From Allomeiothermus silvanus DSM 9946 (GTDB lineage Bacteria > Deinococcota > Deinococci > Deinococcales > Thermaceae), in NCBI RefSeq assembly GCF_000092125.1, contig NC_014212.1:3124279-3188278 (forward strand): a stretch of 64,000 bases of DNA, read 5' to 3'. This document shows, piece by piece, positions 1 to 64,000 of this stretch. Positions within the stretch are counted from its first letter, which is position 1, and every line of letters begins with the position of its first letter. Made by a program: the position numbers and the translations under genes. Under the pieces are notes generated by a model, which was given only the letters and a program-made list of their open reading frames with translations, searched no databases and was not told where the DNA came from.

Positions 1-628
1 CCTTGGGAATAATATTTTGCCCCCGAGCCTTGGTGATCAATGTTCCGATAAACGAGTCGGGGCCAACGGTGTAAGGGGTGGGGTCGATCTCATAGTAGAC
101 GGTGGGGCGGTCCTTGGCCTTGGCCGCACGAGTCTCCTGGGCATAGATCTGCTGCTGGATCTGCGCGACGAGGCGCTCAGCAGCGGATTTTTGATTCAGG
201 ATCTCGCCTAGTAGCCGGGTGGTGCGGAAGATATCCTCATAAGACTCGGTCTTGACGGCAAAGGTGGTAATCCCCGAGCGCTCGAGCGGCTCCTGCAGCT
301 TCCCGTACACCGAGATGAGCACCAAATCCGGCTTGAGCGCCACGATCTTCTCCGGGCTGGCATCAAAAAGCCCCCCCATCTTGGGCAGCTTCTTGACCGA
401 GTCGGGCCAATCGGAAAAAGAATCGGTGGCCACCAGCCGCTCACAGGCCCCCATCGCGCACAAGGTCTCGGTGAGGGAGGGCAGCATGGTCACGATCTTC
501 TTGGGTTCAGCCTGGAGGGTGACCCTCCGGCCCAAGTCGTCGGTGAGGGTTTTGGGGTACTGAGCAAAGCCAATAGCAGATAGCGAATAGCTAACTACCA
601 AGAACAAAGACCAGAACAACTTGCGCAT
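1..628 (-). CDS. ABC transporter substrate-binding protein, BtuF-like (partial)
   Basis: This is the N-terminal ~209 residues of a periplasmic binding protein of the helical-backbone metal-receptor class (BtuF/FhuD/FecB type); the gene runs off the left edge. The start ATG at 628 follows a good GGAGG site about 8 bases upstream, and the first ~24 residues form a signal peptide. The mature part begins with a DDLGRRVTL-type strand and contains IVTMLPSLTETLCAMG, typical of cobalamin or siderophore binding proteins. A cobalamin riboswitch lies directly upstream, which makes vitamin B12 or a cobinamide the likely ligand. The ligand is inferred from this regulation; the family call rests on sequence pattern. 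Confidence 0.88.
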   Translation of the reverse strand, partial: MRKLFWSLFLVVSYSLSAIGFAQYPKTLTDDLGRRVTLQAEPKKIVTMLPSLTETLCAMGACERLVATDSFSDWPDSVKKLPKMGGLFDASPEKIVALKPDLVLISVYGKLQEPLERSGITTFAVKTESYEDIFRTTRLLGEILNQKSAAERLVAQIQQQIYAQETRAAKAKDRPTVYYEIDPTPYTVGPDSFIGTLITKARGQNIIPK

Positions 629-666
629 GCTTTACGCCTCCTTTCGCTCGGTTCGCGTGAGGGCAT

Positions 667-691
667 GAAAAACGCCCCTGGGAGTGGGGCG
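667..691 (-). terminator. Riboswitch expression-platform terminator
   Basis: Read on the minus strand, CGCCCC-ACTCCCA-GGGGCG is followed by TTTTT. This GC-rich hairpin with a U-tract lies between the cobalamin aptamer and the ATG of the binding-protein gene. It is the obvious intrinsic terminator for ligand-dependent attenuation. Confidence 0.8.
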
Positions 692-763
692 CGAATATGC
701 GGTTTTCCCCGAAACTCCCCCTTCTTGCGAGAGGTGCCTTTCTTATCGGGTGGAAAGGCTTCC

Positions 764-925
764 TGGCAGGCATTCGGACTTCGGGCGGTAACAGGTGGCT
801 CGCTTCGCTTACCACCAGCCCCAATGCACCGTCACCGTTGCGCGACAGTACCGGAATGGCAAGATCAACCCTGCTTCACCGGATTTCCCCACTTTAAGCC
901 TGAGCTACGCGCCCAGACACCAGGA
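764..925 (-). promoter_or_regulatory. Cobalamin (AdoCbl-type) riboswitch
   Basis: On the minus strand the conserved cobalamin aptamer blocks appear in the right order: GGTG near 921, GAAATCCGGTGAA around 876-888, ATTCCGG then CTGTCGCGCAACGGTGA around 836-857, and the B12 box AGTCCGAATGCCTGCC at 780-765. It sits upstream of a BtuF-like gene and is followed by an intrinsic terminator, so B12 should switch off uptake by premature termination. Outer limits are approximate. Confidence 0.93.
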
Positions 926-962
926 ATTCACCGAGCTGTATCGCCCTAGCGGGCTTATCCTC

Positions 963-991
963 ACCGTACACCCTTTACCGGTCCTTGACAA
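963..991 (-). promoter_or_regulatory. Putative promoter of the riboswitch/btuF-like unit
   Basis: The minus strand has TTGTCA (991-986), a 17-bp spacer and TACGGT (968-963), about 40 bases before the aptamer. The -35 lies within the near-palindrome CCTTGACAAGG. IS481 copy 1 begins only 11 bp upstream of the -35, so whatever lay further upstream has been displaced. The -10 match is modest. Confidence 0.45.
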
Positions 992-1002
992 GGAGGCTCG
1001 CC

Positions 1003-2142
1003 TGAACCCGGACAAACACATGTGAGACTCTAAGCTGGGATAAAAAGAGGGGAACCGACCAGGAAAGGAGGTTCCCCAGGTGCAGTTTACCACCGTTGGC
1101 CGAGAGATATGGAGAGGCGCTAGACAAGCACAGAGGCTGGCCGAGGCCAACGCAAGCGACCCAGAGGTCCAGGAACGTCTGCGCAAGCTCCGACTGGTCA
1201 AAGCCCTGCGTGAAAGTAAAAAGAGCTGGAAGGAGATCCAGGACCTGGTCGGGATCAGCCGGGCCACCTACCACCGCTGGCAAAAAGCCCTAAAAGAAAA
1301 GGGCCTGGCTGGACTCAAACCCCGCTCCCGCCGCCCTAAGCACCTGCGCACAAAGGTCCACTGGACCCCAGGGCTGCTCATTAGAATAGAAACTCTCCGC
1401 AAGGAAAACCCCACCTGGGGACGCTGGTCCATCTGGCTTACCCTCCGCAAGGAGGGTTTCCAGATGAGCGAACGCACGGTGGGGCGCATCCTGGCCTACC
1501 TGGAGAAGCACCGACGTATCGAGAGCGTGGCCGGCTACCTGGCCCGGACTCAAAGAGGGAAGCTAAAGCGAAGGGTAAACCGGCCCTACGCCAAAAGGAA
1601 GCCCCGAGGATACGAGGCCAGGGCTCCTGGGGACCTGGTCCAGGTGGACACCCTCACCCTGACCTTAGGACCGGGAAGCATGGTCAAGCACTTCTCGGCG
1701 ATTGACCTCCATAGCCGGTTTGTCCTGGCGGAGGTGCACAGCCGGGCCACGGCTAAGCTTTCTGAGGGGTTCTTGTCCTTGCTTCTGGCCAGGGCCCCTT
1801 TTCCCATCCGGGCCATCCAGGTGGATGGGGGCAGCGAGTTCATGGCCGAGTTTGAGGAGGCCTGCTGTGCTCTGGGGATTGCCTTGTTTGTGCTACCGCC
1901 GAGGAGTCCTAAACTCAATGGTCACGTGGAGCGGATGCAGCGGACCTTCAAGGAGGAGTTCTACACCCGGCCTTTGCCCACCCCGCTCAGCGAGCTGCAG
2001 GCAGAGCTGGATACCTACCTGGACTACTACAACCGCCGAAGGCCTCACATGGCCCTGGGGGGTCTTGCTCCGCTGGAGTTTTTGGCTAAGATGCAAGAGG
2101 AGTCGGTTCCTCAAAGAGTCTCAAATGTGTTGACCGATTACA
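1003..2142 (+). mobile_element. IS481-type insertion sequence, copy 1 (1140 bp)
   Basis: The element has imperfect terminal inverted repeats: left end TGAACCCGGACAAACACATG, right end (reverse complement) TGTAATCGGTCAACACATTT. It encodes a single DDE transposase. A perfect 5-bp target duplication TCGCC flanks it (998-1002 and 2143-2147). The right copy directly abuts the TTGACA -35 of the tRNA-Leu promoter. Near-identical copies occur at 12702, 15428 and 27507, which indicates recent activity. Confidence 0.95.
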
Positions 2143-2195
2143 TCGCCTTGACAAGGCCCTCGCTTCCTCCTACACTAGCTTTTGCGTCTACATGA
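1080..2195 (+). CDS. IS481-type transposase, copy 1
   Basis: This is a DDE transposase that acts on the element's own ends. The GTG start at 1080 follows AAAGGAGG. An N-terminal helix-turn-helix (residues ~45-70, around GISRATYHRWQ) precedes an rve catalytic core with D190 (LVQVDT), D249 (IQVDGG) and E284 (NGHVERM), i.e. D..D(34)E spacing. The element contains no in-frame stop. After the last element codons (LTDY) the frame continues through the target duplication and the tRNA-Leu promoter to 2195, adding about 17 foreign residues. The single-ORF layout with C-terminal PRSPKLNGHVER favours IS481 over IS3. Confidence 0.93.
   Translation: MQFTTVGREIWRGARQAQRLAEANASDPEVQERLRKLRLVKALRESKKSWKEIQDLVGISRATYHRWQKALKEKGLAGLKPRSRRPKHLRTKVHWTPGLLIRIETLRKENPTWGRWSIWLTLRKEGFQMSERTVGRILAYLEKHRRIESVAGYLARTQRGKLKRRVNRPYAKRKPRGYEARAPGDLVQVDTLTLTLGPGSMVKHFSAIDLHSRFVLAEVHSRATAKLSEGFLSLLLARAPFPIRAIQVDGGSEFMAEFEEACCALGIALFVLPPRSPKLNGHVERMQRTFKEEFYTRPLPTPLSELQAELDTYLDYYNRRRPHMALGGLAPLEFLAKMQEESVPQRVSNVLTDYIALTRPSLPPTLAFAST
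2148..2176 (+). promoter_or_regulatory. tRNA-Leu promoter, abutted by IS481 copy 1
   Basis: TTGACA (2148-2153), a 17-bp spacer and TACACT (2171-2176) precede the tRNA by ~25 bases. The IS target duplication ends at 2147, one base before the -35, so the core promoter is intact but its upstream region is replaced by IS DNA. Confidence 0.88.
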
Positions 2196-2201
2196 CGCTA
2201 T

Positions 2202-2288
2202 GCCGGGGTGGTGGAACTGGTAGACACGCTATCTTGAGGGGGTAGTGCCCGCTAGGGCGTAGGGGTTCAAGTCCCCTCCCCGGCACCA
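2202..2288 (+). tRNA. tRNA-Leu (GAG)
   Basis: The gene is 87 nt with CCA encoded. The acceptor stem GCCGGGG pairs with CCCCGGC and the discriminator is A. The anticodon stem CTATC/GGTAG encloses loop TTGAGGG, giving anticodon GAG (reads CUC/CUU). A long variable arm and the T-loop GTTCAAGTC fit a class II leucine tRNA. Confidence 0.96.
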
Positions 2289-2390
2289 ACAGGGCCAGAT
2301 TGCGACCCGCACTTTTTGACCAAACCGCAAATCCCCGGCGTGAAAACCCGGGGGCGGGAAGTGGTTGGATCGGCTAGATCAGGTTTGGCG

Positions 2391-2420
2391 TACCCGGCCC
2401 GCTCTCGGGCGGGTTTTTTA
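2391..2420 (+). terminator. Intrinsic terminator of the tRNA-Leu unit
   Basis: ACCCG-G-CCCG with loop CTCT pairs with CGGG-CGGGT and is followed by TTTTTT. It lies ~100 bases after the tRNA and before rtcB, so it ends the tRNA transcript and argues against any rtcB start upstream of it. Confidence 0.8.
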
Positions 2421-2496
2421 TTATGATCCATCCAAGGTTATCGACCCCGGCGGATGCGCAGCCGCCCATCATCGAAAAACCGTCCTTGGACTGGAA

Positions 2497-3726
2497 ATGA
2501 AGATTATGCGATGGGAAAAGGGAATCCCAGTGTTTGGCCAGCACGATGCCCAGACTCTCAGCCAGCTTTGCGACGTGGCGAGCCGCGCCGAAAAGGCCGC
2601 GCTGATGGCTGACGGGCACCTCGGTTACATCATGCCGGTAGGTGGGGTGGTGGCCTACCGCAACAAGGTATCGGTGGCGGGGGTGGGATTCGACATCGCC
2701 TGTGGCAACGCCGCAATTCGCACCGATTTGAAGCTCGAGCAGATCCAGCCTCACCTCGAGGCCCTCGCCGATGAGATCGCCAGCACCATCTCCTTCGGCA
2801 TCGGGCGTTCCAACAAGTCGGATGACGCCCCAATCCACCACCCTCTGTTCGAGGATCCGGCCTGGGAGGCCATCCCCGACAAGGGCGAGCAGGAGGCTCT
2901 GCGCGAGAAGGCCCGCGCCCAGCTCGGCACGGTGGGCTCGGGCAACCATTACGTGGACGTCTTCGCCGACGAGCAGAACCGGATTTGGGTAGGGGTGCAC
3001 TTCGGCTCGAGGGGCCTGGGGCACACCGTGGCCTCGGGTTTCATGGCCCTCTTCCAGAACCGCCCCTGGGGCTCGAGGGGCGCCGAGGTGGAAGCCCTTC
3101 TCGACCTCAGCTCCGAACTCGGCCAAGCCTACTGGGCCCTCATGAACCTGGCCGGGCGCTACGCCTACGTGGGCCGGGAGTGGGTGGCCCGCAAGGTGGT
3201 GCAGATTCTGGGCGGGCGGGAGCTCGAGCTGGTCCACAACCACCACAATTTCGCCTGGAAGGAATTCCACGGCGGCCAGGAACTCATCGTCGTCCGCAAG
3301 GGTGCGACCCCTGCCTTCCCCGGCCAGAAGAGCTTCGTGGGCGGCAGCATGGGCGACGACGCGGTGATCCTGCAGGGCACCCCCGACCCCGACCCCGAAA
3401 CCCGCGCCCTGCAGGAAGCCGCGCTCTTCTCCACCGTCCACGGCGCGGGCCGGGTGATGAGCCGTCGCCAGGCCCTCGGCAAGGTGGACCGTAAGACCGG
3501 GAAGATTCTCCAGCCGGGGCAGGTCACCCAGGAAGCGATGGAGAAGTGGCTCCAGCAGAAGGGCGTGATCCTGCGCGGGGGCGGGCTCGACGAGAGCCCC
3601 CAGGTGTACCGCCGCCTGCCGGAGGTGCTCGAGGCCCAGGGCAAGACCATCGAGGTGCTGCACACCCTGCGCCCGCTGATCGTGGTGATGGCCGGGGCGA
3701 ACGAGTTTGACCCGTATAAGGACTAG
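2497..3726 (+). CDS. rtcB: RNA-splicing ligase RtcB
   Basis: This is a GTP- and Mn-dependent ligase that joins RNA 2',3'-cyclic phosphate or 3'-phosphate ends to 5'-OH ends (RNA repair, tRNA splicing). About 409 residues, the usual size. Metal-binding and catalytic motifs are present in order: GVGFDIACGNAA (Asp and Cys ligands), GTVGSGNHYVDVF, HFGSRGLGH, HNHHNFAW, GGSMGDDAVI, and HGAGRVMSR with the guanylylated histidine. I chose ATG 2497 (MKIMRWEKG) because longer frames would run over the upstream terminator; ATG 2506 is also possible, and the ribosome site is weak in both cases. It stands alone, without the archease sometimes found beside it. Confidence 0.94.
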   Translation: MKIMRWEKGIPVFGQHDAQTLSQLCDVASRAEKAALMADGHLGYIMPVGGVVAYRNKVSVAGVGFDIACGNAAIRTDLKLEQIQPHLEALADEIASTISFGIGRSNKSDDAPIHHPLFEDPAWEAIPDKGEQEALREKARAQLGTVGSGNHYVDVFADEQNRIWVGVHFGSRGLGHTVASGFMALFQNRPWGSRGAEVEALLDLSSELGQAYWALMNLAGRYAYVGREWVARKVVQILGGRELELVHNHHNFAWKEFHGGQELIVVRKGATPAFPGQKSFVGGSMGDDAVILQGTPDPDPETRALQEAALFSTVHGAGRVMSRRQALGKVDRKTGKILQPGQVTQEAMEKWLQQKGVILRGGGLDESPQVYRRLPEVLEAQGKTIEVLHTLRPLIVVMAGANEFDPYKD

Positions 3727-3780
3727 GCTCTGAGCGACGCACGGCGACAACACCGTGCGCCGTAACTGATAACCACCCGC

Positions 3781-4014
3781 TCACATTTGCCCTGCTTGAT
3801 CCCGATTAGCCGCAAAATACTCTTCCCGCGTTGAAGCTGTGGGTAGGGCAAACATCATAACCACATACGCCAGTGCGCCCGCCCCCGCCGTGGGAGTTGC
3901 CAGCAGCAGAAAGACCAGACCAACCCAGTCCACGCGGACGCTCGAGTAAGCCAACAACCCTTGACAGACCCCCCAATACCTTCGTGTGCTACCCCAAGAG
4001 AACCCGGCTGCAAA
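3781..4014 (-). pseudogene. PspC-domain protein remnant
   Basis: A minus-strand frame ending at the TGA 3783-3781 encodes RRYWGVCQGLLAYSSVRVDW followed by a hydrophobic helix and ALAYVVMMFALP. This matches the PspC membrane domain (GVCGGLA..., one transmembrane segment). There is no start codon, and the frame is cut at the outer end of the IS3-type fragment at about 4015, so it is a 5'-truncated relic. The PspC call rests on pattern recognition only. Confidence 0.5.
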
Positions 4015-4420
4015 TGACCCAGCCCCCCAAACTCAGACACCTTTACCCTGCCTCTCGTGCGATGTCCTGAGTCTCTTGCCCCAGCGCCTCTTCCATCACC
4101 TCCCACCTCCCTCGGCGTTCGGTAGCCCAGTCCCGCGTGCAACCGCCCCTCGGGGGAGTATCTCAGCCTCTCCCTGACCACCTCCTTCAGCTCCGCGAGT
4201 GTCTTTGCCTCCCGAAACAGCTCCTTCCCCTCCCCAAAACTCTCCATCATCGGGTTTCCCTTCGCCCCCATCAGGCTGTAGGAGACCCTTTGCCCGTCCC
4301 GTAGAAGTAGCGTCCCCACCCCGTCGTGGCTCAGGAAGGGTCCCCCTTGGTCGTGGTGTACCGGAGGACTCCCCCTCTGGGCGCCTCCTCCCACGCCCCC
4401 AGGGGCAGCTCCCAGGAGCG
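4015..4420 (-). mobile_element. IS3-type transposase C-terminal fragment (relic)
   Basis: In shifting minus-strand frames the sequence encodes pieces of an rve integrase core: HHDQGGPFLSHDG, RVSYSLMGAKGNPMMESF, LRYSPEGRLHAGLGYRTPRE and a C-terminus ending at the TAA at 4043. These match the HSDQGSQYxS / SMSxxGNxxDNAxxESF / RxHxxLGYxTP signature of IS3-family OrfB. A plausible element end (TGACCC...AAACTCAGACACC) lies at 4015-4041. It is frameshifted and lacks its N-terminal half. The boundary on the hydrolase side is uncertain by tens of bases. Confidence 0.7.
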
Positions 4421-4721
4421 CCAGCCGGAAATGGGACCGCAGGCTCTCCAGGTCCTCGACGTCCGAGCCGAGCGACACGTCCTCGGGCCGCACCCCGGCC
4501 GCCGACCTCCCACGCCCCCGCTGGTCGTAGTAGATGAGGCGGTACCAGCGGGCCAGGCGGTCCGTGTCGGGGAGCAAGTAGGTGTGGTCAAAATCCGGCC
4601 CGCCGTGCAGGACGATGACGGGTTGCCCCTGCCCGATTTCCCGGTAGAACAGGCGGGCGTTCTCGAGCGGGATGAACCCCTCGAGCGGGCCCGATGCATC
4701 AGACCAGGGAGCAGGCCTCAT
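4421..4721 (-). pseudogene. Alpha/beta hydrolase (proline iminopeptidase-like), truncated
   Basis: The intact N-terminal ~100 residues contain PVIVLHGGPDFDHTYLLP and RLIYYDQRGRGRS, the oxyanion-hole HGGP and DQRGxGxS motifs of the proline iminopeptidase/alpha-beta hydrolase family. The nucleophile elbow (GHSWGG) that should follow is missing because the frame passes into IS3-type transposase sequence. The ATG at 4721 lies 9 bases after the stop of the flavoprotein gene, so the two were probably one operon. Confidence 0.75.
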
Positions 4722-4730
4722 GGGTGAGAC

Positions 4731-6683
4731 CTACTCGATGAATTCCAGCTTCTCCGGCGGCGGCCCGGGAAACTTGGCGTAGGCGGGCGCGTCCGGGCGG
4801 ACGTACACTAGTTCCCGCACCGCCCGCACCCCCTGGTCGATAGCCGAGTGGGCGTAGGCATAAGCCCCCGAGTCCGAGTTGGCGATGGCCACCCTCCCCC
4901 ACTTCCTGCGGGCGGTCTCGATGGGCAGGGGGCCATCGGGCCAGAAGGCGTCCCAAGGCCGCATGTACTCGTAGGCGTAGCCGTGGGCCCAGCGGTTGAC
5001 GGTGATGGCGGCGATGTCGCGGGCCGGGTCGAAGCCCCCGCCCGAGAGCGCGCGGCCTAGGAGGTCGCGGATAGTGCGCTCGAGGTCACGGAAGCTCAGG
5101 GTTTGCAGCCTGCGGCGGCCCTCGAGGGCCTGTTCCCGGCTGGGCTTGCCCGGCGAGGTCATCACCTTGCCCAGGTGCAGCAGCACGGGTTCGTCGGGCC
5201 GCTGGGCGAAGCGGTAAGCACCCATGCTCACCGGGAAGTCGATGCCCACGTCGTTGGCAAAGAAAGTGCCCGGTGCGCTGAAGTTGCCGATCTTGAGCCG
5301 GTCGAAGGCCCGCCAGTTGCGGATCGCCACGTTGGTGTACAGAAGCGGAACCTTGACCTGATCCTTAAGAGCCTCAACCTGCTCAGCAGGCAATTCGTCG
5401 GTGATATAGGGGATTACCTTGTGCCAGCAGGCCAGAATCACGTGCCCGGCCCGCACGCTTTGCAGCCCGCCCTTACCCACGTAGGTGACCTCGACCTCCT
5501 GGGCAGTGGCCGGATCGCCCAGGTGCCGCACCCGCACCACCGTCGCGCCCAGGCGCAGCCGCACCGGGCGGTTGGGCACATCGAGCTGGGCGTAGTCCAC
5601 CCGCTGGGTGACCAGGTCTTCCATGCTGCGCCCCTTGAGCGCCCTGGGGATCAGGCGGCGCACCAGGGCACGGGCAATCCCCGCGTTGCCGTCGGGAAAA
5701 TGGTAGATGTAATCGTCGGGGTCGGTGCGGGCCAGCCGCCCGCTGGGGCTCATGGTCTTGTAGATCTTCTCGCCCAGGTCCATGCCGTCGAAGCCGGGGT
5801 TGTGGTTAGCCCAGGCGTCGAGGCAGGTAGTGGCGTCAATGCCCACCCCGAAGTAGGGCTCGGTGCTGCTCTGAAAGATCGTCACCAGTTGAGGGTCGGC
5901 CTTGACGGTCTCGAGCAAGAACTCCTTGTAGGTGATGCGCGAGAGCCGCTCGAACTTCTCGGCGCGGCTTAGCCCCTCGAGGTAGTCGGGCGGGTTGTCG
6001 AGGAGGCGGATCAGGTCCTGCTTGGCCTTGGGGTTGAGCGGGGTCTTGGGCACCCAGTCGGCAGCCTTTTCCCCCACCCGCACCAGCTGGTTGCTGCCGA
6101 AGACCTCCCGGGCGAAGAACATCCCCTCGCCCAGGCCGCGTTTGTCGAACCACTCCCCGTCGTAGTAGCCCTCAAACTTTTTGGGTTCGATGCCGATGTC
6201 CGCGAGCAGCTTGTTCACCGCGGGGCTGAAGTAAGAGGGGGTCTGCATGGACTGCGAACCCCCATAGCCGATGAGGGTGCGACCCCCCACCCTGAACTCG
6301 TTGCGCTTGGCGTGGCCGCCGAAGTCGTCGAGGGGGTCCAGCAGCAGCACTTTGGCCCCCGGCGAGAGCTGGCGGTAGTGGAAAGCCGCCGCCAGCCCGC
6401 TGATTCCGGCCCCTACTACCACCAGGTCGTAGCGCTCTTTGGTGGGGCGAACCGAGCCGGGCTCGAGGCGGAAGGTTCCGTCCCGTACCGCGTGCATCAC
6501 GCTCTGCACCCCCTCGTACTGCCCGCGCAAGCCAGTCAGGCGGGCCGGGTCGGGCGCACCCTGGGCAAAGGCCCTGCTCGAGATGGCCGCCGCCCCCACC
6601 GTGATGGCTACCCCGTTTAAGAAATCCCGCCGGGTGATCTTGCGGTCCATACCGAGATCTTTATCTTCCTTCGAATACAACAT
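4731..6683 (-). CDS. Tat-exported FAD-dependent amine oxidase (spermidine dehydrogenase-like)
   Basis: A ~650-residue flavoprotein. ATG 6683 follows GGGGAGGG, which is better placed than the ATG 18 bases upstream. The N-terminus carries a twin-arginine signal (TRRDFLNGVAITVGAAAIS), so the folded, FAD-loaded enzyme is probably exported. A Rossmann FAD site (DLVVVGAGISGLAAAFHYRQ, residues ~85-105) is followed by FGGHAKRNEF and GYGGSQSMQTP, which are typical of the spermidine dehydrogenase-like branch of the amine oxidases. Substrate is inferred. speA, far downstream in the window, shows that polyamines are made here. The truncated hydrolase gene follows directly. Confidence 0.75.
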   Translation of the reverse strand: MLYSKEDKDLGMDRKITRRDFLNGVAITVGAAAISSRAFAQGAPDPARLTGLRGQYEGVQSVMHAVRDGTFRLEPGSVRPTKERYDLVVVGAGISGLAAAFHYRQLSPGAKVLLLDPLDDFGGHAKRNEFRVGGRTLIGYGGSQSMQTPSYFSPAVNKLLADIGIEPKKFEGYYDGEWFDKRGLGEGMFFAREVFGSNQLVRVGEKAADWVPKTPLNPKAKQDLIRLLDNPPDYLEGLSRAEKFERLSRITYKEFLLETVKADPQLVTIFQSSTEPYFGVGIDATTCLDAWANHNPGFDGMDLGEKIYKTMSPSGRLARTDPDDYIYHFPDGNAGIARALVRRLIPRALKGRSMEDLVTQRVDYAQLDVPNRPVRLRLGATVVRVRHLGDPATAQEVEVTYVGKGGLQSVRAGHVILACWHKVIPYITDELPAEQVEALKDQVKVPLLYTNVAIRNWRAFDRLKIGNFSAPGTFFANDVGIDFPVSMGAYRFAQRPDEPVLLHLGKVMTSPGKPSREQALEGRRRLQTLSFRDLERTIRDLLGRALSGGGFDPARDIAAITVNRWAHGYAYEYMRPWDAFWPDGPLPIETARRKWGRVAIANSDSGAYAYAHSAIDQGVRAVRELVYVRPDAPAYAKFPGPPPEKLEFIE

Positions 6684-6791
6684 AAACCCTCCCCATCGCA
6701 CATAACCTCGAGCCCCGATTGATCCCGCTAAATTCTTCCTAGTTTTCCCATCCTACCGGATCAGCACACCGAAGCGATATAAGCTAAGGAG

Positions 6792-7217
6792 ATGGTGCTC
6801 GCAAATGTAGAAGCCACCCGCCGCTTCGCGCGTAAGCTAGCCCAAGCCCTACCCGAGGGGACCTTAGTGCTCCTTACCGGGCCGCTGGGGGCAGGGAAAA
6901 CCACGTTGGTCAAATTCATCGCCGAAGCATTAGGGTTCAAAGGTGAGGTGACTAGCCCCACCTACACCCTCATCCACGAGTACCCCACCGAGCACGGCCC
7001 TATCGTGCACATCGATGCCTACCGGCTGGCCAACCAGGAGGAGCTTTTTAACCTGGGGCTCGAGGACTACCTCCCCGAAGCCCGGCTGGTGCTGATCGAG
7101 TGGGGCAAGCCCGAGGTGTTCCCCGATAGCCTCGAGGTACGCCTGACCCCCCAGGGCGACATCCGCAGCGTGGAGCTATTAACCCACGGCAAAGCGCCTG
7201 CCATCCCGGGCCTTTAG
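6792..7217 (+). CDS. tsaE: tRNA threonylcarbamoyladenosine biosynthesis ATPase TsaE
   Basis: This P-loop ATPase works with TsaB/TsaD to make t6A37 in ANN-decoding tRNAs. 141 residues, usual family size. The Walker A motif GPLGAGKTTLVK is at ~29-40, SPTYTLIHEY at ~55 and the family motif HIDAYRL at ~74; LIEWGKPEVFP is the conserved C-terminal segment. ATG 6792 follows AAGGAG. It converges on the esterase gene with a 33-bp gap. Confidence 0.95.
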   Translation: MVLANVEATRRFARKLAQALPEGTLVLLTGPLGAGKTTLVKFIAEALGFKGEVTSPTYTLIHEYPTEHGPIVHIDAYRLANQEELFNLGLEDYLPEARLVLIEWGKPEVFPDSLEVRLTPQGDIRSVELLTHGKAPAIPGL

Positions 7218-7250
7218 CCCATCAGCTATCGACTACCGACCATCACCACC

Positions 7251-8114
7251 TCAAAGATTCGCCCGCAGGAACTCCAACAGCGCTGCCCAGGCTTGCAGGG
7301 ACTCGAGGTACACTGCCGATTTTTCCCCCTGTTTGCGCAGGGTCTTGCGGCTCACCAGGAAACCGTGGGCGCTGTGGGGGTAGAGGAGCAACCGGTAGGG
7401 TTGGCCTCTGGCCTCCAAGGCCTTGGCCAGCGCCCTAGCCTGATCGGGCGGCACAACGGTATCCTTGGCCCCTTGTAGGATTAGCACCGGCATTGTGCCG
7501 GGGAGCTTTTCGACGACCCCCAGCCCGTGCCGGATGCGAAAACTCTGAGGCCGGTCCTGGGGGCCGCCCCCGTAGGTGCGCAGGGTGAGTTCGTCTTGGC
7601 CGAGTTGGCCGGTGCGCACTAGATAGTTGTACCAGGTATAGATATCGGCGATCCCGTAGGCGAAGACCAAGGCCCTGATCCCATCCGTGCGGGAAGCGGC
7701 TAAGAGGCTCACCAAGGCTCCGTGGCTGGTGCCCACCGCAGCGATGCGGCTAGGATCCACCCGGGGCTGTTGGCGGAGCCACTCGAGCCCCGCCAGCACG
7801 TCATCCACCTCACCCTTAGCGACCTCAACTACCCCCTCCGAGCCATCCTCACCGCGATAGCTGCTGGCGAAGACCACGTAACCGGCCTGAGCCAGCTCGC
7901 GACAGCGCTCCAGCGTGCCCTCGGAGAGCCCGTCCACCCCCCCATGGTTGAAGAGTACCGCCGGGAAGGGCCCTTCTCCCACCGGCCAGAAGACCCGGGC
8001 CTTGATCCTAAGCCCGTCGCTCAGATAGGTGAGGGCTTGTTCTTGCACCCCGGAATACACAGGTTGGGCTAAGCCTAAACCTAAGCTGATCAAAGCCCCC
8101 AGCCAGCGCACCAT
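7251..8114 (-). CDS. Secreted alpha/beta hydrolase (dienelactone hydrolase/acetyl esterase-like)
   Basis: 287 residues with an N-terminal signal peptide (cleavage near GLGLAQP), so probably periplasmic or secreted. The fold signature is clear: FNHGGVDG as oxyanion region, GTSHGALVSLLA with the nucleophile serine in a GxSxG elbow, ILQGAKDTVVPP with the catalytic Asp, and PHSAHGFL with the catalytic His. The pattern resembles the dienelactone hydrolase/S9 peptidase-like esterases. The substrate cannot be read from sequence. Confidence 0.85.
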   Translation of the reverse strand: MVRWLGALISLGLGLAQPVYSGVQEQALTYLSDGLRIKARVFWPVGEGPFPAVLFNHGGVDGLSEGTLERCRELAQAGYVVFASSYRGEDGSEGVVEVAKGEVDDVLAGLEWLRQQPRVDPSRIAAVGTSHGALVSLLAASRTDGIRALVFAYGIADIYTWYNYLVRTGQLGQDELTLRTYGGGPQDRPQSFRIRHGLGVVEKLPGTMPVLILQGAKDTVVPPDQARALAKALEARGQPYRLLLYPHSAHGFLVSRKTLRKQGEKSAVYLESLQAWAALLEFLRANL

Positions 8115-8200
8115 ACCCCCCTACTCCCCCGTTTCCAAGCAACCAGCAACTACGCTATCCACCGCCTTATTGGCATACCGGGACTAGAGCGCCAGCACGG

Positions 8201-9376
8201 TTAGCGGGCCGTACCTAGCAGCCCGGCCAAAGCCGTGACCAGGAGAGCCAAGGCCGCGACCATCCCCAGGGAAGCCGGGAGGGAGGTGGCTTCGGCGACC
8301 AGGCCGATCAACGGCGGCCCCACCAGGAAACCGGTGTACCCCAGGGTCGCCACCGAGGCCAAGGCCATCCCCGGATGCACCCCCGGCACATTCCCCGCCG
8401 CGCTAAAGACCAGGGGAAACAGCGTACAGTAGCCAAATCCCACCAATACGAAGCCCAGCAGGGCTATCCAGGGGGCGCTCGAGCCCACCGCCAGCCCCAA
8501 CCCTGCCGCCGCCAGGAGACCTCCCGCTCGGGCTAACCCTACCGGACCAAAGCGGTGGTTGAGGGCATCGCCGCCAAGCCGCCCGATCACCATCGCCACC
8601 GAGAAAGCTGAAAAAGCCAGGGCCGCCAGGGCTTCGCTCGAGCCCAAGTTCTGTTTCATGAATACCGCGCTCCAGTCAGCCACGGCCCCCTCCCCCAGTC
8701 CGGTACAAAATAGGATCAGCCCTAGCCCCAGCAAAACCCCCCTAGGCCAGGCGAAACGCGCCCCTGCAGGCTCGCCGGGGGTGGGGATTAGCCAGCGGAT
8801 CGCCCCCAGCATCACCCCCAACGCGAACAGGGTCATCAAGGTGAAGAAGGGCAACGGCCCGACCTCGAGCCCCGCTGCCACCCCACCCAGGGCCGCCCCC
8901 ACCAGCCCGCCCAGGCTGAAAAGGGCATGAAAACTGGACATAATCGGGCGTGCGTAGCGCTGTTCCACCTCCACGGCCTGGGCGTTCATGCTGATATCCA
9001 AAGCAGCCTGGGTGAAGCCAAAAAGGAATAGCGCCACAAAAAGGGTAACCCCGCTGGGGGCCAAGGCTAGGAAGGGCAAGACCAGGCAGTTCGAGAGGGC
9101 CGCCACGGTCACTACCCGATGGCTGCCCCGCCTGGAGATGGCCCAGCCGGTGACGGGCAAGGCCACCATCAACCCCATCGGCGCCCCAAAAAGCACCAGC
9201 CCCAGCTCAGCGGCGTCCAAACCCAGCTTTTCCTTGATGGCGGGAATCCGCGACACCCAGGCCGCAAACACCAAACCGCAGACGAAAAAAGTAGCGTATA
9301 CGGCTAAGCGGGCCGCCGCAAGGGAGCGGGGAAGCGTTGCTTTGCCCGAAGGGCCGACACGTCTTGAGGCGTTCAC
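8201..9376 (-). CDS. MFS transporter (YbjJ-like)
   Basis: A 391-residue integral membrane protein with ~12 hydrophobic segments. The N-terminal half has FAAWVSRIPAIKEKLGL and GWAISRRGSHRV (the loop 2-3 motif of major facilitator proteins), and SMNAQAVEVEQ with MSSFHALFSLGG, a pattern seen in the YbjJ/FucP-related group. The gene starts 4 bp after the stop of the P1 peptidase gene, so the pair is probably one transcript: hydrolysis of a small peptide or amide, then transport. Substrate unknown. Confidence 0.85.
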   Translation of the reverse strand: MNASRRVGPSGKATLPRSLAAARLAVYATFFVCGLVFAAWVSRIPAIKEKLGLDAAELGLVLFGAPMGLMVALPVTGWAISRRGSHRVVTVAALSNCLVLPFLALAPSGVTLFVALFLFGFTQAALDISMNAQAVEVEQRYARPIMSSFHALFSLGGLVGAALGGVAAGLEVGPLPFFTLMTLFALGVMLGAIRWLIPTPGEPAGARFAWPRGVLLGLGLILFCTGLGEGAVADWSAVFMKQNLGSSEALAALAFSAFSVAMVIGRLGGDALNHRFGPVGLARAGGLLAAAGLGLAVGSSAPWIALLGFVLVGFGYCTLFPLVFSAAGNVPGVHPGMALASVATLGYTGFLVGPPLIGLVAEATSLPASLGMVAALALLVTALAGLLGTAR

Positions 9377-9380
9377 CCGC

Positions 9381-10256
9381 TCAGGCTACCGCCTTCACGA
9401 TAGCCCACGCTACTGCCTCTTGCACCAAAGCGGTGAGGAGCAGCAGGTCGGTGGCCGGGCGGCAGGTAGTGGAGAGCACGAACACCGAGTCCCCGTCCAC
9501 CGGGGTGTGCGAGGGGCGGATCACCCGAGCCAAGGCGGCCTGGGCTGCGTCCGCCAGCATTCGGGCCTCCGACTTGGAGAGGGTCACCTCGAGCCCTACC
9601 GCCACCAGGGTAGTGCTCTGCCCGTAAAGGTCTACCGGTCGGTACTCCCGGAAACGCCCCGGCCCAGCCCGCACGCGGCCCTCGAGGTCGTAGACATCCC
9701 CCACCGGGTTCACCACCGCCAAAGCCCCTACCCGCACCCCCGACTGCTCGACCAGGGCACTCCCTAAGCCGCCCGGACTGGAAAGCGCGTAGCCTAAGTA
9801 TTTGCCGACCATGGCCCCAGCCCCAGCCCCCACCCGGCCCATCGGCACTGGGTCGGGGCTGGCCTCCCGGGCTGCCGCGTACCCGTGCTCCGGCCCAGGG
9901 CGGGCCTTTGCATCTCCAGCCATCAGGTCGAAGATCACCGCCGCCGGAACAATGGGGACCCGCCCTGCCGGGGTGGGATAACCGATCCCTCGCTCCTCGA
10001 GGTAACGCACTACTCCTTCCGCCGCCCCCAACCCGAAGGCCGATCCCCCAGTGAATAGCAGGGCGTGAACCCGCTCGACCCGCTTCTCCGGCGCGAGCAG
10101 AATCCCTTCTCGGTTGCCCGGGGAGGGCCCCAAGAAAGAAGCCGAGGCCAAAAACCCCTCCGCTGGCCCTAGGATGACCGTACAGCCGGTTTGCCCCACC
10201 GGGTCGGTCCAGTGCCCTACGCAGAAGCCCTCGAGGGCGGTCAGGGTTTGGTTCAT
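9381..10256 (-). CDS. P1 family peptidase (DmpA/NylC-like N-terminal-nucleophile hydrolase)
   Basis: 291 residues. The family is recognised by VGHWTDPVGQTGCTVIL, LLFTGGSAFGLGAAEGV, GRVGAGAGAM and GALAVVNPVGDV. These enzymes self-cleave in front of a Thr or Ser that becomes the N-terminal nucleophile, and they act as beta-aminopeptidases, D-aminopeptidases or nylon-oligomer hydrolases. The expected cleavage region is GQSTTLVAVGLE; relatives usually have Asn-Thr there, while this protein has Ser-Thr, so the exact cleavage point is unclear. It is the first gene of a pair with the MFS carrier. Confidence 0.88.
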   Translation of the reverse strand: MNQTLTALEGFCVGHWTDPVGQTGCTVILGPAEGFLASASFLGPSPGNREGILLAPEKRVERVHALLFTGGSAFGLGAAEGVVRYLEERGIGYPTPAGRVPIVPAAVIFDLMAGDAKARPGPEHGYAAAREASPDPVPMGRVGAGAGAMVGKYLGYALSSPGGLGSALVEQSGVRVGALAVVNPVGDVYDLEGRVRAGPGRFREYRPVDLYGQSTTLVAVGLEVTLSKSEARMLADAAQAALARVIRPSHTPVDGDSVFVLSTTCRPATDLLLLTALVQEAVAWAIVKAVA

Positions 10257-10284
10257 AGCCCCAGCCTACCAGCTAGCACGCCCC

Positions 10285-10791
10285 CTAGCGTCTCACCCGG
10301 CGAAACCCGGCATCCGGCCAGATTCCATCGGCGAGCAAGTGCATCCACTGGGAGGCAAAGTACCCTGCCACCCCGCTATAAAGCACCTGCTCCGGCGGGA
10401 GCCGCACCTGGCCCCGCAAGTCGAGCTGAACCCCCAGGTAGTGGAGCAGCGCCTCCCCCCCGAACCACAGCAAAGCGCCCATCAGGACCATGTAGACCAG
10501 CCGGGTTAGCGGTCCTACAATCCAAGTGTGCGACCAACCCCGGTGAGAGAAGATAAGCCCGTAAGGAACCCACAGCCAGCCCAGCACCCCCCAGTTCCCC
10601 TTGGCCCGCACCCGCTGCTCGGCCAGGTCCAAATCCGGGGTGACCAAGAAGGTCCCGATCAGGTAAGCCACAGCGAAGCCGAAGGCCGCAGGTTCACTTA
10701 ACCCCAGATGGTTCTGTTCGTATACGTAGCTCGCTGAAAGCAAGCCCAAGGCTCCCACGTTGATGGCTTCGTGAATCCGTCCGGCAGGCAT
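10285..10791 (-). CDS. DUF2227 putative metal-binding membrane protein
   Basis: About 168 residues starting at MPAGRIHEAIN; ATG 10791 has a GGAG site 6 bases upstream, better than the longer frame to 10836. The conserved His/Asp positions of DUF2227 (RIHEAIN, VTPDLDL, FSHRGWSHT, QWMHLLADGIW) suggest a metal-dependent membrane hydrolase related to YdjM. There are ~4 hydrophobic segments. Function is unproven. Confidence 0.82.
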   Translation of the reverse strand: MPAGRIHEAINVGALGLLSASYVYEQNHLGLSEPAAFGFAVAYLIGTFLVTPDLDLAEQRVRAKGNWGVLGWLWVPYGLIFSHRGWSHTWIVGPLTRLVYMVLMGALLWFGGEALLHYLGVQLDLRGQVRLPPEQVLYSGVAGYFASQWMHLLADGIWPDAGFRRVRR

Positions 10792-10995
10792 CCGCTCCAG
10801 TCTACCGGCTCGCCGGGTCTGAACGATGTTTGCCATAAACAGAATGTCCTCCCAGGATTTTACCTTTCGCCTGGTTTCTGCGGGATTTCACTGTGGATTG
10901 ACCTACAGATTAGCCCGGCCAACAATGCTCCTCCATCACCGGATTCAATCCACATGCCAATTATTTTCTTTTTGTTGCCCAGTACGGAGATTCGA

Positions 10996-11130
10996 CTTAT
11001 CCCTTAGGTGACTTACCCCACGGCTAAAGCCGGGGGCTTCTGGGGTCTACGAGCATGAGCAACCTCATCGCTCTCGCCCAGGGGCAAGCCCTGCCCCATT
11101 CTCAGGATGTTCAGCGCCGCGTTTACGTCC
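10996..11130 (-). ncRNA. Candidate omega RNA (TnpB guide RNA) at the right end
   Basis: In IS200/IS605 elements the guide RNA of TnpB overlaps the 3' end of tnpB and the right-end hairpins, with the guide just outside the element. Here the last codons of tnpB (ALAVG-stop) are themselves inside a GC-rich hairpin at 11015-11035. The location follows the family rule; the limits are a guess, and the guide would be the flanking sequence just left of ~10996. Confidence 0.4.
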
Positions 11131-12233
11131 CGGTGGATGACCAAACCGCAAGCCCCGCATTCGTAGGGCTTGCCGATAGGCACTTTCTGGACATGGCCGC
11201 AGCCGCTACATATCTGAGAGGTGTATGCCGGATTGACGCTGACGACCCTACGGCCAGCCTCCGCCGCTTTGCCGTAGAGGATGTTCAAGAACTGCCCCCA
11301 GCCCATGTCCAGGATGCTCTTGGACAGGCGGGAGCGGGACATGGCTTTGACGCTCAAGTTCTCGTGGTAGACGACATCGTTGGCCTCCAGGAGTTTGCGG
11401 GCGGTTTTGTGGTGGAAGTCTTTTCGCTGGTTTCGCACCTTGCGGTGCAGCCGCTTGAGGGCGGCGACGGCTTTCTTCCTGCCGCCCCCGCCCCGTTTGC
11501 GCCTGGATACGACGCGTTGCTGTCGCCTCAGTTTGGCCTCAGTTTTGCGGTAGTAGTGAGGGGCAGGTACAAACTCGCCGTCCGAGGTAACGAGGAAGTT
11601 GGGGTTGACCCCGAGGTCTATCCCGACCTCGCCTCCCGTGGCGGGCAGGGGTTGGGGCTCGACCTCGCAGACGTACACCGCGTACCAGTGAAGGGCCATC
11701 GGCCCCCGGCTGGCGCCGGTACTCAAGTGCTCCCCATCGCGCTTGATGGTGAGGGTCTTGGGCCGTCCGGCTAGGGGGCGATGCCATTTGATGCGCACGT
11801 CCCCGATGTTGGGCAGTCGGATGCGGTTGGAGCCCACCGGCTTGCCGGGGCCAAACCAGTTGTCCCGGCTATTGTCCCAGACCTGCTTGAAGTGGAAGGA
11901 GTTCCAGCGGTCTTTGCTCTTGAAGCGCGGGTAACCCGCCTTCTCGCCCGCCTTGACCCGGCGAAAGAAACCCTGAAAGGCCCGGTCGAGTTGGGTGATG
12001 ACCCCTTGCAGCACGTGGGCGTGGATGCGGCGGTATTCGGGGCGCCCCTCTTTGACCAGGGCCAAAGAGCGCATCTGCTCAAACGCCGTGACCGTCTTGC
12101 CCGCCTTCTTGTAGGCATCCCGCCGCTCTTGCAACGCCGCGTTGTACAGCTCTCGGGTGCGGTTCAGGTGCTCCTCCAAGTCCTTCAGTTGAGGCTTGGT
12201 GGGGTAGATGCGGTAGGCGAAGGCTTTCAGCAT
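11013..12233 (-). CDS. tnpB: RNA-guided endonuclease TnpB
   Basis: 406 residues from ATG 12233 (MLKAFAYRIYPTKPQ), the classic OrfB start. A much longer open frame upstream is the out-of-frame tnpA region. The RuvC-like catalytic residues are all present: Asp in VGIDLGVNPNF, Glu in YHENLSVKAM and Asp in HRDVNAALNI. The zinc finger CSGCG...CGACG is intact. The protein therefore looks active, in contrast to the broken tnpA beside it. Confidence 0.93.
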   Translation of the reverse strand: MLKAFAYRIYPTKPQLKDLEEHLNRTRELYNAALQERRDAYKKAGKTVTAFEQMRSLALVKEGRPEYRRIHAHVLQGVITQLDRAFQGFFRRVKAGEKAGYPRFKSKDRWNSFHFKQVWDNSRDNWFGPGKPVGSNRIRLPNIGDVRIKWHRPLAGRPKTLTIKRDGEHLSTGASRGPMALHWYAVYVCEVEPQPLPATGGEVGIDLGVNPNFLVTSDGEFVPAPHYYRKTEAKLRRQQRVVSRRKRGGGGRKKAVAALKRLHRKVRNQRKDFHHKTARKLLEANDVVYHENLSVKAMSRSRLSKSILDMGWGQFLNILYGKAAEAGRRVVSVNPAYTSQICSGCGHVQKVPIGKPYECGACGLVIHRDVNAALNILRMGQGLPLGESDEVAHARRPQKPPALAVG

Positions 12234-12241
12234 GCTAATGG

Positions 12242-12660
12242 CTAGACGTTTCTCTGGTTCTCGATGTAGCGCTTGATGACCGCCAACGGAGCGCCGCCCA
12301 CCGTGCTCAAAAAGTAGCTGTTTGTCCAAAGGGTAGGCAAGCGGCTTTTGAGGTGCGGGAACTCCTGCCGGAGTTGGCGGCTGGAACGCCCTTTGAGCAA
12401 CCTGACCAAACGATGCACCCCGAACTGAGGGTCTACCTCCAGCAACAGATGCACGTGGTCGGGCATCACCTCCGTCTGGAAAAGCTCGCACCTGTGTTCG
12501 GCGCATATCTCGTTCAGTATCTCTTCAGTATCTCCCGCAACCTATCCACCACCGCCCCCACCAGCACCGGACGGCGGTACTTGGGGCAGAAGACAATGTG
12601 GTACTTGGAAGGGTACACGATGTTTTTGTTTTGCTTGTACTGAACGGGGTAGCGCTTCAC
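12242..12660 (-). pseudogene. tnpA: IS200-type Y1 transposase TnpA, frameshifted
   Basis: From GTG 12660 the frame encodes the TnpA start (YHIVFCPKYRRPVL) and then stops at ILKRY. The missing remainder continues in another frame: EVMPDHVHLLLEV (HUH motif) and AVIKRYIENQ (catalytic Tyr). The cause is visible: an 11-bp tandem duplication, TTCAGTATCTC, at 12514-12524 and 12525-12535. Removing one unit restores a single ~135-residue TnpA. The gene has no ribosome site and appears leaderless. Confidence 0.88.
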
Positions 12661-12667
12661 TGCGACT

Positions 12668-12696
12668 ATTATATAGCAAAGAGCTATCTACGTCCA
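12668..12696 (-). promoter_or_regulatory. Promoter of leaderless tnpA, abutted by IS481 copy 2
   Basis: Minus strand: TGGACG (12696-12691), 17-bp spacer, TATAAT (12673-12668). The GTG start is 8 bases after the -10, so the mRNA would begin at or next to the start codon. The IS481 target duplication CGCAG (12697-12701) touches the -35. Confidence 0.75.
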
Positions 12697-13764
12697 CGCA
12701 GTGTAATCGGTCAACACATTTGAGACTCTTTGAGGAACCGACTCCTCTTGCATCTTAGCCAAAAACTCCAGCGGAGCAAGACCCCCCAGGGCCATGTGAG
12801 GCCTTCGGCGGTTGTAGTAGTCCAGGTAGGTATCCAGCTCTGCCTGCAGCTCGCTGAGCGGGGTGGGCAAAGGCCGGGTGTAGAACTCCTCCTTGAAGGT
12901 CCGCTGCATCCGCTCCACGTGACCATTGAGTTTAGGACTCCTCGGCGGTAGCACAAACAAGGCAATCCCCAGAGCACAGCAGGCCTCCTCAAACTCGGCC
13001 ATGAACTCGCTGCCCCCATCCACCTGGATGGCCCGGATGGGAAAAGGGGCCCTGGCCAGAAGCAAGGACAAGAACCCCTCAGAAAGCTTAGCCGTGGCCC
13101 GGCTGTGCACCTCCGCCAGGACAAACCGGCTATGGAGGTCAATCGCCGAGAAGTGCTTGACCATGCTTCCCGGTCCTAAGGTCAGGGTGAGGGTGTCCAC
13201 CTGGACCAGGTCCCCAGGAGCCCTGGCCTCGTATCCTCGGGGCTTCCTTTTGGCGTAGGGCCGGTTTACCCTTCGCTTTAGCTTCCCTCTTTGAGTCCGG
13301 GCCAGGTAGCCGGCCACGCTCTCGATACGTCGGTGCTTCTCCAGGTAGGCCAGGATGCGCCCCACCGTGCGTTCGCTCATCTGGAAACCCTCCTTGCGGA
13401 GGGTAAGCCAGATGGACCAGCGTCCCCAGGTGGGGTTTTCCTTGCGGAGAGTTTCTATTCTAATGAGCAGCCCTGGGGTCCAGTGGACCTTTGTGCGCAG
13501 GTGCTTAGGGCGGCGGGAGCGGGGTTTGAGTCCAGCCAGGCCCTTTTCTTTTAGGGCTTTTTGCCAGCGGTGGTAGGTGGCCCGGCTGATCCCGACCAGG
13601 TCCTGGATCTCCTTCCAGCTCTTTTTACTTTCACGCAGGGCTTTGACCAGTCGGAGCTTGCGCAGACGTTCCTGGACCTCTGGGTCGCTTGCGTTGGCCT
13701 CGGCCAGCCTCTGTGCTTGTCTAGCGCCTCTCCATATCTCTCGGCCAACGGTGGTAAACTGCAC
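12688..13764 (-). CDS. IS481-type transposase, copy 2
   Basis: The protein is identical to copy 1 through LTDY (see copy 1 for catalytic residues). The GTG start is at 13764. The frame leaves the element and ends at a TAG in the flanking tnpA promoter region, adding TAWT. The stop codon is therefore supplied by target DNA. Confidence 0.93.
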   Translation of the reverse strand: MQFTTVGREIWRGARQAQRLAEANASDPEVQERLRKLRLVKALRESKKSWKEIQDLVGISRATYHRWQKALKEKGLAGLKPRSRRPKHLRTKVHWTPGLLIRIETLRKENPTWGRWSIWLTLRKEGFQMSERTVGRILAYLEKHRRIESVAGYLARTQRGKLKRRVNRPYAKRKPRGYEARAPGDLVQVDTLTLTLGPGSMVKHFSAIDLHSRFVLAEVHSRATAKLSEGFLSLLLARAPFPIRAIQVDGGSEFMAEFEEACCALGIALFVLPPRSPKLNGHVERMQRTFKEEFYTRPLPTPLSELQAELDTYLDYYNRRRPHMALGGLAPLEFLAKMQEESVPQRVSNVLTDYTAWT

Positions 13765-13841
13765 CTGGGGAACCTCCTTTCCTGGTCGGTTCCCCTCTTT
13801 TTATCCCAGCTTAGAGTCTCACATGTGTTTGTCCGGGTTCA
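12702..13841 (-). mobile_element. IS481-type insertion sequence, copy 2 (1140 bp)
   Basis: Same ends and length as copy 1, opposite orientation. The 5-bp duplication CGCAG flanks it exactly (12697-12701, 13842-13846). It sits upstream of the IS605 tnpA, with its transposase pointing toward the tnpA promoter. Confidence 0.95.
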
Positions 13842-13963
13842 CGCAGCGCTCTTTCAGAGCGCAAACCGCTCACCCCATGCCTGTAAGGCAGGGGCTTGCG
13901 CGGCTTATTCGGTCAGTTTTTGGATTCAAAAGGCGGCGTTCTCACCCAGGGGGGGGTTCTCCA

Positions 13964-13982
13964 TGGTATAGTCAGATACGTG
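13964..13982 (+). promoter_or_regulatory. Extended -10 promoter, leaderless start of tetR-carD
   Basis: TGG-TATAGT (13964-13972) is an extended -10 with no clear -35. The GTG of the regulator begins 8 bases after it and has no ribosome site, so a leaderless mRNA is likely, as is common in this phylum. Confidence 0.55.
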
Positions 13983-14537
13983 ACGCCGGAGGCCAAGGTT
14001 GCCGATAAGCGGGAAGCGATCCTGGAGGCAACCATTAAGGTCTTGCAACAACGTGGTCTCTCAGGGTTGAAGGTTGAAGAAGTTGCCCGCGCAGCCGAAG
14101 TGGGTAAGGGTACCGTTTACCTGTACTTCCAGGATAAGCAAGATCTGCTCAAAGCGCTGGTAGAGCACCACGCGCTTTCTTTTTACCGGAATGTGGAGCA
14201 GATAGTCATGCAAGACCGCCCTTTCGCCGAACGGTTGCGAGAGGTGTTGGCTCTTAGGCTCGATTTCGCCTCGGAGTGGCGGGGTTCTTGGGCCTCAGTA
14301 GCCCGGGAAGCCCACCCTGGCGATCCTTCGGGCTGGCTCAAGGGCTTGCGCGAAACCTACCTACGGCTCTTGGAAGTATTGGTACGCAGCGGTCAAGAAC
14401 GCGGCGAGGTTCGCCGTGATTTAGACCCCAGCCTAACGGCAGCAGTACTTGACGCCATCAACCCGCAGTTTGAGTTACCCCGGCAGGCGTACCTCGAGCA
14501 CCTTATGGAGGTGCTCGTGAAAGGAGTGGGCCAGTGA
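13980..14537 (+). CDS. TetR family transcriptional regulator
   Basis: About 185 residues from GTG 13980. The N-terminal helix-turn-helix is typical: KREAILEATIKVLQQRG, LKVEEVARAAEVGKGTVYLY, FQDKQDLLKALVEHH. The C-terminal ligand-binding part is divergent. The longer frame to 13896 would overlap the promoter. The stop overlaps the carD start by 4 bp (GTGA), so the two are co-translated; regulation of CarD level by a small ligand is an inference. Confidence 0.88.
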   Translation: MTPEAKVADKREAILEATIKVLQQRGLSGLKVEEVARAAEVGKGTVYLYFQDKQDLLKALVEHHALSFYRNVEQIVMQDRPFAERLREVLALRLDFASEWRGSWASVAREAHPGDPSGWLKGLRETYLRLLEVLVRSGQERGEVRRDLDPSLTAAVLDAINPQFELPRQAYLEHLMEVLVKGVGQ

Positions 14538-15028
14538 AAGAGTACCGTCCAGGCGATAAGGTGGTTCTGCCACCCTACGGGGTTGGCGTAGTGGCGAGCA
14601 TCATGCAGCGCACGATCTCTGGCAATCAACGGGCCTACTATCAAGTGGAGTTTCCCAATACCCGTTCTAAAGCGTACGTACCCGTGGAATCTCCCCAGAG
14701 CGCGCGCATGCGGCCAGCCTTGTGCCGCGAAGAGATCGAAGAGATCCTCGAGCTCTTACGCAACGGACGCCTCTCTTTGCCGCGCCAGTGGGCTGCCCGG
14801 CATCGCAAAACCAGCGAGATCCTGGCCGAAGGCGATCCCTACCGCATTGCCACCTTGGCGGGGCAACTACGGGCCTGGGAGCTCGAGCGGGGCCTGCCCG
14901 ACCTCGACCGCCAGGCTTTCCGCCGAGCGATCCATCTCCTCGCTGAGGAAGTCTGCCAGGCCATGGAAGTGAGCCTCGAAGAAGCCCGCGCTATGTTCGA
15001 GAACGCCTGGGGCGAGGAACTAAACTAG
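14534..15028 (+). CDS. carD: CarD-family RNA polymerase-binding regulator
   Basis: 164 residues, the size of Thermus CarD. The N-terminal RNA polymerase-interacting domain has PGDKVVLPPYGVGVV and a Tudor-like beta core (residues 1-65); the C-terminal helical half (LLAEEVCQAMEVSLEEA) fits the DNA-binding domain that contacts the upstream edge of the -10. CarD stabilises the open complex, notably at rRNA and tRNA promoters. It is translationally coupled to the TetR gene, and the unit ends at the terminator at 15056. Confidence 0.88.
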   Translation: MKEYRPGDKVVLPPYGVGVVASIMQRTISGNQRAYYQVEFPNTRSKAYVPVESPQSARMRPALCREEIEEILELLRNGRLSLPRQWAARHRKTSEILAEGDPYRIATLAGQLRAWELERGLPDLDRQAFRRAIHLLAEEVCQAMEVSLEEARAMFENAWGEELN

Positions 15029-15055
15029 AAGAACCTACAACCCCACCCTCTTATA

Positions 15056-15077
15056 AGTCCCCATTTGGGGGCTTTTG
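15056..15077 (+). terminator. Terminator of tetR-carD
   Basis: GTCCCC-ATTT-GGGGGC followed by TTTT, 28 bases after the carD stop. Confidence 0.75.
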
Positions 15078-15167
15078 CTTTATCGCGTTTCCCACCCTTA
15101 CGCCTCACGTAATGTACTCGGCCCAGCAAACCCCGCTGTACCGAGTATTCGTGGGAACCGCTCTAGG

Positions 15168-16490
15168 TCATGCGGCTGGCCAACAGCGGCTAGATGCAAG
15201 GCCGGGTCCGGGTATGTAGTCCAAGATCGCACCCCCCAAAAGCAAAGCCCGAGGGACAATTCCTCGGGCTTCTCTCCTGGCTCCGCGGGCAGGACTCGAA
15301 CCTGCGACCATCCGATTAACAGTCGGACGCTCTACCGACTGAGCTACCGCGGAATATTTTGACCCACGCCTCAAGGCGTTAGGGGCAAGGGCTAATATAG
15401 CAAAGCCCCCCCACCTTGGCAAGTGCTTGTAATCGGTCAACACATTTGAGACTCTTTGAGGAACCGACTCCTCTTGCATCTTAGCCAAAAACTCCAGCGG
15501 AGCAAGACCCCCCAGGGCCATGTGAGGCCTTCGGCGGTTGTGGTAGTCCAGGTAGGTATCCAGCTCTGCCTGCAGCTCGCTGAGCGGGGTGGGCAAAGGC
15601 CGGGTGTAGAACTCCTCCTTGAAGGTCCGCTGCATCCGCTCCACGTGACCATTGAGTTTAGGACTCCTCGGCGGTAGCACAAACAAGGCAATCCCCAGAG
15701 CACAGCAGGCCTCCTCAAACTCGGCCATGAACTCGCTGCCCCCATCCACCTGGATGGCCCGGATGGGAAAAGGGGCCCTGGCCAGAAGCAAGGACAAGAA
15801 CCCCTCAGAAAGCTTAGCCGTGGCCCGGCTGTGCACCTCCGCCAGGACAAACCGGCTATGGAGGTCAATCGCCGAGAAGTGCTTGACCATGCTTCCCGGT
15901 CCTAAGGTCAGGGTGAGGGTGTCCACCTGGACCAGGTCCCCAGGAGCCCTGGCCTCGTATCCTCGGGGCTTCCTTTTGGCGTAGGGCCGGTTTACCCTTC
16001 GCTTTAGCTTCCCTCTTTGAGTCCGGGCCAGGTAGCCGGCCACGCTCTCGATACGTCGGTGCTTCTCCAGGTAGGCCAGGATGCGCCCCACCGTGCGTTC
16101 GCTCATCTGGAAACCCTCCTTGCGGAGGGTAAGCCAGATGGACCAGCGTCCCCAGGTGGGGTTTTCCTTGCGGAGAGTTTCTATTCTAATGAGCAGCCCT
16201 GGGGTCCAGTGGACCTTTGTGCGCAGGTGCTTAGGGCGGCGGGAGCGGGGTTTGAGTCCAGCCAGGCCCTTTTCTTTTAGGGCTTTTTGCCAGCGGTGGT
16301 AGGTGGCCCGGCTGATCCCGACCAGGTCCTGGATCTCCTTCCAGCTCTTTTTACTTTCACGCAGGGCTTTGACCAGTCGGAGCTTGCGCAGACGTTCCTG
16401 GACCTCTGGGTCGCTTGCGTTGGCCTCGGCCAGCCTCTGTGCTTGTCTAGCGCCTCTCCATATCTCTCGGCCAACGGTGGTAAACTGCAC
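15168..16490 (-). CDS. IS481-type transposase, copy 3 (reads through into tRNA-Asn)
   Basis: Same protein as copy 1 with one Tyr-to-His substitution near residue 316. No stop occurs at the end of the element, and none follows in the flank for over 250 bases. The frame runs through the tRNA-Asn promoter and in sense through the tRNA gene to 15168, giving a predicted 440-residue product with an 84-86-residue foreign tail. The tail is accidental and may destabilise the protein. The functional part ends at 15428. Confidence 0.88.
   Translation of the reverse strand: MQFTTVGREIWRGARQAQRLAEANASDPEVQERLRKLRLVKALRESKKSWKEIQDLVGISRATYHRWQKALKEKGLAGLKPRSRRPKHLRTKVHWTPGLLIRIETLRKENPTWGRWSIWLTLRKEGFQMSERTVGRILAYLEKHRRIESVAGYLARTQRGKLKRRVNRPYAKRKPRGYEARAPGDLVQVDTLTLTLGPGSMVKHFSAIDLHSRFVLAEVHSRATAKLSEGFLSLLLARAPFPIRAIQVDGGSEFMAEFEEACCALGIALFVLPPRSPKLNGHVERMQRTFKEEFYTRPLPTPLSELQAELDTYLDYHNRRRPHMALGGLAPLEFLAKMQEESVPQRVSNVLTDYKHLPRWGGFAILALAPNALRRGSKYSAVAQSVERPTVNRMVAGSSPARGARREARGIVPRALLLGGAILDYIPGPGLASSRCWPAA
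15238..15271 (-). terminator. Terminator of tRNA-Asn
   Basis: Minus strand: AGCCCGAGG-AATTGT-CCCTCGGGCT followed by TTGCTTTT, immediately downstream of the tRNA CCA end. Confidence 0.8.
15278..15353 (-). tRNA. tRNA-Asn (GTT)
   Basis: 76 nt including encoded CCA. Acceptor TCCGCGG pairs with CCGCGGA; D-arm GCTCAGTCGGTAGAGC; anticodon loop CTGTTAA gives GTT; T-arm GCAGGTTCGAGTCCTGC. Confidence 0.97.
15394..15422 (-). promoter_or_regulatory. tRNA-Asn promoter, abutted by IS481 copy 3
   Basis: Minus strand: TTGCCA (15422-15417), 17-bp spacer, TATATT (15399-15394). The tRNA starts ~35 bases downstream of the expected start site. The IS481 target duplication (15423-15427) touches the -35. Confidence 0.85.
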
Positions 16491-16567
16491 CTGGGGAACC
16501 TCCTTTCCTGGTCGGTTCCCCTCTTTTTATCCCAGCTTAGAGTCTCACATGTGTTTGTCCGGGTTCA
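15428..16567 (-). mobile_element. IS481-type insertion sequence, copy 3 (1140 bp)
   Basis: Same ends and length as copies 1 and 2. The flanking 5-mers GTGCT (15423-15427) and GTGCA (16568-16572) form a target duplication with one mismatch. It differs from copy 1 by at least one coding change (Tyr to His in LDYHNRRRP). Confidence 0.94.
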
Positions 16568-16889
16568 GTGCAGCGGGCAGACCCCAAGAGTACCCCTCCC
16601 CGGGGCAATGCTTCACCGTCAAGGGCTTTTGGGTTTGGGGTTTCAGGCTTAGACTTGATTGCGCTAGGGAAGCCCGCTCCCGCCTAGCGCTGGTACTCGT
16701 GTGGCCAGCTTGAACTTTAGTTGGGGTTGCATTCAAATGTTTATCTGTGCGAAAGCAGATTCGGCCGCGCTGGGCTGAGGGGGTCAGAAAGAGCGATCTA
16801 AGGAATAATCAAGCTCATCATGGTACGGTTTCTCACAAAATCCTTGGCCCATATCAGACACCCCCATCACAAAAGACACTAGACTAGCT
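16568..16889 (+). other. Intergenic region without a recognisable gene
   Basis: These 322 bases lie between IS481 copy 3 and dnaB. I see no convincing reading frame, tRNA or strong hairpin; it is the former upstream region of tRNA-Asn plus the dnaB leader. dnaB has no clear ribosome site, so its transcript may be short-leadered or leaderless. Confidence 0.5.
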
Positions 16890-18230
16890 ATGGAAGGTCG
16901 CATCCCTCCCCACAACCTAGAAGCCGAAGCCAGCGTGCTGGGTTCCGTGTTGCTCGATAGCGAGGTGCTGGATCGGCTCGAGGGCATCCTCACCGCCGAG
17001 TCTTTCTACAAGGAAGGCCACCGCAAGATCTGGACCTGCATGGAGCAGCTCCGCATGCGGGGCGAGCCGGTAGACCTGGTGACCCTCTCCAACGAACTCG
17101 CCACCCGGGGAGAACTCGATGTAGCCGGAGGCCTCTCGTATCTGGTAGGGCTCTCGGAAAATACACCCACCGCCGCCTATGCGGAGTACTACGCGCGAAT
17201 CGTAGCGGAGAAGTGGACCTTGCGCCGGTTGATCGAAGCCGCAGGGGAAGCCATGAAGATGGCCTACGAGGAGTCAGGAAGCCTCGAGGAGATCCTAGAC
17301 GGGGCCGGGCGAAGGGTGCTCGAGGTAGCCCTAGCAGGCAGCAAAACCGAGTTCCAAAACATGCGCGACCTGGTGCACGAAACCTTCGAGCACATCCAGC
17401 AGCTTTACGAAAACCAGGGAGCTACCACCGGGCTACGCAGCGGGTTCCGCGAACTCGACCTGATGATCGGAGGGTTCACCCCGGGGTCCTTGAACATCAT
17501 CGCCGCTAGGCCCTCCATGGGAAAAACTGCTTTTGCCCTGACCATCGCACAAAACGTGGCCCTGCGCGAGAACATAGGGGTGGCGATCTTTTCCCTGGAG
17601 ATGCCCGCCGTGCAGCTCGTCACCCGCATGATGTGCTCGGAGGCGCGCATCGATATGAACCGGCTGCGGCAGGGCCAGCTTACCGACCGGGACTTCTCGC
17701 GGCTGGTAGACGTAGCTGGGCGCATCGCCGAGGCCCCCATCCTCATCGACGATAGCTCCGACATGACCCTGATGGAACTAAGAAGCCGGGCGCGACGCTT
17801 GATGAGCCAGCAAAAGCTAGGGCTAATCGTGATCGACTACTTGCAGCTCATGTCTGGCCCGACCTCGAGCCGCAACGGAGGTGGAGAGAACCGCCAACAG
17901 GAGATCGCGGCGATCTCGCGTGGTCTCAAAGGACTGGCCCGCGAACTGAGCGTGCCGGTAATTGCCCTCTCCCAGCTCTCGCGGGCGGTGGAGGCAAGGC
18001 CCAACAAACGCCCCATGCTCTCTGACCTGAGGGAATCGGGATCCATCGAGCAAGACGCCGACCTGGTGATGTTTATCTACCGCGACGACTACTACAACCC
18101 CCACTCCGAGAAAGCCGGAATTGCCGAGATCATCGTAGGGAAGCAGCGCAATGGCCCCACCGGCACCGCCGAGCTACAGTTCCATGCGCAGCATGTGCGC
18201 TTCAACGACCTGGCCAGAGATGAGGTGTGA
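16890..18230 (+). CDS. dnaB: Replicative DNA helicase DnaB
   Basis: 446 residues, without an intein. The hexameric 5'-3' helicase of the replication fork. The N-terminal primase-interacting domain (PPHNLEAEASVLGSVLLD, residues 5-22) is followed by the linker and a RecA-type motor: Walker A IIAARPSMGKTAFAL (~207), Walker B LIVIDYLQLM, ALSQLSRAVEARPNKRPMLS and the arginine-finger region LRESGSIEQDADLVMFIYR. It stands alone and converges on the TPR gene, with paired palindromes between them. Confidence 0.97.
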   Translation: MEGRIPPHNLEAEASVLGSVLLDSEVLDRLEGILTAESFYKEGHRKIWTCMEQLRMRGEPVDLVTLSNELATRGELDVAGGLSYLVGLSENTPTAAYAEYYARIVAEKWTLRRLIEAAGEAMKMAYEESGSLEEILDGAGRRVLEVALAGSKTEFQNMRDLVHETFEHIQQLYENQGATTGLRSGFRELDLMIGGFTPGSLNIIAARPSMGKTAFALTIAQNVALRENIGVAIFSLEMPAVQLVTRMMCSEARIDMNRLRQGQLTDRDFSRLVDVAGRIAEAPILIDDSSDMTLMELRSRARRLMSQQKLGLIVIDYLQLMSGPTSSRNGGGENRQQEIAAISRGLKGLARELSVPVIALSQLSRAVEARPNKRPMLSDLRESGSIEQDADLVMFIYRDDYYNPHSEKAGIAEIIVGKQRNGPTGTAELQFHAQHVRFNDLARDEV

Positions 18231-18239
18231 TACCAGATT

Positions 18240-18275
18240 GGGTTGATTTGTTGCCGTTCGGCAACAAATCAACCC
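18240..18275. terminator. 16-bp perfect palindrome after dnaB
   Basis: GGGTTGATTTGTTGCC and its exact complement are separated by GTTC. There is no U-tract on either side. It lies 9 bp after the dnaB stop and could be a factor-assisted or bidirectional terminator for the convergent dnaB and TPR genes, or a dispersed palindrome. Confidence 0.7.
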
Positions 18276-18294
18276 GACCGAAGGGAGTGCTCTA

Positions 18295-18351
18295 GGATTC
18301 AAAAAGATAGCCTCTGGGGTTTTTGCTTTTGATAACTATCTTTTTGAATCC
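18295..18351. repeat. Second 16-bp perfect inverted repeat before the TPR gene
   Basis: GGATTCAAAAAGATAG (18295-18310) and its exact complement (18336-18351) enclose 25 bases. The right arm continues to GGTAT, mirrored by ATACC at the dnaB stop (near 18230), so the two palindromes are nested in a larger imperfect pair. With A/T-rich stem ends on both strands it could serve as a bidirectional terminator. Confidence 0.7.
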
Positions 18352-18366
18352 GGTATGATGACCGAG

Positions 18367-19467
18367 CTACCGAAGCGCTTTTTTGGCCTGCTCGAGCCAG
18401 TATTTAGCCTGAGTGTTGTCGGGCTGGAGGGCTACCGCTTGACTGTAGGCCTGAACCGCCAAAGCGTAGTTTCTCCCTTCGTAGGCAGTGCGGCCCAGCC
18501 AGTACCAGGCGTCGGCAAACTGGGGGTTGGCCTGGGTCGCGGCCTGGAAATGGGCCAGGGCCTGTGGGCGGTTCCCGGCCTGGTAAGCCTGCACGCCCTC
18601 GAAGTAGGCGCGAGCTGCGTCAGCTCCGTACTGGGCCGAGAGTTGCGCGACCCGCAAGAAGTACTTGTCAGAGGCGGTAGCCTGGGGCGAGGCGGTGACC
18701 TGCTGCCAGGTAGCTAAAGCAGCCTGGGTTTGGCCGGTCTCGAGCTGGGTCCGGGCCAACCAGCGCTTGGCCTCGAGCCAGCCGGGGGCGACCTGGACGG
18801 CAGTCTGGAACTGAGCCAGGGCAGCCGCTTTATCCCCGGTTTGGTAGGCGTTATAGCCAGCAGTAAAAGCCCGCACCGCGGCCCGGCCGTAGGTGGCTAC
18901 ATCTTGAGAGCGGGCCAGGAAATAGGTGTTGGTAGGGGTGGGCCGGATCTGGTTGGCCTGCTGGTAGGCCTGGCGGGCCTGGACAGCGTTGCCCTGCTCG
19001 AGGTAGATGCGGCCCATCCACTCGTAGGGCTGGGGATCGCCCGGCAAAAAGTTGGTTGCAGCCTGGAAGTACTCGAGCGCTTGGCCACTGTCGCCCCGGT
19101 TATACGCCCCGTAACCGAGGTTGAGGTTGGTCTCCCCGATGGCTTTGGCCACCTTGGGGTCGGCGTGGCCTCCCGTTAGGCGCAGGTATTGGTTGAAGCG
19201 GTCGTGGGCTCGAGCCCAGAACTTAACATCGTAGTAGAGCATTCCCAACAGCTTCCACGCCTCCGCCGACTGGGGATCGGCCTGGGTGGCGGCCTCGGCT
19301 CGCTCGATGGCCTGCTTCCAGGGGGTTGAGTCCACCGAGGGCGCAGCCCCGCTCGCTCTAGCCTGCTGGGCCAGGGTCTGGGCCTCCTGGAGAAGCTGCT
19401 GCGCCGGAGGGGTCTGGGCCAGCGCCAATCCGAACGACAAGAAGATCCCGAGTAGAACTAGACGCAT
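18367..19467 (-). CDS. Secreted TPR-repeat protein
   Basis: 366 residues with a signal peptide (MRLVLLGIFLSFGLALAQT) and at least six to eight tetratricopeptide repeats. Examples are AWKLLGMLYYDVKFWARAHDR, NLGYGAYNRGDSGQALEYFQ and AWYWLGRTAYEGRNYALAVQ, each with the W/L-G-Y-A-P pattern. It should be a periplasmic or cell-envelope protein-protein scaffold. The nearest neighbours give no functional hint. RBS AGGAGG at -8. Confidence 0.88.
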   Translation of the reverse strand: MRLVLLGIFLSFGLALAQTPPAQQLLQEAQTLAQQARASGAAPSVDSTPWKQAIERAEAATQADPQSAEAWKLLGMLYYDVKFWARAHDRFNQYLRLTGGHADPKVAKAIGETNLNLGYGAYNRGDSGQALEYFQAATNFLPGDPQPYEWMGRIYLEQGNAVQARQAYQQANQIRPTPTNTYFLARSQDVATYGRAAVRAFTAGYNAYQTGDKAAALAQFQTAVQVAPGWLEAKRWLARTQLETGQTQAALATWQQVTASPQATASDKYFLRVAQLSAQYGADAARAYFEGVQAYQAGNRPQALAHFQAATQANPQFADAWYWLGRTAYEGRNYALAVQAYSQAVALQPDNTQAKYWLEQAKKALR

Positions 19468-19834
19468 CCTTCACCTCCTGGTACGGTCAGAGCGGGGCTT
19501 TGACCGTAATCGGGCAGCAATACGCTTTCGAGCTTAGAAAGCGGGGCTGAGACCCGGCTGAAAAAGACGCAAGCGGAGGGTGCTCGCCCTCCGCTTACCT
19601 CTTCCCAAAGCCTTTGGTTCCGATAAAAAGCTGTTTTGATAAGGATGAGAGGTTCCGAAACACCCGCTGCTTTAGGGTAGGTTGAAGATAGCACCCTCCA
19701 CGTTTCGGGCTTGTGACGTTTGCACATCCCCGACTCATACGAAGAAATATCCCTTGCGTAACTTGGCTTCAGCCTTCCGAACAGGCCTGAAATGTGGAGG
19801 TCACGTTTTGGCATAACGCCGATGGAGTGAGTGC

Positions 19835-19863
19835 TTGAGCTTTGGGGGGCTCGCCGGTAGACT
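19835..19863 (+). promoter_or_regulatory. Putative pheS promoter
   Basis: TTGAGC (19835-19840), 17-bp spacer, TAGACT (19858-19863), giving a leader of ~110 nt. Confidence 0.6.
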
Positions 19864-19895
19864 GTGGCCAATATGGGCGGGAGGTGGTTTTTTAG

Positions 19896-21044
<1,149 letters not shown>

Positions 21045-21062
21045 CCCCACCGGAGGTGGCCC

Positions 21063-23405
21063 ATGCGAATCGTCTACAGCTGGCTTAAAGAGTTTTTGCC
21101 CGATGCGCCCAGCCCCGAGCGGCTCGAGGAGTTGCTGGCCGGGCTGGGGCACGAGACCGAAACCATAGAGCGCCTGGCGGCTCCCCACCCCAGAGTGGTC
21201 TTTGCTCGGGTGCTCTCCGTCGAGGAAATCCCCGGTGCAGAGGTGAAAAAACTCCTCCTGGATGCGGGAAGGGAATTCCAGGTGGTCTCCGGAGCGCCTA
21301 ACGCCAAGGTTGGCATTGGGGTAGCGCTGGCCCTTCCGAAGGCGGTGCTGCCGGGGGGCCTCGAGCTCTCCGTGCGCACAATCCAGGGGCTCGAGTCGTA
21401 TGGGATGGCGCTCTCGCCCAAAGAGTTGGCGGTGGGCGAGTATGCCGGGGGGCTGATGGAATTCCCCGCCGATGCCCTGCCCCCCGGAACTCCCCTGGCC
21501 GAGGCCTGGCCGGAAGACTGGGTGATCGAGATCGAAATCACCCCTAACCGCCCCGACGTGCTTTCGGTGTATGGCGCGGCGAGAGATCTGGCCGCGCTGG
21601 GCATGACCCTCCTCTCCCCTGACCCCAGACCCAAGACCCACCAGATCCCACTCCCCTTCCAGGTCTGGATCGAGGACCCCCAGGGCTGTGACCGCTTCAC
21701 GCTCTCCTACGCGCAAAACATCAAGAATGGGCCCTCCCCCCTGGCGGTGCAGCGCCGCCTCTACGCTGCCGGGATGCGCCCGATCAGCGCGGTGGTGGAT
21801 GCTACCAACTACACCATGCTCGAGCTAGGGAACCCCCTCCATGCCTACGATGCCCGCTTCATCGCTGCAGGGATCGTGGTGCGGCGGGCCAGGCCAGGCG
21901 AAAAGCTGGTCACGCTGGACGGGGTGGAGCGCCTCTTCGACCCCAAAGACCTACTCATCACGGTAAAAGACGGAGAGGAAACCATTCCCGAGGGTATCGC
22001 CGGGGTGATGGGGGGAGCGCGCAGCGAGGTACGGGAAGACACCACCGCGGTGGCGCTCGAGGTAGCCCACTTCGACCCGGTTTCGATCCGCAAAACCGCC
22101 AAGCGCCAAGGCCTCAAAACCGAGGCCAGCTACCGCTTTGAGCGGGGGGTGGACCCCGACGGGCAGGTGCGCTCCGCGCTTCGGTTCATGGAATTGGTGC
22201 AGCAATGGACGGGGGCCGAGGTTGCGGAAGACCGCATCGACCTGAATTACACCCAGCCCCTGACTCCCATTGCCTTCCGGCCCAGCTATGCTAACCGGCT
22301 TATCGGGGCGGACTTCCCCCCCCAAGCGCAGTTGGACGCCCTAAAGCGCCTGGGCTTCAGGGTCAAGGGGCAGGGCGAACCCCACCAGGTCACCCGGCCC
22401 ACCTACCGCGTGGATATCGCCATCGAAGAGGATCTGGTGGAGGAGGTAGCGCGGATCATCGGCTACGAAAAGATTCCCCTGGCCCTACCGGCTTTCTTTC
22501 CCGCACCCGATAACGCCGGGGTAGACGAGCCCTACCGGGCCAAGGAAAAGCTCAAGGGGGTCATCGCTGGGCTGGGGTTCCAGGAGGTGGTCAACTACTC
22601 CTGGACCAGCTTGGAAGAGGTGAAGCTCTACCGCGCCCCAACCCCCACGCTTGCCCTGGCCAACCCCCAAGCTGCAGACCGTACCCACCTCCGCACCGCA
22701 ATCTATCCGGGGCTCTTGCGCACCCTTGCGCTGAACCTTGCGCAGGGTGAGGAGGGCCCCTTCCTCCTCTTCGAGATCGGCAACGTGTTCAACCAGGTCG
22801 AGACCACCCGGCTGGGGGTGCTGCTGTCGGGTGAGGTGGTGCCGGGGTTGTGGCAGCCGGGCCTGGGAGGCGGCTTCTACGCGCTCAAGGGCCTTCTCGA
22901 GAGCGCCGCAACCAGCTTGGGCGCTACCCTGCGGGTGGAAAAAGAAGGGTTTTCCCACCTGCACCCGGGGATCTCGGGTGCGGTGTACTGGAATGGGAAA
23001 AAAGTAGGCTGCATCGGGCAGCTACACCCTGCGATCGCCGCCCAGGCCGAGCTGCCCCAGGTGTACCTGGCCGAACTTGAGCTTCCCCTACCCCAGTCAA
23101 AAACCCGCTTCAAGGATGTGGCTAAGTACCCAGCCTCGCTGCGCGACCTGGCGGTGGTGGTGCCGGAGGCCGTGGCGTATAGCGAGGTCGAGCGGATCAT
23201 CCGGGAGAGCGCGGGGGACTACCTCGAGGATCTACGGATCTTCGACGTCTACCGGGGGGCTCCGCTCGAGCCCGGGCAGAAAAGCCTGGCCTTTCACCTC
23301 CGCTTCCGCCATGAGGAACGCACCCTCACCGACCTCGAGACCGACGGGTTCATGCAGCAGGTGATCGCGGCCATCGAAAGGGCGGGGTACGCAATTCGGA
23401 AGTAA
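21063..23405 (+). CDS. pheT: Phenylalanine-tRNA ligase beta subunit
   Basis: 780 residues. Domains in order: EMAP-type tRNA-binding domain (~40-150, FQVVSGAPNAKVG), B3/B4 editing domain (~200-380, with MRPISAVVDATNYTMLELG), B5 domain (~400-470), pseudo-catalytic core (~480-680) and the C-terminal FDX-ACB domain (KDVAKYPASLRDLAVVV to the end). Full length and undamaged. RBS GGAGG, co-transcribed with pheS. Confidence 0.97.
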   Translation: MRIVYSWLKEFLPDAPSPERLEELLAGLGHETETIERLAAPHPRVVFARVLSVEEIPGAEVKKLLLDAGREFQVVSGAPNAKVGIGVALALPKAVLPGGLELSVRTIQGLESYGMALSPKELAVGEYAGGLMEFPADALPPGTPLAEAWPEDWVIEIEITPNRPDVLSVYGAARDLAALGMTLLSPDPRPKTHQIPLPFQVWIEDPQGCDRFTLSYAQNIKNGPSPLAVQRRLYAAGMRPISAVVDATNYTMLELGNPLHAYDARFIAAGIVVRRARPGEKLVTLDGVERLFDPKDLLITVKDGEETIPEGIAGVMGGARSEVREDTTAVALEVAHFDPVSIRKTAKRQGLKTEASYRFERGVDPDGQVRSALRFMELVQQWTGAEVAEDRIDLNYTQPLTPIAFRPSYANRLIGADFPPQAQLDALKRLGFRVKGQGEPHQVTRPTYRVDIAIEEDLVEEVARIIGYEKIPLALPAFFPAPDNAGVDEPYRAKEKLKGVIAGLGFQEVVNYSWTSLEEVKLYRAPTPTLALANPQAADRTHLRTAIYPGLLRTLALNLAQGEEGPFLLFEIGNVFNQVETTRLGVLLSGEVVPGLWQPGLGGGFYALKGLLESAATSLGATLRVEKEGFSHLHPGISGAVYWNGKKVGCIGQLHPAIAAQAELPQVYLAELELPLPQSKTRFKDVAKYPASLRDLAVVVPEAVAYSEVERIIRESAGDYLEDLRIFDVYRGAPLEPGQKSLAFHLRFRHEERTLTDLETDGFMQQVIAAIERAGYAIRK

Positions 23406-23464
23406 CGCTGATGTTCATCTGCATCCGCCCTTGCTAAAGCGCTCCCGTATACTGTTTTCCAGCC

Positions 23465-23947
23465 ATGCTGACCTGGCTCGATCTGCTCTCGCTGCTCACG
23501 CTGGCCCTGGCCATCGCCGTGGGCGCGCGGCAGGGGCTACCCTTCACCATCGCGGTGCTGGTCGCTATCCTAGGGTATGCCCTGGTTGCTTTAGTCGTGC
23601 CGGTGGGTACTCTTCCGCTGGCTGTATCGGTCGTGATCGCCCTCTTGGCTGGGTTTGGCGGGGCCTATTTGGCCGGTAGCCTCTTCTTACCCCGGCTCAA
23701 CCCGCTGCTGGAGGGCATAGCCGGGAGCGCTGGGGGGTTGGTGTGGGGCACCTTGCTGGCTCTGGCAATCTGGGTGAGCTTCCCCGCTGAGTTCGTGGCT
23801 TCCTCAGGAACCTTGCGCTACCCCTCGGCCCAGCTACCCCTGACCATCCAGCGGGGCATCATCGAGAGCCCTTTCGCCAATACCCTCTTCAATTGGGTCA
23901 ACAACCAGCCATTGATGCGCAAGATCCTGCTGCCCCACTTGCGCTGA
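23465..23947 (+). CDS. CvpA-like membrane protein
   Basis: 160 residues with four hydrophobic segments in the first ~110 and a short polar C-terminus (GIIESPFANTLFNWVNNQPLM), the layout of the CvpA/colicin V production family. TATACT at 23447-23452 may be its -10. It follows pheT but probably has its own promoter. Family assignment is moderate and function unknown. Confidence 0.65.
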   Translation: MLTWLDLLSLLTLALAIAVGARQGLPFTIAVLVAILGYALVALVVPVGTLPLAVSVVIALLAGFGGAYLAGSLFLPRLNPLLEGIAGSAGGLVWGTLLALAIWVSFPAEFVASSGTLRYPSAQLPLTIQRGIIESPFANTLFNWVNNQPLMRKILLPHLR

Positions 23948-23958
23948 GGCTAGCCAGG

Positions 23959-24513
23959 TCAGAGTGCTGCACTCCGCTTGAGCTTGTCGAAAAAGTGCTT
24001 GCGGAACTTGGCCACCTTGGGAGCTACCACAAAGGAGCAATAGGGCTGGTAGGGGTTCTTCTTGAAGTACTCCTGATGGTAGTCCTCGGCGGGATAGAAC
24101 TTCTCGAAGGGCACTACCTCGGTCACGATGGGGTTATCCCAAACCTTGGCCTGCTCGAACTCGCCGATTACCTGCAATGCGGTGGCTTTTTGCTCTGGGG
24201 AGTGGTAGAAGATCACCGAGCGGTACTGCGGCCCTACATCGTTGCCCTGACGGTCTTTGGTAGTAGGGTCGTGGATGGTGAAAAAAACCTCTAACAGTTC
24301 GCGGTACGAGACCACCTTGGGGTCGAAGGTTACCTGCACCACCTCGGCGTGGCCGGTCTTTTTGCTACAGACCTCTTCGTAGGTGGGGTTTTCCACGTGC
24401 CCGCCCGAGTAGCCCGAAACCACGTCGGTCACGCCCCGAAGTTCGTCATAGACGGCTTCCAAACACCAAAAGCACCCGCCGCCGAGGGTGGCGGTCTCGA
24501 GATTCTGGCTCAT
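23959..24513 (-). CDS. msrA: Peptide methionine sulfoxide reductase MsrA
   Basis: 184 residues. Reduces methionine-S-sulfoxide in proteins. The catalytic cysteine lies in [13 protein letters not shown] (residues 11-23); [27 protein letters not shown] and [15 protein letters not shown] are further family signatures. Cys13 and Cys16 lie close together, and another cysteine near residue 160 (PYC) may act as resolving cysteine. Single-domain, without an MsrB fusion. Confidence 0.96.
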
Positions 24514-24633
24514 ACCCCGCTAGTTTGGCAGGAAATCAGCCCTGCGGGGGTAAGCTAAATGACCGAAAGATCCAGTCGCAAGAGGAGGCAATAGACGTTG
24601 CCCAGGAGCCGTAATTCCCATTTCAGACGGGGG

Positions 24634-25602
24634 TTACAAAGCTAAAACTTTCGCCAGTTCGTACTTTTTTCGGTTGATGTCCTTGCGCCTTTCCACCGCT
24701 TCCCTAAAGGGGGTAAGGCGGATTTCGCCATCCACCTCGCCCACCGCTACCCCGCTGGCCCCGCTCAGCAAGGCATCCACACACCCCGCCCCCAGGCGGC
24801 TCGCCAGCACCCGGTCTATGGCGGTAGGGCTACCGCCCCGTTGGATGTGGCCCAGTACCGTGACCCGCGCCTCGATACCCGAACAGGCTTTTACATCTCG
24901 AGCCAAGGCCTCCGCTCCGCCCTCATACCCGCCTTCGGCCACCACCACGATCGAGGAGCGCTTGCCCTTGGCGCTGGACTGGCTGATGACCTCCGCACAG
25001 ACTGAGGCCGGGAGGGGATCTTCGGGGAGGACGATGACCTCCGCACCGCCCGCGATGCCCACCTCGAGGGCGATAAACCCGGCGTGCCGCCCCATCACCT
25101 CAATGAAGAAAACCCGCTCGTGGCTGGCCGCAGTGTCGCGGATACGGTCAATGGCGTCGAGGGCGGTGTTCACCGCGGTATCGAAGCCGATGGTAAAGTC
25201 AGTGCCGTACAGGTCGTTGTCAATGGTGCCGGGTGCCCCTACCACTGGGATATGGTGTTCCTCGAGGAGCTTGAGGGCTCCCCGGTAGCTGCCGTCCCCG
25301 CCGATGCAGACTAGGCCGTCTAGCCCAGCCCGGCGGAGATTCTCCGCAGCTTTGGCTCGGCCCTCAGGGGTTTTAAACTCCGCGCTGCGGGCAGTGAGTA
25401 GGATAGTCCCACCGCGCTGCAGGGTATTGGCTACGTCGCGCGGCCCGAGCGGGACAAAATCCCCTTCAATCATCCCCGCATAGCCCCGCCGAATCCCTAT
25501 CACCTCGAGCCCGTGGGCGGTTCCCGTGCGCACCACCGCCCGGATCGCCGCATTCATGCCGGGGGCATCCCCCCCGCTGGTGAACACTCCAATTCGTTTC
25601 AT
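24634..25602 (-). CDS. pfkA: ATP-dependent 6-phosphofructokinase
   Basis: 322 residues from ATG 25602 with GGAGGAAAG before it. Bacterial PfkA type: [20 protein letters not shown] (ATP loop), [32 protein letters not shown] with the catalytic Asp (TIDND), and [12 protein letters not shown] (fructose-6-phosphate binding). Gly at the GGDGS position fits ATP rather than pyrophosphate as donor. It follows rsmI by 57 bp. Confidence 0.96.
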
Positions 25603-25659
25603 CTTTCCTCCGGTCGCTTGGCGCAAAATGCTCGACGCCCAACGCCAAATGAAGCCAGT

Positions 25660-26466
25660 TTACTCACTCACGTCGGCTTTGTGTGCAAGGGTATAGGCCT
25701 CGTTGCGGGAAATTCCCGCTTCCACCAAGGCCTTGACCAGATCTTTTCCGCTGAGCCCTTGGCCTTTGAAGTGCTCGAGCAGTTCTTCAGGGTTTTGCGT
25801 TTCGCGTTTAGCGTCTTGCGCCTTTGGCCCTAACACGATCACAAACTCCCCCCTGGGCTCACGGAAGTGCTCCTGCGCGGCTTTGAGGCTTCCCCGCCAA
25901 ATCTCCTCGTGCAGCTTGGAAAGTTCGCGGGCCAGGGCTACCGGGTGCTCAGGTCCGTATAGCTTTGCCAGGTCTTCCAGGGTCTGCTGCAGGCGGTGGG
26001 GGGCCTCGTAGAGCACTACGGTGCGGCCTTGGGCCATCTGCTCGAGCCGGGCTTTGCGTTCGGAGCTTTTCTGTGGCAAAAAACCCTCAAAAGCAAAGCG
26101 GGCGGTGGGCATTCCGGAGGCCACTAAAGCCGGGATCAGCGCGGTGGGGCCAGGCAACACCTCGAGCTGCCAGCCCTCCCGCACCGCTAGCGCCACCAGT
26201 TCCGCGCCGGGGTCAGAGATGCCGGGGGTTCCGGCGTCGGTGGCATAGGCCACGTAGCTGTACCCCGCGAGCAGGTCCTTAGCCCGGCGTAGGGTGTGTT
26301 GGTCGAGCCGCACCATCTTTTTGTGAAGGCCGTAATGTTGGAGCAAAACCCCGGTGCGGCGGGTATCCTCACAAGCTACGACGTCCGCTTCCCTAAGCAC
26401 CCGCAGGGCCCGCAGGGTGATGTCCTCGAGGTTGCCGATGGGCGTAGGTACCAACACCAGCCGCAT
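25660..26466 (-). CDS. rsmI: 16S rRNA (cytidine-1402 2'-O)-methyltransferase RsmI
   Basis: 268 residues. Methylates the ribose of C1402 in the decoding centre. Family motifs: VPTPIGNLEDITLRAL at the N-terminus, ACEDTRRTGVLL, ATDAGTPGISDPG (SAM binding), PGPTALIPALVASG and FEGFLPQKSSERK. The C-terminal helical extension (GLSGKDLVKALVEAGISRNEAYTLA) is also typical. Probably co-transcribed with the DUF3187 gene upstream and pfkA downstream. Confidence 0.95.
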   Translation of the reverse strand: MRLVLVPTPIGNLEDITLRALRVLREADVVACEDTRRTGVLLQHYGLHKKMVRLDQHTLRRAKDLLAGYSYVAYATDAGTPGISDPGAELVALAVREGWQLEVLPGPTALIPALVASGMPTARFAFEGFLPQKSSERKARLEQMAQGRTVVLYEAPHRLQQTLEDLAKLYGPEHPVALARELSKLHEEIWRGSLKAAQEHFREPRGEFVIVLGPKAQDAKRETQNPEELLEHFKGQGLSGKDLVKALVEAGISRNEAYTLAHKADVSE

Positions 26467-26526
26467 AGGCCCTATCTTACGGGCTCGAGGTCCCCACCCC
26501 GCGAAGCGCCTCCAGAGTTTCCTCGC

Positions 26527-27402
26527 TCACCACGGGCAACCCCACTCTTCCTGCCAGGTAAGCGCCACATCGGGCAAGGCGGGGGTCACGTCCTCGCTGA
26601 AGGAAAACTTGCCCGGCACATAACGCAGCGCCACTATTACCGCCGCGAATTCCCCCCCTATTTGCAGGGGGCTGGTGGTAGCCTGCAGCTCGAGCCGTCC
26701 GGGCAGATCCCAGGGCAGACCGGTCCAGCCGCGCAGACCCAGGCTGGGGCGGGTGCCGAAGTCGCCAAAGAGTGGCTGTGGGCCAAAGGGGAGGGCGATC
26801 TGCCCGAGGAGGCCCCAAGTCTCCTCATCCCAGCCCACCACCACCGCCAGGCGAAAGCCGCCTGAGCCCAAGTAGCGGCTCGAGTCTCCCAGCGGGAGCG
26901 CCAGCGAGAGGCGCCCCCAGCTTTTCCCCGGCCCGGTAACGGCCCAACCCAGCACCAGATCCCCCACCCCGAATACGGGGGCGGTGATTTCATGGGGAGG
27001 CTGCCCCTGCCGGCGCATAGATAAGTAAGTCTGCGGCGGGAGTGGGCTCATGGGCATGCGGAGCGCCTCGTGGATGGGGTTCAGCAGGTAGTCGAGAAAC
27101 CCTCCATAATAAAGCCGAATCGGCACCTGGGCGCTCAGTTCACCCCAAGGGGTGGGGGCGTACATCTGTGGCGTGAGGCGGATCTCCTCCAGGTCCACGG
27201 CGATCTCCCCCCAGGCCCCCGAGTCGTAGGAGAGGTGGTTGGCTAAAGCGGTCTCGAGGAGGATCCGGCACTTCGAAATCGGCGAGTGCCCTGCAGGCGG
27301 CAGATATACGCCACTAATGGGGTTCCAAACCTCGTTTTGCGCCCGGACTGAGCCAACTAGCCATAAAACCGCCAGCAGACCGATCAGCCCAAGCCTACCC
27401 AT
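26527..27402 (-). CDS. DUF3187-type outer-membrane-like protein
   Basis: About 291 residues from ATG 27402, with a signal peptide ending near VGSVRAQ. The segment WGELSAQVPIRLYYGGFLDYLLNPIHEALRMP corresponds to the most conserved block of DUF3187, followed by alternating hydrophobic strands that suggest a beta barrel. The protein would sit in the outer membrane. Function unknown. IS481 copy 4 lies 105 bp upstream. Confidence 0.7.
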   Translation of the reverse strand: MGRLGLIGLLAVLWLVGSVRAQNEVWNPISGVYLPPAGHSPISKCRILLETALANHLSYDSGAWGEIAVDLEEIRLTPQMYAPTPWGELSAQVPIRLYYGGFLDYLLNPIHEALRMPMSPLPPQTYLSMRRQGQPPHEITAPVFGVGDLVLGWAVTGPGKSWGRLSLALPLGDSSRYLGSGGFRLAVVVGWDEETWGLLGQIALPFGPQPLFGDFGTRPSLGLRGWTGLPWDLPGRLELQATTSPLQIGGEFAAVIVALRYVPGKFSFSEDVTPALPDVALTWQEEWGCPW

Positions 27403-27506
27403 CCCTAAGCAGTTTACCTCCAGCAATCCAGGTGAACCCTTCCGCTCCTTGCGGATCCCAAAAATCCAACGTATGGGAGCAGATTTTTCGCCTAAGCATA
27501 TAGGGC

Positions 27507-28646
27507 TGAACCCGGACAAACACATGTGAGACTCTAAGCTGGGATAAAAAGAGGGGAACCGACCAGGAAAGGAGGTTCCCCAGGTGCAGTTTACCACCGT
27601 TGGCCGAGAGATATGGAGAGGCGCTAGACAAGCACAGAGGCTGGCCGAGGCCAACGCAAGCGACCCAGAGGTCCAGGAACGTCTGCGCAAGCTCCGACTG
27701 GTCAAAGCCCTGCGTGAAAGTAAAAAGAGCTGGAAGGAGATCCAGGACCTGGTCGGGATCAGCCGGGCCACCTACCACCGCTGGCAAAAAGCCCTAAAAG
27801 AAAAGGGCCTGGCTGGACTCAAACCCCGCTCCCGCCGCCCTAAGCACCTGCGCACAAAGGTCCACTGGACCCCAGGGCTGCTCATTAGAATAGAAACTCT
27901 CCGCAAGGAAAACCCCACCTGGGGACGCTGGTCCATCTGGCTTACCCTCCGCAAGGAGGGTTTCCAGATGAGCGAACGCACGGTGGGGCGCATCCTGGCC
28001 TACCTGGAGAAGCACCGACGTATCGAGAGCGTGGCCGGCTACCTGGCCCGGACTCAAAGAGGGAAGCTAAAGCGAAGGGTAAACCGGCCCTACGCCAAAA
28101 GGAAGCCCCGAGGATACGAGGCCAGGGCTCCTGGGGACCTGGTCCAGGTGGACACCCTCACCCTGACCTTAGGACCGGGAAGCATGGTCAAGCACTTCTC
28201 GGCGATTGACCTCCATAGCCGGTTTGTCCTGGCGGAGGTGCACAGCCGGGCCACGGCTAAGCTTTCTGAGGGGTTCTTGTCCTTGCTTCTGGCCAGGGCC
28301 CCTTTTCCCATCCGGGCCATCCAGGTGGATGGGGGCAGCGAGTTCATGGCCGAGTTTGAGGAGGCCTGCTGTGCTCTGGGGATTGCCTTGTTTGTGCTAC
28401 CGCCGAGGAGTCCTAAACTCAATGGTCACGTGGAGCGGATGCAGCGGACCTTCAAGGAGGAGTTCTACACCCGGCCTTTGCCCACCCCGCTCAGCGAGCT
28501 GCAGGCAGAGCTGGATACCTACCTGGACTACTACAACCGCCGAAGGCCTCACATGGCCCTGGGGGGTCTTGCTCCGCTGGAGTTTTTGGCTAAGATGCAA
28601 GAGGAGTCGGTTCCTCAAAGAGTCTCAAATGTGTTGACCGATTACA
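27507..28646 (+). mobile_element. IS481-type insertion sequence, copy 4
   Basis: Same ends as the other copies. AGGGC precedes the left end (27502-27506) and occurs again at 28646-28650, so the terminal A is shared with the duplication here. The right copy directly abuts the TTGACA of the 16S rRNA promoter. Confidence 0.95.
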
Positions 28647-28654
28647 GGGCTTGA
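27584..28654 (+). CDS. IS481-type transposase, copy 4
   Basis: Protein identical to copy 1 through LTDY. GTG start at 27584. After the element end the frame adds Arg-Ala and stops at the TGA contained in the TTGACA -35 hexamer of the rRNA promoter, so the target promoter itself supplies the stop codon. Confidence 0.94.
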   Translation: MQFTTVGREIWRGARQAQRLAEANASDPEVQERLRKLRLVKALRESKKSWKEIQDLVGISRATYHRWQKALKEKGLAGLKPRSRRPKHLRTKVHWTPGLLIRIETLRKENPTWGRWSIWLTLRKEGFQMSERTVGRILAYLEKHRRIESVAGYLARTQRGKLKRRVNRPYAKRKPRGYEARAPGDLVQVDTLTLTLGPGSMVKHFSAIDLHSRFVLAEVHSRATAKLSEGFLSLLLARAPFPIRAIQVDGGSEFMAEFEEACCALGIALFVLPPRSPKLNGHVERMQRTFKEEFYTRPLPTPLSELQAELDTYLDYYNRRRPHMALGGLAPLEFLAKMQEESVPQRVSNVLTDYRA

Positions 28655-28679
28655 CAACACCTAGAGGGGTTGCTACACT
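28651..28679 (+). promoter_or_regulatory. 16S rRNA promoter, abutted by IS481 copy 4
   Basis: TTGACA (28651-28656), 17-bp spacer, TACACT (28674-28679): the same -35 and -10 as the tRNA-Leu promoter. Its assignment to the 16S gene rests on the processing-stem half just downstream (28712-28736), which pairs with the 16S trailer. Confidence 0.8.
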
Positions 28680-28711
28680 ACTCGGTGCTGCTTGAGGGAA
28701 ACCGATAGCGG

Positions 28712-28736
28712 GCGAACCTTGAAAAGGAAGATCAGC
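28712..28736 (+). other. 5' half of the 16S rRNA processing stem
   Basis: GCGAACC (28712-28718) and AAGGAAGATCAGC (28724-28736) are exact complements of GGTTCGC (31765-31771) and GCTGATCTTCCTT (31747-31759), with symmetrical 5-base internal loops. This is the leader-trailer helix cut during 16S maturation. It is separated from the mature 5' end by the IS256-type insertion. Confidence 0.85.
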
Positions 28737-28749
28737 AAGCGAGGTTCCG

Positions 28750-30124
28750 TCAATAGGTGTGTAAACCTGCTCAGGCAGCGACCTCCTCCTGGGTGACCTC
28801 GATGCCGTCCTCGTAGCGCACCCCGGCGTGGACCTTGGCCAGCAACTCCGGGGCATTCAACCGCCGGAACCTCTTTTGGGCCACCATCAGCATCTTCCAG
28901 ATCACTGCCGTGGCCCGTTCCACCTTCTTGAACCGCTTGGCCGCATCCGTCCGCAGCCGCAGTGCGGCGAAGGGCGATTCGATCACGTTCGTGGTCCGCA
29001 GGTGGCGCCAGTGCTCCTTGGGGTACCGGTAGAAGGTCACCATCCGCTCCCAGTCCCGCCCCAGCGTCTGCGCCGCCTTGCCGTAGCCGTGCCGGTGACA
29101 CCAGGCCTCGAACTCCTTGCCCTTCCGTTCCGCCTCCGCCCGGGTCGGCGCGTAGGCGATGGCCCCCAGCATGGGCTTGGCCACGGCCTGCTGGTGGCGC
29201 GGCAACTGCTCCAGCACATTGAGCACCTTGTGGTTCCAGCACCGCTGCTCGTCGGCCTCCGGCCACACGTTGCGCAGTGCCCCCCAGATCCCCAGGTGCC
29301 CGTCCCCGATCACCAGCCGCGGCGCGTTCATCCCCCGCTCCCGCAGGTCCCGCAGCACTTCCGACCAGCTCTCCACCGACTCCCGGTACCCGGGTACGAC
29401 CGCCACCACCACCTTGCGGCCATCCGACAAGGCGGCGATGGCCACCAAGAGCGCCGCCCGCTCGCGCTCCAAGCCCGCCTTCACGTACACCCCGTCCACC
29501 CACAGGTAGACCACCGCCCGGTCGTCCAGCCGCTGCGTGCGCCAGGCCTCCCACTCCGCCTGCCACCGCTCCTTCAGGCGGGCTACCGTCCGGGCCGAAA
29601 GCGCCGCCTCCTCTCCGAGCAGCCCCCGCAGGGCCAGGTCGAAGTCGCCCTCGGCCAGCCCGTGCAGGTACAGCTCGGGCAACAGCTCCGAGACCTCCCT
29701 CGTGCGCCGGGCGAACAGGGGGAGAATCCGGCTCTCGAACCGCTCCTCCACCCCCCGGACCCGGGGCCGCCGCACCTCGATGGTGCCCATGGAGGTCGTC
29801 AGCTTCCGCGGCTTGCCGTAGCCGTTGCGGTAACCGCACGCATCGACGGCCGCCCGCCTCTCATACCGGGCACGGCCCAGAAATTCCGTCACTTCCTCCT
29901 CCAGCAGCCCCTGCATCAACTCCCGGATCTTCCCCCTCAGCCAATCCCGCAACGTCTCCCAGGTGGGAGATGACGAACGGGCCTCAAGGTGTTCGCCTAT
30001 CGGCGAAGCAGCCACTTTGGTACGCTTCCCCATGGCGGTGTGCCTCCTCCCTCGGGCTTCAAGCCCTCACTTTTTTGCCAGGAGGAAGGATACACCGCCC
30101 TCAGCGTATTTCCACACCCCTTGA
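28750..30124 (-). mobile_element. IS256-type insertion sequence in the 16S leader
   Basis: Imperfect inverted repeats bound it: TCAATAGGTGTGTAAA at 28750 against TCAAGGGGTGTGGAAA (complement, ending 30124), continuing to GCT.AGG. It encodes one Mutator-type transposase. I find no matching 8-bp target duplication on its two flanks, so the junctions may have been reshuffled by recombination. It lies between the 16S promoter/processing-stem half and the mature 16S. Confidence 0.85.
28771..30033 (-). CDS. IS256-family (Mutator-type) transposase
   Basis: 420 residues, intact. DDE residues lie in VYLWVDGVYVKAG, RLVIGDGHLGIWG and RTTNVIESPFAALRLRT; the latter is the family signature around the catalytic Glu, and QRCWNHKVLNVLEQLP is the conserved C/H segment between. 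ATG 30033 has GGAGG upstream. It is transcribed against the 16S gene, so 16S transcription passes through it in antisense. Confidence 0.94.
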   Translation of the reverse strand: MGKRTKVAASPIGEHLEARSSSPTWETLRDWLRGKIRELMQGLLEEEVTEFLGRARYERRAAVDACGYRNGYGKPRKLTTSMGTIEVRRPRVRGVEERFESRILPLFARRTREVSELLPELYLHGLAEGDFDLALRGLLGEEAALSARTVARLKERWQAEWEAWRTQRLDDRAVVYLWVDGVYVKAGLERERAALLVAIAALSDGRKVVVAVVPGYRESVESWSEVLRDLRERGMNAPRLVIGDGHLGIWGALRNVWPEADEQRCWNHKVLNVLEQLPRHQQAVAKPMLGAIAYAPTRAEAERKGKEFEAWCHRHGYGKAAQTLGRDWERMVTFYRYPKEHWRHLRTTNVIESPFAALRLRTDAAKRFKKVERATAVIWKMLMVAQKRFRRLNAPELLAKVHAGVRYEDGIEVTQEEVAA

Positions 30125-30187
30125 TGGTATCTCTCAGCAAGCCACAAAACCCTTACCTTTGAACTACACAGGTAATCCTGTGAACCA

Positions 30188-31682
<1,495 letters not shown>

Positions 31683-31746
31683 AAGGAGCAATCGCCGTCG
31701 CAAGGCGGCCATGGCGGTCTGTTATGGGTTTCGGACCGCGCGCTCG

Positions 31747-31771
31747 GCTGATCTTCCTTAAACCGGTTCGC
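31747..31771 (+). other. 3' half of the 16S rRNA processing stem
   Basis: Complementary to 28712-28736 (20 of 25 positions pair, the rest forming a symmetrical internal loop). It shows that the leader upstream of the IS256-type element belongs to a 16S unit. Confidence 0.85.
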
Positions 31772-31773
31772 AA

Positions 31774-31803
31774 AAGCCACCTCCCTCGAGGTGGCTTTTT
31801 TTA
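31774..31803 (+). terminator. Terminator of the 16S rRNA unit
   Basis: AAAGCCACCTC-CCTC-GAGGTGGCTTT with a run of T: a strong intrinsic terminator ~92 bases after the mature 3' end, confirming that this 16S is a monocistronic unit. Confidence 0.92.
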
Positions 31804-31946
31804 TTGGTTTTCTGGCTGGTCCTCGTTAGGGAGGATACAGCCCGTGTTAGGTCACTGTCCCCAAACCCAGGTTTGTGCATACTAGAACAAGGAACTGCCC
31901 GCGAAGGCAGACAAAAACCCGGTCAGGGTGTTTACGGGAAAAAACA

Positions 31947-32444
31947 ATGGGTTCGCCACATAAGCCACAGTCAGGCTCTAAAATAGGTCGCCGTCGGGTA
32001 GTTTCAGCGGGCGGGGTGGTGTTACGCATGGGCCGCAGGGGGTTGGAAGTGCTACTGGTGACCCTACGCCAGGGCGCGGTGTGGAGTCTACCCAAGGGCC
32101 AGGTGGAGCCGGGCGAGCGCTACGCTGAGACCGCCGTACGCGAGGTACGCGAGGAGACTAGCGTAGAGGCCCGCATCCTGGCCCCGCTGGGGCGGATTCG
32201 CTACCACTTTACCGTGCGTGATGAGGCCATCCCGGTGGCCGTCACCAAGGAAGTACATTACTTTTTGATGCGCTACCAAGCCGGGGAGCCCAAGCCACAA
32301 CTAGCCGAAGTGGAGGGGGCGGAGTGGGTTCCGGTGCGCGTAGCCCTGGCCCGGCTCTCCTACGCCAACGAGCGGGATATGCTACATAGGGCCCTGAGCC
32401 GCTGGGAGAAACCCAGCCGCTCGCTGGCGGCGACCCAGGTGTAG
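31947..32444 (+). CDS. Nudix hydrolase
   Basis: 165 residues from ATG 31947 (MGSPHKPQ); the frame is open further upstream but without a better start. The Nudix box is complete: G-QVEPG-E-RYAETAV-REVREET-SV (residues ~58-80). These enzymes hydrolyse nucleoside diphosphates linked to another moiety. The preceding LPKGQVEPGE resembles the Ap6A hydrolase/MutT-like group, but substrate cannot be decided. It is the first gene after the 16S terminator. Confidence 0.88.
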   Translation: MGSPHKPQSGSKIGRRRVVSAGGVVLRMGRRGLEVLLVTLRQGAVWSLPKGQVEPGERYAETAVREVREETSVEARILAPLGRIRYHFTVRDEAIPVAVTKEVHYFLMRYQAGEPKPQLAEVEGAEWVPVRVALARLSYANERDMLHRALSRWEKPSRSLAATQV

Positions 32445-32578
32445 GAGTTCGCCGCAAGGAAGGGTGGGGTAGCAGGGAGCCCTATCTTTTTAGGTGTTGT
32501 CAGGAACGTTTGCTTTTCTTGATCCGCTTAGTATAGGGGCGGGTGTTAGACCTCGAGTACCCCAGCCAAGGAGTAAGC

Positions 32579-33265
32579 ATGGGCCTGCGTGAACGCATGG
32601 TAGAAATCACCACACCTGAAGAAGCTGACCAGTTCATCGATCAAAACCCTCTAGCCGCCATTTTCAAGGCCGGAACCTGCCACAAAACCATGCAGGGCTG
32701 GGGCCACGTGCAGAAGTTCCTCGAGCCCCGTGAGGACATAAGGGTGGGGATCATCCGGGTGGTGGAACACCGCGCCGCTTCCAACCGCATAGCTCTGCGC
32801 AGCGGCATCGTCCACCACTCACCACAGATCATCCTGTTCAGAAAGGGCCAGCCCCTATACGAACTCAACAATTGGGACATCACCCCGGAAAACCTCGAGC
32901 CCGCTAAGGCCTTGCTACCCGAGCCAGGCCAGCCAACGCAGGAGACGGGGGTGAGCCGCTCGAGCCTGGACGTCTACAAACGCATCCTCGACCTATATCT
33001 AGAGGGCCACCTCAGCGAGTACGAGTTCCAACTGGCTTATCTCAACACCTTCCGCGGCGATGCATCTTTGCGCAGCCAGGAGGAGTTCGAACTGATCAAC
33101 AGCCTCTTCGGCAACCCCGACCAGGGTACCGCCACGGGCACAGCCGGAAACCTGGAACACCACCTCCACCCGCTGGCCATCATGCAGCACGAGGCGCGCC
33201 ACCCTCAGGCCACCCCGCTGCGCGAACGGGCGGCGGCGCTGCGGGAGAAGCTCAAGGGTTTTTGA
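32579..33265 (+). CDS. Bacilliredoxin-like protein (YtxJ/DUF2847) with C-terminal extension
   Basis: 228 residues. The first ~110 form a thioredoxin-like monothiol domain with FKAGTCHKTMQGW (Thr-Cys-His-Lys, single active cysteine) and the cis-Pro loop GIVHHSPQIILF, as in YtxJ/BrxC, which removes bacillithiol from proteins. Bacillithiol is known in this phylum. The remaining ~115 residues (LDVYKRILDLYLEGHLSEYEFQ...) are helical and not part of the usual ~110-residue protein. RBS AAGGAG before ATG 32579. Confidence 0.8.
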   Translation: MGLRERMVEITTPEEADQFIDQNPLAAIFKAGTCHKTMQGWGHVQKFLEPREDIRVGIIRVVEHRAASNRIALRSGIVHHSPQIILFRKGQPLYELNNWDITPENLEPAKALLPEPGQPTQETGVSRSSLDVYKRILDLYLEGHLSEYEFQLAYLNTFRGDASLRSQEEFELINSLFGNPDQGTATGTAGNLEHHLHPLAIMQHEARHPQATPLRERAAALREKLKGF

Positions 33266-33294
33266 GGCGCACGCAGGAGAACAAGCCTTCGGCT

Positions 33295-34209
33295 TCAGCC
33301 TTTGCTGAAGAGCAACTGCTGGGCAGCCTCCTCCGGGGTGAGCCCTCCGTAGGCTACTTGCTCGATGAGGCCTTGGCCCTCGCGGGTTCTGCGTCTGCCC
33401 CACTCCTGAATCACGCTCTCCACCTCGAAGCGGGCCCGCTCCAGCCGCTGGCTATTGAGCAAGCCCTGCTCGAGGATGTGGCGGTAGTGTTTGTCCATTG
33501 CTTCAAAGAGTTCGTCCACGCCCTCGGCCTTGGGGGCTACGGCGGTCAGTACCGGGGGCTTCCATCCGCCGGGACGGGCCGGGGCCAGCTCGAGCGTGGT
33601 CTTCAACTCCTGCACAATCCGCTCTCCGCCCGGCAGGTCGAACTTGTTGACCACGAACACGTCGGCGATCTCCATTACCCCAGCCTTGAAGGCCTGTACG
33701 GCGTCCCCGGCAGCAGGGGTCAGCACCAGAACGGTGGTATCGGCTACCCGAACGATGTCTACCTCAGACTGACCCACCCCTACCGTCTCCACGAAGATCC
33801 GCTCGAAGCCAAAGGCCTCCAAAAGGGCCAGGGCCGCTACCGTAGCCCCGGCCAACCCGCCGAGGGCTCCCCGGCTCGCCAGGGAACGGATAAAAACCCC
33901 TGGGTCCTGGTGGTGGCGCATCATGCGGATACGGTCGCCCAGGATGGCCCCGCCAGTGAAGGGGCTCGAGGGGTCTACCGCCAGCACCGCCACCCTCTCC
34001 CCGCGCTGCCGCGCTTTCTCGATCAGCCGGTCGGTGAGGGTACTCTTGCCCGCTCCAGGGCTCCCCGTAAGCCCCACTACCCGCGCTTGTCCGTGACCGC
34101 GTAAGCGTTTGAGCAGTTCCTGCCCCAAGGGGTGACCCGATTCCGCCAAGGTGATAGCCCGGGCCAAGGCCCGTATATCCCCTGCTCTAAAACGTTCGTA
34201 CAGCTCCAT
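33295..34209 (-). CDS. meaB: GTPase MeaB (methylmalonyl-CoA mutase chaperone)
   Basis: 304 residues. G3E-family GTPase that protects and loads adenosylcobalamin in methylmalonyl-CoA mutase. Walker A GLTGSPGAGKSTLTDRLI (~46), AVDPSSPFTGGAILGDRIRM (switch I), VETVGVGQSEVDI (switch II, Walker B), and VVNKFDLPG as base-recognition motif (NKxD). The dimerisation helices at the C-terminus are complete. No mutase gene is in the window. Links to the B12 theme of the first gene are indirect. Confidence 0.93.
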   Translation of the reverse strand: MELYERFRAGDIRALARAITLAESGHPLGQELLKRLRGHGQARVVGLTGSPGAGKSTLTDRLIEKARQRGERVAVLAVDPSSPFTGGAILGDRIRMMRHHQDPGVFIRSLASRGALGGLAGATVAALALLEAFGFERIFVETVGVGQSEVDIVRVADTTVLVLTPAAGDAVQAFKAGVMEIADVFVVNKFDLPGGERIVQELKTTLELAPARPGGWKPPVLTAVAPKAEGVDELFEAMDKHYRHILEQGLLNSQRLERARFEVESVIQEWGRRRTREGQGLIEQVAYGGLTPEEAAQQLLFSKG

Positions 34210-34307
34210 GAGGCCATTCTATGGCTACACCCAGGGACATAAGCCAAAGTAGCTTTTCTATGCGCCACCCCCGGCATTTTCCGGGAGTGGCTCCTGGCTT
34301 ACAAGCG

Positions 34308-34679
34308 CTAGGTCAGTGCGATACAGGCCACCTCTACTGCCACGTCACGGGGAAGCCGGGCCACCTGGATAGTAGCCCGAGCCGGGAAGGGGGCGCTAAA
34401 GTATTCGCCGTAGACCTTGTTGAAAGCAGCGAAATCATTCATGTCGCGGAGGTAACAGGTGGTTTGCACTACCTTGGAAAGCCCGCTCCCCGCGGCCTCG
34501 AGCACGGCTTGTAGGTTTTTCATAACCCGATGGGTCTGGGTTTCTACGTCACCGCTCTCGAGGCTGCCATCAGGCCGCAGGGGAATCTGGCCCGAAACAA
34601 ACACCATCCCACCTGCGACGATGGCTTGGCTGTAAGGACCTATAGCTGCCGGAGCTTGGAGGGTCTCAACCTTCTTCAT
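34308..34679 (-). CDS. ridA: RidA family enamine/imine deaminase
   Basis: 123 residues. Hydrolyses reactive 2-aminoacrylate-type enamines formed by PLP enzymes. Signature: AIGPYSQAIVAGGMVFVSGQIPL, the arginine in FPARATIQVARLPRDV that binds the substrate carboxylate, and VEVACIAL at the end. It lies upstream of meaB on the same strand (~100 bp gap). Confidence 0.94.
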   Translation of the reverse strand: MKKVETLQAPAAIGPYSQAIVAGGMVFVSGQIPLRPDGSLESGDVETQTHRVMKNLQAVLEAAGSGLSKVVQTTCYLRDMNDFAAFNKVYGEYFSAPFPARATIQVARLPRDVAVEVACIALT

Positions 34680-34746
34680 AGCAAAAGCTTACACCCCCGC
34701 GCCCCGTATACGTTTCGTTTATAGATTTTTGGTACAAAAGCCCCTG

Positions 34747-34941
34747 ATGGAAAGAGGGACGCCCAGTCAAGTCAAAACCGAGTTCATCCGATATCTACTG
34801 GATTTGCTGGAGCGGGAGGGGTTCGACGTTACCTTTTACGACGAACCCACCAATGCCCAGATCGTCTTTCCCCTGGAGGGCTCGCTATGGCGGCTGCGGG
34901 CCAGCGCGATCGAACCCTACTACGAGCACGACCAAGGGTAA
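34747..34941 (+). CDS. Conserved small hypothetical protein
   Basis: 64 residues from ATG 34747. Acidic/basic mixed, no membrane segment: IRYLLDLLEREGFDVTFYD, then IVFPLEGSLWRLRA and a short acidic end. Coding looks real (GC-rich third positions, no long competing frame), but I do not recognise a family. It is divergent from ridA, and a TATAGA about 20 bases upstream could be its -10. Confidence 0.6.
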   Translation: MERGTPSQVKTEFIRYLLDLLEREGFDVTFYDEPTNAQIVFPLEGSLWRLRASAIEPYYEHDQG

Positions 34942-34998
34942 ACCGCCAACGCAATGTGTAGCGGACGCTTCTTTCAACCCAGTCGGTGGGCTTGGGTC

Positions 34999-35958
34999 CT
35001 ACGGCGACAACGGTCGGCTAAACTGGCTGAAGAGTACATATCCCAGCGTGACCAGCCACAATGCCAACAAGATCAGGTTGCCCCAACGCTCCCAAAAGCT
35101 GCGGGGACGGGGGGGCTCGGTGACCTGGGTAGAGACCACCTCCATGGCCTCACCTAGTTGCAGCCGAACCGGGCCAGCGGAACCCTCGAGCGGTGGCGAG
35201 TAGGTGCGGGTGAGGTTTGGGATGTGATCCCCTACCGCTACCACCACCACACTGATGTTGTCAGGCCCACCCCACTCGTTAGCGAGCTGGATCAACCGCT
35301 CGGCGGCCTCGTCGGGGGGGTGGTTGCGCAGCATCTCGGCCAAAACACGGTCCTCGAGCACCCCGCTGAGGCCGTCGGAACACAACAAAAAGATGTCGCC
35401 GGGCTCGACCTTGACCCCTAACAAATCCACCCGTACCTCGGGAAACGAGCCTAAGGCGTTGGTGATGACGTTTCGCCAGCGGTGGTGCTTGGCCTCTTCC
35501 TCGGTGAGAAGCCCCTGGCGCACCCGCTCGGCTACCCAGGAGTGGTCCTGGGTGAGCTGGGAAAGCTGGCCCTTGCGCAGCAGATAGGCCCTGGAGTCGC
35601 CCACATGGGCAATGAGGGCATAGGGTAAGTCCAGCCACAGCGCGGTAGCGGTGGTTCCCATGCCGCGCGACTCGGGTTTTTGCCCGGCCTCGTAGATGAC
35701 CCCGTTGGCCACTTCGAAGGCTTCTAACAGCCGCTTGGGCAATGGTTTTTCCGCCCGGAGAACCTCGCAGATTTTCTCCACCGCAAGCTGGGCCGCCAAG
35801 GCTCCGGTGCGGTGGCCCCCCATCCCATCAGCGACCACAAAAATACCGCCGTAGGGCATGAGTTCCTGGGCCACGGCGTCTTGGTTGTCCGCGCGTTTAC
35901 GCCCCGGATCGGTACGGGCGGCGCTAACGACGGCGGTGGCACTCTCGGGGGCGGGCAT
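34999..35958 (-). CDS. PP2C-type serine/threonine phosphatase with C-terminal membrane anchor
   Basis: 319 residues. The metal-binding PP2C motifs are complete: DNQDAVA, VVADGMGGHRTGALAA, GMGTTATALWL, LIAHVGDSRAYLLRKG, LLCSDGLSGVLED and EWGGPDNISVVVVAV. After a Pro-rich linker (~270) a single transmembrane helix (NLILLALWLVTLGYVLFSQF) anchors it, with the catalytic domain in the cytoplasm, as in the phosphatases that counter Hanks-type (PASTA) kinases. No kinase gene is adjacent. Confidence 0.93.
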   Translation of the reverse strand: MPAPESATAVVSAARTDPGRKRADNQDAVAQELMPYGGIFVVADGMGGHRTGALAAQLAVEKICEVLRAEKPLPKRLLEAFEVANGVIYEAGQKPESRGMGTTATALWLDLPYALIAHVGDSRAYLLRKGQLSQLTQDHSWVAERVRQGLLTEEEAKHHRWRNVITNALGSFPEVRVDLLGVKVEPGDIFLLCSDGLSGVLEDRVLAEMLRNHPPDEAAERLIQLANEWGGPDNISVVVVAVGDHIPNLTRTYSPPLEGSAGPVRLQLGEAMEVVSTQVTEPPRPRSFWERWGNLILLALWLVTLGYVLFSQFSRPLSP

Positions 35959-36236
35959 AGGGCGATTATAGATCAGGCGTCTGGTGGATAGGGTGCAAAT
36001 GACGTGCTGGAAAGGTAAACGCTGTATTTACATCTGCAAACCTTCCCAATCGTAGGCGAAAGCGGCCCCGGAGAATCCCCAGAACATCCCCCCTTACGTG
36101 ACTTTTGCCCTGGGTCATGCCGGGCATACTGAGTAAACAACCGCCTGTCCGGGTTTCCGGAGCGGCAATTGCGATAAAGTAGTGGCTGGATTTGGGGGCG
36201 GTAAAGATTCAGCCGCCGAACCCAGGGGGACAAACC

Positions 36237-38963
36237 GTGATCACGGATACTGAGCTACTGGAAGCGAGAGCCAGGCTCTCGGCAGAAGAACAGATTGCCC
36301 TAGAAGACCTCGAGACCAAAGAGTGGATCGAGTCGCTCGAATATGTACTCCGCTCTGCCGGGCGCGACCGGGTGGTGGCGCTGGTGGAGGCGCTCGAGCG
36401 CTACGCCTACAAGCATGGGGTGATGGTGCCCTACAAGCTGCGCACCCCCTACATCAATACCATTCCCGCCGATCACGAGCCTCCCTACCCCGGTGACCTC
36501 GAGCTCGAGCGGCGCATCGCCAACATCCTGCGCTGGAACGTCATCGCCATCGTGCAGCAGGCCAACAAGAAGGCCGAGGGCATCGGCGGGCACATCTCTA
36601 CCTACGCCTCTATCGCGGAACTGATGGAGGTGGGCTTTAACCACTTCTTCCGCGGGCACGGCGCCGGGATGGACCGCGACCTGGTGTTCTACCAAGGGCA
36701 CATGTCGCCCGGGGTGTACGCGCGCAGCTTCCTCGAGGGCCGCTTCAGCGAGGATGACCTGGCCAAGTTCCGCCGCGACCTTACGCCCGGACCGGGCCGC
36801 GTCGTCACCAGCTACCCCCACCCCTGGCTGATGCCCGACTACTGGGAGTTCCCCACCGTCTCCATGGGCCTAGGACCCATCCAGGCCATTTACCAGGCCC
36901 GCTTCATGCGCTACTTGGAAGACCGCGGCCTCAAGCCCCGCTCCAGCGCCAAGGTCTGGGCCTTCTTGGGCGACGGCGAGCAGGACGAGGTGGAGACCCT
37001 GGGGGCGCTGCGGGTAGCCGCCACCGAGGAGCTCGACAACCTCATCTTCGTCATCAACGCCAACCTCCAGCGCCTCGACGGGCCGGTGCGCGGCAACTCC
37101 AAGGTGATCCAGGAGCTGGAGTCGGTCTACCGGGGCAACGGCTGGAACGTGATCAAGGTGGTGTGGGGCAGTGCCTGGGACGAGCTGTTGGCCAAGGACA
37201 CCGAGGGCGTGCTGCTGGAGCGCTTCGAGCAGCTCGTCGACGGGGAGAGCCAGCGCTACGCGGCCTACGGGGCCAAGGAGTTGCGCGAGAAGTTCTTCAA
37301 CACCCCCGCGCTGAAAAAGCTCATCGAGGGCTACACCGATGAGGATCTCGAGACCCTCACCCTCTCGCGCGGCGGTCACGACGTGAAAAAAGTTTACGCC
37401 GCCTATAAAGCCGCCCTCGAGCACCGGGGGAGCCCCACGGTGATCATCGCCCGCAGCGTCAAGGGCTACGGCTTAGGCCCCAGCGCCCAGGCCAAGAACA
37501 TCGCCCACCAGGTCAAGAAGCTCACCCCCGAGGATCTGCGCGAGGCGCGGGACTTCCTGGGTATCCCGGTCTCCGATGAGGACCTGGAGAAGACCCCCTT
37601 CTACCACCCCGGCCCCGACAGCCCCGAGGTGCGGTACATGCTCGAGCGCCGCGCGGCTCTGGGCGGTCTGATCCCCGCGCGCAAGGTCAGCTTCACCCCC
37701 CTCAACACCCCCGATGCCTCCTTCTTCGAGGAGTTCTACCAGGGCTCGGGCGGGCGCGAGATCTCCACCACCATGGCCTTCGTGCGCATGCTGACCAAGC
37801 TGGTGCGCCACCCCGAAGTCGGCAAGTACGTCGTGCCCATCGTGCCCGACGAGGCCCGCACCTTCGGCATGGAGGGCGTGATCTCCTCGGTGGGTATCTA
37901 TAGCCCCAAGGGTCAGCTCTACGAGCCCGTGGACGCGGGCACGGTGACGGTCTACCGCGAGTCCAAGACCGGACAGCTGTTGCAGGAGGGCATCAACGAG
38001 GCCGGGGCCATGGCCAGCTTCATCGCCGCGGGCACCGCCTACGCCCACTACGGCATCCCCACCATCCCCTTCTATATCTACTACTCGATGTTCGGCCTGC
38101 AACGGGTGGGTGATCTGGTCTGGGCTGCGGGCGACCAGCGCACCAAGGGCTTTTTGCTGGGGGCCACCGCCGGGCGCACCACCCTCAACGGCGAGGGATT
38201 GCAGCACGAGGACGGACACTCTCACGTGCTGGCCCTTCCGGTGCCCAACATGCCCGCTTATGATCCGGCTTTTGCCTACGAGTTGGCGGTGATCCTCGAG
38301 GAAGGCCTGCGCCGGATGTACAAAGAGGGGGAGGACATCTTCTACTACATCCCCTTGATGAACGAGAACTACCCCCAACCCCCCATGCCGGAACCGCGCG
38401 CAGCAACCCGCGAGGGCATCTTGCGGGGGATTTATCGCTTCCAGGAGTCCAGCCTTAAAAAACCCAAGGCCCGGGTGCAACTCTTAGGCTCAGGGACCAT
38501 TTTGAACGAGGTGATCGAGGCAGCCAAGCTGCTCGAGGGCTATGGGGTCGCCGCCGATGTGTGGAGTGTGACCAGCTACAAGGCACTCTACTACGATGCC
38601 ATCGAAGCGGCCCGCTATAACCGGCTGCACCCCACCGCCAAACAACCCAAAAAGGCCTACATCGCCCAAGCCCTAGAAGGCAGTGAGGGCCCCATCATCG
38701 CCGCCTCGGATTACATGAAGGCGCTGCCCGAACTGCTCTCGGGCCACTTGGACCGCCCCATCCACTCCTTGGGGACCGATGGCTTTGGCCGTAGCGATAC
38801 CCGCCAGGCCTTGCGCGACTTCTTTGAGGTAGACCGCAACCATATAAGCGTGGCCGCCCTCTACATGCTTAAACAAACCGGTAAGCTCGAGGCCAAGGTG
38901 GTGGCTGAAGCAATTAAGCAGCTGGGCATCGACCCCGAACGGGAGGCGCCGCACAAGCGCTGA
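36237..38963 (+). CDS. aceE: Pyruvate dehydrogenase E1 component, homodimeric
   Basis: About 908 residues. Decarboxylates pyruvate on thiamine diphosphate and acetylates the E2 lipoyl group. GTG 36237 follows AGGGGGA with 6-base spacing. ThDP-binding motif [18 protein letters not shown]...INANLQ (~240-290), EKFGHGY-like phosphorylation-loop region absent as expected for the single-chain type, and transketolase-like pyrimidine domain (~500-700). aceF follows after 32 bp. The E3 gene is not in the window. Confidence 0.96.
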
Positions 38964-38995
38964 TCAAGGACACGTGCAACGACCGAAAGGAGCAT

Positions 38996-40282
38996 ATGGC
39001 TACCGAACTTAAACTGCCTGAACTGGGCGACAACGTAGCCTCCGCTGTGGTGGTGGGGGTGCTGGTGAAGGAAGGCGATACCCTCGAGGCCGGACAACCT
39101 TTCCTCGAGCTCGAGACGGACAAAGCCGTGATGGAAGTGCCTGCGCCCGCAGGCGGCAAAGTGGAAAAACTGATGGTCAAACCCGGCGACGAGGTCAAGA
39201 GCGGGCAGGTGGTAGGAATGCTGGGTGACGGCACCTCCGCCGCGGCCTCTGTACCTGCCAAGAGCGAAGCTTCCCCACCCCCCTCGCCCGAGGAACCCAA
39301 GCCCCAGACCCCAGCCCCGCAACCCACACCTGCCCCGGCCCCCGTTAAACCCCCGGCCCTATCCGCCGGGACGCACAAGCTGATCCCGGCGGCCCCCTCG
39401 GTACGCAGGCTGGCGCGGGAACTGGGGGTGGATTTGCTCCAGGTCGTCGGTTCAGGCCCAGCCTACCGTATCTCTGAGAGCGATGTACGCCGCTATGCCG
39501 ATGGCGGCGCGGCTCCCGTGGCTCCGGCGGGTCTACCCGCCGCCGCCCCCACCCTACCCGAGTTCAGCAAGTTCGGCCCCACCCGCCGTGAGGCCATGTC
39601 GGGGGTGAGGCGGGCCACGGTGCGCTCGATGGCCCAGGCCTGGAGCCTCATCCCCATGGTCACGCACTTCGATAAGGCCGACGTGACCGAGATCGAAGCC
39701 CTGCGCAAGAAGTACGGGCCCAGGGCCGAGAAGCGGGGCGGCAAGCTCACCATGACCGCCATCTTGCTCAAGGTCGTAGCGGCAGCCCTGCGCCAGTTCC
39801 CTAAATTCAACGCCTCCATCGATACCGCCTCCAATGAGATCGTCTTCAAGGATTACGTCCACATCGGCGTCGCCGTGGACACCCCCAACGGCCTGCTGGT
39901 CCCGGTGATCCGCGACGTGGACAAAAAGGGGGTGATCACCCTGGCGGTTGAGCTGGGCGAGATCGCTGCCAAGGCCCGCGACCGCAAGCTCACCCCCGAG
40001 GAGATGCAAGGCGCCTCTTTCACCATCTCCAACCTAGGCGGCATCGGCGGAACCGGCTTCACGCCCATCGTCAACTGGCCGGAAGTCGCCATCATGGGGG
40101 TTTCGCGCTCGGAGATGCAGCCGGTCTGGAACGCCGAAAAAGGCGCGTTCGAGCCCCGGCTCATCATGCCCTTCAGCCTCACCTACGACCACCGCCTCAT
40201 CGACGGGGCCGACGCAGCCCGCTTTTGCCGCTTCGTGGCGGAGATGCTGGAAGACCCATTCCTGCTGGGGTTTGAGGGGTAG
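38996..40282 (+). CDS. aceF: Dihydrolipoamide acetyltransferase E2 of pyruvate dehydrogenase
   Basis: 428 residues. One lipoyl domain (1-78) with the lipoylated lysine in [15 protein letters not shown], a Pro/Ala-rich linker (~80-120), the E3/E1-binding domain ([17 protein letters not shown], ~128-160), a second linker, and the catalytic domain ending in [15 protein letters not shown] (catalytic His and Asp of HxxxDG). RBS AAAGGAGC. Operon with aceE. Confidence 0.96.
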
Positions 40283-40520
40283 CGGATAACCTCCAACGCC
40301 TAAGGCTGTCGAGCACTCCCGTACTGCTCGGCCCGCTGAGGGAAATCCCGGTGCAAAACCTCTCAGTGAAGATTTGTCAGGCCGGATTCCCTAGAAATTG
40401 GGGGGGTTTGGCCTTACACTTTGCTGTATGCAGGCAAGCCTCTCACCGCGCACCGGCGTGAGGACGCTTACAGGCAGACAGCACCCTATCTCGTAGTCTT
40501 TTAGGGGGTACAAGATCGAA

Positions 40521-42413
40521 TTGGAGAAGCTCAAGCGCTATACCGTTAAAGATGCCGAGGAAACCTACCTGGTGCCCCAGTGGGCCGCCGGGTTTTTTCG
40601 TGTGGGCGAGGACGGGCAGCTCGAGGTCACGCCCGAGGGGAACGGTGGCCCCAGCGCCTCGCTCTATGAGATCGTATCGGACTTGCGCGACGAGGGTCGC
40701 CCCCTGCCGGTGCTGCTGCGCTTCCCCCAGATCCTGGCAGCCCGGGTGGTCGAACTCAACGAGGCTTTCCGCCGGGCCATCCAGAAGTACGAGTACAAGG
40801 CCGAGTACCGCGGCCTGTACCCGGTCAAGGTCAATCAGCGGCGCATAGTGGTGGAGACCATCGCCAAAGCCGGGCGGCCTTACGCCCATGGCCTCGAGGC
40901 CGGAAGCAAGGCCGAGCTGGCCCTGATCCTGGCCCAAGACCTGCACCCCGAGGCCATCATCGCCTGCAACGGCTTCAAGGATGACGACTTCATCCGGCTG
41001 GCCCTGATGGGTAAGAAGCTGGGCAAGAACGTGATCATCACCCTCGAGAAGTTCGCCGAGCTGGGCCGGGTCATGCGGATTGCCAAAGAACTGGGTGTCG
41101 AACCTTCCATCGGTATCCGCTACAAGCTCAAGGCCAAGGGCTCGGGGCAGTGGGAAGAATCCGGTGGTGAGTCAGCTAAGTTCGGCCTCACCACCCCAGA
41201 GATCATCCGGGCGGTAGACCTGCTGGCCAAGGCCGGGATGCTCGGCACCATCGCCATGTTGCACTCCCACGTGGGCAGTCAGGTCACCGACATCCGCCGC
41301 ATCAAGCAGGCGGTGCGCGAGATCGCCCAGACCTATGTGCAACTGCGCAAGCTGGGAGCCCCAGTGCGCTACTTGAACCTAGGGGGCGGCTTGGCGGTGG
41401 ATTACGACGGCTCCAAGACCGCTTTTTATGCTTCTGCCAACTACACCCTCTCCGAGTACGCTGAGGATTTGGTGTACGTGACCAAGGAGGTCTGTGACGG
41501 TCACGGCGAACCCCACCCCATCCTGGTCACCGAGTCGGGTCGGGCCATCACCGCTTACCACAGCGTGCTGGTGCTCGAGGTCGTAGACACCATCCGCCCC
41601 CCCGGCGAGGAGAAGCTCGAAGAACCCCCCGATGCCCATCCGGTGGTGGCGGATATGTTCGATCTGGCCCGCAGCATCTCGGCCAAGAACTATCGCGAGG
41701 TCTACCACGACGCTTTCTCCAACAAGGACACGGTGCAAAACCTCTACGATCTGGGGCTGATCAGCTTGCGCGACCGAGCCTTGGCCGAAAGCCTCTTTTA
41801 CCAGATCGCCCGTAAGACGCTCAAGCTGGCCCTCGAGCTGGACTATCCGGCGGACGAGCTAGAAGATTTGCAGAAAATGCTGGCCGATAAGCTGGTCTGC
41901 AACTTCAGCCTCTTCCAAAGCCTGCCGGATAGCTGGGCCATCAAACAGATGTTCCCCATCGTGCCGCTCAACCGCCTCGACGAGCGGCCTACCCGCGAGG
42001 CCACGTTGGTGGACATCACCTGCGACTCCGACGGCAAGTTTGACCGCTTCATCGACCTCCACGATGTACGCAACACCCTTCCGGTGCACGAACTGCGCCC
42101 CGGGGAGCGCTACTATTTGGGAGTCTTTCTCACTGGGGCTTACCAGGATGTGCTGGGCAACTCCCACAACCTCTTCGGGCGCATTGGCGAAGCCCACGTG
42201 ACCATCGACGAGGATGGCTATGACATCGAGCGTTTTGTGGTGGGCGAGAAAGCCCGGCGGGTCATTGAGAAGATGGGCTACGAGGATGACGAGCTGGCCG
42301 AAGCGGTAGAGAAACTGGTGCGCAGCTCCAAGAAACTCACCCCCGCCGAGAAGGGCGCTTTCATGGAACAGTACGCCCGCGAACTGGTGGGGTATACCTA
42401 CCTCGAGGATTGA
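40521..42413 (+). CDS. speA: Biosynthetic arginine decarboxylase
   Basis: 630 residues, PLP-dependent, arginine to agmatine, the first step of the agmatine route to polyamines used in this group. PLP lysine in YRGLYPVKVNQRR (~90-102); GLEAGSKAELAL; GGGLAVDYDGSKT (phosphate binding); the C-terminal beta barrel has VDITCDSDGKFD and GAYQDVLGNSHNLFG. The start appears to be TTG 40521; a GGGGG tract lies 13 bases upstream, so the ribosome site is not ideal. The 240-bp gap before it holds no gene. Confidence 0.94.
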   Translation: MEKLKRYTVKDAEETYLVPQWAAGFFRVGEDGQLEVTPEGNGGPSASLYEIVSDLRDEGRPLPVLLRFPQILAARVVELNEAFRRAIQKYEYKAEYRGLYPVKVNQRRIVVETIAKAGRPYAHGLEAGSKAELALILAQDLHPEAIIACNGFKDDDFIRLALMGKKLGKNVIITLEKFAELGRVMRIAKELGVEPSIGIRYKLKAKGSGQWEESGGESAKFGLTTPEIIRAVDLLAKAGMLGTIAMLHSHVGSQVTDIRRIKQAVREIAQTYVQLRKLGAPVRYLNLGGGLAVDYDGSKTAFYASANYTLSEYAEDLVYVTKEVCDGHGEPHPILVTESGRAITAYHSVLVLEVVDTIRPPGEEKLEEPPDAHPVVADMFDLARSISAKNYREVYHDAFSNKDTVQNLYDLGLISLRDRALAESLFYQIARKTLKLALELDYPADELEDLQKMLADKLVCNFSLFQSLPDSWAIKQMFPIVPLNRLDERPTREATLVDITCDSDGKFDRFIDLHDVRNTLPVHELRPGERYYLGVFLTGAYQDVLGNSHNLFGRIGEAHVTIDEDGYDIERFVVGEKARRVIEKMGYEDDELAEAVEKLVRSSKKLTPAEKGAFMEQYARELVGYTYLED

Positions 42414-42533
42414 CTCAGGTCCCAGGCAGTCTGTAGGTAACCCGACCTGTTTATAGCTGTACCATCGCGAATGACCGCTACTAATCGCCCGATTAAGAGA
42501 GCGTTAAGACCTTCCGAGATACCGTAGTAGGCT

Positions 42534-43598
42534 ATGAGCCTCGAACCTCTCTCCTCCTTCAATGCCTCCCGGCGGCGCAACGGGCTATGGCTGCTGCCGC
42601 TAGGGGCCTTGGCCTCGGGCGTGGCCTACGTGCTGTCCGTCGTCAACGGCACCCTCAACCCGGTGGACGCGGTGCTCTCGCCGCTGCTCTTCGTGGGGTT
42701 TTTGCTGATGGCCCTGCTGTTATGGCTACACCGTATCAGCATCGCTACCGTCGAGCTGGTGGCGGTAGTTCTCTTGTTGGTGTACAACCTGGGCAACCTG
42801 TACTACGTAGGGCTCAGCGGTGAACTCTCGCGGGTGGGATTTTCGGCGAGCGCTTTGTGGTCTACCATCATCTACCTACTGGCTTTTTTGCTGCTCAGCC
42901 GCGAGAAAGCCATGCGGGTATCGGTAGCCTACTACGTGGCCGGGTTGCTGGGGGGGTTGGTTTCGGTACTGCTCCACCCACCCAATATGAGCGCCCTCAA
43001 CTCCATCGCGCAGTTCTACCTGGCTAACCTGGCCTTCTTGGCCCTGCTCAACGTGTACGCCCAACTGCGCGAGAACATGCTCATCATGGAGCAACTCGCC
43101 CACACCGACCACCTCACCCGGCTCACCAACCGGCGGGGCCTCGAGCCTTTGCTCAAACAGGAGTTGCAGCGAGCCGAGCGCTATGGGCTTCCCTTCGCGG
43201 TTTTGCTGGCCGACCTGGACCATTTCAAGGAAGTCAACGACCGCCACGGGCACGCTATCGGCGACCAGGTACTGCGCGAGGTGGCCCCGCGGCTCGATCA
43301 CAATCTGCGCCAGGCAGACACCGTAGCACGGTGGGGCGGCGAGGAGTTTTTGATCCTGGCCCCCACCACCGACCTGGCCCAAGCCGGGCAACTCGCGGAG
43401 CGGCTGATTGAGGTGATACGGAGTGAACCGGTGGTAGGGAGTATCCCGGTCACCATCTCCATCGGGGTGAGCTGCTACCGGGCCGGGGATAGCCTCGAGA
43501 GCCTCCTCCAGCGCGCCGACGAAGCCCTTTACCGGGCCAAGGCGCTGGGGCGCAACCGGCTCGAGTTGGAGATCGTTTCCTCACCCGCTGCGAAGTAG
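42534..43598 (+). CDS. Membrane diguanylate cyclase (GGDEF)
   Basis: 354 residues. Six or so transmembrane segments (residues ~15-175), then a GGDEF domain: HTDHLTRLTNRRGLEPLL, ADLDHFKEVNDRHGHAIGD and the active site WGGEEF. An RxxD inhibitory site (RQAD) lies exactly five residues before GGEEF, so product inhibition by c-di-GMP is expected. It converges on metK; the HD-GYP gene that could degrade c-di-GMP lies just beyond metK. Confidence 0.93.
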   Translation: MSLEPLSSFNASRRRNGLWLLPLGALASGVAYVLSVVNGTLNPVDAVLSPLLFVGFLLMALLLWLHRISIATVELVAVVLLLVYNLGNLYYVGLSGELSRVGFSASALWSTIIYLLAFLLLSREKAMRVSVAYYVAGLLGGLVSVLLHPPNMSALNSIAQFYLANLAFLALLNVYAQLRENMLIMEQLAHTDHLTRLTNRRGLEPLLKQELQRAERYGLPFAVLLADLDHFKEVNDRHGHAIGDQVLREVAPRLDHNLRQADTVARWGGEEFLILAPTTDLAQAGQLAERLIEVIRSEPVVGSIPVTISIGVSCYRAGDSLESLLQRADEALYRAKALGRNRLELEIVSSPAAK

Positions 43599-43609
43599 CC
43601 ATATGGCTT

Positions 43610-44785
<1,176 letters not shown>

Positions 44786-44968
44786 CCTGATACCTCCTGC
44801 TGGCAAATTCCCCGCGATAGCGGCGGATCCAGACACAAAGTGTACCCGCAAATTCGGGCACACCGTACCTACACTTCAGATAGTCTAGCACCCTCCAGGC
44901 ATTCCACGAACCCACGGTTAGGCGTACACGCTGGTTTACGTCCCGGTGCTAGCTGATCGCATCCGCGA

Positions 44969-47575
44969 TCATGCGGGCTGCGCCAGGAGGTCTATGAAAG
45001 CCCGTACCACCTCGGCATCGAGGGTTTTACCGGCTTGGCTTTCCAGCTCGCGGCGTACTGCGTGGAGGGGCCAGGCAGGTTTGTAGGGGCGGGCGTGAGA
45101 GAGAGCATCGTAGATATCCACCACGGCAAAGATGCGGGCCTCAAGGGGGATCTCCTCGCCGCGTAGCCCCAGCGGATAGCCGGAACCGTCCGAGCGCTCG
45201 TGATGGTAGCGCACCACGTTGAGGGCAACCTCGGGCAAGAAGGAGAGTTCTCGCAGCATCTCGTAGCCGATCTCGGGATGGGTTTTCATCACCCGCCACT
45301 CTCCTGTGCTCAAGGGGCTGTTTTTCTGCAACACCTCGTCGGGGACGGCCAATTTGCCCAGATCGTGCAAGTAAGCGCCCAGCCGCAGGCCCTCCAGGTC
45401 GGCAAACCCCAATCGCTCCCTCAGGGCTACGCTGAGGGCCACCACCCGGTCGGTATGGCCTTTGGTCTCGAGGTCACGCAGCTCGAGCCCCAACCCCAAC
45501 GCGCGCAACGCGGCCTCGCGGGTACGGGTGATCTCCTCGAGGTGCGCCGCCCGCTCCAAAGCCCGTTCCAGACGCCGTGCAACGGATACCAACAGCGCAA
45601 GGTGCTCCTGCGAAACCATACGGGGTTGGGTGAACGTCCCCAAAGCCAATACCCCTACCGAGCGGTCACCCTGGGTAAGACGAACCGCCATCACCGAACG
45701 AATTCCGCTGCTTCGGTACTCGGACGGGGCATGGGGCCAGGTCTGGTAGTCGGGAATCACCAAGGTCCCCTCCAGCAGGGCTTTACCCAAAACCCCTCGC
45801 CCGAGGCGAATCGGCGAGGTGCGATACAGGCTCAAGTAACGTTCGGGGTACTGCCCCACCCCCACCACCGGGATGAGCGAGCCCTCCCCGCTTGGATCCA
45901 CCTCGAGCTGAAAGAGTCCTCCGGCTTCAAACCCGGTGAGTTCAAGTAAGGTCTCCAGCGCACGGCGGGCGATGTCGTGAGGATGCGACATCAGCTCGAT
46001 CTCGGCGGACATCTGCACCAGCGAGCGGTAATCTGCGGCTTGGCGCTGAGACTGCTCAAGGGCTGACAAGCGCGAAATAGCCACCCCCGCTACCTCAGCC
46101 AGCACCTCCAGGATATAGCGATCGCCAGGGCCAAGCTGACCGACCCGATGCGGGTCGCCGCCCGCTGTGTCCACCGAGAGCACCCCGATGAACTGCCCTT
46201 CCGGGTCCGAGAGGGGCACCCCTAGGTAGGCTCCGGCGCTGCGCTTGCCGGAGGCGAACTGTGCGGTTGCGATTTTGGATATATCGGGGATGAAAAGGGG
46301 TGCCCGGTTGCGGTACACCTCCCAGGCCACCCCCTGACCGTGGTAGAAGCGCAGCCCCACCGCCCGCTCGGCCCCAAGCCCTGCCGCCGCCACCACCTCC
46401 AGGCTGGACTCGCCCAGGTTCAGGCGGCTGAGGATAGCCGAGACCGCCCCGGTCTGGCGCAGGGCTTCCTCCACCGTGCGCCGGTAGACCTCTTCGGCGC
46501 TCCGAGCAGGCCCCAGCGCCCGGGTGGCCTGGGCCAAGGTGCCTAAGCGCACCAGCTCGCGGGATTGGGCCTCGAGCTTGGAGAGGGCGTTGCCCACCCC
46601 TTGGGCCAGCGCCCTCAGCAACGCTTCATCATCGGCAGCAAAGGGATGCTCGTTATGGAAAGCCAGCACCCCCAGCGGCTCACCTTGAGGGTCAAAAAGG
46701 GGAACGAAGGCCGCGTAGTAGCGCTCGGGTCGGGGCACCTCGAGCCGGTGGGCAGCGGGGTCGGAGCAGGGCGCGAACAGCACCCTGCGCTTTTCCAGGG
46801 CTTGCCAGGAAATCCCCTTTCCCCTGGGGAGGAGATAGCCCACCGGAGGCTCCGAGCGTAGGCTGCTCACCACCCGCAGCGCTTCGCCCTCCCGGCGCAG
46901 GGCCGAAGCCAGCGCCACCGGCATAAAATCGGCGACAAGCTGCGGCAAGGATGCCCACAGGGCTTCGGCGTCCGTGAAACCGGCGAGCGAGGCCAACACC
47001 CTAGAGAGGGCCTCTTCGCGCTGGAGGCGTTGGCGCAAGCGCTCCCGATCGCGCAAGGATGATAGCGCTACCTCCAAGCTCTTGCCCAACTCTTCGGCCA
47101 GCTCGAGCGCCTCTGGCGAGAAGGGCTCGGAGCTGCTGCGGTCGAGGTTGAGGAGGGCCTCAACCCTCCCCTCGAAGGGGATGGGCACCACCAACCTCCA
47201 GTGAAGATCAGCCATAGCGGTATCGAGCTGCTGCGGACCGGAAGAGTGCTGCTCCATCCGATAGACGCGGGCGTGGGCCTGTAAGGCCTCCTCCATGCTG
47301 CCACCGTACCCAGCCATGGCCTGCTCGAGGGAGAAGCGGACCCCCTCAAAACCGGCCAAGCCAGCGTAGCGGTAGCCCGCCTGATCTCGCACCAAGACGC
47401 TGCCCGCATCGGCTTGCGGGATCAGCTCGAGGGCCCCGCGTAAGGCCTCCTGTAGGAGTGCCTCCACATCTGCGGAGTTCATCCAACGCCGCAGCAGCTC
47501 GAGCAAGTGCCGGCGAAGGCTGCTTCTGTTACACGGTGAAGAAGACGGCACATCCACAAGTCTAGCCACAAACAT
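44969..47575 (-). CDS. Multi-GAF HD-GYP domain protein (putative c-di-GMP phosphodiesterase)
   Basis: 868 residues, soluble. Four consecutive GAF-like segments (approximately 35-175, 200-345, 350-510, 520-680) precede a C-terminal HD-GYP domain: GHTDRVVALSVALRERLG, AYLHDLGKLAVPDEVL (HD metal pair), VVRYHHERSDGSGYPLGLRG (HH and GYP) and FAVVDIYDALSHARPYKPA. The catalytic set looks complete, so hydrolysis of c-di-GMP in response to GAF-sensed small molecules or redox state is likely. The start is taken at ATG 47575; its ribosome site is weak. Confidence 0.9.
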   Translation of the reverse strand: MFVARLVDVPSSSPCNRSSLRRHLLELLRRWMNSADVEALLQEALRGALELIPQADAGSVLVRDQAGYRYAGLAGFEGVRFSLEQAMAGYGGSMEEALQAHARVYRMEQHSSGPQQLDTAMADLHWRLVVPIPFEGRVEALLNLDRSSSEPFSPEALELAEELGKSLEVALSSLRDRERLRQRLQREEALSRVLASLAGFTDAEALWASLPQLVADFMPVALASALRREGEALRVVSSLRSEPPVGYLLPRGKGISWQALEKRRVLFAPCSDPAAHRLEVPRPERYYAAFVPLFDPQGEPLGVLAFHNEHPFAADDEALLRALAQGVGNALSKLEAQSRELVRLGTLAQATRALGPARSAEEVYRRTVEEALRQTGAVSAILSRLNLGESSLEVVAAAGLGAERAVGLRFYHGQGVAWEVYRNRAPLFIPDISKIATAQFASGKRSAGAYLGVPLSDPEGQFIGVLSVDTAGGDPHRVGQLGPGDRYILEVLAEVAGVAISRLSALEQSQRQAADYRSLVQMSAEIELMSHPHDIARRALETLLELTGFEAGGLFQLEVDPSGEGSLIPVVGVGQYPERYLSLYRTSPIRLGRGVLGKALLEGTLVIPDYQTWPHAPSEYRSSGIRSVMAVRLTQGDRSVGVLALGTFTQPRMVSQEHLALLVSVARRLERALERAAHLEEITRTREAALRALGLGLELRDLETKGHTDRVVALSVALRERLGFADLEGLRLGAYLHDLGKLAVPDEVLQKNSPLSTGEWRVMKTHPEIGYEMLRELSFLPEVALNVVRYHHERSDGSGYPLGLRGEEIPLEARIFAVVDIYDALSHARPYKPAWPLHAVRRELESQAGKTLDAEVVRAFIDLLAQPA

Positions 47576-47698
47576 TCCCTAAGCCGGGTTTATTTGCAGG
47601 CTCCAAATCCAAACCCCACCGCTCCAGAAATCGCAAACCCGGTTTGGCTGCTGGGATTTCATCCCGTGGCGGTCGCTGAAGCGAGCCTTGCAGGCCGA

Positions 47699-48613
47699 TC
47701 ACCCTCCTGGTTGGAGACTAAGACGGCGAAAAAACCTGCTTACCCCCTCTAGAAAACGCCCCAGCGGTCCCTTGGCGAAGCGCTCGCGGTACGAAGCGGT
47801 GGCCTCCTCGGCTCCCACCGCATGGCCTTGGGCCTGCGAGAGATAGTAACGGTGGTCCATCACCCACAAGTAGAGGTCGGCCTCGGTGCGTCCGGGAAAG
47901 TTCTGCAAAATCCCCTGCTCGCGGATCTCCCGCACGGTGGGCAGGTAGAGGGTGTCGTACCAGTCAGCCACAGCCTCCTCCCAGGAAACTGAGCGCTTCT
48001 CCTCGAGCCCCTTGAAGTACTGCCGGGTGCGGATGTGCTCGAGGAGCTTGTCGTACCGCCCAGGTACGCTAAAGCGGATCTCTTCATGACCTGGACGCAG
48101 CTGATCCAGCTTGGTACGGTTCAGGAACTCGGCGTACTCCCCCTTCAAGATCACGTCCTTGAGGGTATCGCCGGGCTCGAGCGCCACCGGCACCTCGAGT
48201 TCGATCACCTCCGCGTCGATGTAGGTTTGGTTCTCGGCCTTGGCCAAGGCAACGCGGTGGTTTCCATCCTTCACGAAGTACGTCTCCCCCACTTTGTACA
48301 CCTGGATGGGGGGAAGCTCCACCCCTTCCAGTTGCGCCGTACGCAAGCGGGTCCAGCGCTCTACGGTGTAGGGCTCTTTGGGTAAGAACTGGGCGTCAAA
48401 ATCGTCATAGCGATCCACCGAGCCGATGATCTTGTCGACCTCGATGGGACGCATACCCAGATAATGCTCGCCCTTGGGCCGCAGGCGGCTCACTACGTGA
48501 AAAGGCAACAGCCCATTGGGCTCCCTCCGCAGCCGGTGCAGGAGATCATAGAAAAACACCCGGTGGGCCAGGCGTTCGGCTTCAGCTTGTGCCTGCTGCT
48601 CGGCCACCCTCAT
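47699..48613 (-). CDS. DUF4032/ParB-like domain protein
   Basis: 304 residues, hydrophilic. The N-terminal half contains LPPIQVYKVGETYFVKDGNHRVALAKAE, a ParB/Srx-like 'DGNHR' nucleotide-binding fold; the C-terminal part carries the DUF4032-type segment with WYDTLYLPTVREIREQGIL and DLYLWVMDHRYYL. Relatives are widespread but uncharacterised. It is divergent from the DUF4127 gene. Confidence 0.75.
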   Translation of the reverse strand: MRVAEQQAQAEAERLAHRVFFYDLLHRLRREPNGLLPFHVVSRLRPKGEHYLGMRPIEVDKIIGSVDRYDDFDAQFLPKEPYTVERWTRLRTAQLEGVELPPIQVYKVGETYFVKDGNHRVALAKAENQTYIDAEVIELEVPVALEPGDTLKDVILKGEYAEFLNRTKLDQLRPGHEEIRFSVPGRYDKLLEHIRTRQYFKGLEEKRSVSWEEAVADWYDTLYLPTVREIREQGILQNFPGRTEADLYLWVMDHRYYLSQAQGHAVGAEEATASYRERFAKGPLGRFLEGVSRFFRRLSLQPGG

Positions 48614-48776
48614 GGGTATCAGTGTAGCTGGCTTGGGTCAGCTTAAATGTGCCCCATCGCTAGCCCCCTCTAGGGCGGGCTTTATCGCCCGTCGGTCAGC
48701 GAGCGATGTTGCGAGCGAACTGGATGCACACTGCTCTAAAGAAGGTCTCACGGCCTGGGCTTTAGATAAAGGGTAT

Positions 48777-50030
48777 ATGCGCTTAGCTGGCTGGTTTCGC
48801 GGGGTACTGGCAGGGGTGGGCCTGCTCACGGGGCTGGCGCTGGCTGATGGCGGCGCGGTCTACCTGCCCCTCGACAACCGTCCGCCGAGCTGGGCCCCGT
48901 GTACCTGGGGCATCGCCCTCTGTCCCCCGCCCGAGGTGTACGCAGGGCGCGCAGGAGCTGACCCCGAACAGCTAGAGCGGTGGCTTTTAAGCACTTCAGG
49001 GAGCATCCTGGTGGCTAGTTTGGACGCTTTGGCCTACGGCGGCTTGGTGCAAAGCCGCCAGTCCACCCTGAGCGCTGAGGAAGCGCTCTCGAGACTCAAG
49101 ACGGTCATCACCTGGAAGCTCAAGAATGGCGGGGCAGTGTATGCATTTGGCATCATCCCTCGCCACCCTGACGCCAAGGACCGCGCGCGCAACCTGGCGG
49201 TACTGCGTAGGGTGCAGGAGTGGCCCGAGGCGCTGCAGGAGGGGAGCTACTTCGAAGTTCCCTGGGACGACGCCTTACCCGGTTCCCCGGCCATTGAGGA
49301 GGCGGGGACGCTCAGCCTCCCCACCCGCCCTGGGGCCGACGAGGCCGGGCAACTAATGCTGCTGCGGGCCTTGAACCCCGGTCTGCGGGTGCGGGTGCTC
49401 TACGACGATCCCGCCGCTGCCCGGACAGTCCTCCGCTACGACGGGATCCCGCTCGAGGACAGCATCGCCCGCCAGGTACGCTCCGCCGGGGCCTTTCTGG
49501 TAGAACAAAACCCGGACCTGATCCTGCTGGCCTATAGCGGCAAAAACCCCCAAAAAGCGGTCTTGTTGGTGCAGAGCAACTTAGGCCAAGCCCCGGTAGC
49601 CATTGCCGATATCGCCCAAGTCAACCGCGGAGACCCAAAGCTGATCGACTACCTGTTGCGCCTGCGCCTATACCCCAGGCTGGCCGCCTATACCTGCTGG
49701 GGTACCCCAGCCAACAACTTAGGCAGCGCCCTATCCCAAGGCGGCCTCTTCTTGCGCGACCCCCAATCCCGCCAAGCCCGGCTGGCGGAAAACTATCTGC
49801 AATATCTATACGGCCAGGTAGGCCGCCCCTGGGTGCGCGAGCGCTTCCCCGAGCCCTTGCGGGAGGAAGCCGCCCGTTACCTTTTCGACCGCCTCAAACA
49901 GGAGCCGCTTCCTTTTATGCTGGGCACCCAGCTCGAGCTGACCGGCATCTCTTTCCCCTGGAAACGCACCTTCGAAGCAGCGTTCAGTTATCAACTCGTC
50001 CCGGTGAGTTTGACTCAGGGGCAGCGGTAA
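48777..50030 (+). CDS. DUF4127 family secreted protein
   Basis: About 417 residues from ATG 48777, with a signal peptide (GVLAGVGLLTGLALA). The family signature YLPLDNRPPSW follows at once, then SLDALAYGGLVQSRQ and IIPRHPDAKDRARN, as in the DUF4127 proteins. Their function is unknown. The longer frame to 48612 lacks a start signal. Confidence 0.82.
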   Translation: MRLAGWFRGVLAGVGLLTGLALADGGAVYLPLDNRPPSWAPCTWGIALCPPPEVYAGRAGADPEQLERWLLSTSGSILVASLDALAYGGLVQSRQSTLSAEEALSRLKTVITWKLKNGGAVYAFGIIPRHPDAKDRARNLAVLRRVQEWPEALQEGSYFEVPWDDALPGSPAIEEAGTLSLPTRPGADEAGQLMLLRALNPGLRVRVLYDDPAAARTVLRYDGIPLEDSIARQVRSAGAFLVEQNPDLILLAYSGKNPQKAVLLVQSNLGQAPVAIADIAQVNRGDPKLIDYLLRLRLYPRLAAYTCWGTPANNLGSALSQGGLFLRDPQSRQARLAENYLQYLYGQVGRPWVRERFPEPLREEAARYLFDRLKQEPLPFMLGTQLELTGISFPWKRTFEAAFSYQLVPVSLTQGQR

Positions 50031-50039
50031 CAGAACCCG

Positions 50040-50354
50040 TTACAGCCCGACCCGAGCACTGAACGGGAATCGCCCCGGCTGGGTGAAGGTTGGGCCGCCC
50101 GCCCCACGGATGAAAAGCACCGCAAAGTAGCCCGCTACCAGGCCGAGCAAAAAGTTGGCGGCGTCGTGGCCTAACCAGCCGGTGACTACCAACAGGCTGC
50201 TAAACGCTACCATAAATGTGCTACACGCCCAGAAAAGACCCCGCCGCACAATCGGCTTGAAGTGCCGCCCCTGCTCGTGGAGCTTACCCAGGTATAAACT
50301 GATGGCCATCAGCGCTGTTCCCCATCCCAACACCACGATCAACAAGATATCCAT
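50040..50354 (-). CDS. Small membrane protein
   Basis: 104 residues, three predicted transmembrane helices (MDILLIVVLGWGTALMAISLY; GLFWACSTFMVAFSSLLVVT; ANFLLGLVAGYFAVLFI). No family recognised. Converges on the DUF4127 gene with a 9-bp gap. A perfect 7+7 palindrome TGTTAGC-CA-GCTAACA lies upstream at 50401-50416 and could be an operator. Confidence 0.65.
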   Translation of the reverse strand: MDILLIVVLGWGTALMAISLYLGKLHEQGRHFKPIVRRGLFWACSTFMVAFSSLLVVTGWLGHDAANFLLGLVAGYFAVLFIRGAGGPTFTQPGRFPFSARVGL

Positions 50355-50400
50355 TTCCGCACCTTTTACTTGAGGATCCGGGGCCTCCCCGGTTCTCCTA

Positions 50401-50416
50401 TGTTAGCCAGCTAACA
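50401..50416. promoter_or_regulatory. Operator-like palindrome
   Basis: TGTTAGC-CA-GCTAACA, perfect arms, 46 bases upstream of the small membrane protein gene. The first 11 bases recur at ~55181 upstream of the HD-domain gene. No cognate regulator can be named. Confidence 0.4.
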
Positions 50417-50440
50417 TGAGATTCTTGGTACGCTTGACCC

Positions 50441-50650
50441 ATGTTGGCGAAAGTTGAGAATGAAGCCTTGCGCCTCGAGGTCAACCCTAGCCTAGTTGCC
50501 TTCCAGGCCAAGACCGCCCCGCCCTCGAGCCCGTCAGCCACGCCACCGACGGCTTCAACTGGCTGGCTAGGGGCGTTCCCGATACCGGGGTGAGCGTATG
50601 GGGACCGGGGGAAAGCCTCCAGGGCACGGTGTGGATCACCCTGGAAGGCC
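50441..50650 (+). pseudogene. Aldose 1-epimerase-like C-terminal remnant
   Basis: An ATG-led stretch (MLAKVENEALRLEVNPSL) shifts frame near 50515 into HATDGFNWLARGVPDTGVSV and WGPGESLQGTVWITLEG, which resembles the C-terminal end of mutarotase-like proteins (PGES...G.V.I.LE). It is too short and frameshifted to be functional. Family call is tentative. Confidence 0.4.
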
Positions 50651-50680
50651 TTCGATGCCCGCGCTGTGCGAGGCAGCCTG

Positions 50681-50782
50681 TCACATCCTCGCCAACGAGT
50701 ACACCGCCAGAACGTACAAGGCCAAGAGGGTTAGCTTGACCACTACCAGCACGATGATCCACTTCCGCACCTCAGGGCGCAT
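50681..50782 (-). CDS. Predicted 33-residue single-span membrane peptide
   Basis: ATG 50782 to TGA 50681. Sequence pattern: a basic N-terminus MRPEVRKW, one long hydrophobic helix (IIVLVVVKLTLLALYVLAVY) and a basic end SLARM. The ribosome site is poor (GGGAAG touching the ATG). In size and shape it resembles tiny subunits such as the ba3 oxidase IIa peptide, but no oxidase gene is nearby and I do not assign a function. Confidence 0.4.
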   Translation of the reverse strand: MRPEVRKWIIVLVVVKLTLLALYVLAVYSLARM

Positions 50783-50868
50783 CTTCCCATTGCAGCGCGG
50801 AAATCAGCATTCCGGTGTAAGGCTCTGATCAATTAAGCACCCTTAGGGCGCAATTGCCCCCGGGGGAC

Positions 50869-50907
50869 TGGACACGTTCGGGCTAAAGTGTATACAGTAT
50901 ACATGTG
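50869..50907 (+). promoter_or_regulatory. Promoter and FCD-GntR operator of the proline operon
   Basis: The perfect palindrome TGTATAC-A-GTATACA (50889-50903) ends one base before the GTG of the GntR gene. A TATACA -10 lies inside it, and TGGACA (50869) can serve as -35 with a 16-bp spacer. The mRNA would be leaderless and the operator overlaps the -10, so the regulator should repress its own operon. Confidence 0.7.
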
Positions 50908-51564
50908 ACCGAGTTCCAACGCCCCCGGTCGGTGCGAGAAGCCGCCTATGCGCATTTACGCGAGGCCATCCTGGGAGGCCGGTTGGTTCCTGGCGAGCGC
51001 ATCTCCGAGCCTGGCCTGGCCGAGACTTTAGGCATTAGCCGTACCCCGGTGCGTGAAGCCCTGCAACGGCTGGCGCAGGAAGGGCTGGTAGAACTTGTCC
51101 CGGCCAAGGGAGCCCGGGTGCGGGTTTTACGCCCGGAGGAAGTCCGTGAGGTCTACGAAGTGCGGGCCTTGCTCGAGGCTGAGGCCGCCCGGCTTGCAGC
51201 CCGGCACGCCAGCCTGGACGAGCTTTCGCACCTTGCAGGTTTGCTCGCAGCCCTCGATAGCATCCCGCGGGAGTGCTACCTCGAGCAGATGCAGGTGGAC
51301 TTCGAGTTTCACACCCGCTTAGTTGAGGCTGCGCACAACCGCACTTTGGCCCGCATCTATGGGGACCTGCGCTCGAGCTTGGCCTTGGTGCGCTCCTTTC
51401 AGCAGACCCTTTCGCAGCACCCTAAAACCCGCCAGCAACACCAAAACATCCTGCATGCCCTGCGCCAGCGCGACCCCGAACAAGCAGCTTTAGCGGCCCG
51501 TGAACACGTGCTGTACTTCCGCGACATAGTAACCCGCGCCATAAAGGAGCCTTCATGGACCTGA
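50905..51564 (+). CDS. GntR family regulator (FCD subfamily)
   Basis: 219 residues from GTG 50905. Winged helix at the N-terminus: [41 protein letters not shown] and [12 protein letters not shown]; an all-helical FCD ligand domain follows ([32 protein letters not shown]). It overlaps the proline dehydrogenase start by 10 bp and heads the operon, so proline or a breakdown product is the likely effector (inference). Confidence 0.92.
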
Positions 51565-52478
51565 ACCTAAGCTACCGCTCGTTTGTGCTAGCTATCGCAC
51601 AAAACCCCAGCGTGAAAAACCTGGTGCTGACCCGTGGTAAGGGGCTTTCCCGCCGCTTCGTGGCAGGGGATACCCTGGAAGAAGCCCTGAAAGTGGTGGA
51701 GGGGCTCGAGCGTGAGCGCATTCATGCCATCCTTGACCTACTGGGGGAGATGGTGACCTCAGAAGAGATGGCTCGAGGCTTCCAAGCAGAGATCGTCGGA
51801 TTGATCCGGGCCTTGGGGGCTCGACCTTACCCGCGCTATGTGTCCGTGAAGCTCACCCAGCTAGGTCTGGACCTCTCCGAAGACCTAGCTTTTTCCTTGA
51901 TGCAGGGGATTTTGCAAGAAGCCCGCCAAGCAGATTGCTTCGTGCGCATAGACATGGAGGATTCCCCCCGGGTGGACGCTACCTTACGGGTCTACCGGCG
52001 GCTGCGCGAGGAGGGATATACCCATACCGGGATCGTGCTGCAAAGCTACCTCAAGCGTAGCGAGAAGGACCTCGAGGCCCTGCTGCCCCTGAAGCCTGCC
52101 GTGCGGATCGTCAAAGGGGCCTATAAGGAGCCCCCCGAGGTAGCCTTCCAGGACAAGCGCCTTATCGACGCGCAATACCTGCTGTTGGCCAAAAAGGCCT
52201 TGGAAAACGGCCTGCCTACCGCCATCGCCACCCACGACCCCCACCTTATCGCAGAGATGCAGCGCTGGACCGCCGAGAAAGGCATCAGCAAGGAAGGCTT
52301 CGAGTTCCAACTGCTGTATGGGGTGCGCCGGGACGAACAGCGTCGGCTCGCCGCTGAGGGCTATACCGTGCGGGCTTACGTGCCCTATGGCACCGACTGG
52401 TATCCCTATCTCTCCCGCCGCATCGCCGAGCGACCCGAGAATCTGCTGTTTGTGGCCCGAAGCCTGGTGCAGGGGTAG
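51555..52478 (+). CDS. Proline dehydrogenase (monofunctional)
   Basis: 307 residues, exactly the length of the T. thermophilus enzyme. FAD-dependent oxidation of proline to pyrroline-5-carboxylate. TIM-barrel segments include [69 protein letters not shown] and [20 protein letters not shown]; the last holds the substrate-binding YxxRRxxE arginines. Translationally coupled to the GntR gene. Confidence 0.95.
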
Positions 52479-52552
52479 AGGATGGGAAACGCTAAAAGAA
52501 TCCCCTCTCCTTTTGGGGAACGGTCTGGGGTGAGGGCCGGGGACGGTGGCCG

Positions 52553-52957
52553 ATGAGCCCGGGTCAAACCCTTCGCCTGCTCGAGGGTTCGTATGCCGTG
52601 GGCCAGCTCGAGCCCTCCTCCCCCATCCCGAGCTGGGCCGAGGGCGAAGGTTTCGTGAGCATCAGCCGCACGAAGGAGGAGCTTTCGGTGGTGTGCCGGG
52701 AGGACCGGGTTCCCCGCACCGTCAAAACCGAGCGCGGCTGGCGCTGCTTGGAGTTCCAAGGCCCCTTCGACTTTTCCCTGAGCGGGATCCTGGCTTCGGT
52801 GCTCGGCCCCCTGGCCGAGGCCAGGATCGGGATCTTCGCGGTTTCGACCTATAACACCGATTATCTGCTGGTGAAAGAGCGCGATCTAAGCAGAGCAGTG
52901 GAGACCCTCGAGCGAGCCGGACACACCATAGCCCGTACGTCGAACGCAAAGACGTAG
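52553..52957 (+). CDS. ACT-domain protein of the proline operon
   Basis: 134 residues, two ACT-like halves: SPIPSWAEGEGFVSISRTKEELSVVCRE and FSLSGILASVLGPLAEARIGIFAVSTYNTDYLLVKE. The latter is the CASTOR/ACT_7 pattern of amino-acid-sensing proteins. It lies between the two enzymes of proline degradation, so allosteric sensing of proline or glutamate is a reasonable guess. Start ATG 52553 by fit to the family. Confidence 0.8.
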   Translation: MSPGQTLRLLEGSYAVGQLEPSSPIPSWAEGEGFVSISRTKEELSVVCREDRVPRTVKTERGWRCLEFQGPFDFSLSGILASVLGPLAEARIGIFAVSTYNTDYLLVKERDLSRAVETLERAGHTIARTSNAKT

Positions 52958-52998
52958 GGCGTAAAGCGTAAGCCGTACGACACGGAAAGGAGCCAATT

Positions 52999-54546
<1,548 letters not shown>

Positions 54547-54586
54547 ATCATCTTGGAGATAAAAAGCGCCCGGAAGACCTCCTAGA

Positions 54587-54682
54587 GCACTCTTCAAATT
54601 ATTGAGCTACTCGCAACTCGATTGCTTTGTCCTGCACAGCACAATTGCCTCCCGGATGGGAGGCAATGTCTGTGAAGAGTGC
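54587..54682. repeat. Nested inverted repeats after the proline operon
   Basis: Outer arms GCACTCTTCA (54587-54596) and TGAAGAGTGC (54673-54682) enclose an inner hairpin ATTGCCTCCC-GGAT-GGGAGGCAAT (near 54645-54668). No T-tract, so either a factor-dependent terminator or a small non-coding mobile repeat. Confidence 0.6.
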
Positions 54683-54711
54683 GATAAACCCCGGCGGCAC
54701 GCACGCAAGGC

Positions 54712-55173
54712 TCAATACTCCTCGTCCACCTCGTGTAGCCGCTGGGCCCATAGGCTTTGCGGGCGGTGGTGCTCCTTCACGATCTGGGCTACCTGGGGGT
54801 CTTCAATCCGCTCTGCGGCGTACAGGGGGTGATGCCTGCGCACCTGCCAGGCCCCATAGATTCCACCCCGTAATGGCCTTACCGCAACCTTGGGGGCGTA
54901 GAGGCCCGTGAGGATGCGCTCCATAGCCCGGTAGGGCCGTAGGGCTTTGCCGAAGTCGTGCAAGAGAGCAGCCCGCACCGCGTAGTCGGGGGCCTGGGGA
55001 TAGCGCTCGAGCAACTTTTGCGCCACCTTGACCGCATGATCGCGGTCCCGCACATCCATCGCTAAGAATAACCGGGCCTCGGCGCGGCTCAACCTGGACA
55101 GCGCCCAGGCATCGTCAGGGCGAGCCAGGCGGGGCACGAACGCCTTGACCAGGCGCTTGAGGCGGCGTTTCAC
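54712..55173 (-). CDS. HD-domain phosphohydrolase
   Basis: 153 residues. Metal-binding HD pattern: RDHAVKVAQKLLERYP, RAALLHDFGKAL (HD) and VRRHHPLYAAERI with a late VKEHHRP. Small HD proteins of this type hydrolyse nucleotides or phosphate esters; substrate unknown. An 11-bp sequence shared with the 50401 palindrome lies just upstream at ~55181. Confidence 0.8.
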   Translation of the reverse strand: MKRRLKRLVKAFVPRLARPDDAWALSRLSRAEARLFLAMDVRDRDHAVKVAQKLLERYPQAPDYAVRAALLHDFGKALRPYRAMERILTGLYAPKVAVRPLRGGIYGAWQVRRHHPLYAAERIEDPQVAQIVKEHHRPQSLWAQRLHEVDEEY

Positions 55174-55299
55174 GGTTCTATGTTAGCCAGTTGGTCGTCT
55201 TCCCATAAAACCAGCCGTGGAGAACGGTTGGGCCGGACGTACAATTTTTCCCGACGAGCCAATAGGGTAGATTTTTTTTGGAGGATCAAGTATGACCTC

Positions 55300-56860
<1,561 letters not shown>

Positions 56861-56935
56861 AGCTCCTCCGAAAAATGGCTAGCTCAAAACTTGCACTTAT
56901 GCACCCCGGGGATGGTTATGCGCCGGGAGCACTTG

Positions 56936-57992
56936 AAAAGGGCCGCGGGTTTCCCGTCTGATGACGGGCACCATGACCCCAGCGGCCCGGTTCTTACTCT
57001 CGACCATCCTGGCCCTTCTTCCAAGCCCCCACCTCCAGGAATCCCTCAAAGCCCTCTTGCTCCAGAACATAGCCTTCGGCTGACCTTCTTCCAGGGCCAG
57101 ACCCCAGCACAGCCAGACCCAGTCCCCCTCGGCCCTCTCCCGCTTCCTCAACCGCTACCCCTGGCCCACCCGGGCCCTCCCGCAAGGAGGCTCAGGAGAC
57201 CCTGGAGCGGGCCAGGAGAAGAACAGGCCCTAAGCCCAGGCTTCTCCTGGTCCTGGACCTGGTCACCCTGGAAAAGCGGGGCCGGTTCCAGGCCCTGCCC
57301 CTCTCCTTTGTTCAGGGCAAGTGGGGACTCCATCTGGTGGTCCTTTACCTGGTCTACGGAGACCTCCACGTCCCCTGGGCCTACTGCCTCTGGCGGGGGA
57401 AGGGACAGAAGAGCCTTTCCCTTTTGGCCCTTCGCCTCCTCTCCTCCCTGCCCCCTGGTGGAGGAAGGCCTTCCGCATCCGGGTGGCCTCAGACGCCGCT
57501 TTGGGCACAGCCTGGTTCCTCTTTGGGGTGAGGCGGATGGGTTTTGAAGCGGTGGTGGGGATGCGGCGGGACCGGCTGCTTTCTCGTCAGGGAAACACCT
57601 TGAGGCTTCAAGGAGGGGGAAGGCTCTTCGGGTCTAAGCGCCAGGGGAGCCGGGTCTACCTCCTCGGGCTTTCCTTCCCGGTGTGGGTGGCCTGGTACCG
57701 TTACCCCCTTCCCGGCGGGGGATGGGAGTGGCGGTGCGGGGTGGCCACCTTTCCCGCCACGCCCCGGACGCTGCTCACCCGAAGGAGACGGCGGTTCACC
57801 ATAGAGCACTTCTTCCGGGCGATGAAGGGTGGGTTCTCCCTGGGCCAGTTTGGGCAGCGGAGCCCCTTGGGGGTGCACCGCTTTCTGGTGCTTTCCCTTC
57901 TGGCCTACCTGTTGGCCCACTGGGTCGGGATGGAAGCGGAGGGGAGCTGGTGGTTCGGGTGCTTCTCCAGGAGCTCTATGCCGTGGGCCTAG
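56936..57992 (+). pseudogene. Degenerate DDE transposase relic
   Basis: Coding pieces in several frames: PAARFLLSTILALLPSPHLQ (~56978), LLVLDLVTLEKRGRFQALPL (~57240), VVLYLVYGDLHVPWAYCLWRG (~57340), LGTAWFLFGVRRMGFEAVVG (~57505) and EHFFRAMKGGFSLGQFGQRS (~57805). The last (ExxFRxxKxxxxxxxxxQR) and the LVLDLVT block fit an IS4/IS701-like transposase. Several frameshifts make it non-functional; exact family uncertain. Confidence 0.6.
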
Positions 57993-58025
57993 GGGCCCCC
58001 GGGGGGAGGGACAGAAGATGAAGCT

Positions 58026-58262
58026 CTATGCGGGGTATGCAGGAGGTGCAAGTTTTGAGTTAACGAACTTTGCCGGTTCGACCGTCGGAGTGGCCACCCC
58101 TCGCTGCGCTCGGCGAAAATACGCCACGAATAGCAGATGTACGTGGTCGGCTTCTCCCGCAACTCCTCCAACATGACCCCGGTCAAACACTTGCGCCGGT
58201 ATTTGGTGACCAAAGCCAAAGGATACGAGAGGCGAAAAGCGGCGTTGTTGGCAGTCTTTAGC
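58026..58262 (-). pseudogene. IS200-type tnpA remnant
   Basis: Minus strand: LALVTKYRRKCLTGVMLEELRE followed, after a frameshift, by GEADHVHLLFVAYFRRA, i.e. the TnpA start and its HUH motif, then VEPAKFVNSKL. It is truncated soon after (no catalytic Tyr segment). It is divergent from the adjacent tnpB remnant, as in classical IS605. Confidence 0.7.
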
Positions 58263-58286
58263 TTGACCTACACTAGGGAGGTGCAT

Positions 58287-59533
58287 ATGCCCGTACGCCC
58301 GGTGCGCTACAAGCTCTACCCAACCCAGGCTCAGCTTGAGACCTTGGAGCGGTGGAACCGCCTGCACTGCGAGTTGTACGGCGCCTGCATCGAACAGCGC
58401 CGTCGAGCCTGGGCCAAGGGCAAGAGCCTTGAGTACTGCGACCGACAGAACGAACTCCCCGCGCTCAAAGCGGAGATGCCCGAGTACATCCCCTTGGGCA
58501 GTCACGCCCTGCAAGAGCCCGTTCGGCGGGTAGACCGGGCCTTCCAAGCTTTCTACCGCCGGGTCAAGCGGGGCGGTAAGCCCGGCTTCCCCCGCTACAA
58601 AAGCCGCAAGAGCTTTGTGGGCTTCTGCTACCCCGACAATGCCGGGTGGAAGTTCGAGGGGGGGGCGAACGGCAAGCACGGGTGCTGCACCTGTCCAACC
58701 TAAGCGCTATCAAGGCCAGGGGCAAACTGCGACAGTGGGGTAAACCTCGCCAGGTAGTGCTGACCCGTACCGCCCAGGGTCGGTACGCCACCCTCACCGT
58801 CCGCTGCCAGCCTGTGCGGGCGGCGGGTAACGAGGCGATAGGCATAGACCTGGGGGTGGAAGCGGTCGCCACGCTTTCCGACGGGACGCGGGTCGAGACC
58901 CCCGCTTTCTCAAGACAGCCAGCAACCGGCTCAAAAGCTTGCAGCGCAGGCTTTCCCGCCGAAAGCGTTTCGGCTCCAACTGGAAGCGCACCCAACGGGA
59001 GATAGCCCGGCTGCACCGGAAGGTCGCGGGCCAACGGAACGACTTTTAGCACAAGCTCACCGCTCTGTGGGTGTTTAGGTACGGGCTCATCGCCGCCGAG
59101 GAGCTGCGGGTCAGGAACATGACGGCAAAGGGCGGGAGCAGGAAAGCAGGTCTCAACCGGGCGATACTCGACGTGGGGATGCGGGACATCCTGCACAAGC
59201 TGGCGTACAAAGCGCACGAGGCGGGTACGCGGCTGGTGGAGGTGCCCACCCCCAAGGTCAAAGCCTTCGCAGACCTGCCCCATCTGCTTGCGCCAGGAAA
59301 AGAAGCCGCTTGCTCAGCGCGTGCATAGGTGTCCTTGCGGGTGCGAGATGCCCCGCGACCACGCCTCGGCATTGGTAGCGCTGAGATGGGCCTTAGACCC
59401 CTGGGTGTACGGGGCATGCCCCGTCCCGAAGGGAATCTACCCCTGGGAACCAGGGGGCGGGGAGGGGCCGAGGTCTAGCCCCGTCGAACCGCGAAACCCC
59501 GACCACACCGCGATAGCGGTTGGTCGTGGGTAG
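58287..59533 (+). pseudogene. TnpB remnant with multiple frameshifts
   Basis: ATG 58287 with AGGGAGG upstream. Pieces in three frames: MPVRPVRYKLYPTQAQLETL, then LTVRCQPVRAAGNEAIGIDLG (RuvC Asp), then GLIAAEELRVRNMTAKGG (Glu motif region) and GCEMPRDHASALVAL in place of the usual DxNAAxNI. Shifts occur near 58660, 58915 and 59300, with a stop at 59047. Not functional; a different lineage from the intact tnpB at 11013. Confidence 0.8.
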
Positions 59534-59541
59534 TTGTGGTT

Positions 59542-60680
59542 TCATTGGAACACATCCAACCCAGCCGTCAGTGCAAGTTTTACCTGAGGGCCCGCGGCGG
59601 GGAACAGCACTTGGAACTCCAGCTCGAGCGGTAGTCCTGCCTGCGTGGGGGATAGCAGCTCCCGCCCCAGGTAGAACTCCAGGCCCAAAGTGGGGTTGCC
59701 GGCATTGAAGGATGAGCCCGGCAGGTAGGCCAGTCCGGTGCCCAGGTAATTCTGGGCGGCCCACTGGGTGGTGGTGAGGGTGAGGGCGGTGGTTACCTGG
59801 AAAAACTCCAGCCCCAGGCTCACATTGCCGCTTGAGATCAGCTTTCCCACGAAACTCCCCAGGATCGAGAGGAAATCGCTGCTGGGGCCGGTCTGGGGCA
59901 GGTCAGGGGGGTGAAGGCACTCTGCGGCGTCAGACGCAGGCCGAACTCCGCTCCGCTACCCAGGGCCGCTCCGATCGCCCCAAACCCTGCCCGTAGGCCC
60001 AGGTACGGAGGGGCCACGTTGGCCTGCCCGGGCGCCAGCGCGCTCACCCGGCCCTCGGCGTCTACCTCCACCACCGCAGGGTTGGTGGATTGGAACACCA
60101 CCTGGGCGGTGGGGATGGCTTCTCCTGTGCCTGCCAACACCAGGGTCCTCAGGGGGCGGGCGGATCCCACCGGGAGGTTTAGGGTGCTGGGTTGGAGCAC
60201 GATCTGGGCGGCCGTAGGGGGTAGGAGGTGGCCCAGACGGCGGGGAAAGAGCTGGGCCAGAATCCGTTTCGCCAGGGCTTCGGGGTCGTAGGGGCTGTCA
60301 GCGGTGAAAACCGCAGCCCGCACCACCTGGACAGCGCTTCCCCCTCTTTGGTAACGGTAGGCGGCCACTACCAGGCTGCCCGAAAGAGGGGTGAGGCTGC
60401 CGCCGATCACCTCCTGAGCCCCTTCGGCCAGACGGAGGGCGGCGGCTTCCAGCAGCGGTTCTCCCGTTGGCGCCACCACGGCCACTTGGGGTACTCCCTG
60501 CTGTTGCAGCACCGCGTAAAGCGCCTGCGGCAGTACCGTAGCTAGGGTGTGGACATCCTGTGAGGCTCCATCCGGGGTGGTGAAGGTCAGCAGGTGGAGC
60601 GGAGAGGGGAGGGGTTGGGCTAAGCTCAGGCCGCTTAGCAGCCACCCCAGCGCGAGGGCAGCGAGGCCAAAAGGGCGCAT
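59542..60680 (-). pseudogene. Secreted Ig-like (BIG2) domain protein, frameshifted in a C tract
   Basis: Signal peptide (MRPFGLAALALGWLLSGLSLAQ), a ~150-residue region resembling CsgG/TolB-like lipoprotein cores, then a bacterial Ig-like group 2 stretch (VVFQSTNPAVVEVDAEGRVSALAPG) and, in another frame, a C-terminal beta-strand-rich half (LGLEFFQVTTALTLTTTQW). On the minus strand the frame breaks at six C (59911-59906); seven C would give the continuous reading FTPPDLPQTGPSSDFLSILG. So it is one gene of ~380 codons with a one-base contraction, or a sequencing error. Confidence 0.7.
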
Positions 60681-60713
60681 AGGCTTATGGTACCAGCTTG
60701 GGCGGCAGAAGGC

Positions 60714-60920
60714 TTAGTCCCTGCGCCTTGCCAGGCTAAAGACACTGACGCTCAAAAAGAGCGTGACGGCCAGAGGGAGAGGCCACCAGGCCGAAAGCCC
60801 GGCCCGAGCCAGCACCGCGGTGAGCGCCAGGGAGACCAACACCGCGGCGGCCACCCGCCAGTCGTCGCCGATGATAAAGTCATACCAGAAGCGGAAGAAC
60901 AAAAAGATTGCGGCAGTCAT
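60714..60920 (-). CDS. Small membrane protein coupled to the COG4280-type gene
   Basis: 68 residues with two hydrophobic segments (AIFLFFRFWYDFIIG; AVLVSLALTAVLARAGLSAW). Its ATG overlaps the end of the upstream membrane-protein gene by 4 bp, so they are co-translated and may form a complex. No family recognised. Confidence 0.65.
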   Translation of the reverse strand: MTAAIFLFFRFWYDFIIGDDWRVAAAVLVSLALTAVLARAGLSAWWPLPLAVTLFLSVSVFSLARRRD

Positions 60921-61660
60921 GGGATCGCCGCCTCCCGAGTGTTCCTGAGCGCCCTCACCAGGGCGTAGGATAGCGCCAGATATAGCGCTATCAGCCCCAG
61001 GATTGCCGCGTCTGCGCCGGGCCAGTGCGCCCCGGCCCCCTCTGCCGCCCAGAAGGTGCCGAAGGCCGAGAGCATGATCCCCACTGCGAACTTGAGGGTG
61101 TTCTCGGGAACTTGGCTTAGCGGGCGGTGCAGGGCCAGCCCGGCGAGGAGTACCAGTATCAGCGCGGCCAGAGCGCCCAAGGAGGCGGGGCCCAGGGCCC
61201 TACTGGTCGCCCCAAACGTCACCACGATAAAGGCCACCTCCAAGCCCTCCAGCAGCACGCCCTTAAAGCAGAGGGTAAAGGCATACCAGTCCAGCCCGGC
61301 CCGAGTCTCACGCCTGTGCCGCAGTGCGGCCTCGCGCTCCTGGGCAAAGGTCGCTTCCTCGTCGTGCAGGGCCTTGAGGCCGCTGTAGCGCAGCAGGGCC
61401 TTGCGCCACCACTGGATTCCGAAGACCAGCAACAGCCCGCCTACCACCAGCCGCAGGGTGTCTATCGGTACGCGGCCCAAGGCCGGGCCGAGCGCCGCAA
61501 CCCCCGCCGCCAGCACGAGCAGGGCCGCTCCTACCCCCACCAGCGAAGAGCGCCAGCCCCGCGTCACTCCTGTTGCCAGCACGATGGTCAGGGCCTCTAC
61601 CATCTCCACCCCGGAGGCCAAAAAGCTACCAGCTACTACGAACCATTGACCCATCTCCAT
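60917..61660 (-). CDS. COG4280-like polytopic membrane protein
   Basis: 247 residues, about seven transmembrane segments. Two similar acidic motifs sit in the membrane: SGVEMVEALTIVLATG (residues ~16-31) and FKGVLLEGLEVAFIVVTFG (~130-150). This inverted-repeat pattern of E-x-x-E in two halves recalls cation/proton carriers (FTR1 REGLE, UPF0016), so metal-ion transport is possible. Function is not established. Confidence 0.7.
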   Translation of the reverse strand: MEMGQWFVVAGSFLASGVEMVEALTIVLATGVTRGWRSSLVGVGAALLVLAAGVAALGPALGRVPIDTLRLVVGGLLLVFGIQWWRKALLRYSGLKALHDEEATFAQEREAALRHRRETRAGLDWYAFTLCFKGVLLEGLEVAFIVVTFGATSRALGPASLGALAALILVLLAGLALHRPLSQVPENTLKFAVGIMLSAFGTFWAAEGAGAHWPGADAAILGLIALYLALSYALVRALRNTREAAIP

Positions 61661-61771
61661 AACTAAGACTCTACCCTATGGGTGCCAGGAGACTGTCCAA
61701 CCACAGGCCCAAACTTGATCGGTATACGGGCCTTGGGGTAGATGAGTACGCCGGCCCGGTGAGGGGGGGCG

Positions 61772-61909
61772 TGGGTTCTGGCGGTGCTTCGGGCGTTACT
61801 GGTCTCCCTGCTGCACCGGGAAAGGGTGAGGGAGAAGAAGGCGGCCTTGGAGATGTTCTTCTTCAACCCCCTCTCGGCACCCAGGTTCCTAGGCCTCTAT
61901 GCGGTATAA
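61772..61909 (+). pseudogene. C-terminal transposase remnant
   Basis: A short frame ending at TAA 61909 encodes VLAVLRALLVSLLHRERVRE and FFFNPLSAPRFLGLYAV, which resembles the C-terminal tail of Thermus-type DDE transposases. No start and no catalytic core. Tentative. Confidence 0.35.
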
Positions 61910-61950
61910 CGGTCAAGTCTGGCAGGGGCCCCAACAAAAGGCGTATGACG

Positions 61951-62343
61951 TTAGGACAGGCTTGCCCGCAGTAGCCCGCTATGGCGTAGCGGCAACTCTG
62001 CAGTAGGAAATGGGATAAGCGAGCGATGCTGAGGGCCAGCAACTTGCTGGTAGGCATAAACTATGCTGTGCCATAGCGCCTCTTCATCCTCTTCGTGAGG
62101 GTCGGTAATCTGAATCCACCCGGTGTAGCTGGGATGGGGAAGTATGACCTCACGGCGAAATGGATAGTGGGGGTGAGGTCGTAAGGCATACGTGATTCCG
62201 CCAACCTCAATGGTTTCCAAAAAAAACTTTTCTTGCTCCTGAGGGCTACCGTAATAGAAGCGCTCGGTACAACCATTCAGCTCGGTTCGCACTCTCTCGA
62301 GGCTGTGGGCCAAGTGTAGCAGGCGCTCGTTCGGGTCGAACAT
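61951..62343 (-). CDS. Hypothetical protein
   Basis: 130 residues from ATG 62343 with AAGGAGA 8 bases upstream. Hydrophilic; FDPNERLLHLAHSLERVRTEL, then a strand-rich middle (ITYALRPHPHYPFRREVILPH) and EDEEALWHSIVYAYQQV. The good ribosome site and clean frame support coding, but I do not recognise a family. It sits next to transposase debris, so lateral origin is possible. Confidence 0.6.
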   Translation of the reverse strand: MFDPNERLLHLAHSLERVRTELNGCTERFYYGSPQEQEKFFLETIEVGGITYALRPHPHYPFRREVILPHPSYTGWIQITDPHEEDEEALWHSIVYAYQQVAGPQHRSLIPFPTAELPLRHSGLLRASLS

Positions 62344-62818
62344 AGCGATCTCCTTTAGCCAAAGCCTGCTTTCGAAGGGTAAGGGTAGCGTAAAGAATGG
62401 TAAAGGCCCGCATCGAGTCATTGCCGAGCAGTAGGCTAACCCCTACCACAACAGAAGTGATACCCTTTCCGGTTGCATCCTTCGTTGATGACCGTAGCCG
62501 ATTCCATCCAGCTCACCTTGAGCGGAGGGTCCAGCAGGCCCAGGATCCGATAGAAAGCACCCGCTTCCTGGCCGTCTACCCCGCCAAGCGGGGCCTCGCC
62601 GCCAAGGCGATTGCCAAGATCGCCCCGAACACTTGAGGAGATGATGGAGGGGGTGCCGGGGGCTTGAGCAAAAGCCACAGACCCTTAGGCGGCACACCCT
62701 CTGCGCGGTGTTGGCTGCGCAAAGCACCACGGGTGGCTTAGGACAAAGGCATCAGCATGAAAGGGTATGATTCCTTTCCCCCTGAGGACTCCCCAGGGGC
62801 CCCACACACCCCTTTGCT
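62344..62818. other. Intergenic region without a recognisable gene
   Basis: 475 bases. An open frame on the plus strand to 62636 has no ribosome site and no recognisable motif. No tRNA, strong terminator or IS end is visible. Composition is slightly lower in GC than the flanking genes. Confidence 0.45.
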
Positions 62819-63178
62819 CTACAGGGCCAGACTGTAGAGCAATACCCCCAGTACCCACAAGGTAATCCCGACAAAAGTCCCGTCGCGCTGCTGAGCGAAG
62901 AGCAACACGGAGAGGGCTACCCGCAGCACCGGTGTGAGCACTAAGAGCAGGAGGCCTATCTGGATCAGGTGTTTGGGCTTAGTCGCAACAGCTCCCTGTA
63001 GGACGCTCGTCAGCGAGCGCAAAGAGGCGGGCTCCCCCCTGAAGACCGAGTAGTCCACCCCCTGGCTGCCATGGCTAATGAGCTCCAGCAGACCTCCCCC
63101 CAAGACCACCGCCCCAGCCACCAGGACCCCCAGCCGCAGCAGATTGCCAAGGAGTATTTCCATTTTGCGATCGGTCAT
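62819..63178 (-). CDS. DUF1634 membrane protein
   Basis: 119 residues, three transmembrane helices: NLLRLGVLVAGAVVLGGGLL, LIQIGLLLLVLTPVLRVALS and FVGITLWVLGVLLYSLAL, with the DUF1634 feature TPVLRVALS. It overlaps the TauE-type gene upstream by 4 bp. DUF1634 proteins commonly accompany TauE/SafE permeases, so it is probably a partner subunit. Confidence 0.85.
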   Translation of the reverse strand: MTDRKMEILLGNLLRLGVLVAGAVVLGGGLLELISHGSQGVDYSVFRGEPASLRSLTSVLQGAVATKPKHLIQIGLLLLVLTPVLRVALSVLLFAQQRDGTFVGITLWVLGVLLYSLAL

Positions 63179-64000
63179 AGCCCCCCTCGCAGACCCTGAT
63201 AGATCATCTGCACCCCCAGCAGGGCAATCACCCCCACAAACAAAAGCCGCAGCCGCCCCGGAGCGGCTTTGCTCAGGATACGGGCTCCCAGCAGCGAGCC
63301 CAGGAACACGCCCAGCATGACTGGCATGGCCAGCAGGGGATCGATATACCCCCGGCTCAGATAGACCCCCGCGCTAGCGGCAGCAGTTACCCCAATCATG
63401 AAGTTGGAGGTGGTAGTGGAGACCTTGTAGGGCAGGCCCATCACCCGCTCCATAGCCAGTACCTTCACTGCTCCCGAACCGATGCCCAAAAGTCCTGAGA
63501 GCATCCCCGCCACCCCCATCAAGCTGAATCCGCCCAGCACGCGGTGTACTGTGTAGGGTTGGAGGCCTTGGGGGGTAGGGTAGGTGCTTTCCATACGCAA
63601 CCGCACCGCCAGAGGATCCGAGGGCACGGTGCTGGGCTGCCCGTCTTTGTAGCGGTCCTGGAAGCTCTGAAAGGCCGAGTACAATAGGGCCACACCAAAT
63701 ACCGTGGCAACCCAGCTTTTGGGGAGGATCCCCACCAGATGCGCCCCCAACAAAGCCCCCAGGGTGGTGGCGACCTCCAGAAACATCCCGATGCGAAGGT
63801 TGGAATATCCCTCCCGCACATACGCTGACGCGGCCCCGCTAGAGGTCGCGATCACCGAGATCAGCGAGGCCCCCAGGGCGTAGTGCAGGTCTACTTTGAA
63901 GCCCAGCACCAGCAGGGGTACCAGAATTACCCCACCTCCCAGCCCGGTGAGGGCCCCCACCCCTCCAGCCAGCAGGCTACCCAGGAAAATGAGCAGGGAG
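63175..64000 (-). CDS. TauE/SafE family permease (partial)
   Basis: At least 275 residues; the N-terminus lies beyond the right edge (SLLIFLGSLLAGGVGALTGL is still in frame at 64000). Two repeated halves carry the family motifs GALTGLGGGVILVPLL and GMLSGLLGIGSGAVKVLAM, with about eight membrane segments. TauE/SafE proteins export sulfite, sulfoacetate or related anions. Substrate unknown; operon with DUF1634. Confidence 0.9.
   Translation of the reverse strand, partial: SLLIFLGSLLAGGVGALTGLGGGVILVPLLVLGFKVDLHYALGASLISVIATSSGAASAYVREGYSNLRIGMFLEVATTLGALLGAHLVGILPKSWVATVFGVALLYSAFQSFQDRYKDGQPSTVPSDPLAVRLRMESTYPTPQGLQPYTVHRVLGGFSLMGVAGMLSGLLGIGSGAVKVLAMERVMGLPYKVSTTTSNFMIGVTAAASAGVYLSRGYIDPLLAMPVMLGVFLGSLLGARILSKAAPGRLRLLFVGVIALLGVQMIYQGLRGGL

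Follow-up and report, generated by a model that had tools for sequence, protein, structure and literature searches.

The sbtR and carD genes of Allomeiothermus silvanus form a conserved operon whose promoter belongs to a known class

A TetR-family gene and a carD gene of Allomeiothermus silvanus DSM 9946 form a conserved operon of known proteins, SbtR and CarD, and the class of their promoter is also known. They were analyzed within a window of 64,000 nucleotides (contig NC_014212.1, positions 3,124,279 to 3,188,278). In the probable reading, a single promoter drives both genes and sets CarD output, and SbtR is a repressor of unlinked genes. Under this reading, sbtR and carD would share a transcript whose 5' end lies at or beside the GTG of sbtR, made from an extended -10 promoter in which the CTCA box never varies. 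Translation of SbtR would be leaderless; that of carD would use a Shine-Dalgarno-like site of its own near the 3' end of sbtR and might be aided by terminating ribosomes. In A. silvanus, the unlinked targets of SbtR would probably be a DNA repair gene and genes for peptidases and exporters, and SbtR would have no evident part in regulating the sbtR-carD operon.

SbtR and CarD of Thermus have so far been studied as separate proteins. A text search of the literature found no relevant paper treating the two together; the 2013 SbtR paper of Agari et al. lay outside its scope, and the operon is not claimed to be unpublished. Because both genes use one conserved promoter, deletion of sbtR can disturb carD, and expression data from SbtR-deficient strains should be read with this caution. 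Control of carD in the phylum can be approached at two concrete sites, the CTCA box found in every locus and the GTG where the mRNA is expected to begin.

SbtR, CarD and their conserved adjacency

The features of the locus, all on the forward strand, are as follows.

13941-13945, +, CTCA(T/C) box, CTCAC in the window, 26 nt 5' of the first -10 base
13964-13972, +, extended -10 motif TGGTATAGT, followed after 7 nt by the GTG at 13980
13980-14537, +, sbtR ortholog, 185 aa, GTG start, TetR-family repressor, leaderless by position (PDB 3vuq, TetR_N, dN/dS)
14495-14517, +, hairpin-forming stretch directly 5' of the carD ribosome site (minimum free energy against synonymous recodings)
14522-14526, +, AGGAG, Shine-Dalgarno-like site of carD, within sbtR and 7 nt 5' of the carD GTG
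14534-15028, +, carD, 164 aa, GTG start overlapping the sbtR stop (PDB 4xlr, PF02559, PF21095, dN/dS)
15055-15074, +, terminator-like hairpin 3' of carD (one found; weak evidence, since shuffled sequence gives 1.4 on average)

The longest frame of the TetR gene opens at a TTG (13896) that lies 5' of the promoter and yields a 213-aa version. The GTG at 13980, a start conserved in register with the promoter, was preferred. The 4-bp overlap with carD claimed in an earlier sequence-only reading was confirmed as GTGA at 14534-14537. In the comparison of the window with its congener, dN/dS was 0.055 for sbtR and 0.021 for carD. A tRNA-Asn gene (15278-15353) is convergent to carD.

A search of the PDB returned 3vuq as the best solved relative of the TetR protein (E 9.6e-65), with the next chain at 8.8e-11. 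Pfam searches, run on the 213-aa version, detected PF00440 (TetR_N, E 2.4e-15) and PF17932 (27.4 against a cut-off of 26.4), and the SbtR-like C-terminal family PF21597 scored 22.8 bits, below its cut-off of 27. The structure 3VUQ is SbtR, the product of TTHA0167 of Thermus thermophilus HB8 (PMC4948773), and the SbtR encoded ahead of carD at locus L087 reads as the 3VUQ sequence that was compared. The two proteins are alike over their full length and share the position ahead of carD, and putative operator-type sites are also present in the A. silvanus genome. By its sequence, the window protein is the ortholog of T. thermophilus SbtR.

The window protein and its congener (L113) differ from 3VUQ in lacking the C-terminal cysteine, which forms an inter-subunit disulfide in 3VUQ (PMC4948773, section 5). 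This cysteine, which need not be a defining mark of the SbtR family, is present in 52 of the 54 intact SbtRs and absent only from these two. T. thermophilus SbtR has been proposed to act in oxidative stress, as quoted in PMC4948773. Since the cysteine is absent from the Allomeiothermus SbtRs, a redox switch acting through it cannot work in this genus.

The carD product aligned with Thermus CarD (4xlr) over all residues from 1 to 164 (E 3.7e-81). PF02559 (48.8 bits) and PF21095 (44.8 bits) both exceeded their cut-offs, the N-terminal RNA polymerase-interacting and C-terminal DNA-binding domains were both present, and tryptophan 86 was retained. By these sequence features carD of the window encodes a true CarD, with no evident difference from the Thermus protein (4XLR, 4L5G), which stabilizes open promoter complexes, those of rRNA promoters among them (PMC4593161). 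The A. silvanus genome differs from Thermus in additionally containing a diverged CarD-like gene (37% identity), which has an rsmA-like neighbor. The same setting was seen in a one-contig genome with neither an SbtR nor a CarD ortholog (G009), the sole CarD-like gene of which is diverged (32% identity) and lies beside an rsmA-like gene.

The survey covered 111 genomes of the class, and a search of the phylum Deinococcota, to which the Deinococcaceae belong, returned the identical 111. The CarD query matched 110 of them at E <= 0.001, many with a second, diverged CarD-like gene, and SbtR was found in 59 at E <= 1e-20. In 58 of these 59 genomes a carD match lay within 12 nt of the sbtR match, so that conservation of the pair, which had been named as a check on the earlier reading, was borne out; the exception is a draft genome (G014) in which the SbtR match ends at residue 160. 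The loci with CarD at more than 50% identity numbered 120, and 88 of them had distinct carD sequences; sbtR stood ahead of carD in 56 of the 88 and was missing there in 32 (30 outgroup loci and two of Calidithermus). The overlap was exactly 4 nt in 52 of the 56 sbtR-carD loci; sbtR stopped 2 nt before carD in two, and its frame was broken in the remaining two.

The shared promoter and its retention in Calidithermus

The motif TGNTANNNT preceded a GTG by 7 nt (39 loci) or 8 nt (17 loci) in all 56 distinct loci, and this promoter-proximal GTG was in frame with sbtR in 55 of them, which supports the single shared extended -10 promoter of the earlier reading. From these positions, sbtR would be leaderless, with the transcript starting at or next to the GTG. 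The synteny between the window and its congener restarts only at 13918, 62 nt 5' of the sbtR start codon.

A separate strong promoter for carD, the finding that was to refute the earlier reading, was not detected by pattern in these loci. In the last 400 nt of sbtR, neither TGNTANNNT nor TTGAC-N16-19-TANNNT occurred in any of the 56 loci, in a pattern scan that unusual promoters would escape, and a consensus scan of 13840-15420 found no -35/-10 pair. An internal carD promoter was rejected on these pattern scans.

A -10 motif of the form TANNNT, placed some 6-7 nt 5' of the start codon, is a known and common pattern in Deinococcus-Thermus (PMC12340547). The sbtR promoter resembles these leaderless promoters in its TANNNT spacing (7 nt in the window) and differs from them in having TGN ahead of the hexamer and, at a fixed distance, the invariant CTCA. 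Since the -10 motif so close to the frame is common in the phylum, a leaderless arrangement is nothing special here, and what sets this promoter apart is its CTCA box. In every one of the 56 loci, CTCA lay exactly 26 nt 5' of the first base of the -10 motif; it extended to CTCAT in 54.

The promoter was also found where sbtR has been lost. Two genomes of Calidithermus, one of them C. chliarophilus, contained no SbtR ortholog genome-wide at 1e-20, with only distant TetR proteins matching (1.3e-7 and 3.0e-9). In both, CTCAT-N18-TGNTATATT, 7 nt and a GTG lie 5' of carD. The stretch that follows resembled the start of SbtR weakly in BLAST (22 aa at 41%, E 0.04; 25 aa at 36%, E 0.56) and was identified as an sbtR remnant because of its position behind the conserved promoter. 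It is followed by a diverged stretch and then by GAAAGGAGTCGTCGGTG at carD, and a site of the AGGAG/AAGGAG type precedes carD here too. Between the two species, identity was 59/104 upstream, 47/51 in the promoter, 54/66 in the 5' remnant, 98/158 in the decayed middle, 32/40 in the ribosome site and 445/495 in carD. Because the promoter and carD stay conserved while the middle of sbtR diverges, the promoter appears to be retained for carD without SbtR; in the simplest reading of these sequences, the SbtR protein would be dispensable for it.

It is conceivable, if rather unlikely, that some unknown regulator sets carD and sbtR together and has the CTCA box as its operator, as the one fixed position of the box in all 56 loci and its retention in both Calidithermus remnants would allow. 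A general promoter element fits as well, however, since CTCAT-N18-TGNTANNNT was found elsewhere and the N18 spacing was over-represented without the sbtR loci. The pattern gave 34 matches in 16 genomes, 12 of which were sbtR promoters, against two in the reversed control. Across 17 CTCAT spacings (N10-26) in five genomes, N18 accounted for 19 of 83 matches, and for 14 of 78 when the five sbtR loci were removed (binomial P 1.7e-4). Some of the other CTCAT-N18 matches lay 7 nt before start codons, for example those of Hsp20-like genes in two Meiothermus genomes (named by eye). The same matches and the same over-representation weaken the case for CTCAT as an operator private to sbtR-carD.

Translation of carD, outgroup leaders and SbtR operators

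The translational coupling of carD to sbtR that had been read from the sequence keeps the 4-nt overlap as its one support; the AGGAG that carD has of its own, 7 nt before its start, and the pairing of that site speak against it. In a folding test of 52 of the 56 loci, the other four being left out, the hairpin before the carD ribosome site had a lower minimum free energy than synonymous recodings in 47 (mean z -1.15; z < -1.64 in 13), in loci that are related to one another. The ribosome site itself was more paired than in the recodings in only 20 of the 52, and structural hiding of the site was therefore left unsupported. Terminating ribosomes may help carD translation, and a requirement for coupling is unsupported by these sequence features.

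Obligate coupling would mean that carD is translated only by ribosomes finishing sbtR and that CarD output follows leaderless sbtR initiation. The overlap in 52 loci and the stabler hairpin in 47 are consistent with it, but carD has its own AGGAG, its site is more paired than recodings in only 20 of 52 loci, two of the 56 loci have no overlap between the genes, and the leader frames of Calidithermus end well before carD; we regard it as unlikely. An own initiation site for carD, perhaps helped by ribosomes leaving sbtR, is preferred.

The outgroup set comprised 69 carD loci, 43 of them distinct. In 39 of the 43, an extended -10 motif was followed 6-8 nt on by a GTG, 127-254 nt before carD and without sbtR. 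Among the remaining extended -10 motifs of these loci, the GTG pattern was seen in one of 21 (Fisher P 1e-11, for loci that are not independent). The frames opening at the outgroup GTG, of 10-85 aa, bore no sign of coding selection: pairs of the same length, which were not independent and excluded those of unequal length, differed at 36, 37 and 35 sites by codon position, and 19 of their changed codons were synonymous and 61 non-synonymous. A conserved leader peptide in the outgroups was ruled out by this even spread. Because the GTG is kept in outgroup loci without sbtR, it appears older than the operon, with sbtR occupying the leader. Judged by sequence, the GTG at the carD transcript start may be used by ribosomes or may merely mark the start. 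Across the order, the carD mRNA might thus begin with a GTG at which leaderless (70S-type) initiation sets the amount of CarD, so that CarD, as the activator of rRNA promoters, would read the state of the ribosome pool in a homeostatic loop, and the leader would later have been taken over by sbtR, which is found in the Thermaceae and the sister family; we consider this quite improbable.

Many TetR genes regulate their own operon, and this, together with the one promoter common to sbtR and carD, counts for autoregulation by SbtR. The published SbtR operator is TGACYRNNYRGTCA (PMC4948773), and SbtR lowered run-off transcription in vitro from several promoters of this type (earlier work quoted in PMC4948773). 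From 150 nt 5' of sbtR to 30 nt inside it, an operator scan of the 56 loci performed no better than shuffles, unusual operator shapes lying outside the scan. The best score at the sbtR start, of 12 positions, was 7 in nine loci, 8 in 25 and 9 in 22; shuffles reach as much, and autoregulation was rejected as a candidate on these scores. Moreover, SbtR is dispensable in T. thermophilus, since an SbtR-deficient strain has been array-profiled (PMC7022988). The proposal that CarD, and hence stable RNA, answers the ligand of the TetR protein accordingly found no support: no operator rose above shuffles, carD and its promoter outlive sbtR in Calidithermus, and T. thermophilus can do without SbtR. Autoregulation of the operon by SbtR, through which the ligand would set CarD and stable RNA synthesis, is on these grounds very improbable indeed; in addition, the literature text found does not mention TTHA0168, and it names TTHA0167 only as the SbtR gene in PMC4948773.

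Co-expression from the shared promoter, with SbtR acting on unlinked genes, remains the preferred reading. The pattern TGACYNNNNRGTCA gave 15 matches in the A. silvanus genome, which are putative SbtR sites, against two in the reversed control. Eight of the 15 lie 17-77 nt before the starts of genes of a checked Pfam class, encoding endonuclease III, two MFS transporters, two S9 peptidases, an M3 oligopeptidase, a DUF4397 protein and a TldD/PmbA peptidase; these genes are candidate targets of SbtR. The SbtR list of T. thermophilus also contains efflux proteins and peptidases (TTHA1315, TTHA1316 and TTHA1605; PMC4948773).

Among SbtR-bearing genomes, sites and reversed-control matches numbered 15/2 and 16/3 in Allomeiothermus, 12/0, 10/1, 11/2 and 11/1 in Thermus, 8/1 in G071, and 9/4, 10/2, 9/1 and 6/0 in the sister family. 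The four Meiothermus genomes, which also have SbtR, gave 14/6, 8/4, 9/10 and 10/8. Among genomes without an SbtR ortholog, the counts were 4/4 and 5/5 in Calidithermus, 10/1 in G009, 10/8 in G001, 15/6 in G004, 4/8 in G083, 3/3 in G092 and 4/0 in G108. Operator counts do not simply track the presence of SbtR. In G009 and G004, SbtR-type palindromes were in excess although no SbtR ortholog was found there.

IS481-type copies and neighboring genes

The IS481-type copies in the window are as follows.

12702-13841, IS481-type copy flanking the operon
15428-16567, IS481-type copy flanking the operon
near 2124, -, further IS481-type copy
near 28628, -, further IS481-type copy

The element is 1140 bp long, falls short of the NCBIfam cut-off for its type (212.9 bits against 224) and is present in at least 40 near-complete copies. 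Insertion sites were compared for 34 copies. The 5 nt on the two flanks were identical in 28 of them, a 5-bp duplication. In 22, a hexamer matching TTGACA at four or more of six positions began at a distance of exactly 5 nt from the junction and was followed after 16-19 nt by TANNNT; the same rule held at 77 of 127,910 window positions. From these sites, the element apparently targets sigma-A promoters. The sequence-only reading had placed the operon between two promoter-targeting IS481 copies. The copies are real and sit at promoters, but the operon's own promoter is not one of these: the promoters at both flanking copies read leftwards, towards a tnpB-like ORF and the tRNA-Asn gene, and away from sbtR-carD. 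A literature text search found no paper linking Meiothermus silvanus with IS481.

In two IS481 copies (L183 and L184) the halves of the duplications are exchanged (TATTG/GGATG and GGATG/TATTG), as recombination between copies would leave them. Elements of about 3.1 kb are inserted at 10806-13918 of the window, comprising a tnpB-like ORF (11013-12506) and one IS481-type copy. In the congener, a DUF2227 gene and sbtR lie about 200 nt apart; in the window the two are split by this insert.

A dnaB-like gene encodes 446 aa in the window (16890-18230) and 874-875 aa in the congener (L113:1713-4337) and Calidithermus (L115:2300-4927). The extra segment of the longer genes is intein-like by eye.
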